A DNA stretch of 55,568 bases from a virus: positions 1 through 55,568 of IMG/VR virus record IMGVR_UViG_3300009157_000022. One strand, written 5' to 3'. Made by a program: the position numbers and the translations under genes. Below, one piece after another: positions 1-55,568 of the stretch. The notes beneath the pieces are model-generated. The model had not been told where the DNA came from. It saw only the letters and a program-made list of their open reading frames with translations, and did not search any database. Within the stretch, counting starts at the first letter, position 1. Each line of letters opens with the position of its first letter.

Positions 1-315
1 GGCGAGGTTCGCACCGGCGAGGTACGCACGGGCGAGGTTCGCACGGGCGAGGTTCGCACCGGCGAGGTACGCATCGGCGAGGTTCGCACCGGCGAGGTTC
101 GCACCGGCGAGGTACGCATCGGCGAGGTACGCATCGGCGAGGTCCGCATCGGCGAGGTCCGCACGGGCGAGGTTCGCACCGGCGAGGTACGCATCGGCGA
201 GGTTCGCACCGGCGAGGTTCGCACCGGCGAGGTACGCACGGGCGAGGTTCGCACGGGCGAGGTTCGCACCGGCGAGGTACGCATCGGCGAGGTTCGCACC
301 GGCGAGGTTCGCATC
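1..315 (-). repeat. 21 tandem 15-bp units encoding the pentapeptide array
   Basis: The plus strand reads GGCGAGGTNCGCAYS 21 times without a gap. Variation is confined to position 9 and the last two bases. Units 1-6 (1-90) are identical to units 15-20 (211-300), so a 14-unit (210 bp) higher-order duplication sits on top of the 15-bp period. There are no spacers, so this is a coding repeat and not a CRISPR array. Confidence 0.95.
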
Positions 316-429
316 GGCGTTGACGGCTTGCTCCAGCGCCGTGCGGATCGGTTGCGGATCGTCGTCGGCAACTTCCGCGGTGTAGAGGACGGCTTCGGTG
401 TAGCGGTGTTTGATGGTGATGGTTTTCAC
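1..429 (-). CDS. Pentapeptide-repeat protein, 3' end outside window
   Basis: The GTG start at 429-427 shares a GTGA overlap with the stop of the upstream zinc-ribbon gene. The first 38 residues are ordinary (begins MKTITIKHRYTEAVLY). From residue 39 to the window edge the protein is 21 uninterrupted pentads of the form A(N/Y/D)LA(G/D/R), the classic pentapeptide pattern with central Leu. Such proteins fold as a right-handed quadrilateral beta-helix, and some mimic DNA and protect or inhibit gyrase. The role of this one is unknown. It is the last visible gene of the leftward early operon that starts at 1617. Only 143 codons are visible and no stop is seen. Confidence 0.85.
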   Translation of the reverse strand, partial: MKTITIKHRYTEAVLYTAEVADDDPQPIRTALEQAVNADANLAGANLADAYLAGANLARANLARAYLAGANLAGANLADAYLAGANLARADLADADLADAYLADAYLAGANLAGANLADAYLAGANLARANLARAYLAGANLA

Positions 430-797
430 TGCGCCACCTCCCACCGCTGCTCTTTAACCGGGTGCCCCATGTCGTCGACCTCGACGGCGACGATCTTCCC
501 GACGATGCCGAGGGCGCGTGCGTGCTCGATCGCCTGCTCGCCTGCCGTGGCGTTGAAGATGTGGCCGTCCTGACCGAATGCAGCGACGATTTCCGTCCTG
601 ATGCCGGCGTCGGTCTTGACGGAGCGGCAGATGACAAACCGGCGGATGCGCGGGATGGGTTGGCGCTTGTGGGGGTCGAACGACGCCGCGCTGAGCGGCT
701 CGACGCCGATCGCCGCGACACAGGACGGGCACATGCCGTCGTCGTCGGTGTCGATGAGTGCCGCAACCGAGCGGCCACAGGTAGAGCAGGTCAGCAT
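426..797 (-). CDS. Small zinc-ribbon protein
   Basis: I chose ATG 797 (MLTCSTCGRS) because it overlaps the previous stop as TAATG. The 123-residue product starts with two CxxC knuckles (CSTC, then CPSC about 20 residues later), a zinc ribbon of the kind common in phage DNA- or RNA-binding accessory proteins. The C-terminal two thirds have no motif I recognise. It is coupled by GTGA to the pentapeptide gene downstream and belongs to the leftward early operon. Function unknown. Confidence 0.75.
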   Translation of the reverse strand: MLTCSTCGRSVAALIDTDDDGMCPSCVAAIGVEPLSAASFDPHKRQPIPRIRRFVICRSVKTDAGIRTEIVAAFGQDGHIFNATAGEQAIEHARALGIVGKIVAVEVDDMGHPVKEQRWEVAQ

Positions 798-1060
798 TAC
801 GCGGCTCCCTTCCTGTAGAAACGGGTTCGACACGGACCGTGCTGGCTCGCGTCGTAACGGACCATGTCGGTGGCCAATTCTTCGATCGTGTCAGCGTTGA
901 GTTCCGGACCTGAGACGAAGGTGAACATCGCGCCACCGGCCATGCGGTTACCGCCGATGTCGTAGTCCACGACGAACATTGTGGAGCCCATGTCGGTCTC
1001 GACGATGACCGACGGTTGGCCGTCGACGAGCGGGCCGAAGTGCCATGACATGGCGGTCAT
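797..1060 (-). CDS. Hypothetical early-operon protein, 87 aa
   Basis: The start ATG 1060 overlaps the upstream stop as ATGA. The product (begins MTAMSWHFGPLVDG) has alternating hydrophobic and charged stretches that suggest a small beta-rich soluble domain. There is no signal peptide or transmembrane segment and I recognise no family. It is the second gene of the leftward operon expressed from the promoter at 1624-1652. Confidence 0.65.
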   Translation of the reverse strand: MTAMSWHFGPLVDGQPSVIVETDMGSTMFVVDYDIGGNRMAGGAMFTFVSGPELNADTIEELATDMVRYDASQHGPCRTRFYRKGAA

Positions 1061-1617
1061 GACTTCACCGCCGGCTGCGAGAGTTGCAAATCGAGAGCGC
1101 GAATCTCGTACTCGAGCATTGCCCGCGCGGTCTTGTTGCGCGTGCAGCGCAACTCCTGAACGAGTGCACGACGCTCGGCGAGAAGGTCCTGCGCGCTTCT
1201 CACGACGCGCTCCTTGCCATCGACGCGACCCAACAGACGCCACACAACCCGCGGTCGCTTAGCTCGTCCTCCGTCGCCTGCACCGTCTGGCAGGCCACGC
1301 AAACGCGCCGCGACCTGGCGGTCCATCTCGGCCGGGGTCTCGTAGCCGAGCCACTCCGCGCCCGGGACGTCGTACTCGGCGCCAGCGGCAGCACACTGAT
1401 TGACCAGGTATTCGAGATCGTCCGGGGCGTCGGCGTAGGCCCAGCGGATGCGCTCGCCCGCGCGGTGACCGTCCCAGCGGAGATGATCGCCGGAGAGTCG
1501 GCCGTAGGTCGAGCGGACTAGGCCAGAGGAGTCGAGCCATTCGATCCTGATCAACTCCTCGCCGTGGGAAAGGGAGTAGCGGAGGAGCGGGGCGACCGGG
1601 GATGCGGTTGCGAGCAT
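1057..1617 (-). CDS. Hypothetical protein, first gene of leftward early operon
   Basis: This 186-residue protein has no family I recognise. The N-terminal half is rich in aromatic residues and may be beta-rich. The C-terminal third is basic and helical (DLLAERRALVQELRCTRNK), possibly a short coiled coil. The ATG at 1617 lies exactly 6 bp after a TAGAGT -10 box, so the mRNA is probably leaderless. Transcription should be under direct repressor control, because a palindromic operator fills the promoter spacer. Confidence 0.7.
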   Translation of the reverse strand: MLATASPVAPLLRYSLSHGEELIRIEWLDSSGLVRSTYGRLSGDHLRWDGHRAGERIRWAYADAPDDLEYLVNQCAAAGAEYDVPGAEWLGYETPAEMDRQVAARLRGLPDGAGDGGRAKRPRVVWRLLGRVDGKERVVRSAQDLLAERRALVQELRCTRNKTARAMLEYEIRALDLQLSQPAVKS

Positions 1618-1623
1618 GAAGCC

Positions 1624-1652
1624 ACTCTACTAAGCAACGCTTAGGATGTCAA
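1624..1652 (-). promoter_or_regulatory. Leftward sigma70-type promoter with embedded operator
   Basis: On the minus strand TTGACA (1652-1647) is followed by a 17-bp spacer and TAGAGT (1629-1624), then 6 bp and the ATG at 1617. The spacer contains the palindrome at 1630-1644, so a bound repressor would block RNA polymerase directly. No leader is left for a Shine-Dalgarno site. Confidence 0.8.
1630..1644. promoter_or_regulatory. Operator palindrome OL1
   Basis: CTAAGCAACGCTTAG has perfect 6-bp arms around AAC. The same arms recur at 2468-2482 next to the Cro-like gene. The pattern fits a homodimeric HTH repressor. Confidence 0.75.
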
Positions 1653-1663
1653 GTGGCGCTTAG
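1649..1663. promoter_or_regulatory. Operator-like half-matched site OL2
   Basis: TCAAGTGGCGCTTAG keeps one perfect GCTTAG arm and a degenerate left arm. Its centre is 19 bp from OL1, a spacing that would allow cooperative binding. It also overlaps the -35 box and the stop of the 1660-1857 gene. Confidence 0.5.
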
Positions 1664-1857
1664 TAAGAAGTCAGCCGAAGGCGATTTCTCCGACGAGGGC
1701 GCGTGCCAAAAATGACCCCCTCCATGACGGCGAGTAGTCCGGTCAGTGCGGCTGGATCGTCTCCAGCGGCATTCAAAACGCGCGCGAAACGAGCTTCCTG
1801 AGTTACCGCGTTTCCGGCCCGTCGCGGTGCCGGCGTCTTCTTTGTCTTCACTGTCAT
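1660..1857 (-). CDS. Hypothetical small basic protein
   Basis: The product has 65 residues with a basic N-terminus (MTVKTKKTPAPRR) and a basic tail (RPRRRNRLR). The sequence GGAGGAG sits only 2 bp before ATG 1857 but 6 bp before an in-frame GTG at 1851, so GTG 1851 may be the true start (63 residues). It could be a small nucleic-acid-binding protein, but no motif proves it. Confidence 0.5.
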   Translation of the reverse strand: MTVKTKKTPAPRRAGNAVTQEARFARVLNAAGDDPAALTGLLAVMEGVIFGTRPRRRNRLRLTSY

Positions 1858-2004
1858 CTCCTCCGGTATCGGCTGCTGCCTACGCCGGTTGATTAGGGAT
1901 GTGCAGTTCTACAAGAGCCGTCTGACTGAATTTTGGAGGGTTCCGGATTGGAGTGGTTTCGTTAGTATTCCGACGACACCTGCAGCATTTGGTTGCGGAC
2001 CGAT

Positions 2005-2427
2005 CTAGCGCTGGATCATCGGGGTTATGAGACGAAGCCACGATTCGGCGGCGCTCAAGATCTCTTGACGTTGCTCGGGGGTGGCGATTCGCCAGAGGTA
2101 ATCGATCTGATCTTTCACCTGGGCAATCGGGCTTTCCGGGTCAAAGATCGTCGGCTGTGCGGCACCAAGGATCTTGTTGAGCGCCGGCATATAAGCCGAG
2201 TAGCTGGGCCTCAGTGGTTCGCCTTTTTTTCCGACAAGGAACTGGGTGAGCGCACTCGACGAGCAAGTGACACGCTTGTCTGCTTTTTCGACGAGAACCG
2301 CGAGATCGTCAAAAGTAAGCCCCTTCTCTTCTCTGCGACGTCGCGCCCACGCCTTATAGGAAAGCGTTGCCCAATAAACTGGCACCGGTTCAGTGGGGAT
2401 AGGTCGCCTCTTAGCCACGCTTAGCAA
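2005..2427 (-). CDS. Phage repressor-like XRE-family HTH protein
   Basis: The N-terminal ~70 residues contain a helix-turn-helix of the XRE kind (AWARRRREEKGLTFDDLAVLV, then a serine-rich recognition helix SSSALTQFLVG). The remaining ~65 residues are helical and could mediate dimerisation. It is transcribed divergently from the Cro-like gene, with operator palindromes between them, which is the standard lysogeny-switch layout. The TTG at 2427 and a GTG at 2418 are both possible starts, and neither has a Shine-Dalgarno site. An operator-like site (2410-2424) covers these starts, which would give autoregulation. No LexA-like peptidase domain is visible. Confidence 0.7.
   Translation of the reverse strand: MLSVAKRRPIPTEPVPVYWATLSYKAWARRRREEKGLTFDDLAVLVEKADKRVTCSSSALTQFLVGKKGEPLRPSYSAYMPALNKILGAAQPTIFDPESPIAQVKDQIDYLWRIATPEQRQEILSAAESWLRLITPMIQR
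2410..2424. promoter_or_regulatory. Operator-like site over the repressor start
   Basis: CTTAGCCACGCTTAG matches the perfect operator at 1630 in 13 of 15 positions. It overlaps the presumed start codon region of the repressor. A lone ACTTAG half-site follows at 2444-2449. Confidence 0.55.
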
Positions 2428-2455
2428 CCGTGCACCACTTCCTACTTAGTTGCGG

Positions 2456-2488
2456 TTGACATGCGTCCTAAGTCGTGCTTAGTAGAGT
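2456..2488 (+). promoter_or_regulatory. Rightward promoter region with operator OR
   Basis: TTGACA at 2456-2461 and TAGAGT at 2483-2488 are the same hexamers as in the leftward promoter, but they lie 21 bp apart instead of 17. The palindrome CTAAGTCGTGCTTAG at 2468-2482 ends directly at the TAGAGT box, just as at the left promoter. Either the spacing makes this promoter depend on an activator, or another -35 is used. Confidence 0.55.
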
Positions 2489-2490
2489 GT

Positions 2491-2715
2491 GTGGAATTGA
2501 GCGAACGCATCAATCGCTGGCGCGAGAGCAAGGAAGGCCTCAGCCAGGCCGCGCTCGCTAAGAAGATCGGCATCAGCCCGTCTGCTGTCGCGCAGTGGGA
2601 GCTCGGCCAAACCACCCCGACGCATGACCATGTCGAGAAGATCGCTCACGCGGTCGGCGTCTCGGTTCAAGAGTTTTGGGGCCGCGTTCCGGCCAAGAAA
2701 CGCAAGGCCTCCTAA
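2491..2715 (+). CDS. Cro-like XRE-family HTH regulator
   Basis: The HTH is clear: ERINRWRESKEGLSQAALAK is followed by KIGISPSAVAQWELGQTTP, the canonical helix 2-turn-helix 3 of XRE proteins. The product has about 74 residues, the usual size of Cro. An upstream ATG at 2461 lies inside the TTGACA box and is an unlikely start. GTG 2491 or TTG 2497 (giving MSERINRW) would leave an almost leaderless mRNA from the TAGAGT box. The basic C-terminus (AKKRKAS) runs straight into a terminator. Confidence 0.8.
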   Translation: MELSERINRWRESKEGLSQAALAKKIGISPSAVAQWELGQTTPTHDHVEKIAHAVGVSVQEFWGRVPAKKRKAS

Positions 2716-2748
2716 CACCATGTTGCCAAACACTCATGGTGTTTTTTT
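2714..2748 (+). terminator. Rho-independent terminator after cro-like gene
   Basis: A perfect 9-bp stem (AACACCATG / CATGGTGTT) with a 12-nt loop is followed by a run of seven T (2742-2748). The stem overlaps the stop codon of the Cro-like gene. The minus strand has no matching T tract, so it works rightward only. Confidence 0.9.
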
Positions 2749-2815
2749 GCGCGCATCGGTGTGCGAGGACGCCACACGTGACGAGGTCGCCCTCCGTAGA
2801 AAACGCAACGAATGC

Positions 2816-3271
2816 TCACCTCGCCATCTCGATGCTGCAAAACAGCATCATCGGCATCCCGGACTGCGAGCCGACGCTGACGCCCTTCATGACGACGCCG
2901 TCGCCTGGCTCCTGTCTCGCCGCGGTGTGCTCGTCCACGCCGGCACACCCGACAAGGTTTCGATTGCGACTGGACCCAAGGAACACAAGTGGTGCGCCGT
3001 CCCGATCTCTAAGCACCGCGCTGACAGATCCGGCTACGCGCAGCGCCCTGCCCCTGTAACGCCCGTCGGCAGAGACCTGGTTCTCGTCGTACGCCTTGGC
3101 AAGTTCGAACATTGTGACGTCAACGTAGGGGCCATCTTCGGCAAGGCGTCTGAGTCTTTCCGTTGCGGTCGGCTCACGTGTCGCGGTCATGTCGTTGAAC
3201 ATAGCGAGAGCGACGCCGCCGACGAGTCCAGCGCCGAATACCCCGAGTGCGATTTTCGTTTTCTTGGTCAT
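2816..3271 (-). CDS. Membrane-anchored OB-fold (tRNA_anti-like) protein
   Basis: The N-terminus has a basic start and a hydrophobic segment (IALGVFGAGLVGGVALAMF), so the protein is anchored in or exported across the inner membrane. The rest follows the tRNA_anti-like family pattern: AYDENQVSADGRYRGRALRV, then a short beta-rich OB-fold, two Cys and a C-terminal ...LFC... strand. Despite the family name these are usually extracytoplasmic proteins of unknown role. It lies 3 bp after the lipoprotein gene 3275-3586, and the pair may be a superinfection or lysogenic-conversion cassette. Confidence 0.65.
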   Translation of the reverse strand: MTKKTKIALGVFGAGLVGGVALAMFNDMTATREPTATERLRRLAEDGPYVDVTMFELAKAYDENQVSADGRYRGRALRVAGSVSAVLRDRDGAPLVFLGSSRNRNLVGCAGVDEHTAARQEPGDGVVMKGVSVGSQSGMPMMLFCSIEMAR

Positions 3272-3274
3272 GTC

Positions 3275-3586
3275 TTACTTCCCCGCCACCGCGACACCCT
3301 CGCGCATCTCGCGGCATCGATTGCCCCACTTCCATCCGTTGTCGGCGGACGCCGTATAGGCGATGACGGTAAGCGCGGCGGGGCCTGCGATCGCGGCGCT
3401 CCGATCGTCGTTCAAGACGAGGCCGGTCGTGATCGCCGCGACGCTGGCGGCCACGCCGACGAGGTCGGCTATCGCGAACACGCGGTGGGACCAGCACGAC
3501 GCGGAGCGCCCTGCCGTGGCAGGCGGCCTGGACTGGAACGCGATCGAGCAGGCGGACAGCAAGACGACGATCAGAATTATTCGCAT
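3275..3586 (-). CDS. Small lipoprotein
   Basis: I chose ATG 3586 because the reading frame upstream is not protein-like and this start gives a perfect lipoprotein signal (MRIILIVVLLSAC, lipobox LSAC). The mature part has two hydrophobic stretches (VFAIADLVGVAASVAAITTG and AIAGPAALTVIAY). A TACGAT box lies exactly 6 bp upstream of ATG, so the mRNA is probably leaderless. It lies next to the lysogeny switch and is transcribed leftward into the OB-fold membrane protein gene, a typical place for genes expressed in the lysogen. Confidence 0.65.
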   Translation of the reverse strand: MRIILIVVLLSACSIAFQSRPPATAGRSASCWSHRVFAIADLVGVAASVAAITTGLVLNDDRSAAIAGPAALTVIAYTASADNGWKWGNRCREMREGVAVAGK

Positions 3587-3592
3587 GACCGC

Positions 3593-3598
3593 ATCGTA
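3593..3598 (-). promoter_or_regulatory. TANNNT box 6 bp before the lipoprotein ATG
   Basis: TACGAT on the minus strand, then 6 bp, then ATG 3586. I see no good -35. The geometry is identical to the promoters at 1624, 20138 and 30487. Confidence 0.5.
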
Positions 3599-3709
3599 AG
3601 TCTCGATCCTGATGCTTGCGCGGCAGATCTGTGCGTAACCGCGCGGTCGACCGAGCGCCTCCGCTACAACTTGGTGTTTTTTTTGGTCAAAATCGCTCGT
3701 GCGAACGAG

Positions 3710-3726
3710 AGAGAAATCTATTCTCT
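3710..3726. promoter_or_regulatory. Inverted repeat upstream of the 3763 regulator
   Basis: AGAGAA, five bases, TTCTCT: a perfect 6-bp palindrome 36 bp before the ATG of the regulator. A second small hairpin (CTCGT gcga ACGAG, 3696-3709) lies just upstream. It could be an operator of this gene or the lipoprotein unit. Confidence 0.35.
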
Positions 3727-3762
3727 TGTGAATAACCAGTCGGTGCGCCTGTGCAGTTGACC

Positions 3763-4134
3763 ATGGGTTCCGACGACGATCCGCGCGCGACCGCTGCATG
3801 GTTCGCGCTGCACGACGCGATCGAAAACGCGGTCAGGCTCATCACGCCGAAAGAGCTTTGCTTCCGGCTCGGCATCTCGGCGCAGTACCTGTCCGAGGCG
3901 CTGCACAACAAGAACAGCAAGGGCTTTCGCGTCGAGTGGCTGACCACCGTGATCGCGATGGCGCCGCTCGAGGCCGTGCTGCCGATTTTGCGCGCGATGT
4001 GCGACCTGCGTGGGTTCGACGTCGAGCGCAAAAAGCAATTGACGCCCGAGCAGGAGCTCGCGGCCACACGGGACGCGCTCAAGCGACTCGCGCCGGCTGT
4101 GCTCGATCTCGTCGACAAAGAGATCGGCAAGTGA
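3763..4134 (+). CDS. Putative phage transcriptional regulator (CII/CP76-like HTH)
   Basis: The protein has 123 residues (127 from GTG 3751). Its N-terminal half reads like an HTH: AIENAVRLITPKELCFRLGI, then SAQYLSEALHNKNSKGF, where an Ala-Gln-Tyr-Leu recognition helix follows a short turn. The C-terminal half is helical (LTPEQELAATRDALKRLAP). Size, position between switch and replication genes, and HTH placement resemble CII-type phage regulators. That makes it the best candidate in the window for an activator of the repeated GAAATCGACCC promoters, but no direct evidence links them. Confidence 0.6.
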   Translation: MGSDDDPRATAAWFALHDAIENAVRLITPKELCFRLGISAQYLSEALHNKNSKGFRVEWLTTVIAMAPLEAVLPILRAMCDLRGFDVERKKQLTPEQELAATRDALKRLAPAVLDLVDKEIGK

Positions 4135-4222
4135 TCTCCAACGCCCTCGGCAAGCGCTAATCGCCTCCCTCCGTCTCCACCTATCCCGCCCGTCTGCCCT
4201 CGAACCTCAGAGATTTTCGCAA

Positions 4223-4474
4223 ATGACCCGAACCGACCTAGGGCTCGCGCCCATCGACTCCACCACGAATTCTCCGACGACACCATGCGTGGAGATACGG
4301 AGTGCGCTGGCGTCACAGTCCGACCGCGTCATCGCTGGCCTTAACGAACTGCGCACCGCGCGCGCGATGGATCTCCGTCTCAAACACACGTTGACGGGAT
4401 TGGACGCCCTGACGCCGCCGCCCTCTAACGACTGGCCGGGACCATACGACTTCGATCTCGGCGGTGAGTCATGA
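4223..4474 (+). CDS. Hypothetical protein, 83 aa
   Basis: It starts at ATG 4223 with no Shine-Dalgarno site and ends in an ATGA overlap with the next small gene. The middle (ALASQSDRVIAGLNELRTAR) is probably helical, and the C-terminus is rich in Pro, Asp and Gly. No recognised family. Overlap with the next gene is the main argument that it is real. Confidence 0.5.
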   Translation: MTRTDLGLAPIDSTTNSPTTPCVEIRSALASQSDRVIAGLNELRTARAMDLRLKHTLTGLDALTPPPSNDWPGPYDFDLGGES

Positions 4475-4593
4475 CGTGCTCCGTCTGCCGTCGCTCCGCT
4501 GCCGTGCTCATCACGCATACGCAGCGCGTCGCTCGTCGCACCGTGACCTGTGCGATCTGTGTGCCGTGTGAGCTCAAGGAGCGGCGTTCGTGA
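4471..4593 (+). CDS. Tiny zinc-ribbon protein, 40 aa
   Basis: ATG 4471 overlaps the upstream stop as ATGA. The whole product is a minimal zinc ribbon: CSVC at the N-terminus and CAICVPC near the C-terminus, separated by about 22 residues. No other domain is present. The stop overlaps the GAAATCGACCC box of the next promoter. Confidence 0.6.
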   Translation: MTCSVCRRSAAVLITHTQRVARRTVTCAICVPCELKERRS

Positions 4594-4626
4594 AATCGAC
4601 CCACGCATACGTCGCGCGGCACGCTC
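4592..4626 (+). promoter_or_regulatory. Repeated bipartite promoter, site a (replication operon)
   Basis: GAAATCGACCC (4592-4602), 17 bp, CACGCTC (4620-4626), 5 bp, ATG 4632. The distance from box 1 to the start codon is 40 bp. It should drive the helicase, nuclease and primase genes. Confidence 0.75.
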
Positions 4627-4631
4627 CGTTT

Positions 4632-4745
4632 ATGCCTGGCAGCATGAACACACCGCATTCCCTCGCTCGAGCAGACCGCGCCGCTGCCAGGCACGCGAGA
4701 ACCGGGCGAGGGCTTCCTTTCAACAGCGGCGAGCCGTCGGCGTGA
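4632..4745 (+). CDS. Leader peptide-size ORF before the helicase
   Basis: ATG 4632 lies 5 bp after the CACGCTC promoter box, the same spacing as at other units, so this is where a leaderless mRNA would begin. An in-frame GTG at 4590 would give 51 residues but lies inside the promoter. The 37-residue product (begins MPGSMNTPHS) is basic and has no domain. Its stop shares GTGA with the helicase start, so it may mainly deliver ribosomes to the helicase by coupling. Confidence 0.5.
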   Translation: MPGSMNTPHSLARADRAAARHARTGRGLPFNSGEPSA

Positions 4746-7093
4746 AACTCCGCGAGTATCAAGAGCGCGCCATCAGCGCGCTACGGGCAGAGTACGCGCG
4801 CGGCAAGCGTGCACCTTGTCTCGTCTTGCCTACAGGTGCCGGTAAGACCGTCATTGCTGCGGAAATCATTCGCGCGGCCATGGCCCGGAAAAACCGGGTC
4901 CTGTTCCTCGTCCACCGTCACGAACTCCTGGGTCAGTCCGTCGCCAAGCTCGAGCAAGCGGGCGTGACCGACCTGCGCATCATCCGCGCTGGCAACGATC
5001 AAGGGTCACCGACCGCGCCCGTCACTGTCGCGTCGATCCCGACCCTGACCCGATGGACATCCCGGCAGCCCGCCGCCGAGCTCGTCATCGTTGATGAGGC
5101 GCACCACGTCGTCGCCAAGACCTGGCGCAAGCTGGCGAACCACTACGCGGCATCGCTCATCCTTGGACTCACGGCCACACCTCAACGCGCAGACGGCAAG
5201 CCACTCGGTGACATCTTCGATTCGCTCGTCGTCGGCGCCACCGTTCGCGAACTTACCGACCTCGGTCACCTCGTGCCGTGCCGCGTGTTCGCCCCGCCGC
5301 TGGTGCTCGAAACCGCACAGCTCGCGCTGTCGCCGGTCGAGGCGTACATCAAGCACGGCGAGGGGCAGCGTGCGGTGATTTTTTGCGTCACCGTTGAGCA
5401 CGCACAGCGCGTCGCCGACGAGATGAACGCAGCCGGCGTACCGACCGGCGTGGTCAACGGCGAGATGGCGAAAGGCGACCGCCGCGACGTTCTCGCCCGC
5501 CTCAACACCGGCGAGATCCGCGCGGTGTCGTCGATCGGCGTGCTCACCGAGGGATGGGATTGCTTAGACAGCGAGACCGAGATCCTAACATCGCGCGGAT
5601 GGAAAGGCCGGGGGCGAGTCGCTGTCGGCGATATCGTTTACTCGATCAATAAACAAACCGGACAGATGGAGATGGTTCCTGTCGATCGCTACGTTGAACG
5701 ACCCGTCAACGACGGCGAGCGGATGATTTCGATCCGAAGTCAACATGTGAACGTCCGAACAACGGAGGGGCACGAGTTCCACATTAAATACCGTGACCCC
5801 AGCACGGGCGGAGCGTTGTCGCGAAATTGGTTGACGGTTACGGGCGCTAAACTCGTCGAGCGGCGCAGTTCATACGCGCTGCCTCTTTCGGCGCCCCCCG
5901 CGTCCCCCCCGATCGGGGTTGATCTTACCGACGACGAACTGAGGTTGATCGCGTGGTTCATAACCGATGGCGGATTCGAGGGCGGAAGTTTCTGCATCTC
6001 GCAATCGAAGCATTACCGCGACGAGATCAGGACGTTGCTCACGCGACTCGGCCTCGACTTCAGCGAACGAATCAGGAAACCGAGCAACAGCGGCTACAAA
6101 AACGGGAAACCGGTGCACGTGTTCCGCATTCCGAAGGGAACCGGACGCGGAAATAACAAACGTAACGGATGGATCGGGTACGCGGCGTATCTCGATAAGA
6201 ACGTTTCGCCGCTCCTGCACGGCATGTCTGTCGTGCAGTTCGATGTGTTCTGGTCGGAACTCCTCAAGGGTGACGGCGAAAGCGTCGGCAAGCGCGGATG
6301 GCTATGGTGCGATCGCATCTCTCAAGTCAACGCGTACATGGAGATGGCGCTCGTGCGTGGGTTGACCGCGACCTACTCCGAGCGTGTCACCAAGAACAAA
6401 AAGACTGTCTATCGGATTTCTGTTCGCCCGGCGCAATGGATCGTTTCCGATCCTGCGGACAGACGGAGCGCACGAGCGACACTCGAAACGCCGTCGCCGA
6501 GCGAGGTTGTTTGGTGCGTCACGAATCGCAACTCGACAATCGTCACTCGTCGTGGTGGCAAGGTTGCAATCATCGGCAACTGCCCAGCTGTCGCCGTCTG
6601 TATCATGGCGCGCAAGCCGCAACACGCCGGGCTCTATTTGCAGATGGCGGGACGCGTGCTCCGTCCAGCGCCCGGCAAGACACACGCGACGCTGATCGAT
6701 CTATGCGGTTCCGTGCACGACCACGGCACGCCGGACATGGATCGTACGTACACGCTCGACGGTCGCGGTATCTCCAAGGTCGACCGCGATCTGATTCGGC
6801 AGTGCCCGACGTGCGGCGGCGTGTTCAAGGCGGGACCAACAGCCTGTCCGTTGTGCGGATTCACGATGCCGCGGCGCGAGATCGATCTGCCAACGTCGCT
6901 TGGAATCGGCGTCGTCGACCTATCGACGCTGCCGCGACTGGCGCCACGCGCGTGGACGCTGTCGATTCAAGCGAAATATCCCGGAACGTGTCGCGGCTGC
7001 CGTGGTCGGATCGCGGTGGGTGACTCGATCTATTGGATCAAGGGCGAGGGCGCGAGGCATGCGGACTGTGAAGCGGCGAGGGCCAGCGCGTGA
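4742..7093 (+). CDS. DEAH-box SF2 helicase containing an intein
   Basis: GTG 4742 overlaps the upstream stop as GTGA. The 783-codon frame contains a 340-residue intein (274-613), so the mature helicase has about 443 residues. SF2 motifs are intact: Q-like LREYQ at 3-7, Walker A PTGAGKT 30-36, DEAH 118-121, motif III TATP, and, after the intein, motif VI QMAGRVLRP. The C-terminus adds two zinc-binding regions (CPTCG...CPLCG and CRGC...C). ResIII/UvrB-like helicases of this type occur in many phage replication modules, where they probably remodel replication or recombination intermediates. The intein sits between motifs V and VI, so splicing is needed for activity. The VRR-NUC and VapE genes follow with 4-bp overlaps. 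Confidence 0.9.
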   Translation: MKLREYQERAISALRAEYARGKRAPCLVLPTGAGKTVIAAEIIRAAMARKNRVLFLVHRHELLGQSVAKLEQAGVTDLRIIRAGNDQGSPTAPVTVASIPTLTRWTSRQPAAELVIVDEAHHVVAKTWRKLANHYAASLILGLTATPQRADGKPLGDIFDSLVVGATVRELTDLGHLVPCRVFAPPLVLETAQLALSPVEAYIKHGEGQRAVIFCVTVEHAQRVADEMNAAGVPTGVVNGEMAKGDRRDVLARLNTGEIRAVSSIGVLTEGWDCLDSETEILTSRGWKGRGRVAVGDIVYSINKQTGQMEMVPVDRYVERPVNDGERMISIRSQHVNVRTTEGHEFHIKYRDPSTGGALSRNWLTVTGAKLVERRSSYALPLSAPPASPPIGVDLTDDELRLIAWFITDGGFEGGSFCISQSKHYRDEIRTLLTRLGLDFSERIRKPSNSGYKNGKPVHVFRIPKGTGRGNNKRNGWIGYAAYLDKNVSPLLHGMSVVQFDVFWSELLKGDGESVGKRGWLWCDRISQVNAYMEMALVRGLTATYSERVTKNKKTVYRISVRPAQWIVSDPADRRSARATLETPSPSEVVWCVTNRNSTIVTRRGGKVAIIGNCPAVAVCIMARKPQHAGLYLQMAGRVLRPAPGKTHATLIDLCGSVHDHGTPDMDRTYTLDGRGISKVDRDLIRQCPTCGGVFKAGPTACPLCGFTMPRREIDLPTSLGIGVVDLSTLPRLAPRAWTLSIQAKYPGTCRGCRGRIAVGDSIYWIKGEGARHADCEAARASA
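5561..6580 (+). mobile_element. Intein with LAGLIDADG-type homing endonuclease
   Basis: The element is 340 codons long, from Cys (CLDSETEILT, block A) to Asn (VAIIGN, block G), followed by Cys+1 of the C-extein. Block B is VRTTEGHEF. Two degenerate dodecapeptide motifs mark the endonuclease (LRLIAWFITDGGF and FWSELLKGDG). Block F is VWCVTNRNSTIVTRRGGK. The residue before the terminal Asn is Gly rather than the usual His, which occurs in some active inteins. Removing it joins LTEGWD directly to CPAVAV, a normal SF2 motif V region. Codons are visibly more AT-rich than the exteins, which suggests recent transfer. Confidence 0.9.
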
Positions 7094-7422
7094 CCGAAGG
7101 GCAACTCCAGGACGCAATTCGTCTCGCTCTCGGCAGCGATCCGGACCTCGTGTTGTGGCGAAACAACGTCGGAATGGCGTGGATGCGCGACGGAAAACCC
7201 GTCAGGTTCGGCGTCGGCGGACCGGGCGCAGCTGACCTGCTCGGCATGTTCCGCGGTCGCTTCGTCGCGATCGAAATCAAAACACCGACCGGCCGACAGT
7301 CGCCCGAACAGCAACGATTCGAGGAACTGGTTCGGCGACGAAACGGCATCTACGTCGTCCTGCGCTCGGTCGATGATGCCAAGGCGTGGCTAGCACAACT
7401 CCGCACCGAGGTAGCAGCGTGA
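7090..7422 (+). CDS. VRR-NUC domain nuclease
   Basis: GTG 7090 overlaps the helicase stop as GTGA. The 110-residue product is a stand-alone VRR-NUC domain: N-terminal EGQLQDAI helix, then GGPGAADLLGMF, the catalytic pair in FVAIEIKTPTGRQSPEQQRF (E-x-K), and a C-terminal VDDAKAWL helix. These PD-(D/E)XK enzymes cut branched DNA. Together with the helicase it probably processes Holliday junctions or forks during replication. Confidence 0.9.
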   Translation: MTEGQLQDAIRLALGSDPDLVLWRNNVGMAWMRDGKPVRFGVGGPGAADLLGMFRGRFVAIEIKTPTGRQSPEQQRFEELVRRRNGIYVVLRSVDDAKAWLAQLRTEVAA

Positions 7423-9551
7423 TCATGTCCGACGCCGACGCCACCCATCAGACCGCGCTCAACACATCGATCGCTCGGTTCACCGACCTGTTCAACGTCG
7501 ACGTGGCCGAACAGATGGACGTTCCCTGGGAACGCGTCCTGTCCTGGCTCGAGACCAAACCGACTACCCGATTCACCGATCGCTGTCCAGGATGGAGCCC
7601 GGTCGTCTACGATCCGGCCCGTCGAGCTCGCGAGAACATCAAAGCCGTTTACGGCCTCGTCCTCGACTACGACAAGAAATCCACCTGGGATGCGGTCGTG
7701 TCGCTGTGGCAATCGTTCTACGGCCTGGTCTACACGACCAAGTCCCACAACATCGGCGCGCACCGGCTCCGCGTCGTGCTGCCACTGTCGCGCACGGTCA
7801 CCGCGGACGAATACGCCCGGCTGTGGATCTGGGCCGCGCGTCGCTCGCAGTCCGTCGACGTCGTCGCCGACTCCCAGGCCAAGGACGCGTCACGGTTCTG
7901 GTACGTGCCGACGATGCCGGACGGCGACGCATGGCGCACCCAGCGACTGACCGGCGCAGCGATCGACGTCGACGCCACGCTGCCACTGGTCGAACAGCCA
8001 CCGCTCCGCGTGATGCACCCGCCGCCGCTGGTGACTACAGACATGAAGGCGACGCGAGCGCGGGCATACCTCTCCAAGATCCCGGGCGCGGTGTCCGGTG
8101 ATCGTGGACACACCCAGACATTCAACGCAGTCGCGCCCGTGATGCTCGGGTTCGACCTCGACGTCGATACCACGCTGTCAATCATCGCCAGCGACTACAA
8201 CCCACGCTGCGATCCTCCGTGGAACGAAAAACAACTCGCCCACAAAATACAGTCCGTCGCAGTGCGCTGTCAGCGCGAGCGTGGCTACCTACTCAAAGCG
8301 GACGCTCGACCGATCTACTCGACACAACACGCCGCCGCCGCTGCTCCGCCGCTGCCGGACGAGCACGACGTCGATTGGCGCGCGGGATGCGCGTTCAAGT
8401 CCGACGGGTTCACGTTCAAACGCGCATACGTCAACGTGCAGCGATTCGTGTGTCATCACCCCGACTACCGCGGGCGGTGGACGCTCAACGAGATGACCGG
8501 CGACGTCTGGATCGATGGGGCGCCCATGAAAGAGACGCTCGTCCACGACATCCGAGCGCACGCCGATCACGTGCTCGGGTACTCGCCGACGCCGTCCGAC
8601 GTGCACGCCGCGATCGCAAAGGCGGCTGAGCAGCGCCCCTTTCATCCGATTCGACAATACCTCGACTCGATCAACTGGGACGGAACCCAACGCCTCGCAT
8701 CCATGGCGCTCGACTATCTCGGATCGGATTCCAAACTCCACGCCGAGATGATTCGTCGCTGGATGATCGGGGCCATCGCACGAGCTCTTGAGCCAGGATG
8801 CAAGCTCGACACTGCTCTGATGCTGTTCGGTAAACAGGGATTCTTTAAATCGACGTTCTTTGCGATCCTCGGCGGACAGTGGCACTCGGACTCTGCCATT
8901 GATATCTCCAACAAAGACTCCTTCCAGCAGATTCACGCGGCATGGATCTATGAGTTCTCCGAGCTCGAGAACGTGGTCACCGGCCGTGCGGAGTCCCGGC
9001 TCAAGGCGTTCATGACGTCCACCCACGACATGTTCCGCGCACCCTACGCGCGCAGCGTCGTGCGCAAGGCCCGCGGGGTGGCGCTGTGCGGCTCCACGAA
9101 TCGACAGGAGATCCTGACCGACGACACCGGGTCGCGCCGGTTCTGGATCGTCCCGGTGGCTGGCCCGATCGATCGCGAACAGCTCGCCCATGCTCGGGAT
9201 CAGCTCTGGGCCGAGGCGCGCGTCGCCTACGAATCACAAGAGCCGTGGTGGTTCGACCGAAAGCTCGACGAGGAGCGCGAGGAATCGAATATCGAGTTCG
9301 AGAACGAAGATGTATGGCTGGACACAATTGCCGACTTCATCGCGGCACCCACGGTTGCGGAGGTTTCAATCTCGGCGCTCTTGCGGGATGCGCTCAAGCT
9401 TGACGCGGCACGCCAGGACCGCGCGGCCCAAATGCGTGTCGCGAGGATCCTGAAGACGCTTGGGTGGGAGCGGCAGCGCGAATCGACCGGCGACAGGCGC
9501 TGGCGGTACATCCGGCCAGGAACACAGCGGCGGTGGGGGTTCCAGTCGTGA
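7419..9551 (+). CDS. Primase-polymerase/VapE-type helicase fusion
   Basis: GTG 7419 overlaps the nuclease stop as GTGA; ATG 7425 is an alternative. About 710 residues. The N-terminal ~300 residues look like a primase-polymerase region (GLVLDYDKKSTWDAV, then HRLRVVLPLSRTV and SRFWYVPTMP). The C-terminal half is a VapE/VirE helicase domain with WDG, Walker A GKQGFFKS near residue 470, ISNKDS, WIYEFSELEN (Walker B) and the arginine-finger region TGSRRFWIVPV. The layout is typical of phages and satellites in which one protein opens the origin and primes DNA synthesis. An AT-rich region follows directly. Confidence 0.85.
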   Translation: MIMSDADATHQTALNTSIARFTDLFNVDVAEQMDVPWERVLSWLETKPTTRFTDRCPGWSPVVYDPARRARENIKAVYGLVLDYDKKSTWDAVVSLWQSFYGLVYTTKSHNIGAHRLRVVLPLSRTVTADEYARLWIWAARRSQSVDVVADSQAKDASRFWYVPTMPDGDAWRTQRLTGAAIDVDATLPLVEQPPLRVMHPPPLVTTDMKATRARAYLSKIPGAVSGDRGHTQTFNAVAPVMLGFDLDVDTTLSIIASDYNPRCDPPWNEKQLAHKIQSVAVRCQRERGYLLKADARPIYSTQHAAAAAPPLPDEHDVDWRAGCAFKSDGFTFKRAYVNVQRFVCHHPDYRGRWTLNEMTGDVWIDGAPMKETLVHDIRAHADHVLGYSPTPSDVHAAIAKAAEQRPFHPIRQYLDSINWDGTQRLASMALDYLGSDSKLHAEMIRRWMIGAIARALEPGCKLDTALMLFGKQGFFKSTFFAILGGQWHSDSAIDISNKDSFQQIHAAWIYEFSELENVVTGRAESRLKAFMTSTHDMFRAPYARSVVRKARGVALCGSTNRQEILTDDTGSRRFWIVPVAGPIDREQLAHARDQLWAEARVAYESQEPWWFDRKLDEEREESNIEFENEDVWLDTIADFIAAPTVAEVSISALLRDALKLDAARQDRAAQMRVARILKTLGWERQRESTGDRRWRYIRPGTQRRWGFQS

Positions 9552-9867
9552 TCCTGCCCGTCCCACTTAGGTCGAGACGGTCCAATCTGAAATCAATCAG
9601 GTTGGGTCACGGTCAACCGGATGATTATTATACCTATATCTCTGTTCTGTCCCAACGTCCCAACCTTATTGAATCTAAAGAACTTCATAATAATAAAACA
9701 TATAATAGTCCTGGACCCCTGTTAGGACGGGACAAGCGGACGGATTCGGTAGATTCATATTGTGAATTCAATAGCCTATCGTCCGTCTCTACCGTCGGGA
9801 CAGGTTGGGCGGCCGAACGCCGTTCGCGCCATGTTGTCACGGTCGGTCTCACACATCTGGGTGTACT
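9552..9867. other. AT-rich intergenic island, candidate replication origin
   Basis: This 316-bp gap is the only clearly AT-rich non-coding stretch in the replication module. Runs such as GATTATTATACCTATA and CATAATAATAAAACATATAA lie at about 9621-9710. It contains an inverted pair GGTTGGG (about 9600) / CCCAACC (about 9658), two near-copies of CTGTCCCNACG in opposite orientation (about 9646 and 9797), and the palindrome ATTCA tattg TGAAT (about 9752). Repeated GTCCCAAC words could be iterons. No gene is visible in it. Confidence 0.5.
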
Positions 9868-10590
9868 GTGAGCCGGCCTACATTACACCCGGGCAAGTGG
9901 GAGGATGTCCTACCTGGCATCACATGCTCCGCGCTGATCACCGATCCGCCCTACTCAGCGCGCACCCACGCCGCTGTCACCACCCGCAACGATGACACCG
10001 ATCCGGCCGGCCTGACCCCTGCCTACGCCCCGTGGACCCCGGATGACGTCCACGCGTTCGTGCGCTCGTGGTCAGCGCGCGTTTCCGGCTGGATGGTCTG
10101 CCTTTGCGATGACGAGCTGATCCCCGCGTACAGGGCAGCCTATGAGTCCGTGGGCCGGTACGCGTTCGCGCCGGTTCCCTGCGTGATCCGCGGCATGTCC
10201 TGTCGCATGCAGGGGGATGGACCATCGAGTTGGGTAGTCTACGCCATGGTGGGCAGGCCTCGAACCGAGGCGTTCGTGGGCGGCTGGACGAATCCGGGAG
10301 CGTACGTGGTCGGGGCCGAGGGCAATGGGCGCGCCGGCGGATCACCCCGAGGCGGAGGGCGCGGCAAACCGGCTGCGCTCGAGCATGCGCTGGTGCGGGA
10401 CTACTCGCGACCCGGCGACCTGGTCTGCGACCCGATGGCGGGGTGGGGTGGGTTCATGGCCGCAGCGCTGGCGCACGGCCGTCGCGCCGTGGGCGCGGAG
10501 ATGGACGCGGATGCGTATCGCGAGGCCGTGAGGCGACTCAAGAGGCCATTGCAGATTGATATGTTTTCGACACGAGAGGTGGAGTCATGA
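9868..10590 (+). CDS. DNA N4/N6 amino-methyltransferase
   Basis: I chose GTG 9868 because the upstream frame is not protein-like. The 240-residue product has motif IV DPPYS near residue 30 and motif I DPMAGWGGF near residue 190, so the order is IV before I, as in beta-class enzymes. AEMDADAYREA follows as the SAM-binding strand. The DPPY tetrad predicts methylation of adenine N6 or cytosine N4. No restriction enzyme is adjacent, so it probably protects phage DNA. It is coupled by ATGA to 10587. Confidence 0.85.
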   Translation: MSRPTLHPGKWEDVLPGITCSALITDPPYSARTHAAVTTRNDDTDPAGLTPAYAPWTPDDVHAFVRSWSARVSGWMVCLCDDELIPAYRAAYESVGRYAFAPVPCVIRGMSCRMQGDGPSSWVVYAMVGRPRTEAFVGGWTNPGAYVVGAEGNGRAGGSPRGGGRGKPAALEHALVRDYSRPGDLVCDPMAGWGGFMAAALAHGRRAVGAEMDADAYREAVRRLKRPLQIDMFSTREVES

Positions 10591-10859
10591 AAGCAGCCAA
10601 AGCACTAAAACAAATGCGCTTCGACAACCTCGAGGCAGCCAAGCGAAACAAAGAACTTCTACTCAGCGTCGTTGCCGAGCGCCAGCGTGTCGTCGAGATC
10701 GCGCAGGCGATCGGGACGGACTACCGCAACGCGATGAACGATCTCCACGTCGCGGTGGGCGTTTGGCGCGAGCACGCGCCGGGTGTGCGCCCTGACGACT
10801 TGGCGATGATCGAGCGGAAGCTCGGGCTCGTCGCGACGGAGGTGGTCCATGCCGAGTAA
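10587..10859 (+). CDS. Hypothetical helical protein, 90 aa
   Basis: ATG 10587 overlaps the methyltransferase stop as ATGA. The product is mostly helical and charged (KALKQMRFDNLEAAKRNKEL). The segment VVEIAQAIGTDYRNAMNDLHV resembles a small HTH-like pair of helices, but the match is weak. It may be an accessory protein of the methyltransferase or a regulator. Confidence 0.6.
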   Translation: MKAAKALKQMRFDNLEAAKRNKELLLSVVAERQRVVEIAQAIGTDYRNAMNDLHVAVGVWREHAPGVRPDDLAMIERKLGLVATEVVHAE

Positions 10860-10992
10860 GAAAAGATCTGTATCTGTCACCGCCGAATCGTACGAGCGTA
10901 TCCGTGCTCTGGCGAAGCGTGAGGGTGTACCGCCCGGGAAACTGATCGAGCGAGCGCTGGACAGCGTCGCGCCGAACGGATCCAAGCCATGA
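10849..10992 (+). CDS. Small ribbon-helix-helix (CopG-like) protein
   Basis: The frame 10849-10992 encodes 47 residues. After MPSKK comes a beta-strand (RSVSVTAE) and two helices (SYERIRALAKREGVP, then PGKLIERALDSV), the exact layout of a ribbon-helix-helix DNA-binding domain. It overlaps the upstream gene by 11 bp and the next gene by ATGA. Such minimal proteins act as dimeric repressors. Confidence 0.7.
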   Translation: MPSKKRSVSVTAESYERIRALAKREGVPPGKLIERALDSVAPNGSKP

Positions 10993-11213
10993 CGCCCACC
11001 CAACGCACCACCTACGGCGCCGTCGAGCTGCTCGCGATCTGTGCCAGCGGTACCGGCGAGACCCTGCGCGAGATTCACGATCGGCTGGGATTCACGCGGC
11101 CGGATTCGCTGCTGCTCGCACGTCGCGCGCTCGTCGCCTCACTCGGTTGCGGTAACTGGCGTGAGACCAGAGCCGAGGCCGAAGCGAAGTTGCGATGCGG
11201 GGAGATCCGATGA
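10989..11213 (+). CDS. Hypothetical protein, 74 aa
   Basis: ATG 10989 and the stop at 11213 both take part in ATGA overlaps. The sequence TLREIHDRLGFTRPDSLLLARRALVAS could form an HTH, but this is weak. Its own start context is the one that the HNH gene now follows, so it is the gene originally located upstream of the nucleotidase. Confidence 0.55.
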   Translation: MTPTQRTTYGAVELLAICASGTGETLREIHDRLGFTRPDSLLLARRALVASLGCGNWRETRAEAEAKLRCGEIR

Positions 11214-11782
11214 CGCGCGTACTCCTCGACTGCGACGGTCAGGCCGCGCTTCCGGGTGTTCTCGTTGACCCGGCTGTTGCCGCTCGTAGAGCACGGAATC
11301 GCGCGACCTACCAGCGTCGAGCAGACGATCATCTTGCGAAGGTCTATGAGTGGCGCGACCAGAACCCGGAGAGAGTGGCCGCGCACCGCAAGAAGTGGTG
11401 GAAGAAAAATAAGGCTCGCGTCACTCGTGAGCGTGCGGCTAAGCGCGTTGCGGCCTATGCAGCGAACCCAAGGCAGTGGTGGTTGACGGAGACGTTTCGC
11501 GCGGCACGCGTTCGTGCTCGGCGCGAAGGGTTTCCGTTTGACCATGAGATTCCCGATCTCGTTCTGCCGGACATTTGTCCGGTCCTCGGGATCGAGATCT
11601 TCTACTACGCAAAGCGCGGCAAGCATGCACCGAACAGCCCGTCACTCGATCGCATCGTTCCCGATCTTGGCTACGTCGCTAGCAACCTCCGCGTGATCTC
11701 AAATCGCGCGAACACGCTAAAGAACAACGCCACGCTTGACGAGATGCGCCGTGTGCTTGCGGACATGGAGCGCCTACGATGA
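11210..11782 (+). CDS. HNH homing endonuclease fused to the nucleotidase start
   Basis: ATG 11210 overlaps the upstream stop as ATGA. The first ten residues (MTRVLLDCDG) are the start of the neighbouring deoxyribonucleotidase, after which the sequence changes to a basic linker (residues 20-85, many Arg/Lys). The C-terminal HNH-like domain has CPVLGIEIFYY, SLDRIVPDLGYVASNLRVIS and NRANTLKNNAT, the pattern of phage HNH nucleases. It ends in an ATGA overlap with the intact nucleotidase. The element seems to use the translation start of the gene it invaded. Confidence 0.85.
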   Translation: MTRVLLDCDGQAALPGVLVDPAVAARRARNRATYQRRADDHLAKVYEWRDQNPERVAAHRKKWWKKNKARVTRERAAKRVAAYAANPRQWWLTETFRAARVRARREGFPFDHEIPDLVLPDICPVLGIEIFYYAKRGKHAPNSPSLDRIVPDLGYVASNLRVISNRANTLKNNATLDEMRRVLADMERLR

Positions 11783-12339
11783 CACGCGTCCTTTTGGATT
11801 GTGATGGGATTCTTAGTGACTTTATCTCTGCCTATCTGCGCATCGTCAACCGCGTCACCGGCTTGCGGTTCGTTCCCGAGCAGGTCACCGAGTTCGACAT
11901 CAACAAGTCAATCGGCCTGTCGGCGTCCGACGCGTCGCTCGTCAAGCGCGCCGTCGGTGAATCGCCCGCGCTGGCGACCGCGCTCGCGGTGTATCCGGGG
12001 AGCCGCGACGGGGTCGCTGCGCTGCAACGGATCGCGGATGTCTACGTCGTCACGTCGCCGTGGAACTCAAATCCGACTTGGACCCATGACCGTGAATGGT
12101 GGCTCCAGAAGCACTTCGACATCCCGGCAAAGCGCGTGATCCACACGGCGGCCAAGCACGTGTGCCGTGGTGACGTGCTGATCGACGACAAGGTATCGAC
12201 GGTGCAGCTGTGGCGCGCAGAGTATCCAGACGCGTTGGGTGTCGTGTGGTCGACGCCGCACAACCAGAACGACAGCGACGCCGGTCCCCGAACGAACGAT
12301 TGGAGCGAGCTATGCGAACTGATACGGCGGAGATCGTGA
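11779..12339 (+). CDS. 5'(3')-deoxyribonucleotidase (HAD superfamily)
   Basis: The 186-residue product has HAD motif I DCDGILSD at residues 7-14 (nucleophile Asp and acid/base Asp), motif II VVTSPW, and motif III/IV KRVIHTAAKHVCRGDVLIDDK. It fits NT5C-type phage nucleotidases that adjust dNMP pools. The first 10 codons duplicate the start of the HNH gene at the protein level, but 8 of the 9 codons after ATG are written with different synonymous codons, and the first ~60 bp are unusually AT-rich. It is coupled by GTGA to the next gene. Confidence 0.85.
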   Translation: MTRVLLDCDGILSDFISAYLRIVNRVTGLRFVPEQVTEFDINKSIGLSASDASLVKRAVGESPALATALAVYPGSRDGVAALQRIADVYVVTSPWNSNPTWTHDREWWLQKHFDIPAKRVIHTAAKHVCRGDVLIDDKVSTVQLWRAEYPDALGVVWSTPHNQNDSDAGPRTNDWSELCELIRRRS

Positions 12340-12686
12340 CCCCGGCAGAGGCGGCGGTCCGGTGGCTAGAGCACAGCCCGAACGATCGGTCGCTCGCCGA
12401 TGCGTTCGCGCGCGAGCTCCTGGACGTCCAGAGCAAACTCGAGGTGACGCGCCAAGACAACCGGCGGCTCGTCCACGAGGCCGAGCGAGCACGTGAGGCG
12501 CGCGACATCGCGCAGGCCGCGAGTGCACAGCGGGTGTGGCCGGTCGCCGTACGGTGCGACGGGGCGCGATGTCCGAGCGCTTTGGCGTTCGACCCGATGC
12601 CCGACGAGGATGCACTGGCCACGGTGGTGTTCGCACTCGGGTGGGCGACGACGCCGAAGGGGCACTACTGTCCGAGGTGTCGATGA
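12336..12686 (+). CDS. Hypothetical protein with C-terminal Cys pairs
   Basis: I chose GTG 12336 because it makes a GTGA overlap with the nucleotidase stop; ATG 12312 is in frame upstream. Residues 20-65 are helical and charged (coiled-coil-like), and the C-terminus carries a CDGARC...CPRC pair that could hold zinc. It probably binds nucleic acid or a replication partner. No named family. Confidence 0.55.
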   Translation: MTPAEAAVRWLEHSPNDRSLADAFARELLDVQSKLEVTRQDNRRLVHEAERAREARDIAQAASAQRVWPVAVRCDGARCPSALAFDPMPDEDALATVVFALGWATTPKGHYCPRCR

Positions 12687-12937
12687 CGGAGCGCTCCGCG
12701 TACCAGAAAAGGCGCCGCGACGATGCTCGAGCTCGAGGTCTGTGCGGGCAGTGCTGTCTCCGGCCGGCGCTGCCCGGGATGTTCCGCTGCGAGATGTGCC
12801 GCGCCGGGGAAGCCGGCAAGGCCGCGCGCGTTCGCGAAATGCCCTACCCGACACCGCCGTGGTGCACTGAGTGTCTCGCCGCCGGCTTTCATCGGGCCGA
12901 GTGCAGCGGAGATCTCCGGCTCCGCAGGACGGGCTAG
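12683..12937 (+). CDS. Cysteine-rich zinc-finger protein, 84 aa
   Basis: ATG 12683 overlaps the upstream stop as ATGA. After a basic stretch (YQKRRRDDARARGLCGQC) there are several Cys pairs: CGQC, CEMC, CTEC and a single C. This predicts two zinc sites. Similar Cys pairs appear in the 12982 protein, so the two may be related modules. Confidence 0.6.
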   Translation: MTERSAYQKRRRDDARARGLCGQCCLRPALPGMFRCEMCRAGEAGKAARVREMPYPTPPWCTECLAAGFHRAECSGDLRLRRTG

Positions 12938-12981
12938 CGACTCACTACTACATATCGGCACGGTGTCTCGCGGAGGGGTGA

Positions 12982-13722
12982 ATGACGCTGTTCTCTGGGT
13001 CCTGTGCAACGCTCGTTTCATCGGTGTCCGACGACGGTGTTGATGCCAGTGTTGATAACAGCTACCAGGCCCGCAAGGAGTCTGGGCGATGCGTTCAACG
13101 GGGCTGTCCGAATCTCGCCGACGAGGACTGCCTACGTTGTAGCGAGCACCGCGCCGCGCTGAATGAGAGCAGCCGGATCTATCAAGAGCGTCGGCGCACG
13201 AAGTCTAATGCGCTGTGCCTGCTGTGCTGTCGGCGTGAGCGCGTTAAGGGCCGATCGCGGTGCGCGGTATGCCTGATCGCGTCCGGTCGGGCACGCAAAC
13301 CGGGTGTTGATAGCAGTGTTGATAACAAGGGAGATCGTCTCTCCGCCCGGATGATCCCGTGGGAGAACTCGCCGACCAACGCGGGACGCATCCGGTTGCG
13401 CGGCGGCAAGCGCGGCGCCCCGTCGATCGACGACTGCGACGACTTCGACCGCAAGATCCTCGACACCGGCATAGAGCGCTACCGCGAGGGAGTGGCCTAC
13501 CTGGCATCCCCCGAGGGGAAAGCGCTGACCGATGCAGATCGCGACGCCGCTCGGATGGCGGCGCTCGGTCAGCTTACCCTGGCCTTGCGCGCCGGCGAGG
13601 AGATCGTCGAGCGCCATCGCTACCACAAGCGTCGCGACGCCGAGCAAGCCAAAGTTCGGCAGGCGCGCGAGCGCGTGCAGGACAAGCGGCTCCGTGCGCT
13701 GGCCAGGCTGGTGTCGAAATAG
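12982..13722 (+). CDS. Zinc-finger/coiled-coil protein upstream of terminase
   Basis: ATG 12982 is preceded by GGAGGGG. 246 residues. Residues ~28-105 form a Cys-rich zinc module (CVQRGC, CLRC, CLLCC, CAVC). On both sides it is bracketed by an in-frame repeat (GVDASVDN and GVDSSVDN). The C-terminal ~110 residues are highly charged and helical, ending in a coiled coil (EQAKVRQARERVQDKRLRAL). Its position before the terminase genes suggests a role in packaging-site recognition or the switch to late expression, but this is inference. Confidence 0.6.
   Translation: MTLFSGSCATLVSSVSDDGVDASVDNSYQARKESGRCVQRGCPNLADEDCLRCSEHRAALNESSRIYQERRRTKSNALCLLCCRRERVKGRSRCAVCLIASGRARKPGVDSSVDNKGDRLSARMIPWENSPTNAGRIRLRGGKRGAPSIDDCDDFDRKILDTGIERYREGVAYLASPEGKALTDADRDAARMAALGQLTLALRAGEEIVERHRYHKRRDAEQAKVRQARERVQDKRLRALARLVSK
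13036..13327 (+). repeat. Direct repeats bracketing the zinc module
   Basis: Two 25-bp copies at 13036-13060 and 13303-13327 agree at 23 positions. Each copy is itself two tandem 12-bp words GTGTTGATNNCA, so four words in all. The copies are 267 bp (89 codons) apart and in frame. Confidence 0.75.
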
Positions 13723-13749
13723 GCATCTCGCGCGCGCGGGCACACGCTA
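13716..13749 (+). promoter_or_regulatory. Degenerate bipartite promoter before terminase
   Basis: GAAATAGGCAT (7 of 11 matches to GAAATCGACCC), 16 bp, CACGCTA (13743-13749), 5 bp, GTG 13755. The distance from box 1 to the start codon is 39 bp, as at the strong sites. Confidence 0.45.
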
Positions 13750-13754
13750 GGGAT

Positions 13755-14174
13755 GTGAGCAGCGACGGTAAGCAGTTACTCGGCAAGGGCGGAGGGCCGT
13801 TTCGGAAGGGCGCGGATCCGCGGCGCAACGCAGGCGGACGCCCGTCGATCGTCAACGATCTCAGGGCGGCGGGGGCGATCGATCCGTCGCTGCCGACGAC
13901 ACCCGCGGAGGCACGCGCGAAGTGGTGGGCGATGATCCTACCGGTTGCGTTCGCCGGACCGCAGGGTCCCAGGGATTCGAACTGGATCTACGCCGCCGGG
14001 GAAGCCGGCGTGCGGCTGCTCGGCAAGCCCAAGGAGACCGTGGTGATCGAGGGCAGCGAAGAATCGCCCGTCGACTGGTCCAAGGTGCCCGAGGATCGGC
14101 GCGAGAAGCTGCTCGAGGCGCTCACCGAGATCGAGCTGATCGTGGCGCCGGTTGATGAACCTGTCGAGCACTGA
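13755..14174 (+). CDS. terS: Putative terminase small subunit
   Basis: GTG 13755 lies 5 bp after a promoter-like CACGCTA box. 139 residues. The N-terminus carries GGGPFRKGADPRRNAGGRP, a DUF5681-like basic motif often found at the start of phage packaging proteins. The rest is helical with no clear HTH. It directly precedes and overlaps the large terminase, the usual place for the DNA-recognition subunit. Confidence 0.6.
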   Translation: MSSDGKQLLGKGGGPFRKGADPRRNAGGRPSIVNDLRAAGAIDPSLPTTPAEARAKWWAMILPVAFAGPQGPRDSNWIYAAGEAGVRLLGKPKETVVIEGSEESPVDWSKVPEDRREKLLEALTEIELIVAPVDEPVEH

Positions 14175-15648
14175 GCTGCGCTGGCATCGCGCGGCGATCG
14201 AGAAGTCGCTCGCCGAAGATCGGTTGGTCAACTTCATCCGGATGCTGTGGCCGGTCGTCGAGCCTGGTCGCGAGTTCATCCGCGGCTGGGCGATCGATGC
14301 GATCTGTGAGCATCTCGAAGCGGTTACGTCGGGCGAGATCAAGCGCCTGCTGATCAACGTCCCGCCGGGATTCATGAAGTCGCTGGCCACGTGCGTGTTC
14401 TGGCCCGCATGGGAGTGGGGCCCGCGCAATCGCGCCGACCTTCGCTACATCTTCGCCGGCTACGTCGGGTCGCTGACTGTGACCAACAACATGAAGCTAC
14501 GCCGGCTCGTCGAGAGCGACACCTATCAGGCGCTGTGGGGGAATCGCGTCAAACTCGCCGACGATCAGAACGCCAAGACGATGTTCGAGAACACTCGGAC
14601 CGGGTTCGCGCTCGCGACCTCGGTCGGCGGCGCCGTCATGGGCAAGCGCGGCGATCGAGCGATCCTCGACGATCCGAACAACACCAAGGACGTTGACTCC
14701 GACGCCAAACTCGACGGCGCGCTGCAGTTCTTGACCGAGGTGTTACCTACGCGTGTCAACGACGAGCAGACGTTCGCGCAGGTCACGATCATGCAGCGCA
14801 CGGGCGATCGCGACGTGTCCGGTCACATCCTGTCGAGCCACTTCGGGGACGTGCACCTGTGCATTCCGATGGAGTGGCGCACGGGCCACCCGTACATCGC
14901 CTATGCGCACAAGCCGACGGCGATCAGCTGGAGTGATCCACGCACGGTCGACGGCGAGCTGGCGTTCCCTGAGCGGTTCTCGCGCGAGGGTGTCGATGCG
15001 CTCAAGATCCAGCTTGCGTCGTGGGGTGGTGACTACGCGGTTGCAGGCCAGCTCGACCAGTTACCGATCCCGCGCGGTGGAGGCATGTTCGCCGAAGAGT
15101 GGTTCGATCAAGTCTGCGAGCTCGACGAGGTGCCCGCCGGTGGTGTCACGGTACGCTCATGGGACTTCGCCGGCTCGGTGCGCAAGACGTCGCCGTTCAC
15201 GGCGTCGACGAAGATCAAGCGCGCCCCCAACGGCAAGTTGTACCTGCTCGATGTCACGTGCGATCGGATCGAGGCCGCGGGGCTCGAGGACCATGTCGCG
15301 ATGACCTGCAACGCGGATGCGCAGGATACGATTATCGACGTGCCGCAGGATCCGGGCCAGGCTGGCAAGGTGCAGGTGTCCGCAATGGCGCGGCGGTTCC
15401 ATGGCCGGACGTTTCTGTTCTCTCCGGAATCCGGCTCGAAAGAACATCGCGCGCAGCCGATCGCATCGCAGTGCAAGGCCAAGAACCTGATCCTGGTGCG
15501 CGGCGCGTGGAACCGCGGGTTCGTCAACGAAGCCAAGTCGTTTCCGCGCGGCATGTTCAAGGATCGGATCGACGCGCTGTCGCGCGGCTATGCGCGGCTG
15601 GTGCAGGGCGGCAACGCCGAGGTGATCCACGGCGGGTTCGTGGGATAG
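14155..15648 (+). CDS. terL: Terminase large subunit
   Basis: ATG 14155 overlaps the small subunit by 20 bp. 497 residues. The ATPase domain has a Walker A-like NVPPGFMKS near residue 70 and Walker B RAILDDP near residue 170, with the coupling motif in FAQVTIMQRTGD. The nuclease domain has the RNase H-like acidic residues in VRSWDFAGS, TIIDVPQDPGQAGK and KDRIDALSRGY. It cuts the concatemer and pumps DNA into the prohead, docking on the portal encoded next. Confidence 0.9.
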   Translation: MNLSSTELRWHRAAIEKSLAEDRLVNFIRMLWPVVEPGREFIRGWAIDAICEHLEAVTSGEIKRLLINVPPGFMKSLATCVFWPAWEWGPRNRADLRYIFAGYVGSLTVTNNMKLRRLVESDTYQALWGNRVKLADDQNAKTMFENTRTGFALATSVGGAVMGKRGDRAILDDPNNTKDVDSDAKLDGALQFLTEVLPTRVNDEQTFAQVTIMQRTGDRDVSGHILSSHFGDVHLCIPMEWRTGHPYIAYAHKPTAISWSDPRTVDGELAFPERFSREGVDALKIQLASWGGDYAVAGQLDQLPIPRGGGMFAEEWFDQVCELDEVPAGGVTVRSWDFAGSVRKTSPFTASTKIKRAPNGKLYLLDVTCDRIEAAGLEDHVAMTCNADAQDTIIDVPQDPGQAGKVQVSAMARRFHGRTFLFSPESGSKEHRAQPIASQCKAKNLILVRGAWNRGFVNEAKSFPRGMFKDRIDALSRGYARLVQGGNAEVIHGGFVG

Positions 15649-15660
15649 CCACGAAGCTGT

Positions 15661-15695
15661 GTAATCGACCCTGATCCGCCTGTTCGCCGACTGTT
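15661..15695 (+). promoter_or_regulatory. Repeated bipartite promoter, site b (portal)
   Basis: GTAATCGACCC (15661-15671), 17 bp, GACTGTT (15689-15695), 5 bp, GTG 15701. Box 1 to start codon is 40 bp. It separates the portal operon from the terminase genes. Confidence 0.7.
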
Positions 15696-15700
15696 CTGGT

Positions 15701-17164
15701 GTGAAACAGCCGTGGACCAAAGGCGGGCCGTCGCCGAACCCAGCGGGACGCGGCATCGCCAAGGCCGCCGCTCGTGGCACTACCGACGTCGTCGCCTACG
15801 CTGGATTCATCGCGTCAGGCGAGCGACACGGAGACCTGACCGGATCACGCAAGTGGCTTACGTACAGCGAGAGCTACAACACGCCGGTCGTGGCCACCGG
15901 GATCCGATACTTTGGCAATTTGCTGTCCGGCACGGAGTGGCACATCGAAGAGAACAAGGCTGGCGGCAAGGGCGCACGCAAGGGAGTCGACATCGTCGAG
16001 CAGGGGCTCATCCAAACGCCGATGCTACGGCCGTGGAGTTCGGTGGTTCGCAAGGCGGCAATGTATCGGCTGCTCGGGTTCTCGTTGCATGCGACATCGA
16101 TGCGTCGTCGACCGGACGGCATGATCGTCTATTCTGAAATCGAGCACCGACCCCAGCACTCGATCGAGCGGTGGTTGCGAAAGGATGAGCGCGCCCCATT
16201 CGACGCGGTGATCCAGCGGACGCGTCAGTCCGGTCTCGAGATCGAGATTCCGCTCGACGAATGCTTTTATTGCGTCGACGACACGCTCGCCGATTCACCC
16301 GACGGCGTCGGGTTGCTCCGTCACGTGATCGAGCACGTTCGTCGACTCGCCGTGCTCGAGAAGATGGAGGGTTCTGCGCTCGTGCGCGACATGGGCGGTA
16401 CGCCGCTTGGCCGTGCACCGATTGCCGAGATCGTCGCACAACTCGGGACGTCCGATGCCGCGACGGTGCAGACACAGATCGATGCCGCGACGCTCGCGCT
16501 TCGCACCGTGATGGTGAACCGCAACAAGACGCCCGAAGAGGCGATGTATCTGCTGCTCGACTCGAGCACGTACAAGAACCCCGACGGCACGCCGACCGCA
16601 ATCGCCAAGTGGGCGCTCGAGATCGTTCGCAGCGAGACCGCGAACATGGGACCGACGGACATCGCCATCCGTCGTGTCGAGCTCCAGATCGCGCGCGTGC
16701 TCGGGATCGAGTTCGCGTTGATGGGTGCCGATAGCTCGGGCTCGTATGCAATGCACGACGACAAGACCTCGACGTTCGAGACCAACATTCAAACGACCCT
16801 GAACGAGCTCGGCTGGTTTGCCACGATGCAGCTTGGTCGTCGGCTGGTCGCGCGCAACGGGCTCGACCCCGACACGTGCGCACCGCGGCTCGTGGCCGAG
16901 CCGATCAGTACGGACGCCGTCGAGACCGCGTGCCGCTCGCTGGCGCTGATTACGCAAGCCGGCTTGATGCCCGACGACCCGGCGACCGATGTGCTGCGCG
17001 GTCGGTTGCGGTTGCCGCCTCAGCCCGAGCGGATCGAAATAGAGTCCCCGCGCGCGCCCGCCGCGCTCGATCCGGATCCAGAAATCGACGACACAGAGGA
17101 TCCGACGGGTGCCGAGGATCTGCTCGACGAGGACGATCCGGAAACCGAGGAGGCCGCGGCATGA
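15701..17164 (+). CDS. Portal protein (Mu gp29/DUF935-like)
   Basis: GTG 15701 follows promoter site b. 487 residues. The body resembles Mu gp29-type portals: TPVVATGIRYFGNLLSGTEW, then EIEHRPQHSIERW, a long central helix region, and ADSSGSYAMHDDKTSTFE near residue 350. The C-terminal 50 residues are very acidic. Unusually, the N-terminus starts WTKGGPSPNPAGRG, a DUF5681-like motif also present in the small terminase. It forms the dodecameric DNA entry ring. Confidence 0.8.
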   Translation: MKQPWTKGGPSPNPAGRGIAKAAARGTTDVVAYAGFIASGERHGDLTGSRKWLTYSESYNTPVVATGIRYFGNLLSGTEWHIEENKAGGKGARKGVDIVEQGLIQTPMLRPWSSVVRKAAMYRLLGFSLHATSMRRRPDGMIVYSEIEHRPQHSIERWLRKDERAPFDAVIQRTRQSGLEIEIPLDECFYCVDDTLADSPDGVGLLRHVIEHVRRLAVLEKMEGSALVRDMGGTPLGRAPIAEIVAQLGTSDAATVQTQIDAATLALRTVMVNRNKTPEEAMYLLLDSSTYKNPDGTPTAIAKWALEIVRSETANMGPTDIAIRRVELQIARVLGIEFALMGADSSGSYAMHDDKTSTFETNIQTTLNELGWFATMQLGRRLVARNGLDPDTCAPRLVAEPISTDAVETACRSLALITQAGLMPDDPATDVLRGRLRLPPQPERIEIESPRAPAALDPDPEIDDTEDPTGAEDLLDEDDPETEEAAA

Positions 17165-17691
17165 GCGAAGTCATCACACTCACGGGCGGGGCCAGCGAGA
17201 CGATCCACGGGACGTATGCAGCCGCGCAGACATACATCGCGATGTCGTACGGATCGACGTACGACGCGTGGACGGCGCTCGCTACGGACGATCTCAGGAA
17301 GCGCACGCTCGCTGCCGCGGTTCGTTACCTCAACTCCCAGGTATGGAACGAGGACGCCGACACGTTCGCGGAGCGCGACCTGATCGCGGCGTTCGCGACC
17401 GCGCAGTACGAGCTCGCAGTGTTAATCCTTGCCGATGCGTCGCTGACGTCGTCGCTGTCCGCGGGCTCGAACATTCGATCGGTGTCTGCCGGCGGCGCAG
17501 GCGTCGAATATTTCGCCCCGGCCACGCTCGAGGCGGGCACCGCGACCAAGCTGCCGCCGATCGTGCAGCGGCTGATCGGTGCGTATCTCGGCAGCGCGGG
17601 CGTGACCGTGATCGGTGGTTACTCGCAGGATGGCGATTGCGAATCGCCGTTCTCGGACTGCAACGACTACGATCGCGAGGAGCCGTACTGA
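17161..17691 (+). CDS. Head-tail connector (DnaT-like/gp6-like adaptor)
   Basis: ATG 17161 overlaps the portal stop as ATGA. 176 residues. The pattern YAAAQTYIAMSYGSTYDAWTAL, then RKRTLAAAVRYLNSQVW and a central AFATAQYELAVLIL helix, matches the helical adaptor proteins that sit under the portal. The C-terminus is acidic and Cys-containing. Its position right after the portal supports the call. Confidence 0.65.
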   Translation: MSEVITLTGGASETIHGTYAAAQTYIAMSYGSTYDAWTALATDDLRKRTLAAAVRYLNSQVWNEDADTFAERDLIAAFATAQYELAVLILADASLTSSLSAGSNIRSVSAGGAGVEYFAPATLEAGTATKLPPIVQRLIGAYLGSAGVTVIGGYSQDGDCESPFSDCNDYDREEPY

Positions 17692-17849
17692 TGTCGGGGC
17701 GACGGTGGGGTCGAGCGGTGGAGTCGGTCAGGTGGCGGCGCAGCGTTAGGCTCGCCGAACCGACTGACATCGTGTTGCCGCGATGGTCGGTCGCGTTTGC
17801 GTTCGTGATGCTCGCGATCGGTTTGGTTCACGCTGCGGTGACGCGGTGA
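17691..17849 (+). CDS. Small single-pass membrane protein, 52 aa
   Basis: The ATG overlaps the previous stop (TGATG). A basic N-terminus (MSGRRWGRAVESVRWRRS) is followed by one transmembrane helix (WSVAFAFVMLAIGLVHAAV). The arrangement predicts an inside-in basic tail. A membrane protein inside a head operon is odd; it may be a small moron. Confidence 0.5.
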   Translation: MSGRRWGRAVESVRWRRSVRLAEPTDIVLPRWSVAFAFVMLAIGLVHAAVTR

Positions 17850-18046
17850 AGTTCGTCGCGCGGAACTACGAGGTCCTGATCTATGGCCCCGGCCAAGATG
17901 ACGGAGATTTCGAGATCTCGGACGATCTGTTTCTCGATCTCGAGAACGCGTACCGAGCGGTCGCCGCGGCGGAGCGGCGCGTCGAGATCGAAGGTCTCGC
18001 GTTGAACGCGGCCGCACGGAAAAGACAGGAGCGGCGCAATGCCTGA
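17846..18046 (+). CDS. Hypothetical protein, 66 aa
   Basis: GTG 17846 overlaps the previous stop as GTGA. The first 20 residues are beta-like (KFVARNYEVLIYGPG), and the rest is acidic then helical (LENAYRAVAAAERRVEIEGLAL). No known family. Overlaps on both ends support expression. Confidence 0.5.
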   Translation: MKFVARNYEVLIYGPGQDDGDFEISDDLFLDLENAYRAVAAAERRVEIEGLALNAAARKRQERRNA

Positions 18047-18407
18047 CACCCTCGCACTGATCAAACAAGCCGTCGGTTCGGCGCTGTCGTCGGCCGGCAT
18101 GACCAAGGCGGCGACGTTGATTCGTGTTACGCCCGGCACGCGCACGGTCGGTCAGCCATCGGCGGGGACGAACCCGACGACCACGAGCGTCACCTGTCAA
18201 GGCCTGGTCAAGTCGACGACGAAAGAGAAGATCGGCGGGACGCTGGTCGAGAAGACCGATCGCGTCGTGATGCTGTTCGGCTCCTCGTTGGGCGATGTGG
18301 CGCCTGCAACGAAAGATCGCATCACGATCGAAGGGCTCACGCAGAACGTCGTCGGCGTCGACCGCGACCCGGCAGGAGCGGTGTTCGAGTGCCTGTGTCG
18401 CAGCTGA
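18039..18407 (+). CDS. Head-closure/stopper-like protein
   Basis: 122 residues, starting 8 bp before the previous stop. It begins with a helix (DTLALIKQAVGSALSSAG) and then a beta-barrel-like region rich in Thr, Gly and Val (CQGLVKSTTKEKIGGTLVEK, DRITIEGLTQNVVGVD). Size, composition and position match phage head-closure or stopper proteins. The family assignment is by pattern only. Confidence 0.5.
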   Translation: MPDTLALIKQAVGSALSSAGMTKAATLIRVTPGTRTVGQPSAGTNPTTTSVTCQGLVKSTTKEKIGGTLVEKTDRVVMLFGSSLGDVAPATKDRITIEGLTQNVVGVDRDPAGAVFECLCRS

Positions 18408-18898
18408 TTCTCGTCGAGTCGGGTTCCCCGTCGTCGCTGTTTGTGCTGTGGCGGGACGCATTCGCGCCGATGCGACTCGAGCATCCCAACCGCGAAAGCG
18501 TCGTGGTGCTCAAGCTCGCCAATGGGTTGCCGCCGATTCTCTCGGTCGGCCTCGACTGGACGCGCGATACCGTCGACGGCCACCGCCGCGATCGATTCGC
18601 CGTGTCGTCGGTTCGGCTCTGCTACTTCCCCGGCGTGCGACTCGCGCAGGCATGGATGGCCGCGGCGTGGGCGGGATACTGCATGCACGAGTCGCTCGAG
18701 CTCGTCACCGCGGACGGCGTGCGGCCGATCGACCCACACAGCGAGGTAGCGCCCGGCAGCGATCACCGGCTCGCGCCGTACCTCTACGATCGTGGGTTGC
18801 GCGATGGGCTGCCGCAGATGCTGACGCGCGACACGCTACTGCGCACGCTGTGCGTCGTGATGGACGAGGACGTCGCGAGAGGATTGATGGGGACATGA
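18389..18898 (+). CDS. Hypothetical protein in head module, 169 aa
   Basis: It starts at GTG 18389 within the preceding gene, with AGGAG about 8 bp upstream, and ends in ATGA. The centre (MRLEHPNRESVVVLKLANG) is beta-like, then AQAWMAAAWAGYCMHESLELV is helical. No family recognised. Its location between connector and Mu F-like genes suggests a virion or neck role. Confidence 0.5.
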   Translation: MPVSQLILVESGSPSSLFVLWRDAFAPMRLEHPNRESVVVLKLANGLPPILSVGLDWTRDTVDGHRRDRFAVSSVRLCYFPGVRLAQAWMAAAWAGYCMHESLELVTADGVRPIDPHSEVAPGSDHRLAPYLYDRGLRDGLPQMLTRDTLLRTLCVVMDEDVARGLMGT

Positions 18899-19842
18899 GC
18901 GAGCGTGAAATGGCCAAGCTGCTCGCCATCATCGAGAAGGCGCTTGGCGCGTCATGGCTCGACGTGTCGGATTGGCTGCGTAGTCAGAACTCGCTCGACG
19001 CGATCGAGGAGCGACTCATTCGTGGCGACGTCCAGGGCGTGGTCAAAGAGGTCGAGCAAGCCGCGCGCATGTTCGCCGCCGAGACCCACGGCGCGTTTAC
19101 GACTGCAGGCAAGGCCGGCGCGAAGTGGCTCGACGCGCAGCCAGCACTCGCCGACAAGCTCGTGCGATTCGACGTGACGAACGCCCGAGCGATTCGCGCG
19201 GCGCAGCGCAACGAGTTGGAGTGGGTCGTCGGCGTTACCAATGACACCCGCACGATGGCCCACACCGCGATCATTGAAGGTCAGCGGCGCAATGCGAATC
19301 CGCGCGAGGTAGCGCGCGATATCCGCGAGGGGCTCGGGCTCACCGCCGAGCAGTCGCGACACGTGGCGAACTACCGGCGTGCGCTCGAGTCTGGCGATTT
19401 TGCCAACGCGATGGGGCGCGAACTGCATGACGCTCGAAGCGATCGGATGCTGCGCCGACTGGCAGGCGAAGACGGCTCGTTGACGCCGGCGCAGATCGAC
19501 AAGATGACCGAGCAGTACCGGCGCAACTACATAGCCTATCGAGCGGAGACGATCGCGCGCACCGAGTCGGCGCGGAACGCACACGCGGGACTCGACGAGG
19601 CACTTACGCAGGCCGTCGAGCGCGGCGAGATCGATGCCGAGTCGCTGGTTAAGGAATGGATCCACGCCGGTCGCGGCCGCTCGCGCGCGGACCACGTGGC
19701 CATGGATGGCAAGACGGTTCGGTTCGGCGAGGCGTTCGCGATGCCCGACGGTGCGCGCATGAAATACCCAGGAGATCCGGCAGGCGGCGCGGCGAACACA
19801 GCGAACTGTCGGTGCACGTTCGCAACTACGATCGGGGCGTAG
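18895..19842 (+). CDS. Mu F-like minor head protein
   Basis: I chose ATG 18895 for its ATGA overlap. 315 residues. The N-terminal part is helical. Residues ~120-240 match the SPP1 gp7/Mu gpF pattern (NPREVARDIREGLGLT, RAETIARTESARNAH), and the C-terminus has REDH-like DGKTVRFGEAF and the metal-binding ending NCRCTFATTIGA. This protein joins the portal and is packaged in a few copies. Confidence 0.8.
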   Translation: MSEREMAKLLAIIEKALGASWLDVSDWLRSQNSLDAIEERLIRGDVQGVVKEVEQAARMFAAETHGAFTTAGKAGAKWLDAQPALADKLVRFDVTNARAIRAAQRNELEWVVGVTNDTRTMAHTAIIEGQRRNANPREVARDIREGLGLTAEQSRHVANYRRALESGDFANAMGRELHDARSDRMLRRLAGEDGSLTPAQIDKMTEQYRRNYIAYRAETIARTESARNAHAGLDEALTQAVERGEIDAESLVKEWIHAGRGRSRADHVAMDGKTVRFGEAFAMPDGARMKYPGDPAGGAANTANCRCTFATTIGA

Positions 19843-20131
19843 CTGCGCGGACCTCGTACAGCACGTACGAGACTCGCCCATCCGTTAACCGCACCGGATC
19901 CGCGTACAGCGTTCGCGGGTCGGCCTGCCATGCGCTGATGAGATCGCGCCACGTGGTTTCGTCAACGATCCCGTGGTCGACACATGTCCCGTCTGGGTTC
20001 GATTGGAAGAATCGGACGTGATGCGGAAGCGGATCGCTGCTGACCCGTCCGGTTCGCCGATGCCGCGCGCCGATCTGACCCACGAACCGCTCAAGCCCGG
20101 CGACGGTGACAAGCTTTCTGGGCGTCGTCAT
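19826..20131 (-). CDS. Leftward moron gene of unknown function, 101 aa
   Basis: The gene opposes its neighbours and overlaps the end of the Mu F-like gene by 17 bp. The protein is soluble and basic (RKLVTVAGLERFVGQIGARH) with a YLLYEV-like beta C-terminus. No family recognised. A TAGAGT box lies exactly 6 bp before ATG 20131, so it has its own promoter and probably a leaderless mRNA. This is the standard layout of a gene expressed in the lysogen. Confidence 0.6.
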   Translation of the reverse strand: MTTPRKLVTVAGLERFVGQIGARHRRTGRVSSDPLPHHVRFFQSNPDGTCVDHGIVDETTWRDLISAWQADPRTLYADPVRLTDGRVSYVLYEVRAATPRS

Positions 20132-20137
20132 CCGCCG

Positions 20138-20143
20138 ACTCTA
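20138..20143 (-). promoter_or_regulatory. TAGAGT box of the leftward moron
   Basis: TAGAGT on the minus strand, 6 bp, ATG 20131. It repeats the -10 and spacing of the repressed leftward promoter at 1624, but no TTGACA lies 17 bp upstream. Confidence 0.5.
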
Positions 20144-20158
20144 CCCGCGTTCCGCGGT

Positions 20159-20193
20159 GAAATCGACCCGCTAATGCCCGTCGCCGCACGGTA
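20159..20193 (+). promoter_or_regulatory. Repeated bipartite promoter, site c (protease/capsid)
   Basis: GAAATCGACCC (20159-20169), 17 bp, CACGGTA (20187-20193), 5 bp, GTG 20199. Box 1 to start codon is 40 bp. Confidence 0.75.
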
Positions 20194-20198
20194 GGTGC

Positions 20199-21728
20199 GT
20201 GGCACGGTACAAGCTCAAGCTCAAGCAGCTCGATTTCGTCTCGCTCGTAGACGATCCAGCTCAGCCGAACGCCAAGTGTCTGCTCATCAAGCGGGCCGGC
20301 AAGCCCGACGAGGTGACCGCGACCGCACGGCTCGTCAAGACCAATGACGAACTCGGGCTCGCGTTCTTCTGGGCATTCACCACGACGAATCCCGACGGCA
20401 GCGAGCATTACGACCTGCACGGCGATCAGGTGATGTCAGGCGACGAGATGATCAAGGCCGCGGCCGCTTTCATGGAGAGCGGCGGCGCAGTGGACGAGAT
20501 GCACGATTCCGAGGCGACGGGGCGCGTGGTGTTCGCGATGCCGATGACGCCTGAGATCGCAAAGGCGTACGGAGTCGAGTCCAAGACGAGCGGGCTGATG
20601 GTGGCGATTCGCCCATCGGCCGACGCAATGGCCAAGCTCAAGGACGGAACCTACACGGCCGTCTCGATTGCTGGCATCGGGGAGCGCGTCCAGGCGCGCA
20701 AGGCCCGCGTGCTCAAGACCGCGCTCTACACCGACGAGGTTGACGGTCATCAACACAAGATCTGTTTCTTCGATGACGGCTCGCTCTACGTCGAGCACGC
20801 CACCATGGCGGGCGCCGAGTACAGCCACAGCCACGGCATCATCCGCGGCGAGAACAGCACGCTGGAGATTCTCGCCGACAGCGGCCACAAGCACACGCTG
20901 GCCGAGGGTCAGGCGTCGCTTGTTGTCGTCGCACCGGACGCCGTTGTGGTCGTCCAGGCAAACGCCCCGGGCATGAAATCGACCCGTCCGATCGAACCGA
21001 GCAAACCTGTCCTCACGATGAAGGAGCCGACCATGGCCAACGATGCCGAGAAGACGATCGCCGAACTCACCAAGCAGCTCGAGCACGTGAGCAAGCTTGC
21101 AACGCTCACGGACGCGCAGCGTATGCACTACAAGAGCAAGTCGGGCGCTGACGCTGACGGCTTTCTCGCGAAGTCGCACGACGAGCGCCAGGTGGTGCTC
21201 GACGCGGTCGAGAAGGCAAACCCGATCGTGTACACCGCGAAATCGTCGGGCCGTGTGTTCCGCGAGTCGGACCGCTCGAGCGGGATCGTCGACATGGCGG
21301 AGATGCTCGACAAGCAGGCCGAGTCGCTCGCCAAGCGCGACGAGGCGATCGAGAAAGCAGAGATCGCCAGGGTCGCAAAGGAGGCGCTCGAGGGCGTCGC
21401 CGGCGACGATGAGACCCACGCCTACATCGTCAAGTCCATCCGCAAGGGCGGCGGCGATGCCGCGATGATCGAAAAGGCGATGACCACGCTGCGGAGCTCG
21501 AAAGAGTTCACCCGCGCGGGGCGCGTCGCCAAGGGGATCAACCCCGGAACCGATCCGCAGCCCGAGTCGCTCGAGTCTCAGGTCGAGGTGCTCGCCCAGA
21601 AGATTGCGACCGAGCAGAAGATCGACATCGTCAAAGCTCGCGGTCTCGTGTTCGACACGACCGAGGGCGCTGCGCTCTACGCGCAGATCGAGAAGCGCAA
21701 GCAGAACCGCAACGGAGCCCCGGCGTAA
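20199..21728 (+). CDS. XkdF-like prohead protease fused to scaffold
   Basis: GTG 20199 follows promoter site c. 509 residues. Residues 1-165 match XkdF-type protease: HYDLHGDQVMSGDEMIKAAA, then EMHDSEATG and YTAVSIAGIGERV (catalytic Ser region). A His-rich insert follows (GHQHKI, YSHSHGII, GHKHTL), possibly a metal site. After residue ~279 comes a coiled-coil scaffold (KTIAELTKQLEHVSKLATL; DMAEMLDKQAESLAKRDEA). An internal ATG with its own Shine-Dalgarno site would release the scaffold alone. Confidence 0.75.
   Translation: MARYKLKLKQLDFVSLVDDPAQPNAKCLLIKRAGKPDEVTATARLVKTNDELGLAFFWAFTTTNPDGSEHYDLHGDQVMSGDEMIKAAAAFMESGGAVDEMHDSEATGRVVFAMPMTPEIAKAYGVESKTSGLMVAIRPSADAMAKLKDGTYTAVSIAGIGERVQARKARVLKTALYTDEVDGHQHKICFFDDGSLYVEHATMAGAEYSHSHGIIRGENSTLEILADSGHKHTLAEGQASLVVVAPDAVVVVQANAPGMKSTRPIEPSKPVLTMKEPTMANDAEKTIAELTKQLEHVSKLATLTDAQRMHYKSKSGADADGFLAKSHDERQVVLDAVEKANPIVYTAKSSGRVFRESDRSSGIVDMAEMLDKQAESLAKRDEAIEKAEIARVAKEALEGVAGDDETHAYIVKSIRKGGGDAAMIEKAMTTLRSSKEFTRAGRVAKGINPGTDPQPESLESQVEVLAQKIATEQKIDIVKARGLVFDTTEGAALYAQIEKRKQNRNGAPA
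20975..20985 (+). promoter_or_regulatory. Internal GAAATCGACCC box, site d
   Basis: A perfect box 1 inside the protease gene, 43 bp before an in-frame ATG (21018) and 58 bp before ATG 21033. Box 2 is poor (AAACCTG). It may drive separate scaffold expression. Confidence 0.45.
21033..21728 (+). CDS. Internal-start scaffold protein
   Basis: ATG 21033 is in frame with the protease and has AAGGAG 6 bp upstream, one of the best Shine-Dalgarno sites in the window. The product (begins MANDAEKTIAEL) would be a 231-residue, mostly coiled-coil scaffold ending RKQNRNGAPA. Nested scaffold genes of this kind are known in lambda-like phages (C/Nu3). Confidence 0.6.
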   Translation: MANDAEKTIAELTKQLEHVSKLATLTDAQRMHYKSKSGADADGFLAKSHDERQVVLDAVEKANPIVYTAKSSGRVFRESDRSSGIVDMAEMLDKQAESLAKRDEAIEKAEIARVAKEALEGVAGDDETHAYIVKSIRKGGGDAAMIEKAMTTLRSSKEFTRAGRVAKGINPGTDPQPESLESQVEVLAQKIATEQKIDIVKARGLVFDTTEGAALYAQIEKRKQNRNGAPA

Positions 21729-21752
21729 CCGCCGATCACAGGAGATCTGAAC

Positions 21753-22724
21753 ATGGCGAACATCGCGCTCATCGAATCCCCGACGTACATCTCGCGGCCT
21801 GCCGGCTCCGATCTGTCGACGAAGCAATACTTTTTCATGGATATCACGAGCGGCAAGCTCACGCTGGCCGGATCCGGCACGCGCGTCGCTGGCGTTCTTT
21901 GTGATGACCCGGCGGCGGAGGACCGCCCAGGTCAACTCCAGATCGCCGGCGTTGCCAAGGTGCTCGCGGGCGGCACGATCACGAGCGGCGCGGGCGTCGC
22001 ATCGGATGCGGCAGGCAAGGCTGTCGCGGCCACCGGCTCCGCATTCGTGGTCGGCATCTGCGTCTCGCTCGGCACGGTCGCATCCGGCGAATACGCCGCA
22101 GTGCTGCTCACACCGAGCGGCGCGGTCGGCCAGGCCGGCGATGTCGAGACCATCGCGGATGCCGGCGCACTGAATCCCGGCATTCTCACCACGTTCCTCT
22201 CGGTCACCGGCACGGTGGCCTACACGCTCGCCGATGGTTCGTACGTCGGCCAGCGCAAGCGCATCGAGTGCACGGTGGCCGCGTCCATCCCGGCCGGCAC
22301 CGTGACGCTCAATGACGCCGCCACCGGCGAGCCTACGGCCTGGGTCTTCAACGCGGTCGGGCAAATGCTCGAGCTCATGTGGATGACCGGCGGCTGGAAG
22401 CTGATGACGGTTCGCGAAGCCGGCACCGACACGCCTGCCGCAGCGTCGACGCTCAACCTTCTCGTGCGCACGCACATCATCGCGATCGACGGGACCGACG
22501 ACTGGATCCTGCCGAGCGGCGAAGTCCCCGGCGAAACGCAATCGTTCATCGTCTCGACGGCGGACAATATCCCCGCGGGCACGATCTCCGGCCTCTTCTA
22601 CGACGAGGACGGATCGGCCGACGGCGTCGATCTCGTTATGAACGCGATTGCTGACCTGGCGACCGTCCAATGGGACGGGCTTCGATGGGTCCCGATTCAA
22701 CTCACCAGCGTGACCGTCTCGTAA
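21753..22724 (+). CDS. Capsid decoration protein with duplicated C-terminal domain
   Basis: AGGAG lies 9 bp before ATG. 323 residues. The first ~120 match DUF2190-type capsid cement (GKLTLAGSGTRVAGVLCDDP, then AGVASDAAGKAVAATG). Two related beta domains follow: residues ~150-220 (GQRKRIECTVAASIPAGTVT ... VGQMLELMWMTGGWKLM) and ~235-320 (ETQSFIVSTADNIPAGTISG ... LATVQWDGLRWVPI), both with an IPAGT core and a W/G-rich end. The extra domains could be displayed on the capsid surface. Confidence 0.65.
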   Translation: MANIALIESPTYISRPAGSDLSTKQYFFMDITSGKLTLAGSGTRVAGVLCDDPAAEDRPGQLQIAGVAKVLAGGTITSGAGVASDAAGKAVAATGSAFVVGICVSLGTVASGEYAAVLLTPSGAVGQAGDVETIADAGALNPGILTTFLSVTGTVAYTLADGSYVGQRKRIECTVAASIPAGTVTLNDAATGEPTAWVFNAVGQMLELMWMTGGWKLMTVREAGTDTPAAASTLNLLVRTHIIAIDGTDDWILPSGEVPGETQSFIVSTADNIPAGTISGLFYDEDGSADGVDLVMNAIADLATVQWDGLRWVPIQLTSVTVS

Positions 22725-22756
22725 CGGGCGACAGCCAACACAGGAGCAACTGAGTC

Positions 22757-23758
22757 ATGTCTCTACCTACCCCCGGCGACGTCCACGTCAATGCACCGCT
22801 GACGAATATGTCGGTGCTCTACGCGCAGGCGCAGACCCGCTTCGCGGCCGATCGGCTATTCCCGGTCGTCACGTCGGACAAGGAGAGTAACAGCTACTTC
22901 AAGTTCGATAAGTCGGAATGGGCGCGCCTTGCGATGAAGCCGCGCGCTGTCGGCACTCCGGCCGCCGAGGGCGGGTACGGCATCACGACTGACTCGTTTC
23001 ACTGCATCACCGAAGCGGTCAAGAAGCTGATCCCTGATCGGCTCCGTCGCAACAGCGACAACCCGCTCAATCAGGACCGCGCAGCGATGCGCTTCGTCAC
23101 GCAGCAAGCGTTGCTCGCTCGTGAGAAGCGGTTCGCGGCCGCGGCACTGGTCGCGTCCGTGTGGTCGACCGACATCACGGGCGTTGCCTCCGATACCCCG
23201 TCCGCGGGCGAATGGGAGCAGTGGGACCGCGCCGGCTCGACGCCGATCGCGAACATCCACGCTGCGACCACGGCGATCGACAAGCTCACGCTTGGCGCCG
23301 CGCGCCCGAACGTGTTCGCCTGCGGTCAAGAGGTGTGGGACGTCCTCAAGATTCACCCCGACATTCTCGATCTGCTCAAGTACGGCGGCCAGCTGCAGGG
23401 CACGCTCTCCAAGGTGACCACGCAGATGGTTGCCCAGCTGTTCGAGCTCGACGAGATCATCGTGATGTCGGCGCTCGAGGAGACCGAGGACGAGAACGTA
23501 GCAGGCACGTCGACCCCGGCGTACATCGCCGGCAAGTCCGGCATCCTGCTCTTCCGTCAGGCCACCCCGATGATCGAAGAGGTCTCGGCCGGCTACACGA
23601 TGTGTTGGCAGGACGTCGGCGGAACCGCCGGGGGCTGGCGCATCAAGAAGTATCGCGACGAGAACGTTGCCTCTGACGTCGTCGAGAACGAGTCGAGCTG
23701 GGTCCCCAAGGTGGTCGCGCCCGACGCCGGCGCATTCATCGCCACGCTCATCGGGTAA
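22757..23758 (+). CDS. Major capsid protein
   Basis: AGGAG lies before ATG 22757. 333 residues, with the pattern of HK97-fold coats of the gpE-like group: SVLYAQAQTRFAADRLFPVV near the N-terminus, a long helix region with TQQALLAREKRFA, PNVFACGQEVWDVLKIHPD in the centre, and a C-terminal WRIKKYRDENVASDVVE strand. It follows scaffold and decoration genes, the expected order. Confidence 0.8.
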   Translation: MSLPTPGDVHVNAPLTNMSVLYAQAQTRFAADRLFPVVTSDKESNSYFKFDKSEWARLAMKPRAVGTPAAEGGYGITTDSFHCITEAVKKLIPDRLRRNSDNPLNQDRAAMRFVTQQALLAREKRFAAAALVASVWSTDITGVASDTPSAGEWEQWDRAGSTPIANIHAATTAIDKLTLGAARPNVFACGQEVWDVLKIHPDILDLLKYGGQLQGTLSKVTTQMVAQLFELDEIIVMSALEETEDENVAGTSTPAYIAGKSGILLFRQATPMIEEVSAGYTMCWQDVGGTAGGWRIKKYRDENVASDVVENESSWVPKVVAPDAGAFIATLIG

Positions 23759-23761
23759 GCG

Positions 23762-24070
23762 ATGGCCCGCGTCCTCGGACATCGAGCGCTCGATTTCGAT
23801 CAGCCGCTGTACGTCCGTGCGCCGTCCCTCAAAGGCTGGAATCGGACGCTCAAGAAGGGCGATCTGTTCCCGTGGCGCGAACTCAAGCTCGTTGCGCGCA
23901 AGGTCCACCAGTTGTGGATGCAGCGCGCGATCGGCCACGAGCGCATCGGGGATCCGCCGCAGGGCGCCGAGAGGCCGCACGGCGAAATCGCGCTACCTCG
24001 TCCGGCTGCACCCGGCGAGCTGCTCGAAGTCGTGACGCCCCGTTCCAATCGCAAACGCCGCGCGAGGTAA
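23762..24070 (+). CDS. Hypothetical small basic virion-module protein
   Basis: 102 residues, starting 3 bp after the capsid stop. It has an N-terminal PLYVRAPSLKGWNRTLKKGD motif and a Pro-rich, very basic C-terminus (VVTPRSNRKRRAR). This resembles a small neck or capsid-associated protein, but no family is recognised. Confidence 0.55.
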   Translation: MARVLGHRALDFDQPLYVRAPSLKGWNRTLKKGDLFPWRELKLVARKVHQLWMQRAIGHERIGDPPQGAERPHGEIALPRPAAPGELLEVVTPRSNRKRRAR

Positions 24071-24074
24071 CCCA

Positions 24075-24545
24075 GTGGCCACCGCTGCTCAGATCGGAGC
24101 CCGTCTCCGCGCTGAGGCGGCCCGGGAGATCAAGGCAATCGCGCTCGACATCGATCGCGAGCTCCGCCGCGCAACCCCGATCGATACGGGCCATGCGCGG
24201 CGCAACTGGATCCCGTCGGTGGGACAGCCGCACACCACGGAGGCGGCGTCCGATGCGGAGCGCGTACAGGGCATCGCCCAAGCGCTGGCCTACTCGCTCG
24301 AGGCCGGACCGCTGTGGTTGTCCAACGTCGTGGCCTACATCAACCGGCTCAATTACGGGCACTCCAAGCAGGCTCCCGCCGGATTCATCGAGCGTGCGGT
24401 CGACCTTGCTCTCCAGCGTGCGCAGGCTCGCGGCAGCAAGCACATCGACGTATCGGCGCTCCGGGCGTCCTACCAGGACGAAGTCGGTTCCAGGGGCGCG
24501 GAGAACCTCGCCAGCGCGTACTCGCCATTTGGCGGTGACGAATGA
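24075..24545 (+). CDS. Neck/tail-completion protein (HK97 gp10-like)
   Basis: GTG 24075. 156 residues. The pattern ATPIDTGHARRNW, a central AYINRLNYGHSKQAPAGFIE and the following helix VDLALQRAQAR are characteristic of HK97 gp10-type tail-completion proteins, in which DTG and the GxSxQAPxGF loop are conserved. It ends in ATGA with a small gene. Confidence 0.8.
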   Translation: MATAAQIGARLRAEAAREIKAIALDIDRELRRATPIDTGHARRNWIPSVGQPHTTEAASDAERVQGIAQALAYSLEAGPLWLSNVVAYINRLNYGHSKQAPAGFIERAVDLALQRAQARGSKHIDVSALRASYQDEVGSRGAENLASAYSPFGGDE

Positions 24546-24715
24546 GCGTCCGGTGGGATGAGCCGATGGCTCCATTTCTGGAGCACATGGCGACCTGCGT
24601 CGCGTGCATGCGCGATCGCCGTCATCCGTGCAGAATGGGCGAGCAGCTGCTCAAGGATGGCGCGGACCGGCTGACACGTCGGCTCTGTAACGACCCACGG
24701 AGGGCGCAATCATGA
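24542..24715 (+). CDS. Small Cys-containing protein, 57 aa
   Basis: It overlaps both neighbours by ATGA (24542 and 24712). The sequence contains CVAC and, eight residues on, another Cys and a late Cys, so it may hold a zinc ion. Function unknown; overlaps on both sides argue that it is translated. Confidence 0.5.
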   Translation: MSVRWDEPMAPFLEHMATCVACMRDRRHPCRMGEQLLKDGADRLTRRLCNDPRRAQS

Positions 24716-25152
24716 CCGAGCGGGAAGCCATCGAAGCGATCCTGGTGCACTGGGAGGATGAATGGGAGGCGCTGCATCCCGAGGACACCAGCGATCCGGA
24801 CTGTGTCCCGTGGTACGCAGGCAACGAAGCGCACGAGACCTCAGAGCTCGGCGCGCTCGGGGCGTGGGCGCGCATCAACGTGATCCATACCGCGGCCGAG
24901 CAGACCACCATGGGATCGGCGCCGTCGCGCAAGTTCGAGCGGCGCGGCAATATCTACGTTCAGCTGTTCGCGCCGATCGACGCCGGTGTTCAATTACGCG
25001 CCGAGCTCGCCGACGACGTGCGTACTGCGATGGAGGGGTTCCGGGTCGATGAGCTGCGGACCTATGCCGGACGGACCGAGGAGGGCGTCGAGGATGGGGT
25101 GTGGTCGATGGCTGTCGTGATCGTGCCATTCGCGTACACCGACACGCGCTAG
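24712..25152 (+). CDS. Tail terminator-like protein
   Basis: 146 residues in the usual position after the gp10-like gene. It begins with a helix (REAIEAILVHWEDEWEAL), has a central beta-hairpin RRGNIYVQLFAPIDAG, a helix (LRAELADDVRTAMEG) and a final beta-strand (SMAVVIVPFAYTDT). This matches the fold order of gpU-type tail terminators. It is the last rightward gene before the inverted cassette. Confidence 0.6.
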   Translation: MTEREAIEAILVHWEDEWEALHPEDTSDPDCVPWYAGNEAHETSELGALGAWARINVIHTAAEQTTMGSAPSRKFERRGNIYVQLFAPIDAGVQLRAELADDVRTAMEGFRVDELRTYAGRTEEGVEDGVWSMAVVIVPFAYTDTR

Positions 25153-25466
25153 ACGCGGCGCATGCCCGGCCACTTCAGCATCTTCGGTGTAACCGTAATC
25201 TGCATGCCGTAGTCCACCGTGACCCCGTTGTTTTTTACGGGTTCGAACGTGCCGTATCTGGTGACGACCTCGAATACTGGTACGCCGTGCACGACGAGAA
25301 CGTCTCGACGATCGATGCCGTTCTCGAGATCATGCCGCTCTATAACGCAGTCGGTTGCCGTGTAACCAAGCTCCAGTACGGCCTGACAGGCAGCATCTAT
25401 GGGCTCCATCTGTGCGGCTATCGCCTGCTCGATGCTCTCCTGCATTTGGTTCATGTAATCGATCAC
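25149..25466 (-). CDS. Hypothetical protein at end of inverted cassette
   Basis: GTG 25466; 105 residues; its end overlaps the end of the tail-terminator gene by 4 bp. The N-terminal half is helical (EQAIAAQMEPIDAACQAVLE), followed by a beta-rich part (DVLVVHGVPVFEVVTRYGTF). No family recognised. It is probably cotranscribed with the cassette from the promoter at 28756. Confidence 0.5.
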   Translation of the reverse strand: MIDYMNQMQESIEQAIAAQMEPIDAACQAVLELGYTATDCVIERHDLENGIDRRDVLVVHGVPVFEVVTRYGTFEPVKNNGVTVDYGMQITVTPKMLKWPGMRRV

Positions 25467-25486
25467 GCCGCCAGCCTACCACCGCG

Positions 25487-25810
25487 CTAAGGATCCCGCA
25501 CCGGCAGCTTGAGCGGTGGCAGCGCCGTTTCGCCGTCGACGAGCACGCGGATGTGATGATTGCGCGCGGCGAGATTCGCGCTCTGCGCGCCCGTGATCAC
25601 GAAGTCCACCATGCCGACGGTATCCCCCGATTGTGGCTGGAGCGTCGCGCCCGCGCCAATGGATAGCGAGATCAGGACGGGTGCGGTTGTGCGCCGACGC
25701 AGTTCGAGTACGACGGTTTTTCCGGTGAGATCTGTGCGCGTCCCGTCGTCATCGTTGGTACACGTTCCGGTCCAGGTCCAGTCTTCGCCTTTGTAGAGTA
25801 CGAGGCTCAT
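25487..25810 (-). CDS. Beta-rich phage structural domain, 107 aa
   Basis: It starts [13 protein letters not shown] and has a small beta-sandwich pattern ([44 protein letters not shown]). This recalls the N-terminal BppU-like domains of phage baseplate or tail proteins. It overlaps the stop of the 25807 gene by ATGA. Probably part of a tail-tip or fibre complex. Confidence 0.55.
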
Positions 25811-27561
25811 GGTGTCTCCGTGAGGGTCATCGTGCGCGCGCTGGGGTTGGAGAGAGTGATGGTGCGGGGGACGTACGCGACCGCTGCCGCTGTCGACGAT
25901 CCCGCCGCGCTGCCCGAGGACGCCGAGATACCCGCGGTAGTTCCTTCGCCGGTTGCCGTCGACGTGCCCGCGGCCGAGCCGGTCGCCTCGGCCGTACTCG
26001 CGCCGACCCCTGTCGCACTGGAGTCGCCCGCCGCAGTGCCACTCGCTGCTGCGGTCGATGCCCCGACACCTGACGCTGACGACTCCGCGGCTGCCGATCC
26101 GCTCGCCGCAACGGTCGCCGCGCCTGTGCCGGTCGCCGTTGCGGTTCCCGCCGAGCTGCCAGAGCTCGCCGCTACGGACTCGCCGGTCGCCGCGGCAGTG
26201 GACGTGCCCGCGCTCGTGCCGGTCGCGGTATCGCCGCCGACGGTGGTGCCTTCGCCTACCGCGGTCGATGTACCGGCAGCAGATCCAGACGACTCGGCGA
26301 CAGACGCGCCGGTGCCTGTCGCGCTCGCAATCCCCGCGCTCGTACCGCTCGCGGTCGCGGTTGATTCGCCAGCGCCTGCCGCGGTTGCGGTACCGGCACT
26401 GGTTCCTGATGACGCCGCGGTCGACTCTCCGACTGCAGACGCTGCCGCCGATCCGGCCGCGGTTCCGCTCGATGTCGCAGTCGATTCACCGGCTGCCGAT
26501 GCTGCCGACGTGCCAGCCGCCGATCCGGCCGCCTCGATGACAGCCAGGCCGACGGCCGATGCGGTCGACTCGCCTGCCGAGGATCCAGAGCTTGCGGCAG
26601 TGGATGCGCCAACACCTGCGGCGGTAGCGGATCCTGAGGCGGTGCCGCTGCTCGTCGCCGTCGATTCGCCAGCGGCAGATGCACTCGCGATGCCTGCGGA
26701 TGTGCCGCTGCTCGCGGCCGTGGACTCGCCCGTCGCTGCGCCGATCGATGTGCCTGCGGCCGTGCCAGTTCCTGCGAGCACGGACTCGCCGACGGCGCTG
26801 GCGGACGACGATCCGGATACCGTACCTGACGACTCTGCGACGGACGCCCCGGTAGCGCTTGCGGTCGCACTGCCGGCAGACGTTCCGCTCGACTCTGCCG
26901 TGCTTTCTCCAGCCGCACTCGCCGAACCGACACCGGTGGCCGTTCCGCTGCTGGCGGCCGTGGATTCACCAACTGCACTTGCAGTTGACGATCCAGCGGA
27001 CGATCCATCTGCCTCGGTCGGCGCAGCAGTTTTGTCGGCAGTGATGCGCGGCGTGACCGTGTACGCCGCGAACACGCTACCGTTGAGCAGCACGCGAAAG
27101 TCGAGCGTGTCGGCGTCGCTGAGATCGGCCGAGACCAGCGTGATCGCGTAGAGCATCTCGGTGTGGTTGTTCGCCGTCAACTGCCGATCGGTGACGAGTC
27201 CGACCTCGCTGATCTCGCCCGCGACGAATGAGCCGCCGCCGGCCGATAGTCGATTCGTTGTCGTACCGGCGTCGGTCAAGCTGCCAGAGGCGAAGCCCTT
27301 CACGACCGCCGACGATGCGGTCACACTCACCCACGAGCCACTGTCGTTTAGCTCGTACTGAAGCTGATAGTCGTCAGTGGTTGCACCGCTGATCGATCCA
27401 GATCCGGACTCCTGAATGCCGTAGCGCAATAGCAGGTTCGAGTCCGACGTAACGAGACGCGTGATGTTCGTTGATTCGGCGTCGATCGCGACAGAGCCGG
27501 CTTCTGTTCCGTCCTCGTAGAACCGGAACGCACGTGCGGTACATGCGAAAACATTAGGCAC
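25807..27561 (-). CDS. Tail-associated protein with 20-residue Ala/Gly/Ser/Thr repeats
   Basis: 584 residues. The first ~180 form an ordinary beta-rich domain ([18 protein letters not shown]...). Residues ~185-565 are about 19 repeats of a 20-residue unit with consensus ASAxGESTAxSSGTxxGxxT. A short conserved tail follows ([19 protein letters not shown]). Similar Gly/Ala/Ser/Thr repeats occur in phage tail and head fibres and probably form an extended fibrous shaft. The opposite strand is also open over 440 codons, but the unique N-terminal domain and the promoter at 28756 support this strand. Confidence 0.7.
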
Positions 27562-27895
27562 GACGCGGTGCCTCGTTCATATGGCGCGCCGACTTTGGCG
27601 GCAGGTCGTCATCGTCGAGCGCGCGCTGGTAAATCGCCGAGTAGTTGCGATGCTCGGTGTTGCGACCCGCGAGCGTCTTTTTCCATCCGGGTCGACGAAG
27701 GTAATCCCATAGCCCGTAGAGATCGCAGCCGAACCAGCGATCGCGCTCCCAGTAGTAGAAGTCCTTGAGGTGGAGAATCTCGCGGCCAACGTCGGCGTCC
27801 GCTTGCGCGACGACGATCACGCCGTCGCACGGCGCGAGATCGACGGGCCCGTCGTACGTTGACCCGTCGTCGTAGTAAATTCGCCACTGAGACAT
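27554..27895 (-). CDS. Hypothetical cassette protein with acidic/aromatic N-terminus
   Basis: I chose ATG 27895 (MSQWRIYYDDGSTYDG), with AAGGA just upstream; the frame reaches GTG 27907. 113 residues. A central region is rich in Trp, Tyr and Asp (KDFYYWERDRWFGCDLYGLW), suggesting a beta-structured binding domain. Related small proteins with YYDDGSTYDG starts are common in phages, often without assigned role. Confidence 0.6.
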   Translation of the reverse strand: MSQWRIYYDDGSTYDGPVDLAPCDGVIVVAQADADVGREILHLKDFYYWERDRWFGCDLYGLWDYLRRPGWKKTLAGRNTEHRNYSAIYQRALDDDDLPPKSARHMNEAPRRA

Positions 27896-27927
27896 GAGTC
27901 CTTTCACCGGCAGTTAGCCGGCGAGGC

Positions 27928-28383
27928 TCACGCCTCGGAGATCGTTGTGGCAGTTGTCAACTGTGGCGTAACGCCTGCGCCGCACACGATGGTCGGTGAT
28001 ATCGCGCCGGCATAGAGCAGTTTGCCAGACCCGCCCGCCGAGTCAGTGCCGACACCGAAGAATGACGCGGTGCCGGATCCGCCGGTGCCTGCCGGGAATG
28101 TGATCGCGCCGTTTGGGATCACCGAACTGCCGGACACCGTCCACCCCGAAGAGGATCGCGCTTTCGCGACACGCGCATAGGACGTGTACGTGATCTCGCT
28201 CGCGGTCTGGTCGGCCGCCTCCTCGGTCGGATCGGCGGTGTGCAGCGAGACGTACAGCGATCCAGCGGTCGCGCTGCCGCGGAGTCCACCGGCGTCACCG
28301 ACGAGAGTGAAATCGGTATTGTTGAACAGGAGCAGGAGCAGGCCGTTTTCCCATTCGTCGGTTTTTCCAGCGATTGCGGTCAT
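27928..28383 (-). CDS. Tail fibre-type structural protein
   Basis: 151 residues. The sequence SLYVSLHTADPTEEAADQTA, followed by TYTSYARVAKARSSSGWTVSG and ITFPAGTGGSGTASFFGVG, is a recognisable phage virion pattern in which each block is a strand of a small beta-domain. It lies second in the inverted cassette. Probably a fibre or tail-tip component. Confidence 0.7.
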   Translation of the reverse strand: MTAIAGKTDEWENGLLLLLFNNTDFTLVGDAGGLRGSATAGSLYVSLHTADPTEEAADQTASEITYTSYARVAKARSSSGWTVSGSSVIPNGAITFPAGTGGSGTASFFGVGTDSAGGSGKLLYAGAISPTIVCGAGVTPQLTTATTISEA

Positions 28384-28385
28384 GG

Positions 28386-28715
28386 CTACTTAGCTCCCTT
28401 GTTTTGATAGTGAAGAACGGCGAAGGCGAGATTCATGACGTCGACCGTCGACTCCGACAGAGGAAGTCGTTCGAGCGCCGCGATGACACGCTCGGCTGCT
28501 TCGCCTGCCTTCTCGAGCGTGAGCGGGACGCACTCGATCGAGTCGGTATCGACGACGCCGTTAGCGTCCTTGGTCGGCGGCGTGACGAAGTTCGGCAGGT
28601 AGAGCGCTGAGCCTTTTGCCCCTGCGTCCGCTTTGCCGATGTTCACGTCCTTGAATCGGATGGGTTGAATGACGGCGGTGACCACACCCTGAACGGGGGG
28701 AACTGGATCGCTCAT
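28386..28715 (-). CDS. First gene of the inverted cassette, unknown function
   Basis: 109 residues (begins MSDPVPPVQGVVTAV). ATG 28715 lies 6 bp after the GACGCTC box of the minus-strand promoter, so the mRNA should be leaderless. The C-terminal half is helical (ECVPLTLEKAGEAAERVIAA). No family recognised. Confidence 0.6.
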   Translation of the reverse strand: MSDPVPPVQGVVTAVIQPIRFKDVNIGKADAGAKGSALYLPNFVTPPTKDANGVVDTDSIECVPLTLEKAGEAAERVIAALERLPLSESTVDVMNLAFAVLHYQNKGAK

Positions 28716-28721
28716 GCTTAG

Positions 28722-28756
28722 GAGCGTCGCGCCAGGAGGTGCACGGGGTCGATTTC
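28722..28756 (-). promoter_or_regulatory. Repeated bipartite promoter on minus strand, site e'
   Basis: On the minus strand: GAAATCGACCC (28756-28746), 17 bp, GACGCTC (28728-28722), 6 bp, ATG 28715. This is a perfect copy of both boxes in front of the only leftward late genes. Confidence 0.8.
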
Positions 28757-28777
28757 ATCAGGTAGCGCGCGACGTCC

Positions 28778-28811
28778 GAAATCGACCCGCCCGCCCCGGA
28801 TCCGCACCCTT
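28778..28811 (+). promoter_or_regulatory. Repeated bipartite promoter, site e (tail tube)
   Basis: GAAATCGACCC (28778-28788), 16 bp, CACCCTT (28805-28811), 5 bp, ATG 28817. It is back to back with site e', 22 bp away. Confidence 0.7.
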
Positions 28812-28816
28812 GGCGC

Positions 28817-30358
28817 ATGGGTGACGTCCTATCCGAGAGCATCGCGATCCGCATGGCCCCGCAGCCGACGCTCGGGACCGACCCGACGGCCGGTTGGGCA
28901 CAACTCCAGATCGACAAGGCGTCGCTCCAGAACTGGAAAAAGACGCTCCAGACTGTCGAGCGGAACATCCACTCCAAGTTCATGGTGCCCCGTAAGGGCG
29001 ATGTCGTGGGCTGGAGCGTGTCGCCCGCGCTCGCCCACGACTGCAACAAAGATTTCATGGATCTCGTTGCGGAGCCTGCGTTCCGCTGTGTAGGCCAGCA
29101 TCCCGGCGGCACCGATCAGCGCGTCTATCGCCCAACGGTGGTCGTCGACGGCGGCGGCTCCAACGACTCGTTCACTGTCCCGTCCAACGGCGCCCTTCCC
29201 AACGGCGTCCTAATCTACGCGCGCGGATTCACGAACACGGCGAATAACGCACTGTTTGTCACGGCGGGAACGTCCACCGCGACGGCGATCAAGGTCGCGA
29301 CCGCAACGCTCGTCGCCGAAGCGACTGCTCCGGCCAATGCCACGCTCGACGTGGTTGGGTTCCAGGGCGCGTCTGCCGACATCACGATGAACGCATCGGG
29401 GCACTTGACCTCCACGGTGCTCGATTTCACGACGCTCGATCTCAAGAAGGGCATGTTGCTCAAGATCGGCGGCACGGCATCCAACACGTTTTTCGCGACC
29501 GCCGCGATCAACGGATGGGCCTACATCGCCTCGACGCCGACCGCGAACCTGATCGAGCTCGAGGGCTGGACGTTCACTCCGGCGGCGGACACCGGCACAG
29601 GCAAGACGATCCAGATCTTTGCCTCGTCGCTCTATCGCAACTACGCGATCGACGATGCGGCCTACGCCAAGAAGTTGCTTGCTGGCGAGCTCGAGGAGCC
29701 GCTTGCGGGCGCCGACAGCACGACGCGGTACCAGTATCTCGAGGGCCTCCTGCCGAACACACTCGAGATTGCTGCACCGCTCAAGTCCAAGATCACGGCG
29801 ACGCTCAGCATGATCGGCACCGACGCCAGCGATCCCGTAGCGGTCGCGTCGCGCGTGGGCGGGGCGGGCTCGGTCGCCGGTGATTCCCCCGCGCAAGCCT
29901 ACTCGCCGCTCGCGACCGCGCTCATGGATACGGCGAACGATCTCGCGTTCATCCGCATCCGTGACTCCGGTGGCGCGCTGCTCGCCGAGGTCAACGACTG
30001 GAACCTGACGATCGGCAACGCGGTGTCGCCGAAGGAGGTGCAGGGGACGCCAGGCGCCGTCGGTCACCACGTCGGCGAGTTCACGCACAAGCTCACGACG
30101 ACCGCGTACTACACGGACTCCGATCAGGTTGCGGCCGCGGCCGACAACCGCGACTTGGACTTTGACGTCTGTCTGTGGAATCACCAGTTCGCGTTCGCGT
30201 TCCGGTTGCCCGCCTGCGCGATGCGCAACGACAATCGCCAATACGAGGCAAACATGCAGGTCAAGCTCAGCTTCGAGACGCCCGCCTTCGGTTCGGAATC
30301 GACGAACGTGGCTGGCCAGCTGTGCATCTTCGGATACGTACCGGGCAGCGAGTCGTGA
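28817..30358 (+). CDS. Major tail tube protein with large insertion
   Basis: 513 residues. The N-terminus (LQIDKASLQNWKKTLQTVER) and the C-terminal part (FIRIRDSGGALLAEVNDWNL, then HHVGEFTHKLTTTAYYTDSD) follow the pattern of siphophage tail tube proteins. The middle (~100-250) is a Ser/Thr/Ala/Gly-rich beta domain, which makes it much longer than the usual 150-250 residues, so it probably has a surface-exposed domain. It is first in the rightward tail operon. Confidence 0.7.
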   Translation: MGDVLSESIAIRMAPQPTLGTDPTAGWAQLQIDKASLQNWKKTLQTVERNIHSKFMVPRKGDVVGWSVSPALAHDCNKDFMDLVAEPAFRCVGQHPGGTDQRVYRPTVVVDGGGSNDSFTVPSNGALPNGVLIYARGFTNTANNALFVTAGTSTATAIKVATATLVAEATAPANATLDVVGFQGASADITMNASGHLTSTVLDFTTLDLKKGMLLKIGGTASNTFFATAAINGWAYIASTPTANLIELEGWTFTPAADTGTGKTIQIFASSLYRNYAIDDAAYAKKLLAGELEEPLAGADSTTRYQYLEGLLPNTLEIAAPLKSKITATLSMIGTDASDPVAVASRVGGAGSVAGDSPAQAYSPLATALMDTANDLAFIRIRDSGGALLAEVNDWNLTIGNAVSPKEVQGTPGAVGHHVGEFTHKLTTTAYYTDSDQVAAAADNRDLDFDVCLWNHQFAFAFRLPACAMRNDNRQYEANMQVKLSFETPAFGSESTNVAGQLCIFGYVPGSES

Positions 30359-30486
30359 GGCGGTTCGCCGGCTTCCCCCAAGTAGGCTAGAGCCACGCTG
30401 CCCCGGCCAGCGCCTCACGCGCCGGGTCCCTCGGGTAACGGGTAATCGAACTGTTTGTATGTCTGTTGCATGTTCGATTCGCGCAC

Positions 30487-30492
30487 TATGAT
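30487..30492 (+). promoter_or_regulatory. TATGAT box of the HNH gene
   Basis: TATGAT, 6 bp, ATG 30499, with TTGCAT 15 bp upstream as a possible -35. It gives the HNH gene its own promoter inside the late operon. Confidence 0.5.
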
Positions 30493-30498
30493 GCGTAC

Positions 30499-31326
30499 AT
30501 GGGGAGAGTTGTTGACCGAACAGGTCATGTATACGGCAAGCTGACGGTAATCACGCGAGCTCCAGACGACCGTTATCGGGGGTTTACTCGCACTCGCTGG
30601 CTTTGCCGTTGTGAATGCGGCTACGAGCAGGTTGTCTATGGCAGCAACTTGCGAATGGCGAGTGCCTGCCGTCATCCGCTGGCGCCGTCTGTGCTAGTTG
30701 GGCAGCGGTTTGGACGGTTATCCGTGATTGCCGATCTGGGCGGCGGGAAAGTCGAGTGTCGGTGCTCGTGCGGCGTCACCAAATCCTGTTACTCGCAGAG
30801 ACTGCGGAGCGGCATGTGGTCCTGTGGATGCGTTCGTAGGGAGTCCAAAGAAAAAAGAGAACGTGATCGCGCCGTCATCGATGCTGAGCGTTTTCGTCGT
30901 GCTGATACTGCGAGATCGATGCGTGCAATGAGGGCCTACGGGTCGTGGCGTGAGATGATCGGCCGATGTTCGAATCCTAAGCATACCGACTACGCGCAGT
31001 ACGGCGCTCGAGGCATCGATGTATGCGAGCGCTGGCTGTCGTTCGATGATTTTCTTGCGGACATGGGGGAACGCCCATATCGGACGACCATCGACAGGCG
31101 CAACAACGCGCTAGGGTATTCGCCGGGGAACTGTCGATGGGCGACGGCCACCGAGCAGAACCGGAATTCGCGGCAGTGCAAGCTAACACTCGCGCTGGCC
31201 AAAGAGGCTCTTGATAGTATACGAAACGGTGAATCGAGAATTTCAGTCGCGGCGAGGATGGGGGTTACAAAGGCCGCCGTTGCTGCGTTGTGCACTGGCG
31301 GTCGTGGAAAGAACTCGGCGGATTGA
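30499..31326 (+). CDS. Free-standing HNH homing endonuclease with zinc ribbons
   Basis: 275 residues. Two related N-terminal zinc ribbons (VYGKLTVI...CRCECGYEQ and RFGRLSVI...CRCSCGVTK, each followed by a further Cys) come first. The HNH-like core follows (MIGRCSNPKHTDYAQYGARG, VCERW, TIDRRNNALGYSPGNCRWAT, EQNRNSR). A C-terminal HTH-like segment ends the protein (ISVAARMGVTKAAVAALCTGG). This modular build is typical of phage homing endonucleases. It sits between tail tube and chaperone genes with its own promoter. Confidence 0.8.
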   Translation: MGRVVDRTGHVYGKLTVITRAPDDRYRGFTRTRWLCRCECGYEQVVYGSNLRMASACRHPLAPSVLVGQRFGRLSVIADLGGGKVECRCSCGVTKSCYSQRLRSGMWSCGCVRRESKEKRERDRAVIDAERFRRADTARSMRAMRAYGSWREMIGRCSNPKHTDYAQYGARGIDVCERWLSFDDFLADMGERPYRTTIDRRNNALGYSPGNCRWATATEQNRNSRQCKLTLALAKEALDSIRNGESRISVAARMGVTKAAVAALCTGGRGKNSAD

Positions 31327-31336
31327 TGGCAGTACG

Positions 31337-31371
31337 GTAATCGACCCACTCGCCAACCGGAGTGAAAATCT
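31337..31371 (+). promoter_or_regulatory. Repeated promoter box, site f (tail chaperone)
   Basis: GTAATCGACCC (31337-31347) is intact, but box 2 is poor (AAAATCT at the expected place). ATG 31384 is 47 bp away, 7 more than usual. Insertion of the HNH gene directly upstream may have altered it. Confidence 0.5.
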
Positions 31372-31383
31372 CTTCCACCCAAC

Positions 31384-31797
31384 ATGTTCGATGATGACCT
31401 GTTCGATCACCTGACCCCGCGCGGCACGTTCGACATCGTGCTCCACGACGTGCACATCCCGCGCGACAGCGACAAGCCTGTCGTGCTCACCGCGAAGTTT
31501 GCTGGCAAGGGATCTCCGTACTGGAATGCGATGATGAAGCTCAAGCCGCTCGCGGATGCTACGGCGGCAACCGAGCGCGCGGCAACGCTGCTCGCGAAGC
31601 TGGCGATCGTGGGCTGGCAAAACGTTTCCAAGAATGGCGTTCCGGTCGTTTACTCGGCCGAACTCGGCGCCGAGGTGCTGCACAAGCTCATCCGTGCCAA
31701 GCGTGCCGAAAAGGTCGACTACGCGATCGCGGCGGCGATGAACCCCGATAACTACCGCGAGCCGATCGTCGAGGCGGTCGACCTGGGAAAAGAGTAG
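31384..31797 (+). CDS. Tail assembly chaperone (gpG-like)
   Basis: 137 residues. An N-terminal beta region (GTFDIVLHDVHIPRDSDKPV) is followed by a helical C-terminal half. It directly precedes the tape measure gene, and its last codons contain a -1 slippery heptamer. This is the G part of a lambda-type G/GT pair that holds the tape measure protein during tail assembly. Confidence 0.75.
   Translation: MFDDDLFDHLTPRGTFDIVLHDVHIPRDSDKPVVLTAKFAGKGSPYWNAMMKLKPLADATAATERAATLLAKLAIVGWQNVSKNGVPVVYSAELGAEVLHKLIRAKRAEKVDYAIAAAMNPDNYREPIVEAVDLGKE
31785..31791 (+). other. Programmed -1 frameshift site
   Basis: G GGA AAA (31785-31791) is in the correct X XXY YYZ phase of the chaperone frame, with the stop codon just 3 bp later (TAG 31795). 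The -1 frame is open from here to 32135 with no start codon of its own in the first 46 codons. Confidence 0.8.
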
Positions 31798-32135
31798 ATG
31801 CGTGGCTCACATGGGAGCGGGGCACCGAAGGCATCCGCCGTCAGCTACGCATCAAAGAGCGCCCGCCGACCGCGATTGAACAGGAGACGCTCGACCGCAA
31901 CAAACCGGAGATCGACGATGCGTGCGAGTTGTGCCTCGAATGCTGGCACGACCTTGACTCGTGTCGGTCGTACGGATTCTCCGGTGCGGGTCCGGTCCCG
32001 TACACCGCGATCTTGGAGTGGTGTCGCTGGCAGGGTGTCGATCGCGAGCTGACCATGATCCTCCTCGACGTCATTCGGTATCTCGACGTGCAGCGTAGCG
32101 AACGCATCGCGAGCGAAAGGGAGATGAGAAAATGA
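31791..32135 (+). CDS. GT extension of the tail chaperone (-1 frame)
   Basis: After slippage the frame adds 114 residues (starts RVDAWLTWERGTEG...) to give a ~250-residue fusion. The sequence contains CELCLECWHDLDSC, a Cys-rich zinc-like motif, and AILEWCRWQGVDRELTMILL, typical of the T domain. Its stop overlaps the tape measure start (ATGA 32132). The lack of an early start codon means it can only be made by frameshifting. Confidence 0.75.
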   Translation, partial: RVDAWLTWERGTEGIRRQLRIKERPPTAIEQETLDRNKPEIDDACELCLECWHDLDSCRSYGFSGAGPVPYTAILEWCRWQGVDRELTMILLDVIRYLDVQRSERIASEREMRK

Positions 32136-34465
32136 GCCTCGACGTCCATATCAAGGTAGATCCAGGTGACTCGCTCGCAAAGATCACCGCGGTCGAGCGT
32201 GGGCTCAAGCAGGTCGAAAGCTGGGGCAAGTCAACCGAGCGGTCCACGACCGGGCTCGCAGGCGCGTTCGGCAAGCTCAGTGAAGCGCTCAAACGCGAGC
32301 ACGATATGCTCGATCGGATTCATGGTCCGTCGCGCCGCTACACCCAGGATCTGCAGACGCTCGACGCGCTGCTCCACAAGAACGTAATCTCGACGCAGCA
32401 CTACGCCGAGCAGGTGAAGCGGTTGAATCAAGAGATTGCGGCAACGCCAGAGCCGAGATCGATGCCGAGCGGCGGAGGAGGCGCCAGCGCCGCAATGGAT
32501 CTCGCGGGCGCGATGCCGGGCGGCGGCGTTATCGGTGCATTCGTTGGCGGCGGACTCGTTGGCGGTGCGGTGGCTGCACTCGGCGAACTCGGCTCGGCGA
32601 TCGGCAGCGTGTCCGAGGCGCTGACCGCGCATCGCGAGAAGGTGATCGCAGTCAAGGATAACTACATCGAGTTGTCAAATGCGGCGCGGAAGTTCACGGA
32701 TGGTGGATACGATACGAATCAGATTCTCGGCGAACAGCAGGCGCTAGCGCACGATCTTCATTCCAATCTAGGTGAGACGATCGGACTGTACGACGCTGTG
32801 CGCGATGGTGTCGACGAGATGAATCTGTCGCACGAGGAGCAACTGCGACTGACCAAGACACTCGGCGAGGGGTTCATCCTGGCAAACAAGTCCATCGGCG
32901 AAGCCAGCGGCGTGATGACCAAGTTCAGCTACGCGATGGCGTCCGGTTCGATCTCTGCGCTCGAGATGGAGACGATCATGAAACAGGCACCGGAGATCGC
33001 CAACCTGTGGACGTCGTCGCTCGGCATGACACGAAATGAACTCACGAAATTGGCGTCAGAAGGCAAGCTGCCGATCGAGACGCTTGTCCGCGTCCTGATC
33101 GACGGCGGCGGCAAAATGGACGAGCAGATGAAGCGTAACCAGCGCACGACCGCGGGCTGGCGCGAGGAGTACAAGGCAGCGTTTGAGCTAGCCAAAGGCG
33201 AGGGGAAGAACTCAATGGACGCCACGCGCGAGGCGATTGCTCGCACGGCCGACGCGTCGATCGATCTAGAGACACGGACACGGATGGCATTCAGCGTGCT
33301 CGAGGGCGGCGAGGCGGCGCTCCGTCCGTACGTCGGTCAGATGGTGATGCTTGCCGAGAGCAGTGATTTCTACAAGGCGTCGATCGTCGATCTGCCGACC
33401 TTCAATCAGGCGCTGACTCGTACCGCTGAGGGGTTCGCCCGGATCTCCGAATCGGCCCGCAACGCGCTACAAGGCAGCATTGTGGCGGGCGCAACCGCTG
33501 CCACGAAGGCGATGGGCCAACTCAGCGGCGCGGTTGTCGGTATCGCAGAAGCTTTTGCTAGCGATGGGTTCTTCGCTCTCGCTAAGGCTGTCGATCCGTG
33601 GTTCGTGGCACCTGAATCGCCAAAGAAAGCCGAAGCGGTCAAACAGAAGTTGATCGACATCAATCAGGTTGTGCGCGACGGCGCTGCGGCATGGGATGCG
33701 CAGTTCAAGGCGCAGCAGCGTGCGCTCCATGAGTTCGACGATGCGGCAGGGCTTGCGCAGCAAACCGAGAACGAAAAAGGAATCTCCGAGCGCATCGGCG
33801 TGCTGGACGAGGCCGACATCATGGTCCAGAACCAGGTCAACGAGATCCTAAACAAGAACCGCGAGGACATCGAAAAAAACGACGCGCAGATCGTCAAGAG
33901 CGCGCAGGAGGCCGCGGACAAGACTGCCGAAGCATGGGGCTCCGCACTCGGCGGCATCGGCAAGTCCTTTCTCGACGCCGCACTCGAGGGCGAACAATCG
34001 TTTGGCCAAATGGCCGAGCGCATGATGGTGGACATCTCGATGCTGATCATCAAAATGGCCGCGCTCGAGGCGATCAAGTCCGGCGTCGCGAGCGGATCAA
34101 TCGGATCCGGAACCGGCGGGTTCTTGTCCGCAATCTTCGGCGGCGCCAACGGCTTTGACTATGTGGCCAACTCGAACCGGCTCCAACTCCCCGGCTTTGC
34201 CACCGGCGGCTCATTCACGGTCGGCGGTGCCGGCGGGACGGATTCCAAGCTGGCCATGTTTCGGGTCACCCCCGGCGAGAGCGTGCATGTCAGGACGCCG
34301 CAACAGCAACAGGCGATGGCGCAACAGGGTCCGTCGCGCGGCCCGACGCAGGTCCTTGTCCAGATGCAGAACGATCGCCGCGATTTGGTCCAGGGCATGA
34401 ATAGCCGGGACGGAGAGCGCGTGCTCGTCAACCTAGATCGCAAGCTGCGGCGGGCCAGGCGTTGA
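32132..34465 (+). CDS. Tape measure protein
   Basis: 777 residues, the position and size expected for a tail-length ruler. The N-terminus is coiled-coil (AVERGLKQVESWGKSTERS). Residues ~105-175 are Gly/Ala-rich and hydrophobic, then comes the tape-measure domain (SGVMTKFSYAMASGSISALEMETIMKQAPE, GKLPIETLVRVLI). The C-terminus contains helices and a Gly-rich NxF...FATGG motif. At about 2.3 kb it predicts a tail of roughly 110-120 nm. Confidence 0.9.
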   Translation: MSLDVHIKVDPGDSLAKITAVERGLKQVESWGKSTERSTTGLAGAFGKLSEALKREHDMLDRIHGPSRRYTQDLQTLDALLHKNVISTQHYAEQVKRLNQEIAATPEPRSMPSGGGGASAAMDLAGAMPGGGVIGAFVGGGLVGGAVAALGELGSAIGSVSEALTAHREKVIAVKDNYIELSNAARKFTDGGYDTNQILGEQQALAHDLHSNLGETIGLYDAVRDGVDEMNLSHEEQLRLTKTLGEGFILANKSIGEASGVMTKFSYAMASGSISALEMETIMKQAPEIANLWTSSLGMTRNELTKLASEGKLPIETLVRVLIDGGGKMDEQMKRNQRTTAGWREEYKAAFELAKGEGKNSMDATREAIARTADASIDLETRTRMAFSVLEGGEAALRPYVGQMVMLAESSDFYKASIVDLPTFNQALTRTAEGFARISESARNALQGSIVAGATAATKAMGQLSGAVVGIAEAFASDGFFALAKAVDPWFVAPESPKKAEAVKQKLIDINQVVRDGAAAWDAQFKAQQRALHEFDDAAGLAQQTENEKGISERIGVLDEADIMVQNQVNEILNKNREDIEKNDAQIVKSAQEAADKTAEAWGSALGGIGKSFLDAALEGEQSFGQMAERMMVDISMLIIKMAALEAIKSGVASGSIGSGTGGFLSAIFGGANGFDYVANSNRLQLPGFATGGSFTVGGAGGTDSKLAMFRVTPGESVHVRTPQQQQAMAQQGPSRGPTQVLVQMQNDRRDLVQGMNSRDGERVLVNLDRKLRRARR

Positions 34466-34498
34466 AATCGACCCGCTAGTGGGTCCCGCGTGACGCTC
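34464..34498 (+). promoter_or_regulatory. Repeated bipartite promoter, site g
   Basis: GAAATCGACCC (34464-34474), 17 bp, GACGCTC (34492-34498), 7 bp, ATG 34506. Both boxes are perfect. Box 1 overlaps the end of the tape measure gene. Confidence 0.8.
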
Positions 34499-34505
34499 AG
34501 AGGCG

Positions 34506-37500
34506 ATGAACCGCGCCCTCGTCATCGCGCTGCTGTGTGCCGCAGGCGTGGCCTACGCGCAGCCCATCCCGCCTGGCGGCCTGCGCGCGGTCACCACCGA
34601 CGCGTCGCTCACCGGCACGGGGACGTCGCTCCTGCCGCTCAAGATCCGCACCGACTGCTCCACGAATGACGGCCTGAAATGGAACGGCACGACCTGGGTC
34701 TGTACCGGGGGTGCGGCGATCACCGGCAGCGGCACGACGAACACGGTGGCCAAGTGGACGAGTAGCAGTGCGCTGGGGAATTCGTCAACGACGGACGACG
34801 GCACCACGTTGTCGTCCGCGAGCGATCTCACTCTCGCCACAGACGGTGGCATCGCCGGGACCACCGGCTACATGCACATCGGTCAGGACGTCAACTCGTC
34901 GACCAACGCGCGGGCAGGCTGGAGCTTGGCCGCGGCGACCGACGGCAACGTCTATTTTGACAGCAAGTCATTTACCGGCGGTACGACGACGTTTCGCACG
35001 GGTGCAGGCGCAGAGCAGGGCTTTGCGCGTACGTGGTTAACGGTCACGAATTCGTCGGCGGCGGTTAGCTTCCCTGGCAATGCCACGCTCGGCGATTCGT
35101 CTGTTTCCGACTCTCACACCGTCAACGGATTCACGACGGTAAACTACGCAGCTACGGCCGCGTCAAGTGGCGCTGTACTTGGTTTGACATTCCCAACTGC
35201 AGCCACCGGGTCAGCGCAATTCGCAGTGCGCGGTAACAACTCTGGCACGTACGACACCACGGCCGGGAGCATCACGGCCTATGCGATTCGAGGCGTCAAC
35301 ACAGCAACGGAGTCCGGCGGAGGAAATACGCTCGTCAACGTAGGCGGCCAGTTCGAGGCGAGTGGTGGTGACACCAATTATGCGCTACGGACTGCCGGGT
35401 CCGGGCTGATTGAATTGGCCGGCGCTACATCGGCTTTAAGTACGCTCAACGTTACCGGTCTCCTCACTGCAACCGCCGGCGGCACGACCTCCGCCAACTG
35501 GACCACCACCGGCACCGGCGATCTCGTCAGTGCCGACGATCTGACGGTGACAGACGACGCCACGATCACGGGGTTGGCAACAATCGCCGAAACGCTCTCT
35601 GTTGGACAGGCGACGGCGCCGACTGCGATCCACGCATCTTCGCCGCTGTTTCCCAGCACTGCACCTAAGGCCGAATTCTTCACCGGCTCCGGTACCAACG
35701 CTTACAACGAAGCCGTGGTGATTCGCCACAACGGCACGGACGTGGACGCAGAGACTCGTCGACTCGGGCTCTTGCTCAAGCTGTCTAGCGAGGCCTCGGT
35801 TGGGGAGTCGGCGAAGTACGCCGGGATACTCGCCGAGAGCACGTCGACGTTTTCGAACTCGGTCGGACTCCATCTCGTCACCAATGACACCAAGCAGCTT
35901 TCGATCACGTCGGGCGGGCTCGTTACGGTCACCGACGATCTGACTGTATCGGATGATTTCACTGTTATCGACGACTCGACGATCGGCAACGACTCTTCTG
36001 ACCTAGTCGGAATAGGAACCGCACCAGACGCCAACCACCCCATGACGTTCGCCGCAGCGGCGGGCGCCAAGATCGCGCTCTTTCCGATCAGCGCGACCCA
36101 AAATTACGGATTCGGTATCCAAACCGACACCCTTCAGCTGATCATCCCGGCCACCACGGCAAGATTTTCGTTCGGGGTGGGCGACTCGGATGCGTTCACC
36201 GAGCGGCAACGCCTCGAAGGCAACGGTCGAGTCTGGTTCGGTGACACCGCGGCGACATCGGTTGACAGCAACGTCGACGTGCTCACGCTCGGCAACACGG
36301 GCACGGCTATCACGACCGACAGTAGCCTGATCAAGATCTCAGACTCACGCACTGAGACATCCGCGGACTTCAACACGTCGTTTCACATCATGGGGCTCAA
36401 CATCGTGTCGACCCCGTCGGTGGCACGCGACGCGACCGCTACGGCGGGCAGGACCGGCGCCTTCGCCGCGAAGATCTCCAACGTCATGACCACCACCGGA
36501 TCGGCGTGTGGCGGTGAGACAGCGTGCGGAACCCAGAGTATCGGGCTTGGTCTTGACGCAAGCGGCGGCACACAGAACCGCGCTCTCGATGTCACGGCTG
36601 GTCACGTGATGATCGGGTCGAGCAGCAATCTCTACGTTGGCGCATCAACGGGCATCGTGCTGTCGAACAATTTCTCCGTACTCGGCGCATCCGGAAACAC
36701 GGCAGTCGGCGGGACACTAGATGTTACTGGTGCTGCGGACTTTAACAGCACGCTGAATGTCGACGGCAACACGACGTTCACCGCGTCGGTCAGCATCAAC
36801 AGCAACACGTTCTCTGTCGCATCGACGGCCACGACAACGTTCGGCAACGGACCGATCGGCATCAACAATTACGGCGGCAAGCACCTGGAGTTTACCGACG
36901 AGTTTTTCATGCTCAACTCGGCAATCCCAGTCGCGTCGACGGGCATGCCGATTGGCAGCATATATCAGGTGATCTTATCGGGCTCCAACTCGCAGATTTC
37001 CGACTTTACCGCCGTTACTGCCCGCCCCGGCATCATCGTGCTCGATACCGGGACCACAACGACCGGCAAGGCAGCGGTTACGACCAGCGCGAACGCGATC
37101 AATCAAGGCGACGGCACGTATATCTACGAGGTCACGGTTGGGTTCCCGACGTTGTCGACCGCTGGCGAAGAGTACACGGCTACGGTCGGATTCTTCGACA
37201 CGAACACCGCTGCAGATCAGGTCGACGGGTGTTGGTTCTCGTACGACCGCGGTGACGTGATGACCAACCCGGGCACCGGATCGGCAACCGGCGGTGACAT
37301 CTGGCAGTGCTGGTGCAGCTCGAACAGTACGCGCACGGCCTACACAATGAACGGCGTTAACGTCAGTGACGAGTCGTTCACGACCGTGTCCAGTCCCGTG
37401 GCGGCACTGGTCTACCCGAACACAAACATCTATCGGCTAGAAGCGCGCATGACGGGCTCGACTCGCGCGGAGTTCTACGTCGACGGAACCAAGCGCTGCA

Positions 37501-37646
37501 ACATCAACACGAACATCCCGACCGGCTCGGCGCGGCTATCTGGCGCGGGCGCGCTGATTCTTAAATCGGCTGGCACGACGGCGCGGCGGCTGCACATCGA
37601 CCAGACGCGACTCGCACTGGACCTCACCGCAGTCAGGAGTCCGTGA
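34506..37646 (+). CDS. Large beta-rich protein with Sec signal peptide
   Basis: 1046 residues. The first ~19 form a clear signal peptide (MNRALVIALLCAAGVAYA, then QPIPPGG). The rest is rich in Thr, Ser, Gly, Ala and Asp with many short hydrophobic strands (LTVTDDATITGLATIAETLS; LTVSDDFTVIDDSTIGND), as in tail-spike or fibre shafts. The last ~250 residues form a Cys- and aromatic-containing domain (VDGCWFSYDRGD, WQCWCSSNS, YRLEARMTGSTRAEFYVDG), possibly a carbohydrate-binding jelly roll. A signal peptide on a protein encoded in a tail operon is unusual: it may be exported, or the signal may be a mimic. Confidence 0.65.
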   Translation: MNRALVIALLCAAGVAYAQPIPPGGLRAVTTDASLTGTGTSLLPLKIRTDCSTNDGLKWNGTTWVCTGGAAITGSGTTNTVAKWTSSSALGNSSTTDDGTTLSSASDLTLATDGGIAGTTGYMHIGQDVNSSTNARAGWSLAAATDGNVYFDSKSFTGGTTTFRTGAGAEQGFARTWLTVTNSSAAVSFPGNATLGDSSVSDSHTVNGFTTVNYAATAASSGAVLGLTFPTAATGSAQFAVRGNNSGTYDTTAGSITAYAIRGVNTATESGGGNTLVNVGGQFEASGGDTNYALRTAGSGLIELAGATSALSTLNVTGLLTATAGGTTSANWTTTGTGDLVSADDLTVTDDATITGLATIAETLSVGQATAPTAIHASSPLFPSTAPKAEFFTGSGTNAYNEAVVIRHNGTDVDAETRRLGLLLKLSSEASVGESAKYAGILAESTSTFSNSVGLHLVTNDTKQLSITSGGLVTVTDDLTVSDDFTVIDDSTIGNDSSDLVGIGTAPDANHPMTFAAAAGAKIALFPISATQNYGFGIQTDTLQLIIPATTARFSFGVGDSDAFTERQRLEGNGRVWFGDTAATSVDSNVDVLTLGNTGTAITTDSSLIKISDSRTETSADFNTSFHIMGLNIVSTPSVARDATATAGRTGAFAAKISNVMTTTGSACGGETACGTQSIGLGLDASGGTQNRALDVTAGHVMIGSSSNLYVGASTGIVLSNNFSVLGASGNTAVGGTLDVTGAADFNSTLNVDGNTTFTASVSINSNTFSVASTATTTFGNGPIGINNYGGKHLEFTDEFFMLNSAIPVASTGMPIGSIYQVILSGSNSQISDFTAVTARPGIIVLDTGTTTTGKAAVTTSANAINQGDGTYIYEVTVGFPTLSTAGEEYTATVGFFDTNTAADQVDGCWFSYDRGDVMTNPGTGSATGGDIWQCWCSSNSTRTAYTMNGVNVSDESFTTVSSPVAALVYPNTNIYRLEARMTGSTRAEFYVDGTKRCNINTNIPTGSARLSGAGALILKSAGTTARRLHIDQTRLALDLTAVRSP

Positions 37647-38083
37647 TGGATCCCCAAAAGCTCGTCGACGAATTGAAGAAATACGGCCCGACTGCAGGGA
37701 TTGCGATCGTGACCGCTATTGTCGCCGCGAATCTCGCGATCCCCGACTCGCCGACCGGCAAGGAACTGCCCGCGCTACCGCCAGAGGTGCAACGCGAGGT
37801 ACACGCGCGCAAGGACCCCGGCAATCGCATCGTGACGCGCCTCGTGTCCTGTGGCGACTCGACGCAAGCCACGATAGTCGGCGACGACCTGGTAGGAATC
37901 GTCACGCCAGGCGACGGAGCGAGCGGCTCGTGCACGCTCCTGTTCTCTAACCCGTGGCAAGTGCCACCGACGTGCGCCGCGAATGGTGGCGACGTCGCGT
38001 CGGCCACGACGACGGACCTTGTATTTACCAACATCGGCGAGGCGGTTGCCTACCGATGCGACGAAACCCCGGAGGCCCCGTGA
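37643..38083 (+). CDS. Single-pass membrane protein with Cys-containing exported domain
   Basis: The start is GTG 37643 (GTGA) or ATG 37646. About 146 residues. After a short cytoplasmic helix comes a hydrophobic segment (TAGIAIVTAIVAANLAI), then a ~105-residue outer domain with four Cys (VSCGDSTQ, GSCTLLF, PTCAAN, YRCDET) that could form two disulfides. Function unknown. Confidence 0.55.
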   Translation: MMDPQKLVDELKKYGPTAGIAIVTAIVAANLAIPDSPTGKELPALPPEVQREVHARKDPGNRIVTRLVSCGDSTQATIVGDDLVGIVTPGDGASGSCTLLFSNPWQVPPTCAANGGDVASATTTDLVFTNIGEAVAYRCDETPEAP

Positions 38084-38334
38084 TCTGCGAAATCGTGCGA
38101 CCACGGATGCGCCCGGTTGTCGCTATGGCAGCGCTTGTGCTGTTCGCCGCGTCGACGTCGATCGCATGTGCGCTGGCGTTTGACCGAGCAGGCGTACGCA
38201 TGGCCGACGAACGCGCATACGTCGCGCCGACTCCGCCTGCGTGCAGTCTGCTGACGGTTAGCGCTCTAGATCCAGGCGAGTGCAACCTGCTGACGATTTC
38301 CAGCTCGATCAATACATTACAGGAGACCCCGTGA
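38080..38334 (+). CDS. Small membrane or secreted protein, 84 aa
   Basis: GTG 38080 overlaps the previous stop as GTGA. A basic start and hydrophobic segment (PVVAMAALVLFAASTSIACALAF) suggest a membrane anchor or signal. The remainder is a short Cys-containing tail (PPACSLLTVSALDPGECNLL). No family recognised; coupled by GTGA to the lipoprotein. Confidence 0.5.
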   Translation: MICEIVRPRMRPVVAMAALVLFAASTSIACALAFDRAGVRMADERAYVAPTPPACSLLTVSALDPGECNLLTISSSINTLQETP

Positions 38335-38720
38335 CCAGATTCGCTCTCATGCTCACCATCATGTTCGCTGCCGCCGCATGCGGCAAGACCGAGGCGTCCA
38401 AGCTCGACGCTGAACTCACCGCGAACCAGGAGAAGGCCGACGCGATCCTCGCGCACGTCCAAGGCAGGGGTCCCAAGAACCTCGCGCTCGACTTCGCCGA
38501 GCGGTGGATCGGCAAGGTCGACCCGGGCGCCAAGTGCTCGCCGTGGACCGGCAGCGGGACGGCCATCAAAGGCGTCGACTCGGTGCTGTGCTCCAAGGAT
38601 GGCGCGTCGGTGATCATCTACTGCGCCGCGCCGTTTGACGCCAAGCCGCGATGCGAGATGGCCGCTGACTGGACCGCTCAGCCGCAAGCTCAGCAACCCG
38701 TCGCGCCGAAGGCCAAGTAG
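38331..38720 (+). CDS. Lipoprotein, 129 aa
   Basis: GTG 38331 (GTGA overlap) gives an excellent lipoprotein signal: MTRFALMLTIMFAAAACGKT, lipobox AAAC. The mature protein has an N-terminal helix (DAELTANQEKADAILAHVQG) and a domain with four further Cys (AKCSPW, VLCSKD, IYCAAP, RCEMAA), likely two disulfides. Such lipoproteins near tail genes can block superinfection. Confidence 0.7.
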   Translation: MTRFALMLTIMFAAAACGKTEASKLDAELTANQEKADAILAHVQGRGPKNLALDFAERWIGKVDPGAKCSPWTGSGTAIKGVDSVLCSKDGASVIIYCAAPFDAKPRCEMAADWTAQPQAQQPVAPKAK

Positions 38721-38726
38721 CGCGCC

Positions 38727-39542
38727 ATGGCCGCCGTCTGGCAAGCGAACGAGATCACCGCGGTCAAGCGACGCGCGGACGTCATCGTTTATTTGTCGGA
38801 CGGCGTGTCGCTGGCAGATCGCGGCACGGACCTCATCGGCGACGGCGTGGTGTATTTCTGCGGCCCGACATCGCCAGATTACGCGGTAGCGCTCGGCACG
38901 ATGACGAACAAGCGGCGCCCGCTGGTCGTTGCCGATGACACCGTCGAATCGGTCGATACTGGCGCAGACACACTGACGCTCACGACCCACGGATACGAGA
39001 CTGGCGACGGTCCGTTTGATTGCGACGAGCTTATTGGCATTGACCCTGATTCGATCGCTATCGGCGCAGACTTCTGGATCATCGCGGTAACCGCGAACAC
39101 GATCGCCATCGCGGAGTCGCTGGCGGATGCCTACAGCGATACGCGTGTTGCGCTGTCTGGCAACGAAACAGCGGCGGTGATCAGCGACAACGCGAGCACA
39201 CAGCGCGGTCTCGATGGTCTGTTCACGTACGAGGCGACGCAGACTGAGACCGACCACGACGCGCCCGAGTCGTCGATCATCGTCGAGGGCGCAAGCTACA
39301 CGCGCTCGTACACGACGGTGAACATGACCGACGAATCGGCGTCGGTGTGGGAGCAGGTCATGGAAGGCGCTCATACCTACGGCGACGGCATGCGTGGCGC
39401 GCTGTCCATCCTTGCTGGCGAGTCGAGCGGATACGACACCGGCACGATCGTGTTCCGTGATCTCGCCGACAGCAAGAATCGTTGGACGTTCACCGTCAAC
39501 GCCACCGGACGACTCACCGCGGTGGCCAATAACCTCACATGA
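38727..39542 (+). CDS. Tail protein upstream of the hub
   Basis: 271 residues. It is beta-rich (VIVYLSDGVSLADRGTDLI; DDTVESVDTGADTLTLTTHG; GTIVFRDLADSKNRWTFTVN). It overlaps the 39539 gene by ATGA. Position between tape measure and hub genes suggests a distal-tail component. No family recognised. Confidence 0.5.
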   Translation: MAAVWQANEITAVKRRADVIVYLSDGVSLADRGTDLIGDGVVYFCGPTSPDYAVALGTMTNKRRPLVVADDTVESVDTGADTLTLTTHGYETGDGPFDCDELIGIDPDSIAIGADFWIIAVTANTIAIAESLADAYSDTRVALSGNETAAVISDNASTQRGLDGLFTYEATQTETDHDAPESSIIVEGASYTRSYTTVNMTDESASVWEQVMEGAHTYGDGMRGALSILAGESSGYDTGTIVFRDLADSKNRWTFTVNATGRLTAVANNLT

Positions 39543-41173
39543 CGATCTCGTTTTTCGGTCAGCACTTTCCTGACGCGAATCTCGTCGACGGAAAGATCTT
39601 TTGGGATGGCCACTTCCCGGATGGCGGACAAGATCCGGAGTTTGCCGTCGGGTTCGGCCCGGCCGGAGTTGCGACGCTTGTGCTCGATCTGGAAAACGGA
39701 TTTCAGGTCACCTACAACTGGATCACCGACGTCAAAATCAAAACGCGCTCAGGCAAGGAGCAGCGCATCTCACGCAACGACGTAGCGCGCCAGTCCTTCT
39801 CTGGATCGGCGCTCCTGCGGGCGGATAGCCCGCGGACGGTTCGCGCGCAGATGGCGCGGTTCGCGGCCGTCGGCGCTCAGTTTTTGCTCGGCTTGCCGCA
39901 CGAAGATCTGACGATCGCCGCGGACGCGAGCACGTTCACGGTGTTCGTCCACTCGACGGCGTACTCCGATTGGGCCAAACCTGGGCAACGCGTGGTCGTG
40001 GCGCGCGCGGGCTCGTTCGTTGACGCGGTGATTCAGTCGGTGACTTCGACGACCATCGTGCTCGACATCGAACCGGGGTCACTCGGCAACGTCGGCGGAG
40101 TCATCATGCCCGCGGTGCCTATCTTCCTCGAGCCGCAACAGGATTTCCCTCGGTATCCAGTCTCCGTCGAGAGATGGAACATCAACGCGCGCGCGAATAT
40201 CAACGATTTCGCGCCGACGCTGGCCACCTTGCCGCTCGGACCGGTCACGCTGTCGGCGGCGTTCAACAACGTCACCCTGGTGTCGCGGCTGTTCGGGCTC
40301 GCGGGCAATGCGATCAATGTTCAGTTTTCGTCGAATGCGATCTACCCGGCAATCGGCCAACTCATCGAGACGGGCTATTTCACCGAGTTCCGCTACCGAC
40401 CCGGCGTGACCACACTCGACAACCTCTACAGCAAGCTTTTGCTGTCGAGTAACGTGATGATGACGGGGACGTGGACCGGCTCTGACACGATTGCCGCGGG
40501 CGACATCTTCGACGAACCGCTGACTGGCGCGAGCGAGGCCGGCGCGGTCGGCACCGGCGCGACCGTGACGAGTTATGCGGGTCACCCCGTCTGGGACAAG
40601 CGGCTCGACAACGAGGGTACTGCACAGGACTCCGTCCAGGCAGCGACCGAGATCATCGATCACGGCGGCACGCCGTACGCTCTCGGCACGGCTGACCGTG
40701 CGGATTGGGGACGCGCTGTGCTGTTCAAGAGCGCAGGCCAGACAGATTGGCAGTGGTGGAAAAGGTTTCTCTCAGAGGTCAAAGGGCGACAGAAGGCGTT
40801 TTGGCTGCCGACCTGGCGCGACGATCTGACGTTTGTTTCGCAAGCGCCCGGGGAGATTGTCGTGTCGTCCGAGGACGGCTCGGACCTGTTCGCGTGGTGG
40901 CCGGACCTGCGCCAGCACATTCAGATCGTCGAGGACGACGAGACGGTGACCTACGCCGAGATCGAGGATGCGATCGACAATCTCGACGGCACGATCACAC
41001 TGACCGTTAGCGAGGACCCGGCGAGCTCGGACGTTGCCATGATCTCATGGCTCGAGCCGTGCCGATTCGAAAGCGATGACTTCCCTGTTTCGTTCAACGC
41101 TGACGGATTCAAGGTGGCATCCGTCGCGCGCGTCGTGTACCTCGCGCCCACCGTGATCCTGGATCCAGAATGA
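39539..41173 (+). CDS. Large distal-tail protein
   Basis: 544 residues. Features are LVLDLENGFQVTYNWITDVKI near the N-terminus and a C-terminal region with WGRAVLFKSAGQTDWQWWKR and KGRQKAFWLPTWRDDLTF. The last pattern (F-W-x-P-T) is common in phage distal tail proteins. It is coupled by ATGA to the DUF2163-like gene, as in GTA- and siphophage-type tail tips. Confidence 0.6.
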   Translation: MTISFFGQHFPDANLVDGKIFWDGHFPDGGQDPEFAVGFGPAGVATLVLDLENGFQVTYNWITDVKIKTRSGKEQRISRNDVARQSFSGSALLRADSPRTVRAQMARFAAVGAQFLLGLPHEDLTIAADASTFTVFVHSTAYSDWAKPGQRVVVARAGSFVDAVIQSVTSTTIVLDIEPGSLGNVGGVIMPAVPIFLEPQQDFPRYPVSVERWNINARANINDFAPTLATLPLGPVTLSAAFNNVTLVSRLFGLAGNAINVQFSSNAIYPAIGQLIETGYFTEFRYRPGVTTLDNLYSKLLLSSNVMMTGTWTGSDTIAAGDIFDEPLTGASEAGAVGTGATVTSYAGHPVWDKRLDNEGTAQDSVQAATEIIDHGGTPYALGTADRADWGRAVLFKSAGQTDWQWWKRFLSEVKGRQKAFWLPTWRDDLTFVSQAPGEIVVSSEDGSDLFAWWPDLRQHIQIVEDDETVTYAEIEDAIDNLDGTITLTVSEDPASSDVAMISWLEPCRFESDDFPVSFNADGFKVASVARVVYLAPTVILDPE

Positions 41174-42063
41174 CCACGTTCGCAGAAGACGAGGCATCGG
41201 CGGAGGATAGTGAGCCGCGCGAGTTCTGCGACATTACCTATGGCGATGTCGAGCACCGGATCGCATTCGGCATCCGCGATCTTCAGGTCGACTCGGTGCT
41301 GTACACGGCAACGCCGGCAGCTCGAGGCGAGGTCGGCGTTAATGCGTCGGGCGATACGCGCGAGCTCGTGCTGACCTTGCCGATCGACCACGCGCTGCCA
41401 ACTCGCTACACACAGCAAGGTATCCCGCCGAAGAAGATCACGGTCACGCTGTGGCGCAAACAGGTGGTGAGCGGTGAGATCGAGCGGCTCTGGGTCGGCG
41501 ATATCACGAGCATGGCGTGCGACGACAAAGGGACAGAGGCGACATTTCGTGTGCCGTCGCGCGCAGGCGAGATGCTGCTGCGGGTCATTCCGAACGTAAC
41601 CGTTGGCCGAAATTGTCCGCACATTCTCTACGACACAATGTGCCGCATCGAGCGCGCGGGCTCTAACCCGGATGCGATTCCGTACATGCTGACGACGACC
41701 GTGCTCCATGTCAGCGGCCGTGACATCCGTGTCGAGTTGAGTAACGTCCCGGCCGCCGACGCGAATCGTGCGGAGTGGGCGGTGAACGGCGAGGTGGTTC
41801 ACGTCGCGACCGGCGAGCGCATGACGATCAGAACACAGACTGATCTCAACCCGGGCGTCTCGATGGTGTGCGATCTGTCGATGCAAATGCAGATCGTTGG
41901 TCTCGTAGTCGGCGACGACGTCGAGATCTACGCCGGGTGCATGTACGACGTCGAAACGTGCCGGGACAAGTTCGACAACCGGCTCAATTTTGGCGGATTC
42001 CCGCACATCCGAACGAGCACGCCGTTTCTCGCGCAGGGCTACGGGCTCAGGGAGATTACGTAA
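41170..42063 (+). CDS. DUF2163-like baseplate hub protein with four conserved Cys
   Basis: 297 residues. ATG 41170 overlaps as ATGA. The N-terminus has EFCDITYGDVEHRIAFG, the centre LTLPIDHALPTRYTQQGIPP and TVTLWRK. The C-terminal half contains CPHILYDTMC and, later, GCMYDVETCRDKFDNRLNFGGFPHI. These four Cys (C-x8-C and C-x7-C) match the lambda gpL/RcGTA g13 type, which is reported to bind an iron-sulfur cluster in the tail tip. Confidence 0.75.
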   Translation: MTTFAEDEASAEDSEPREFCDITYGDVEHRIAFGIRDLQVDSVLYTATPAARGEVGVNASGDTRELVLTLPIDHALPTRYTQQGIPPKKITVTLWRKQVVSGEIERLWVGDITSMACDDKGTEATFRVPSRAGEMLLRVIPNVTVGRNCPHILYDTMCRIERAGSNPDAIPYMLTTTVLHVSGRDIRVELSNVPAADANRAEWAVNGEVVHVATGERMTIRTQTDLNPGVSMVCDLSMQMQIVGLVVGDDVEIYAGCMYDVETCRDKFDNRLNFGGFPHIRTSTPFLAQGYGLREIT

Positions 42064-43544
42064 TGCTCACTGGACTCGCGATCGGTTTCATGGCCGGTCA
42101 ATATATCTATCATCGGTGGATCGAGGAGAAACCGCACCGCCCTCGGCCGCGGAGTCTCGACATTCCGAACGTCGACGCTGGGCTACCCGTGCCGTTGATC
42201 TATGGACGGTGTCGCGTGCGCAACCCAATCCCTGTTTGGTGTGGAACCCCCGGCGCGGTCGACGACTACACGGCGGTGAACTATCCACTTGGCAGCTCGG
42301 CGTACTGTATGAATATGCTGTTCGTCGTCGGGATCCCGTTCGATGACGGCAAGGGCGAAACCAAGCTGTGTGGTATGTGGGCCGGTGAAAAAAAGTTCGC
42401 CGGTCTCAACCCGCTGGGCGCGTCCGTTGAGACCGACGTGATCTCCGAGATCTCGGGATCGTTCGGGCGTGACGGTCTCGTCGGCAGCCGCATCGTCTAC
42501 TTCGATGGGAACTCGTCGCAAGATGCTTTGGATCCATGGCTCGACACGTACATCACGAATGTCACCCCGGACACGATCCCGGGCTACCGAGGATACGTAA
42601 CCGTTTTGCTGTTTAGCAACGATGACACCACTGCCGATCGATGGCTCCACGGTGCCAGTCCAACGATCCCCGCCTACTCGTTCGAGGTGTTCTCGTATCG
42701 AACCGGTGGGGGATACCCGGCGAGTTACCCGTACGAGCGAGTCGGCGACGAGTCGAACGTGATGAACGTGCTCTACGATCTGCTCCGCGCGAAGTTCGGG
42801 AAGCTTGGCTATGACTCGTCGCTGATCGACATCGCATCGTTTCAGGCTGCGGCGGCAACGCTATCGTCCGAGTCGCACGGATACTCCAGGTGCATCGACA
42901 GCGCCGAGGAAGCCGACGAGCATGTCATGGAAATCCTCAAGCAGATTGACGCAACGCTGTACGAGGACGCAAGCGATGGGCTGATCAAGATCAAGCTCAT
43001 CCGCAACGACTACGACCCGAACACGATCCCGCACATCCACAAGGACAACGGATGCGAGCTACGAGGGTTCGCAATGGGCGGGTGGACCAGCATCGTTAAC
43101 AAGGTCCGGCTTGTCTACACGAACCGCGAGCGCGACTACCAAGACGACAGCGAGACGGCACAAAGCCCGGCCAATGCGGTCGGGCAGGACGGGCAGGTCA
43201 ACGAGGAAGTGATTTCGATGCCGGGCGTCTGTACGCCGGCGCTCGCTGCCGAGATGGCCGCCCGCGAGCTCGCCGCACGGTCCCGTCCGCTCATGAAGTG
43301 CACGGCAATTGTTGACCGTTCGTTCATTTCAGTGAACCCAGGCGACGCGGTCAAGGTGACGTGGAACAAGCCGGATATCGCCGGGATCGTGTTCCGCGTG
43401 GCACGCGTGAACCGCGGGACGCTCGAAAATGGAGCCGTCGAACTCGACTTGATTCAGGACTACTTCTACGTGTTTCGCGGCCGCATCCCGCATGGGTCCT
43501 CGTTCGGGCACGGATCTCTCGTCGACGTCACCCTGACCCTCTGA
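42063..43544 (+). CDS. Tail tip protein (gpJ-like/phage_tail_3 family)
   Basis: 493 residues, with start ATG 42063 in a TAATG overlap. Features: DAGLPVPLIYGRCRVRNPIP (a gpJ-like N-terminal pattern), then a central region ESNVMNVLYDLLRAKFGKLG and EEADEHVMEILKQIDATLYEDASDGLIKIKLI, typical of tail-hub proteins. The C-terminus has RDYQDDSETAQSPANAVGQ and MAARELAARSRPLMK. It probably closes the tail tip and contacts the receptor. Confidence 0.75.
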   Translation: MLTGLAIGFMAGQYIYHRWIEEKPHRPRPRSLDIPNVDAGLPVPLIYGRCRVRNPIPVWCGTPGAVDDYTAVNYPLGSSAYCMNMLFVVGIPFDDGKGETKLCGMWAGEKKFAGLNPLGASVETDVISEISGSFGRDGLVGSRIVYFDGNSSQDALDPWLDTYITNVTPDTIPGYRGYVTVLLFSNDDTTADRWLHGASPTIPAYSFEVFSYRTGGGYPASYPYERVGDESNVMNVLYDLLRAKFGKLGYDSSLIDIASFQAAAATLSSESHGYSRCIDSAEEADEHVMEILKQIDATLYEDASDGLIKIKLIRNDYDPNTIPHIHKDNGCELRGFAMGGWTSIVNKVRLVYTNRERDYQDDSETAQSPANAVGQDGQVNEEVISMPGVCTPALAAEMAARELAARSRPLMKCTAIVDRSFISVNPGDAVKVTWNKPDIAGIVFRVARVNRGTLENGAVELDLIQDYFYVFRGRIPHGSSFGHGSLVDVTLTL

Positions 43545-43576
43545 AATCGACCCGTCCGGGCCTCTCAGCGACGCTC
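43543..43576 (+). promoter_or_regulatory. Repeated bipartite promoter, site h (lysis/lipoprotein unit)
   Basis: GAAATCGACCC (43543-43553), 16 bp, GACGCTC (43570-43576), 5 bp, GTG 43582. Both boxes are perfect and overlap the end of the tail-tip gene only at the stop codon. Confidence 0.8.
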
Positions 43577-43581
43577 GGTAG

Positions 43582-43821
43582 GTGAAACGGCTGCTGTTCG
43601 TTCTCGCGCTCGGCGCCTGTGCGCCCACCTATCGGATCGCCGCCCAGCGATGCCCGTCGGTGTGGCTCTACGCCGGGGATTTCACGCTAGCCGCGGCCGC
43701 GATCGCCGCGTCCGTCCTGACCTACAACGAGGGCAACTACATCGCGGCAGGGCTGTTCATGACCAGCGGTATGGCGCTCGCCATGGCCGACAACCTCGCA
43801 GGGTCGCGATGCGCTTGGTGA
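43582..43821 (+). CDS. Lipoprotein with a transmembrane-like segment
   Basis: GTG 43582 follows promoter site h. 79 residues. It starts [18 protein letters not shown], a lipoprotein signal with lipobox LGAC. The mature part has a hydrophobic stretch ([20 protein letters not shown], then [16 protein letters not shown]). The first gene of the lysis unit, it may be a membrane-active protein. Confidence 0.6.
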
Positions 43822-44099
43822 TCGCGCTGCTCGTCGCGTGCTCGACCGACGTCGAGGTACCAACCACTCCAGGCGTTGCGCTCGGTGAGGCGTACTGCCA
43901 GGCGTTCCCCGACCTGCCGTGCGGCCACGTGTTCGTTTGTGACGGCATTGGCGAGGTGTGCGTACTCGACGGCGAACCGCTGCCGAATGCGACGTGTGTT
44001 CCAACAGAGCGTCACGAGGGGCTGTGCCTGTGGGGGTGCGAAACCGGACACCGCGGGTGCAACGCGTTTCAGGGGTGTGTCTGTGGCGGTGAGCCGTGA
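43809..44099 (+). CDS. Cys-rich lipoprotein, 96 aa
   Basis: ATG 43809 overlaps the previous gene by 13 bp. The signal is [11 protein letters not shown] (lipobox LVAC). The mature protein has 11 Cys in ~85 residues ([35 protein letters not shown]), so it must be heavily disulfide-bonded and act outside the cytoplasm. Similar short Cys-rich lipoproteins are common in myxobacteria. Confidence 0.65.
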
Positions 44100-44830
44100 C
44101 CGACAAATTCAAGCGCCCCGGCTCTATGGGCGATACCGAGCGTGCGCTCGGTGGCCGGCGACGACGCTCGCACCCGTTCGGCGTGCCTACCGTGGAGATC
44201 GATCCTGAGTTGACTCCTCCGCCGCAGGAGCCGCCGTCACCGTCGAGCCTCGCTGGCTACGATTCGATCCCCCCGCCAATCGCTCGCCAGCTCGACATGC
44301 TGTCGGAGGGGCTCGGCAACGTCACCACAGCGATCGGAAAGGTATGGGACGCACGCAAGGACGGCGAGCGGCTCGATCGCGTCGACTCCAAGCTCGCGAC
44401 TCTCGCCGAGGCAGCGACCAAGCATCAAACGATGCTCAACGACTTCGTAATGCCGGCGATCAAGGACGGCATGCGATCGATGGACGAGGTCGCGAACCAG
44501 ATGCCGATGCTGATCTCCGGGCTCGAGTCGGTCACCGCAATGGTCTCGACCGTTGACAACCGACTGCGCCAGCTCGAGGTCGAGATCCGACTCATCGTCG
44601 AGCGCGTCATCATGAGCGTGCGCGAGATCGAGATCCGGATCACCGCACATGACAAGCGTATCAGCGACGGCGACGCGCGCCTCGGCTTACTCGAGCGCAA
44701 GGAGCGCGACAAGGAAGTCATTACAAAAGCGCTGGCGCGCAAGGAGCGTTTCAAGTCCGGCGGTCTCGCCGGAGCGGTAGCTGCCCTCGTCGGCGCCGTC
44801 TACGCAGCCATTTCGCATCTCACCAAATAG
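44096..44830 (+). CDS. Coiled-coil protein with C-terminal membrane anchor
   Basis: GTG 44096 overlaps as GTGA. 244 residues: a Pro-rich N-terminus ([15 protein letters not shown]), ~130 residues of coiled coil ([39 protein letters not shown]), and a C-terminal hydrophobic helix ([20 protein letters not shown]). Such tail-anchored coiled coils occur in lysis regions. The role is unknown. Confidence 0.6.
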
Positions 44831-44838
44831 GAGGCCAC

Positions 44839-45228
44839 ATGTTCACTCGCGTTCTGATTTGTCTCGCTCTGTTTTGCGGTGTCGCCGTTGCCGACGGCTC
44901 CGGCTCTGCTGCTGTGTCGTCGCTCCCAAGCGCTGCCGATGTCTCGCCGGTTGACCAAGCATCGTTTGCCTGGAAACTCTACAAGGCCGGCCACCTTGTA
45001 CCAGCGCTGATCGTTGCGGCGTTCTTCATCTTGTTTTTCCTCGAGCGGAAGATCTCATGGCTCCGCACCGGCTACCGCAAGGTCGCGGTCGCGTCCGTTC
45101 TCGGCGGTCTCGGCATGCTCGCCGAGCGTGTCGCGAGCGGGACCACGCCGAACACGATGATGCTCATGGGCGCATTCGGTGCCGCGTTCACGATGTGGAT
45201 GAAGACTCAGGGCGAACCGAAGGCGTAG
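44839..45228 (+). CDS. Predicted holin-like membrane protein with signal peptide
   Basis: 129 residues. AGGAGG lies 6 bp before ATG, the strongest Shine-Dalgarno site in the lysis region. A signal peptide (MFTRVLICLALFCGVAVA) is followed by a Ser/Ala linker, a transmembrane helix (HLVPALIVAAFFILFFLE) and one or two further hydrophobic segments (VAVASVLGGLGMLAERVA; MMLMGAFGAAFTMWM). Size and membrane content fit a holin, by position and topology only. Confidence 0.5.
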   Translation: MFTRVLICLALFCGVAVADGSGSAAVSSLPSAADVSPVDQASFAWKLYKAGHLVPALIVAAFFILFFLERKISWLRTGYRKVAVASVLGGLGMLAERVASGTTPNTMMLMGAFGAAFTMWMKTQGEPKA

Positions 45229-45230
45229 CC

Positions 45231-45479
45231 ATGGGCGAGCGTCTCAACCGTCACCTCGGCCCGGTCACGTCCTTGCTACCCGGCATGTACACGACCGAGA
45301 CAATGTCGGGCCGACCGGCCGTGTCGTGCAAACGGTGCGGCGGGATCTATGACGTGCCGAGCACGCACACGGTCGACGTCGAGGGCCGCGTCGTGCCGGC
45401 GCTGGCATGTCCGTACGAGCCGTGCGGGTTTCTCGACTACGTCACGCTCGGTGATTACCGCGAGGAGATCTTGCGATGA
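45231..45479 (+). CDS. Zinc-ribbon protein, 82 aa
   Basis: ATG 45231 gives MGERLNRHLGPVTS... A CKRCGGIYDVP pair and a later CPYEPC pair form a zinc ribbon. It ends in ATGA with a tiny membrane gene. Function unknown; it lies between the holin candidate and the spanins. Confidence 0.6.
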   Translation: MGERLNRHLGPVTSLLPGMYTTETMSGRPAVSCKRCGGIYDVPSTHTVDVEGRVVPALACPYEPCGFLDYVTLGDYREEILR

Positions 45480-45559
45480 CGAGGATCGCCACCGACGTGC
45501 TCACGGCGTTCGTTCACGTACTGGCCTACGCGCTGTTGACGCTGGCGGGACTCCTGTGA
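45476..45559 (+). CDS. Tiny membrane peptide, 27 aa
   Basis: ATG 45476 (ATGA overlap) to 45559 encodes 27 residues, mostly one transmembrane helix (VLTAFVHVLAYALLTLAGLL). It is coupled by GTGA to the inner spanin. It may be an antiholin-like or accessory lysis peptide. Confidence 0.45.
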   Translation: MTRIATDVLTAFVHVLAYALLTLAGLL

Positions 45560-45975
45560 TCGGCGTCGTCTATGCGCTCGTCGGACTACTTGCCGTCGCA
45601 ACCGGCGGCTTGGTGACGTTTGCGGTGATGAACAGCCGCGCGCAGAGCGGACGTGAGGGAGCGCGAGTCCTGGCGACATCGGTGTCCGGCGAGCTCGCAC
45701 GCGCCAAGGACACGATCGCTCGTGACGCCGGGACGATTCAAGAGCTTGCCGAGAACCTGAAACGAGAACAGGAGCGCGCCGATGCCCTCGACGATGAGCT
45801 GGCCGAGTCTTACAAGAGTCCTGATCCTGTCGGCGCTCGTGAGCGCGTGTTGCAAGCGTGGACCGACGCCCGTGACGCCGCTCGTGGTCGTCGAACGATC
45901 GCGCTGTCTACGCCATCCGCCGCCCGCCCCACCGGACCCGACGGTCTTCTCGATCCCTTCGACGGAGATAGCTAA
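45556..45975 (+). CDS. Inner-membrane spanin (Rz-like)
   Basis: GTG 45556. 139 residues with an N-terminal transmembrane helix (GVVYALVGLLAVATGGLVTF) and a long periplasmic coiled coil (ELARAKDTIARDAGTIQELA, EQERADALDDELAESY). This is the topology of i-spanins. The outer spanin gene starts inside it in another frame, as in Rz/Rz1. Confidence 0.65.
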   Translation: MIGVVYALVGLLAVATGGLVTFAVMNSRAQSGREGARVLATSVSGELARAKDTIARDAGTIQELAENLKREQERADALDDELAESYKSPDPVGARERVLQAWTDARDAARGRRTIALSTPSAARPTGPDGLLDPFDGDS

Positions 45976-46045
45976 CCTCTATGCGCGCATCGAGCAGCTC
46001 GAGCAGTGGGCGCGTGCAGCGTGGGCCGCATGCAAGGTGCCATGA
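45782..46045 (+). CDS. Outer-membrane spanin lipoprotein (Rz1-like), overlapping
   Basis: 87 residues in the +1 frame, 194 bp of which lie inside the i-spanin gene. The signal MSWPSLTRVLILSALVSAC has lipobox VSAC, followed by a Pro-rich segment (RHPPPAPPDPT) and a short C-terminal helix (EIANLYARIEQLEQWARAA). Pro-rich small lipoproteins nested in an i-spanin gene are the hallmark of Rz1. ATG 45782 or 45794 may be the start. Confidence 0.65.
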   Translation: MPSTMSWPSLTRVLILSALVSACCKRGPTPVTPLVVVERSRCLRHPPPAPPDPTVFSIPSTEIANLYARIEQLEQWARAAWAACKVP

Positions 46046-46248
46046 CGCCCGCTGACTTCATCGCGGCGTGCGGCGGTGTGTTGGTCGCCTCGTTCGAGCT
46101 CGACGACGAGGGCCGCACGGTCGGAGCGCCGAGCACGCACAACCGGGCACCGCGCTGCGGCGCGTGCGGGCGACACGGGCACAACGTGAAACGATGCACG
46201 GGCGAGTTCAGTGAGCCGCGTCCGGCGTACGCGAGGCACAGACGGTGA
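46042..46248 (+). CDS. Small zinc-knuckle protein
   Basis: ATG 46042 overlaps as ATGA. 68 residues, with CGACGRHGHNVKRC, a perfect CCHC zinc knuckle (C-x2-C-x4-H-x4-C) of the retroviral nucleocapsid type, which usually binds single-stranded nucleic acid. The rest has no known domain. It sits oddly between spanins and endolysin. Confidence 0.6.
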   Translation: MTPADFIAACGGVLVASFELDDEGRTVGAPSTHNRAPRCGACGRHGHNVKRCTGEFSEPRPAYARHRR

Positions 46249-46442
46249 GCCACGGACGCGACTGCCCTGCGCGTTGTTCATTGTGTCTCGGCGCCACGCC
46301 GCGCGTCGTGAGCCAGGTCAACGGCGAGGTGACGATTGACGGCGTGCCCGTGCGGCCGATCGAACCGGCACCAGAGAACCCGTACGGCAAGATCCCGCGT
46401 CGCACGCCGGCGCATGTGCAGCGGGCGAGGAGAGCGCGATGA
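46245..46442 (+). CDS. Small Cys-rich protein, 65 aa
   Basis: GTG 46245 overlaps as GTGA. The N-terminus (CPARCSLC) resembles half of a zinc site. The C-terminus is basic and Pro-rich (PENPYGKIPRRTPAHVQRAR). It is coupled by ATGA to the amidase. Function unknown. Confidence 0.5.
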   Translation: MSHGRDCPARCSLCLGATPRVVSQVNGEVTIDGVPVRPIEPAPENPYGKIPRRTPAHVQRARRAR

Positions 46443-47131
46443 CGTGGCTCGAGGCACTGCTCAAGCTGTTTGCGCCGCAGGCGACGGCGCCGACCGTCGC
46501 GCTCCCAGGCGTGACGTTTCACGACCGCCGAAGGTTCGCGATCCAGGCGCATGGCCCCGAGCGGCAGTGGAAAACCACCGGGCGCAAGTGGAACCGAGTC
46601 ACCGGCATCACGCTGCACCAGACCGCGAGCCTACTCGGCGAGCGCCCCGAGCGATGGGACACCGTGGGTTGTCACGTCGGGATCACGCGCGCGGGTAAGG
46701 TGATTCACCTGCACGGGTTCGATCGGTGGGTCGCGCACGGCAACGCGTGGAATGACCAATGCGTCGGCATCGAGATTGACGGCTTGTACGCCGGTATCGA
46801 GGGCGACGAGTCGACGGTGTGGGACGACCCGAGCACGGCGCGACGCGAGACTGGGATGACGCCAACACCCGAGGCGATCAAGGCCGCGTGCGATACCGTG
46901 CGGTGGATCTGCGCCGAGGTGGAGCGTCACGGCGGCAAGGTGCACGCGCTCGTGGCGCACCGTCAGTCGTCGATGTCGCGGCGCAATGACCCGGGATCGG
47001 CGTTGTGGAAAGCCGTCGCGCTGCCGATGCACGCCGAGATCGGGCTGAGCGACGGCGGGGTCGGGTTCAAGCTCGGCGGATCGGCGATCCCGGAAGTTTG
47101 GGACGAACGGTGTAAGGGGATTCGTTACTGA
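46439..47131 (+). CDS. N-acetylmuramoyl-L-alanine amidase endolysin
   Basis: 230 residues of the Amidase_2/PGRP fold. The zinc ligands are in GITLHQTA (His, ~residue 60), the later AHRQSSMSRRNDPG (His) and the catalytic region CHVGITRAGKVIHLH. It cuts the amide bond between muramic acid and the stem peptide. No signal peptide is seen, so release depends on a holin. It is the last rightward gene. Confidence 0.85.
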   Translation: MTWLEALLKLFAPQATAPTVALPGVTFHDRRRFAIQAHGPERQWKTTGRKWNRVTGITLHQTASLLGERPERWDTVGCHVGITRAGKVIHLHGFDRWVAHGNAWNDQCVGIEIDGLYAGIEGDESTVWDDPSTARRETGMTPTPEAIKAACDTVRWICAEVERHGGKVHALVAHRQSSMSRRNDPGSALWKAVALPMHAEIGLSDGGVGFKLGGSAIPEVWDERCKGIRY

Positions 47132-47141
47132 CGGCGTGCAT

Positions 47142-47501
47142 CTACAGCAGCCCAGCAACCTCCGCCTCGCCCGCGGTCATGCATCCGTCCCCGGTCCACT
47201 CCTCGGTGAGCCGCTCGATTTCAGCCTTGTCGGCAACGAGTTTGTTTCGCATCGCCTCCGGCGGATCGCCCATGTCGATCGGCACCGGATGGCCCATGCA
47301 CTCGCCGCCGGGATTGCAGCCGAGTTGCCATGCGCGCGAGACGGCATCGGCGTGGCATGTGCCTCGAACGAGCGCGACCCCGAGTAGATGCTGACCGGTC
47401 GACTGGGACGAGTCGCAGAACGAAAGCCACCACCAGGTCTCGTCCTGCGGGGTCACGCCTTCCAGGAAATCCTTTAGTTCGTCGCTCACCGGGCCACTCA
47501 T
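47142..47501 (-). CDS. Hypothetical protein facing the endolysin gene
   Basis: I chose ATG 47501 for its ATGA overlap with the upstream gene; GGAGG is nearby. 119 residues. It begins MSGPVSDELKDFLEGVTP, contains ETWWWLSFCDS, and four scattered Cys. The central part (DAVSRAWQLGCNPGGECMGH) suggests a metal site. No family recognised. Convergent with the endolysin gene, with only 10 bp between stops. Confidence 0.55.
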   Translation of the reverse strand: MSGPVSDELKDFLEGVTPQDETWWWLSFCDSSQSTGQHLLGVALVRGTCHADAVSRAWQLGCNPGGECMGHPVPIDMGDPPEAMRNKLVADKAEIERLTEEWTGDGCMTAGEAEVAGLL

Positions 47502-47725
47502 CCATCCACCTCCGCCGCTGCGCCGCTGACCGTTTGACCGCACGAGCACCTGACGACAATCCAGAGATCGCCATCAATGTCGTACGTGATCGACCTGTCG
47601 ACGATGATGTGCACATCGGCCGTGCGACGACCGCAGGCCGCCGGAAGTAGATCGCCGACCTTTGATGTCAGCATCCACCTGGCATCGGCACGTGAGAGGG
47701 TCCGGATCGGTGAAACGTCGCTCAT
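47498..47725 (-). CDS. Hypothetical protein, 75 aa
   Basis: ATG 47725 has GGGAG just upstream. The product contains a DVHIIVDRSITYDIDGDLWIV beta-strand pair and a lone CSC near the C-terminus (VVRCSCGQT). No family. It is the gene nearest the attachment region. Confidence 0.5.
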   Translation of the reverse strand: MSDVSPIRTLSRADARWMLTSKVGDLLPAACGRRTADVHIIVDRSITYDIDGDLWIVVRCSCGQTVSGAAAEVDG

Positions 47726-47804
47726 CTCATCTCCCTAACCCCCGCCGTGTGCGGCGGGTGGGTTCGCCCCTCTGGGTTGTAGCGCAATCGGGCGGGGTTT
47801 CCAC

Positions 47805-47821
47805 TTGCTCACCCGTTGCTC
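47805..47821 (+). repeat. Arm-type integrase site P, copy 1
   Basis: TTGCTCACCCGTTGCTC, itself two TTGCTC words 5 bp apart, lies about 43 bp left of the att core. An identical copy lies on the other side at 47980. Confidence 0.65.
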
Positions 47822-47863
47822 GCATACCGCACATCTCGACGATAATACACGACTCCACGCGCC

Positions 47864-47907
47864 CTGAAAATCCGCGTGTCGTTGGTTCAATTCCGACCCT
47901 GGGCACC
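47864..47907 (+). other. tRNA-Phe 3' half: core of the attachment site
   Basis: The sequence CTGAAAA is a tRNA-Phe anticodon loop (GAA). It is followed by the variable region, a T-arm (GTTGG TTCAATT CCGAC) and the acceptor strand ending GGGCACC. The 5' half of the tRNA is missing, as expected of a phage att core that restores the host gene on integration. The 3' end is marked by ACC, so the host tRNA would stay functional. Confidence 0.85.
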
Positions 47908-47979
47908 GTTTCTCGACGAGGACTCCGACGGAGCCGATTTGGCCCTCGTCTCATTGGTAGCCTGGAGTGCCATGGAGTA

Positions 47980-47996
47980 TTGCTCACCCGTTGCTC
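47980..47996 (+). repeat. Arm-type integrase site P', copy 2
   Basis: Identical 17-bp copy of the repeat at 47805, in the same orientation, about 72 bp right of the att core and overlapping the integrase stop codon. A pair flanking the core is what tyrosine recombinases of the lambda type need. Confidence 0.65.
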
Positions 47997-49047
47997 AGGC
48001 CGCCCGGATCCTAGGGAGGCTGGCAATGGCGGCGGTAAAGTTCGCATCGCTCAGCCGCCCGTAGACCTTCTCCACCATGCGCGTGGACGTGTGGCCAAGG
48101 AGCTGTGCGACCACGAGCGAGTCATGCCCCTGTTGCTTGAGCCAGCTCGCAAACGTCCGGCGCAGGTCATTCGGTGTCACCGCGTGTAGCCGTGGCGGCG
48201 GTTTGCGCTTGCGTTTGAACGACGCCGCTTCGTCCTGACGGTTGATGCGCTCGATCGCTGCGGCAAGGTCGCGCCGCACGTTGGGCCACTTCAGCACGAC
48301 CCGGTCACCCTTGCGCCGCTTGTACTCCGCACGGAGCAACCGTTCCAGGTCCGCGCCGATCGGCACCACGCGCCACGAGCTCGCCGTCTTGCGTCCCGGC
48401 ACGCGCAACCGCTTGGCCGACAGGTCTACGTGCTCCCACCGGAGCGACTCCACCTCGGACAGACGGAGCCCCGCCAGCATCGCCAGGGCGGCCCACAGGC
48501 GCCGTAGCGGGTGGGCAAGCTCGCGGAGCAGCCGCCCACCATTCGCCGCGGTAAGCCAGTTCTCGCGCGGCTCGTAGTTGACCTTCACACTGGGCACTAT
48601 GGCGCGCGGGTCGCCTCGCCATAGGTCGCGCTCGCGAGCCTCGTGGAGCGCGCGGCGCAGCACGACCATCTCTTTGTGGATCGTCCCATCTGCCGCGCCC
48701 TGTCGCCTGCGCTCGCCCATGTACGCGAGCACGACGTCACGGGTCAGTTCCGCGAGATCGATATCGCCAAGCCCGTTGACTAGGTTCTCGCCTTTCTGGC
48801 GATACGCTTTCCAGGTAGGGGCGGCGTTGCCGTGAGACACGACCGCGAGCAAGTCGCCGATGGCCGCTTTCAGCGAGTGCCGCGAGTGCGCTGGCTTGTC
48901 GGTCGATACCAGTTCAAGTTGTCGGAGGCGGGCACGCGCGACCGCCGAGTCTTTGGTTCCGAGCGACCTGCGGCGGTGCCTGCCTTTCGTGTCCGTCCAG
49001 TAGCCGTAGTACGTGCCGCCTTTGCGCCGCTGGTAGATTCGTCCCAT
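47995..49047 (-). CDS. int: Tyrosine recombinase (phage integrase)
   Basis: 350 residues. N-terminal arm-binding region, SAM-like core-binding domain (~75-150) and catalytic domain. Catalytic set: R195 (AGLRLSEVESLRW), K220, R296 (TPNDLRRTF), H319 (LLGHTS) and nucleophile Y329 (VEKVYGRL). The first His of the usual HxLRH motif is Asn293 here, and the second is Arg, a known variation. Its 3' end overlaps the right arm-type site, so gene and attachment site form one unit. It recombines at tRNA-Phe. Confidence 0.9.
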   Translation of the reverse strand: MGRIYQRRKGGTYYGYWTDTKGRHRRRSLGTKDSAVARARLRQLELVSTDKPAHSRHSLKAAIGDLLAVVSHGNAAPTWKAYRQKGENLVNGLGDIDLAELTRDVVLAYMGERRRQGAADGTIHKEMVVLRRALHEARERDLWRGDPRAIVPSVKVNYEPRENWLTAANGGRLLRELAHPLRRLWAALAMLAGLRLSEVESLRWEHVDLSAKRLRVPGRKTASSWRVVPIGADLERLLRAEYKRRKGDRVVLKWPNVRRDLAAAIERINRQDEAASFKRKRKPPPRLHAVTPNDLRRTFASWLKQQGHDSLVVAQLLGHTSTRMVEKVYGRLSDANFTAAIASLPRIRAA

Positions 49048-49208
49048 GGTCCCCTGGTGAGCGGGGAAAGGTAACGCGACAGCGCAGGCTCAGGCACGCG
49101 GATCAAGCGACCAATGCGGACGTGCACGCACTCCCGAGCGATGCGATAGGCTTTCGCACGCGAGACGCCAAGCTGTTTGGCGATCTGCTCGGGGGAGAGG
49201 TAAATCAC
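48870..49208 (-). CDS. Excisionase-like MerR-type HTH protein, overlapping int
   Basis: GTG 49208 overlaps as GTGA. 112 residues. The first ~50 form a winged HTH of the DNA-binding excisionase family (YLSPEQIAKQLGVSRAKAYR, then VRIGRLIRVPEPALSRYL). The basic C-terminal half lies in the frame that overlaps the start of int by 178 bp. It should control excision direction. Confidence 0.7.
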   Translation of the reverse strand: MIYLSPEQIAKQLGVSRAKAYRIARECVHVRIGRLIRVPEPALSRYLSPLTRGPWDESTSGAKAARTTATGRTRKAGTAAGRSEPKTRRSRVPASDNLNWYRPTSQRTRGTR

Positions 49209-49375
49209 CCGAGCACCTTCCGCTCCTCGTCGAGATGCCTCGCCCTGTCCTCGGCAGTTCGGTACCGATACACCACGGTCCCGAGGTGCTGAGACTGACC
49301 GGACACGCGCTCGACGACACGCGACCGCCCGAATCGAGCGAATGGGAAGTCCTGGGATGGATCGTAGGCGTCCAT
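49205..49375 (-). CDS. Hypothetical protein, 56 aa
   Basis: I chose ATG 49375 (TAATG overlap, GGGAGG upstream). Basic, mostly helical C-terminus (YRTAEDRARHLDEERKVLG). Function unknown; directly upstream of the excisionase-like gene. Confidence 0.5.
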   Translation of the reverse strand: MDAYDPSQDFPFARFGRSRVVERVSGQSQHLGTVVYRYRTAEDRARHLDEERKVLG

Positions 49376-49524
49376 TAGTCCCTCCCAGCGGGAGGTTGAT
49401 AAGGCACCATGCGGGAACCACACAGAGGACACACGAAGGCTTTTTTGCTCGACGTGTGCACCTCGACATCGCACCAGGTACAGAGCCACTCTTCCCTCCT
49501 GTCGATGCGAGCACGGCGGGTCAT
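49375..49524 (-). CDS. Tiny zinc-ribbon protein, 49 aa
   Basis: ATG 49524 (ATGA overlap) to the TAA at 49377-49375 encodes a basic start (MTRRARIDRREEW) and a minimal zinc ribbon: CTWC and CPLC about 20 residues apart. It ends in a TAATG overlap. The family is unknown, but the C-x2-C pairs are clear. Confidence 0.6.
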   Translation of the reverse strand: MTRRARIDRREEWLCTWCDVEVHTSSKKAFVCPLCGSRMVPYQPPAGRD

Positions 49525-49757
49525 GGGGAGACTCGCCCGCATCCTGGCGTCCATACTGTCGCGTCATGCGTGTCGCTCTCAAACGGGAACAGCATCACCG
49601 TCGCAGTCGCCAGACCGCATTCGTACGCCCTACACAGCGCCCCTGCTACGGCGAGATTGTAGGCGAGCACTGCGACCCGCCGATGCACGTCGCAAATGCG
49701 TTCGCCTCCGACGCGACCGAACCAGTCGCATGCTTTGCAGTCGGACGGTCCGGTCAT
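49521..49757 (-). CDS. Cys-containing protein, 78 aa
   Basis: ATG 49757 overlaps as ATGA. It has CKACDWF...ICDVH at the N-terminus (likely metal site) and a central hydrophobic stretch (VAVLAYNLAVAGALC). Function unknown. Confidence 0.5.
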   Translation of the reverse strand: MTGPSDCKACDWFGRVGGERICDVHRRVAVLAYNLAVAGALCRAYECGLATATVMLFPFESDTHDATVWTPGCGRVSP

Positions 49758-49936
49758 CGCTTCCCCTTCGCCGCATCACGCGCGGCGGATTGGAGTGCAC
49801 GGGCGAGCTGCTCGGCTTCGAGCGAGGTCATGTAGCGAACGTTGAAATCGAGCACGACGTAGTCGTCAACGACTTGCACAACGGCACCGTCGTTTAGCGC
49901 TCCAATTGGCACGACCCATTGCGGACTGGCTTTCAT
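49754..49936 (-). CDS. Hypothetical protein, 60 aa
   Basis: I chose ATG 49936 because it makes an ATGA overlap with the upstream small gene. The product (begins MKASPQWVVPIGALNDG) is a small beta domain with a helical tail (EAEQLARALQSAARDAAKGK). Function unknown. Confidence 0.5.
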   Translation of the reverse strand: MKASPQWVVPIGALNDGAVVQVVDDYVVLDFNVRYMTSLEAEQLARALQSAARDAAKGKR

Positions 49937-50085
49937 GCTGCGCCTCTCATCGTGTCGCCGAGTAACCAGTGAGCCGCCGCCGGGTTTCGGATCGCGATCG
50001 CGAGTCCTTCCCACGACCGGAGAAACGCCCGCCAGGGGTTGCAGACGCGACAGCAGCACGGGGAGCAGAAGGGGCAATGATTCAC
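49933..50085 (-). CDS. Tiny Cys-rich protein, 50 aa
   Basis: GTG 50085 (GTGA overlap) to the TGA at 49935-49933 (ATGA overlap). The N-terminus is MNHCPFCSPCCCRVC, seven Cys in 15 residues, followed by a helix. Probably a metal-binding peptide. Shared overlaps on both ends support it. Confidence 0.55.
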   Translation of the reverse strand: MNHCPFCSPCCCRVCNPWRAFLRSWEGLAIAIRNPAAAHWLLGDTMRGAA

Positions 50086-50702
50086 GCCGCCACTCCCCGC
50101 ACGCGGTAAACGGAGCGGGCCATGTCTAGGAGGACGTCGCGGAACGAGTCTGGTGTTCTCGCCGCTACGTCACGCCCAACGCGGGGACGGTCCCCGCGTT
50201 TGTGGCCGCGCGTGTTGTTGCCGCACCACGACACCCAAACGCGGCTCTGCTGATCTGGAATGTGCCCCCACAGCAGGTCGGGCAACTCAACGTCGACGGC
50301 GTAGAGCCACGTGGCTTTCTTGGCGACGTGACCGTACCGGCCTTGCTCGACGTAGCAGGACCAACCGCCGTGCGTGTCACGTGCCCAACCTCCGCCGGTT
50401 GGCGGCGGTGGCAAGTTGAACGCTGGCCAGGCGTCGCTATACGCCGGGTGTTCGAGCACGCCCCCCCATGTTCGCAGCGAGCGGAGCGCTGACTTGAAGC
50501 AGCCGCCATCGTCGCCGCGTTTGTGTCCCCAGCGAGCCTCGACAAGACCGGCGAGTCGGCACCAGCGAGAACACGGCGAATGGCAGACAACCGGATGCGG
50601 ACCGGCGTACAACCGTGCATCGCGCGAGATGTCCCACGGGTCGACGTCTGGCAGGTTCCAGTACGGGCCTCCGCGTTCGACGAAGAGAGCGGCGACTTTC
50701 AC
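50082..50702 (-). CDS. Conserved phage protein with PC-motif, possible methylase relative
   Basis: I chose GTG 50702 (GTGA). 206 residues. The pattern PVVCHSPCSRWCRLAGL, then GGCFKSALRSLRTWGGVLEHPAYSDAW, GGWSCYVEQGRYGHVAKKATWLYAV, is a common phage family. The SPCSRW and LEHP motifs recall the PPCxxW and ENP motifs of cytosine-C5 methyltransferases, but motif I (SAM binding) is not evident, so activity is uncertain. Confidence 0.6.
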   Translation of the reverse strand: MKVAALFVERGGPYWNLPDVDPWDISRDARLYAGPHPVVCHSPCSRWCRLAGLVEARWGHKRGDDGGCFKSALRSLRTWGGVLEHPAYSDAWPAFNLPPPPTGGGWARDTHGGWSCYVEQGRYGHVAKKATWLYAVDVELPDLLWGHIPDQQSRVWVSWCGNNTRGHKRGDRPRVGRDVAARTPDSFRDVLLDMARSVYRVRGVAA

Positions 50703-51025
50703 GGCGCCAACCTCCACAGCTTTCGTCGGCGTACTCTCTCGCGCCATTCCTCTGGCGAGTCAGACCAGCCTGCCGTCGAGTACACGCCGTGAACCTTCAC
50801 AACGATTCGCCCGTTTCCGCTCGCGTTATGCTCGATGATCAGGTTCGTCTTGCCCTGGACCCAGATGTCGCCAACCTTCGGAGCCAGGTCACGAGTTCGA
50901 TAGTGGTACCAGCGCGCCCAGGCCAGAGTGATTAGCGGCTCAACAACCAGGTGCAGCAAGAGCAATGCGACAAGCCCGACGATGGGCGCCAGCACGGCAT
51001 AGCCAATCACGGCCCAGGGACTCAC
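50699..51025 (-). CDS. Membrane protein, 108 aa
   Basis: GTG 51025. The N-terminal half is two adjoining hydrophobic stretches (AVIGYAVLAPIVGLVALLLL HLVVEPLITLAWARW). The C-terminal half is a soluble, Trp- and Lys-containing domain (PKVGDIWVQGKTNLIIEHN). No family recognised. Confidence 0.55.
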   Translation of the reverse strand: MSPWAVIGYAVLAPIVGLVALLLLHLVVEPLITLAWARWYHYRTRDLAPKVGDIWVQGKTNLIIEHNASGNGRIVVKVHGVYSTAGWSDSPEEWRERVRRRKLWRLAP

Positions 51026-51267
51026 CGCTTCCCTCCGAGTTGGGCGCGCATGGTTTTCGCGTCCACGACGTCAGCTGCCTTCAGCAACACGGCCGCAAGT
51101 TCGCGGGCCTTGTCCGGTGTCAGATACGAAGACGCTGATCTAACTCCTGGGTCGCTATTGATGCGGATGTCGTACTCGTATCCGAACCCCGTGCCGAGAT
51201 TGTTGCGCGTAACCGACACCGAAACGGCGTGCCACTTGTTCGTGCGAATGCAGCGACGGAGAATCAT
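51022..51267 (-). CDS. Hypothetical protein, 81 aa
   Basis: I chose ATG 51267 (ATGA). The N-terminus (MILRRCIRTNKWHAVSVSVT) is beta-like, followed by YLTPDKARELAAVLLKAADVVDA, a helix. No family recognised; coupled to neighbours by overlaps. Confidence 0.5.
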   Translation of the reverse strand: MILRRCIRTNKWHAVSVSVTRNNLGTGFGYEYDIRINSDPGVRSASSYLTPDKARELAAVLLKAADVVDAKTMRAQLGGKR

Positions 51268-51539
51268 CGCTCCCCCCACTGAAACACCGCAACATCCACC
51301 GCGTCGCGAATCCTCGCCTCACGCTCTGCACCCGGCTCCCACAGCCGGCACAGGTCGGCGATCCATTCGGCTAGCTGGAGTTCGCGGCGGGGAGGTGGAG
51401 TGGCGGGGCCGAGGGAGAGCCAGGCGCCGCAACCGATGCAGCGGAATTGCTCGCACGCCACAATGTTCATCGGCTGATCGTCCAGGTTAAACCACTCGCC
51501 CGGCATCAGGTGATCTGCGTTCCCGTGCCGACACTTCAT
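51264..51539 (-). CDS. Zinc-ribbon-like protein, 91 aa
   Basis: ATG 51539 overlaps the upstream stop as ATGA. Early residues KCRHGNADH and the later ACEQFRCIGCGAW supply Cys pairs for a zinc site. The C-terminal half is helical and acidic. Function unknown. Confidence 0.5.
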   Translation of the reverse strand: MKCRHGNADHLMPGEWFNLDDQPMNIVACEQFRCIGCGAWLSLGPATPPPRRELQLAEWIADLCRLWEPGAEREARIRDAVDVAVFQWGER

Positions 51540-51790
51540 CTCGTCCCCCGAGCGGCGGAGATGAGGCGGTAGAGGACGGTTCGAGCCAGCCGGTAACGGT
51601 AGCTACCGACATAGGGGTCACTGCACAGCTCTGTCAACGCCTCGGCCTCCTTCGCTGTCAGGTCCACGGCGCGTCTCTCGCGCACTTCGAATATCAGCCG
51701 TTGCACCAGCACGGACCGAGGCGGCTCACCGAGGTGCGTCGGGAACAGCTTGTAGACATCGTCCAGTTCCTCCTCGCTAAGCCGTGCCAT
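51536..51790 (-). CDS. Hypothetical helical protein, 84 aa
   Basis: 84 residues, helical throughout (EEELDDVYKLFPTHL; DLTAKEAEALTELCSDPYVG). It overlaps the coiled-coil gene by 14 bp. No family recognised. Confidence 0.5.
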   Translation of the reverse strand: MARLSEEELDDVYKLFPTHLGEPPRSVLVQRLIFEVRERRAVDLTAKEAEALTELCSDPYVGSYRYRLARTVLYRLISAARGTR

Positions 51791-52487
51791 CGTCTTGCTC
51801 CTTGGCGGTGAATTTCACTGCGTTAACCGCGAGCAGCAGCTCATCGCCCGGATATGCCGGGAACCGCGGGTGAGGCTTGCCGACATAGGCCGTCTCGCAC
51901 CAGGTCTTAGCCGCCTCGTACACCGCTCGCATCCGCTCATTATCTGCCTTGAGCCGGGCGAGATCGGCGCGCGCCGCGTCCCTCTCAGCCCGCAGATGCG
52001 CGTGGTGCGCTGCTTCAATGTCGCGCTGGGAGCGATAGTTGACCGCCGCAGCCCGGAGCTTTTTTCGCTCGCCCTTCCACGTATCACGGAGTCCGCCTTT
52101 AATCTTGGCAACGAACGATTCCGCGACCTGCAAGCGACGTTCTAGCCTTTCATTCTGTCGCACTCGGCCTGCGACCTGTCGCAGCGCGTCACTAAGCTCT
52201 TTCTCCAACTCCGCCACGCGAGCGCGGAGGGAGTCGCGCTGCTCGAGGAGCCGCTGAAAATCCTGCTTGACTTCCTCTTCGCTCAGCTTGCGCAACCTCA
52301 AGCCGTCTGCAATGGAATCCATTGCGTGACACACGTAACCGATGCGCATTTGGTGAATATCGACGGCTTCGGGAGGACAAAAATGGGCGTCCTCACACTG
52401 CTTGAGAATCGCTCGCGCCGCCTTCTCTGCCATTGCCCAGTCGATTTCGAGTCCGCTTCTGATTAGTGGTTTCTTCTCGTCGCTCAC
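51777..52487 (-). CDS. Long coiled-coil protein
   Basis: I chose GTG 52487 (GTGA). 236 residues. Residues ~70-180 form a long coiled coil (LLEQRDSLRARVAELEKELS; NERLERRLQVAESFVAKIKG). C-terminal residues contain AYPGDELLLAVNAV. Possibly a scaffolding or structural partner of the neighbouring small genes. Confidence 0.55.
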   Translation of the reverse strand: MSDEKKPLIRSGLEIDWAMAEKAARAILKQCEDAHFCPPEAVDIHQMRIGYVCHAMDSIADGLRLRKLSEEEVKQDFQRLLEQRDSLRARVAELEKELSDALRQVAGRVRQNERLERRLQVAESFVAKIKGGLRDTWKGERKKLRAAAVNYRSQRDIEAAHHAHLRAERDAARADLARLKADNERMRAVYEAAKTWCETAYVGKPHPRFPAYPGDELLLAVNAVKFTAKEQDDGTA

Positions 52488-52846
52488 TTCTCCCCCGCCT
52501 TTCCGTCGATCTCCGATCGAATCGCGTCGATCAGTTCGGCCTCGCCTGGATAAAACGAGTTCTGAAGACAGGCGATGTCGCATGCCTCGCGGCACAGCGA
52601 TTTGAGTCTTTTGATCTCGTCCAGCAACGCCAGCACCGTCGAGGGCGAGCAAGCGGCGATGAACCTACCCTGCGCATGCGTCCGCTCGTCAACCTGCTCC
52701 GGTTGCCACGAGACGCCGTCGTAAAGCGTCCCGTCGAGGGCAAACTGAGACGTGTCCACCTGACCGCGGACCTCCGAATAGAGCCACTCGCCGGGCATGG
52801 CCGCCTCTGCCAGTGCGCGGAGCTTGGACAGGTCAGGTCCCGTCAT
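52484..52846 (-). CDS. Ead/Ea22-like protein
   Basis: I chose ATG 52846 (ATGA). 120 residues. The N-terminus SKLRALAEAAMPGEWLYSEV and the later RFIAACSPSTVLALLDEIKRL are the two marks of Ead/Ea22-type early phage proteins, whose role in lambda is host-related but unclear. It lies in the run of accessory early genes. Confidence 0.65.
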   Translation of the reverse strand: MTGPDLSKLRALAEAAMPGEWLYSEVRGQVDTSQFALDGTLYDGVSWQPEQVDERTHAQGRFIAACSPSTVLALLDEIKRLKSLCREACDIACLQNSFYPGEAELIDAIRSEIDGKAGEK

Positions 52847-53049
52847 GACTTCTTGCACCCCTTCCCCGGCCTGCACCACGCGTTGGTCATGTCGTAGTAG
52901 ACCTGCAACTCGACGAATCGCGCACGCCGTCTCTGTTTGCAGCAGCGACACCAGACGAACGCATGCGGGCTTGTCGTGTGCAGGTAGTCGAACCCCGGCA
53001 CTCGGTACCGGGTCGCTGGTTGTCTCTTTGCTGTGTAGACGTGAATCAT
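52843..53049 (-). CDS. Zinc-ribbon protein, 68 aa
   Basis: 68 residues, with WCRCCKQ and a later WCRPGKGC pair, a possible zinc ribbon. The N-terminus (MIHVYTAKRQPATRYRVPG) is basic. First gene of this small-gene run after a 98-bp gap. Confidence 0.5.
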   Translation of the reverse strand: MIHVYTAKRQPATRYRVPGFDYLHTTSPHAFVWCRCCKQRRRARFVELQVYYDMTNAWCRPGKGCKKS

Positions 53050-53147
53050 CTCGTCATGCTCCCCGGACTCGAACCGACCGCCGCACGCCTACTCGTGCTT
53101 GGAACATGTGCCGTAGTTTGGTGAGCGCTGGCCTGCAGCGCGGGGAT

Positions 53148-54296
53148 CTAGCCGGCGGACTCCAGCAATCGATTGATCTCCGCGGTGTCGATCTGCGGCT
53201 TCTCAGCTGGCTCGCTCCGGTCCCTGGCGAACTCGCCTATCGGCATCGGGTCGGCCGCGTGCGTCGTCCCGCCGAGCTCGCGGACCCGGCGCACCACAGC
53301 CGGCACCGTGCCGCGCTTGCACCCGAGTTGCTTGGCCGCGCGCTCGATCGCAGCCTTGCTTGTCGTGTGCTCGATCGCGACCGACTCAAACTCCTTGGCC
53401 GACTCGCCGACGACCTCGCGGATCGCTTGCATAGCGACCGAGCCCGACAGCCGCTCGTTACCCTTACGGACGTAGCGGCCGAACATGCGACCGTTGCCCA
53501 AGTCGATGGGGCCGTGGTCGTCTACGTACGTGTTCAGACGCTGACGAGCCGCGGTAACGATCTGCTCAACGCGAACGATCTGCTCGTAGGCCACGGCCGC
53601 GGTCTCTGGCGTGACGCTCTCGCCGATGACGACCAGCCCGGACATCTGGCCGATGAGAGCTACCTTCGAGGGACAAACATGTTTCGAAGCGCAGTGCTTG
53701 CACCAGGAGCCCTCGCGCGTATCGAGAACTTCGCCGCGTTGCTTGGCCGCTTGCAACTCGGGCACACGGCGGTGGAGCCACTCGAGCCGGCCGGCGAACT
53801 CGGCCAGGTCAAGCGCGTCGAGCGTGTGCTCGTCGCAGCGGTTGCCCTGTTTGGTGTAGACGATGCGGAGCACCACCTTGGACTTGCCAAGCGCGGTTGC
53901 GGCGGCGAGACCGTATCCCCAGAGTTGCCAGTTTCGCGACGCTGGATCGACGTCGGCATAGCCTGACTTCCAGTCGAGCACGAACACGGTATCGCCTTCG
54001 ACCCACAGGCGATCGATCGACCCAGCAATCTCGAACGGCCCGAGCGCGCCGTACTCTCGACCGTCCCCGTCACCGAGAAACCGTGCCGTGCGCGCCGCGA
54101 CGTCGTAAGCAATCTTGACCTCGGCACGCGAGTGATCCGGGCACAGGTGCGCCAGTTCGTCGGGAACGTCGGCGGCCAAGTCGGCGTGCGAGTCCTGCCC
54201 CATGCCCGCCCACTCCGAGTAGTTCTCGGCGCGCTCAAGCACGGCAGACGCGGTGCAATTAAGCAACCGCGGCAGAGCGGACATGGTGAGCAGCAT
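53148..54296 (-). CDS. Cas4/AddB-like PD-(D/E)XK exonuclease with four Cys
   Basis: 382 residues. ATG 54296 overlaps the upstream stop as TAATG. The active site is D95 and the D108-W109-K110 motif (GSIDRLW, then VFVLDWKSGY). A single Cys near the N-terminus (C14) and a C-terminal trio (C199-x2-C202-x5-C208) reproduce the pattern of Cas4 and AddB iron-sulfur nucleases. The last ~100 residues are helical. It is paired with the Sak4-like ATPase, so the two likely form a phage recombination system. Confidence 0.75.
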   Translation of the reverse strand: MLLTMSALPRLLNCTASAVLERAENYSEWAGMGQDSHADLAADVPDELAHLCPDHSRAEVKIAYDVAARTARFLGDGDGREYGALGPFEIAGSIDRLWVEGDTVFVLDWKSGYADVDPASRNWQLWGYGLAAATALGKSKVVLRIVYTKQGNRCDEHTLDALDLAEFAGRLEWLHRRVPELQAAKQRGEVLDTREGSWCKHCASKHVCPSKVALIGQMSGLVVIGESVTPETAAVAYEQIVRVEQIVTAARQRLNTYVDDHGPIDLGNGRMFGRYVRKGNERLSGSVAMQAIREVVGESAKEFESVAIEHTTSKAAIERAAKQLGCKRGTVPAVVRRVRELGGTTHAADPMPIGEFARDRSEPAEKPQIDTAEINRLLESAG

Positions 54297-55225
54297 TAGG
54301 CCGCGACTCCTTCAAGCGAGCGCTTGCGAGCCTCGTAGACCGCAATCGCTCGATCGTACTGCGGGGTTCCCTTAGTGGGCTTTCCTGGCCCCGTCGCAAC
54401 GCTGGTTAGGTCTGCCACGGTTGCAGCCTTCTCCATCGCTACGAGGTAGTCGGCGAACACTTTGTCGAGCTCGGCGGAGACGGGTTCGGGCTTGGCCGGC
54501 TCGACAACGCGCGGGGCGGGCGCAACGCCGCTGCTGAGCCACTCACGGAGTTGCTTCGCCAGTTTCTCGCCTGGCTTCTCGATGATGTCGCCCACGCCAA
54601 TCGCCGAGCATCGCGACTTGCTCACGATCAACTCGTGGGACAGGTTCATGTCCCCGACGATTGTGAACTCGTAGTCCAGGCCGTCGCGCTGGATCGGTGC
54701 CAGTCCAACCTTGCGCGGCGCGCTCTTGCCGGTCTTCTCGTCTTTCTCTAGGACGTATTCCATCTTGCTGCGCAGGGTCGCGATCAGGTGCGACTTGCAC
54801 GACAGCATCGTGTCAACGAGCCGATTGTGTTTCGGGGTGACATCCCGCCACGCGGTGAAGTTGTTGGCCTTGCCTTCGCGCTTGGCGATCTTGTCGACCT
54901 GCTCGAGTGCGCCGTCCTTGCCGGCCCATGCGTGCGAGAGCGAGTCGATGACAATCACGTCGTACCCGGCATCTTCGGCCGCACCGATTGCCTCGACGTA
55001 ATCCTCGGGTCCGTGACGTTCCAGATCGAGCGTGTCGAACGTGAACCGATCTGCATAGAGCGACGCGGAGCCGCGCTCGGTGTCGATCAGCGCGACACGA
55101 CCACCGGGCACAAGGTGCATCGCAATCGAAAGAGCGGAGTAGGTCTTGCCGCTGCCGGCGAGACCGATGAGAGCGAGACGGAGCTTTGCCTGTTCTTTGG
55201 TTGCGCGTTTGAATGAGAGAGACAT
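54296..55225 (-). CDS. Sak4-like RecA-family ATPase (single-strand annealing)
   Basis: I chose ATG 55225 (MSLSFKRATKEQ), with AAAGGA upstream. 309 residues with Walker A GLAGSGKT at 21-28, Walker B DVIVIDSLSHAW, and a later conserved block (SHLIATLRSKMEYVLEKDE; GLDYEFTIVGDMNLSH). This matches AAA_24/Sak4 proteins, which bind ssDNA and promote annealing in phage recombination. It overlaps the nuclease gene by TAATG. Confidence 0.8.
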   Translation of the reverse strand: MSLSFKRATKEQAKLRLALIGLAGSGKTYSALSIAMHLVPGGRVALIDTERGSASLYADRFTFDTLDLERHGPEDYVEAIGAAEDAGYDVIVIDSLSHAWAGKDGALEQVDKIAKREGKANNFTAWRDVTPKHNRLVDTMLSCKSHLIATLRSKMEYVLEKDEKTGKSAPRKVGLAPIQRDGLDYEFTIVGDMNLSHELIVSKSRCSAIGVGDIIEKPGEKLAKQLREWLSSGVAPAPRVVEPAKPEPVSAELDKVFADYLVAMEKAATVADLTSVATGPGKPTKGTPQYDRAIAVYEARKRSLEGVAA

Positions 55226-55291
55226 GTTTGGTTTTTCCTTTCGAACCCGGCGCACGAGTCGAACGCGCGCTGCGACCATCCGGGCTACCGC

Positions 55292-55568
55292 TCAGAACGG
55301 GGTATCGCCGTCCGCTCTGGCTGCCTCATCGAGCCATTTGTTCATGTCCTCGAGGTCGCGGCGTTCAGGCGGAACGATCGGCGGCGAGTATGTGCCGACA
55401 TTTCGAACCGCCGACCACTCGCGCACCTCGTCGGTCTCGGGATTTTTCCAGTTCGCGATCTGGACTTCGATCGGCACCGACTTGGCGGCCCCGAGAATTT
55501 GCTTTGAAATCTTCGCCTGCGCCTCCTTTGGATCGGTCGGGAGAGCCGAACCGTACCAGTCAAGTTCA
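55292..55568 (-). CDS. Partial gene, 5' end outside window
   Basis: The frame is open to the window edge, with residues ELDWYGSALPTDPKEAQAKI visible before the GTG at 55477, so that GTG is probably internal. The C-terminus is DLEDMNKWLDEAARADGDTPF. The protein seems soluble and acidic, and lies just upstream of the Sak4-like gene, so it may belong to the recombination module. No family recognised. Confidence 0.6.
   Translation of the reverse strand, partial: ELDWYGSALPTDPKEAQAKISKQILGAAKSVPIEVQIANWKNPETDEVREWSAVRNVGTYSPPIVPPERRDLEDMNKWLDEAARADGDTPF

Follow-up and report, generated by a model that had tools for sequence, protein, structure and literature searches.

An immunity region of the lambda type by its architecture

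We have identified the lysis/lysogeny control (immunity) region of an uncultivated temperate phage, and by its architecture this region is a switch of the lambda OL/OR type, in which a repressor gene is flanked by two early promoters (PL and PR) that carry the same perfect palindrome. The DNA analysed (hereafter the window) is the whole of the IMG/VR record IMGVR_UViG_3300009157_000022 (55,568 bases), which encodes an integrase as well as phage structural genes. It is very likely that the region, taken as a whole, also works in the manner of lambda OL/OR. From the sequence we infer that the palindromes are bound by the repressor and by a Cro-like protein, and in which direction regulation would run.

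An earlier note on this DNA had proposed shared operators in a “divergent” lysogeny switch. The first part of this proposal is well supported: the gene order is syntenic, the promoters are paired, and each of four related phages carries an operator of its own in both early promoters. The word “divergent” has to be qualified, as PL and PR face outwards from the two sides of the repressor gene and do not form a single divergent pair.

Palindromes and early promoters

The sequence CTAAG-N5-CTTAG occurs in its perfect form at 1630-1644 (candidate operator OL1, CTAAGCAACGCTTAG), within the PL spacer and adjoining the -10 box, and at 2468-2482 (candidate operator OR1, CTAAGTCGTGCTTAG), 838 bp away. 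These are the only two exact copies in 55.6 kb, and none was found in 200 dinucleotide shuffles. Two further operator-like sites are imperfect: OL2 (1649-1663, two mismatches) overlaps the PL -35 box, and a weak site at 2410-2424 (one mismatch, CTTAGCCACGCTTAG), which in reality is a direct repeat of CTTAG, overlaps the first codons of the repressor gene, where it is a possible autoregulatory site. Each early promoter is provided with one perfect and one weak site, and a set of three tandem operators per promoter was not found. The four sites had been listed in the earlier note, together with a TAGAGT hexamer abutting each of the perfect palindromes (1624-1629, - strand; 2483-2488, + strand), and all of them were recovered at these positions.

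When up to two mismatches are tolerated, the window contains five sites, which is an ordinary count (4.4 expected); four of the five, however, lie no more than 95 bp upstream of one of the two early start codons. Generic 5-N5-5 dyads with any arm show no enrichment in the window (91 against 93 expected), so the evidence lies in the position of the sites and in the AT-rich arm shared by two promoters, and not in palindromicity as such. A reading of the palindromes as transcribed hairpins was dropped, because both perfect copies are located upstream of the predicted start sites.

PL (1624-1652, - strand) consists of a TTGACA -35 box (1647-1652), a 17-bp spacer and a TAGAGT -10 box (1624-1629) placed 6 nt before the start codon, i.e. 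TTGACA-17-TAGAGT-GGCTTC-ATG 1617. In the right early promoter, PR (2456-2488, + strand), the TTGACA -35 box (2456-2461) is followed at 18 bp by TAGTAG (2480-2485), which we prefer as the -10 box and which gives TTGACA-18-TAGTAG-AGTGT-GTG 2491; TTAGTA (2479-2484), at a spacing of 17 bp, is also possible. The distance from the -35 box to the start codon is 29 bp in both promoters. The whole window was scanned for the pattern TTGACN-16..18-TANNNN-5..7-RTG (ATG or GTG) opening an ORF of at least 45 aa. Exactly two matches were obtained (shuffled sequences average 0.14), namely PL and PR, and both hold the perfect palindrome. The mRNAs of PL and PR are probably leaderless, starting at or beside ATG 1617 and GTG 2491, respectively; a leaderless cro mRNA is known in phage PY54 (PMC4488713). 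No promoter of the repressor gene's own was identified.

Genes of the region

The gene under PL (1057-1617, - strand; 186 aa) is the first of the leftward early operon. Its product gave no family match above the cutoff and no match in the records of the related phages. A gene for a small basic protein of 65 aa (1660-1857, - strand) is placed downstream of the repressor gene, a position that is conserved in these phages.

The repressor-type HTH protein (137 aa) is encoded at 2005-2418 (- strand). The earlier note had given this gene as 2005-2427; alignment makes GTG 2418 a more likely start than TTG 2427. HTH models matched the protein weakly (0.0095). Its structural model, which places a helix-turn-helix at about residues 36-62, reaches a moderate confidence (pLDDT 72) and has no fold match in the PDB that passes E 0.001. 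These results, together with the imperfection of OL2 and of the 2410 site, count against the lambda-like model. No homologues of the repressor were obtained when viral, genome and phage collections were scanned with its single sequence. The syntenic repressors of two related phages (L141 and L143, see below) pass the Pfam cut-off for HTH domains (HTH_3/HTH_31). Family searches found no peptidase domain of the RecA-stimulated type, either in the 137-aa protein or in the repressors of the relatives examined, which makes RecA-type self-cleavage, as in lambda CI, unlikely.

The first gene under PR (2491-2715, + strand), which most likely starts with GTG 2491, encodes a Cro-like HTH_3 protein of 74 aa (E 3.8e-16 against HTH_3). 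Among solved structures, the P22 C2 repressor is the nearest to it in sequence (5.4e-6) and is also among its best fold matches. The matches of this protein in bacterial genomes were set aside as generic HTH relatives. The rightward operon also contains, in the CII position, a gene for a possible HTH regulator of 127 aa (3751-4134, + strand), with only weak family matches (MarR_2, repressor families). This protein is 74% identical in L141, though the repressor and operators of L141 differ.

Candidate operators and recognition helices in related phages

Relatives were gathered through queries with the CII-position protein and the primase. The gene order PL gene, small protein, repressor, cro is common to five phages, i.e. 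the window and four metagenomic relatives: L141 (IMGVR_UViG_3300036790_000378), L143 (3300021057_000001), L209 (3300010400_000023) and L236 (the L213/L236 record, 3300034816_000006). To our knowledge, this phage group has no cultivated members. Each relative has two early promoters with -35 boxes of the TTGAC- or TTGC-type, and the PR spacing is 17-18 bp. In nine of the ten promoters of the five phages the -35 box is separated from the start codon by 29-30 bp; the remaining one, PR of L143 (32 bp), also has the poorest -10 box among the ten.

All five phages carry their own arm-N5-arm candidate operator in both early promoters. That of L141 is GGTTAG-N5-CTAACC (4 sites in 8 kb, all in the two promoters; 0.71 expected) and that of L143 is TTAG-N5-CTAA (3 sites in 21.5 kb, again all in the two promoters; 0.5 expected). 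L209 and L236 have TCCAC-N5-GTGGA in both promoters, and this motif, with two mismatches, also occurs elsewhere in their loci. On the cro side, 23 bp separate the beginning of the site from the cro start in the window, L141, L209 and L236 (four of the five), and 25 bp in L143, where the motif is shorter. On the left side, the site starts at a distance of 4-5 bp from the start codon in each of the relatives as against 13 bp in the window, which differs from them also in the spacing of sites within a promoter.

The recognition helices of the Cro proteins form the same three groups as the operators (PSAVAQW in the window, AAxYxW in L141/L143 and STYYSWE in L209/L236), and the repressors of L209 and L236 have SSAGYK/RSAGYK in common. 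The operators vary in step with the recognition helices of both proteins, which is partly co-inheritance and not independent covariation, since L209/L236 and L141/L143 are relatives. As a comparison of sequences, this correspondence supports recognition by phage-encoded proteins. In the window, the recognition helices of both the Cro-like protein and the repressor contain S-x-S-A-[VL]-x-Q-[WF].

IMG/VR matches to the exact operator plus TAGANT (47, roughly the number expected by chance) were considered as further relatives and rejected; they are single sites in contigs of low to moderate GC content, with no TTGACA nearby. From the relatives found by terminase no immunity region was obtained, and L057 gave no Cro match. 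In L212, a phage of the same group, CTGTACGTACAG and CTGTACGCACAG lie over the -10 boxes of two TTGAC-17-TACAGT-6-ATG promoters at 15053 and 20933, 5.9 kb apart. L237 (G006:C1:28000-39500) has three TTGACG promoters with the ATG 5-7 nt past the -10 box and with the spacer word GAGGTAC in common, which may constitute a similar operator regulon.

The proposed switch

In the lambda-like model, the repressor would bind CTAAG-N5-CTTAG at OL1 (plus OL2) and OR1, and the bound protein would block RNA polymerase at PL and PR, so that the leftward operon would be silenced, and likewise the rightward operon with cro and the replication genes. The same sites would be read by the Cro-like protein, which after induction would turn off first the repressor and later the early promoters.

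It is conceivable, at a clearly lower probability, that the palindromes are used by only one of the two phage HTH proteins (most likely the repressor) and that the Cro-like protein acts elsewhere. Such an arrangement would have a parallel in Cro of PY54, which binds a single site near the cI gene (PMC4488713), and would be consistent with the weak 2410 site over the repressor start. The recognition helix of the Cro-like protein, however, resembles that of the repressor (by a pattern that is fairly generic for the family), which argues against this reading.

Promoter spacing and the nature of the palindromes

Read as letters, TTGACA and TAGAGT are indeed 17 bp apart on the left and 21 bp apart on the right, as first described, and the earlier note had suggested that this inequality may set which promoter escapes repression first. 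Our data do not bear this out, given the identical -35-to-start distance in PL and PR and the PR spacing of the relatives. If the hexamer TAGAGT at 2483-2488 served as the -10 box, the transcript would start near 2495, past the cro start at GTG 2491; the hexamer is out of register with this codon. The 29-bp distance common to both promoters makes TAGTAG/TTAGTA the more likely -10 box of PR. Most likely, then, PR uses this box at 17-18 bp, no special spacing effect is needed, and the TAGAGT at 21 bp is probably a copied or out-of-register box. PR may be weaker than PL, its in-register -10 box being poor.

That PR truly uses TAGAGT at 21 bp, as a weak or regulated promoter whose different spacing orders derepression, seems improbable to us. 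In its favour, PL and PR have an identical 14-bp word (TGCTTAGTAGAGTG) in common, and PR of L236 (ATTAGTAGAGTGGTTGCATG) has TAGAGT at 17 bp. It would, however, leave only TTG 2497 as the cro start, where alignment favours GTG 2491, and it conflicts with the promoter geometry of the window and its relatives. A spacing of 21 bp is also far from the sigma-70 optimum.

We consider it highly improbable that the palindromes belong to the promoters as such or are recognised by a host regulator, and are not phage operators. TTAG directly 5' of the -10 box does recur in PL of three phages, but a host factor or a core promoter element would keep the motif constant, whereas it differs among relatives that have the promoter layout in common, and follows the HTH proteins of the phages. 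Next to no credence is given to PR as a 21-bp promoter with the dyad in an overlong spacer, which an HTH_3-type phage protein would activate by DNA distortion in a MerR-like manner.

Comparison with known immunity systems

Phage lambda has the order OL/PL-cI-OR/PR-cro, with three operators per promoter, 17-bp dyads, a peptidase domain in CI and the rexAB genes. As in lambda, the repressor gene described here lies between two outward early promoters, a Cro-like HTH gene comes first in the rightward operon, and one operator type is present in both promoters; the dyads are of odd length in both systems (15 bp here). Unlike lambda, the region has at most two recognisable sites per promoter, a repressor that lacks the peptidase domain of CI, early promoters that are predicted to be leaderless, and a small basic gene where lambda has rexAB.

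The operators of P22 have the form AAG-N4-CTT, compared with AAG-N5-CTT here. The P22 C2 protein shares 32% identity with the Cro-like protein by fold alignment; C2 is a repressor, whereas the matching protein of the window is the lytic-side regulator. With the immB regions of PY54 and N15, the window shares lambda-like roles and a cro with a leaderless mRNA (here predicted) from the immediately upstream promoter; in PY54 the cI mRNA is leaderless too and Cro binds a single site, unlike the palindrome described here, which is common to two promoters (PMC4488713).

These results assign an uncultivated group of phages, represented by five records, to the switches of the lambda type. Within this group promoter geometry has been kept and operator and HTH specificity varied; a small natural series of this kind is of use in the prediction of immunity groups and in tests of operator/helix codes. 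As the repressor has no peptidase domain, one may ask how these prophages are induced.

Other features of the record

The ends of the record are not joined, and its leftmost gene, which encodes a pentapeptide-repeat-type protein (ANLAGANLADAYLAGA...; 1-430, - strand) and belongs to the leftward operon, is truncated at base 1, so that the record probably represents a fragment whose break fell within a repeat. At its other end, Sak4-like/exonuclease genes and the integrase gene occupy the - strand (47995-55279). The best matches of the terminase are in Shewanella and Rhizobium phages (up to 45%). Rfam and tRNA scans of the window found nothing. A 584-aa Ala/Ser/Gly/Thr repeat protein (25807-27561, - strand) has no Pfam match, and long open frames are present on the opposite strand. 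The gene for a DEAD/ResIII helicase (4550-7093, + strand) is split by an in-frame, intein-like insert, which is absent from the helicase homologue of L143; the insert starts with CLDSETEILTSRGW, ends with IIGNC and shows a weak LAGLIDADG match.
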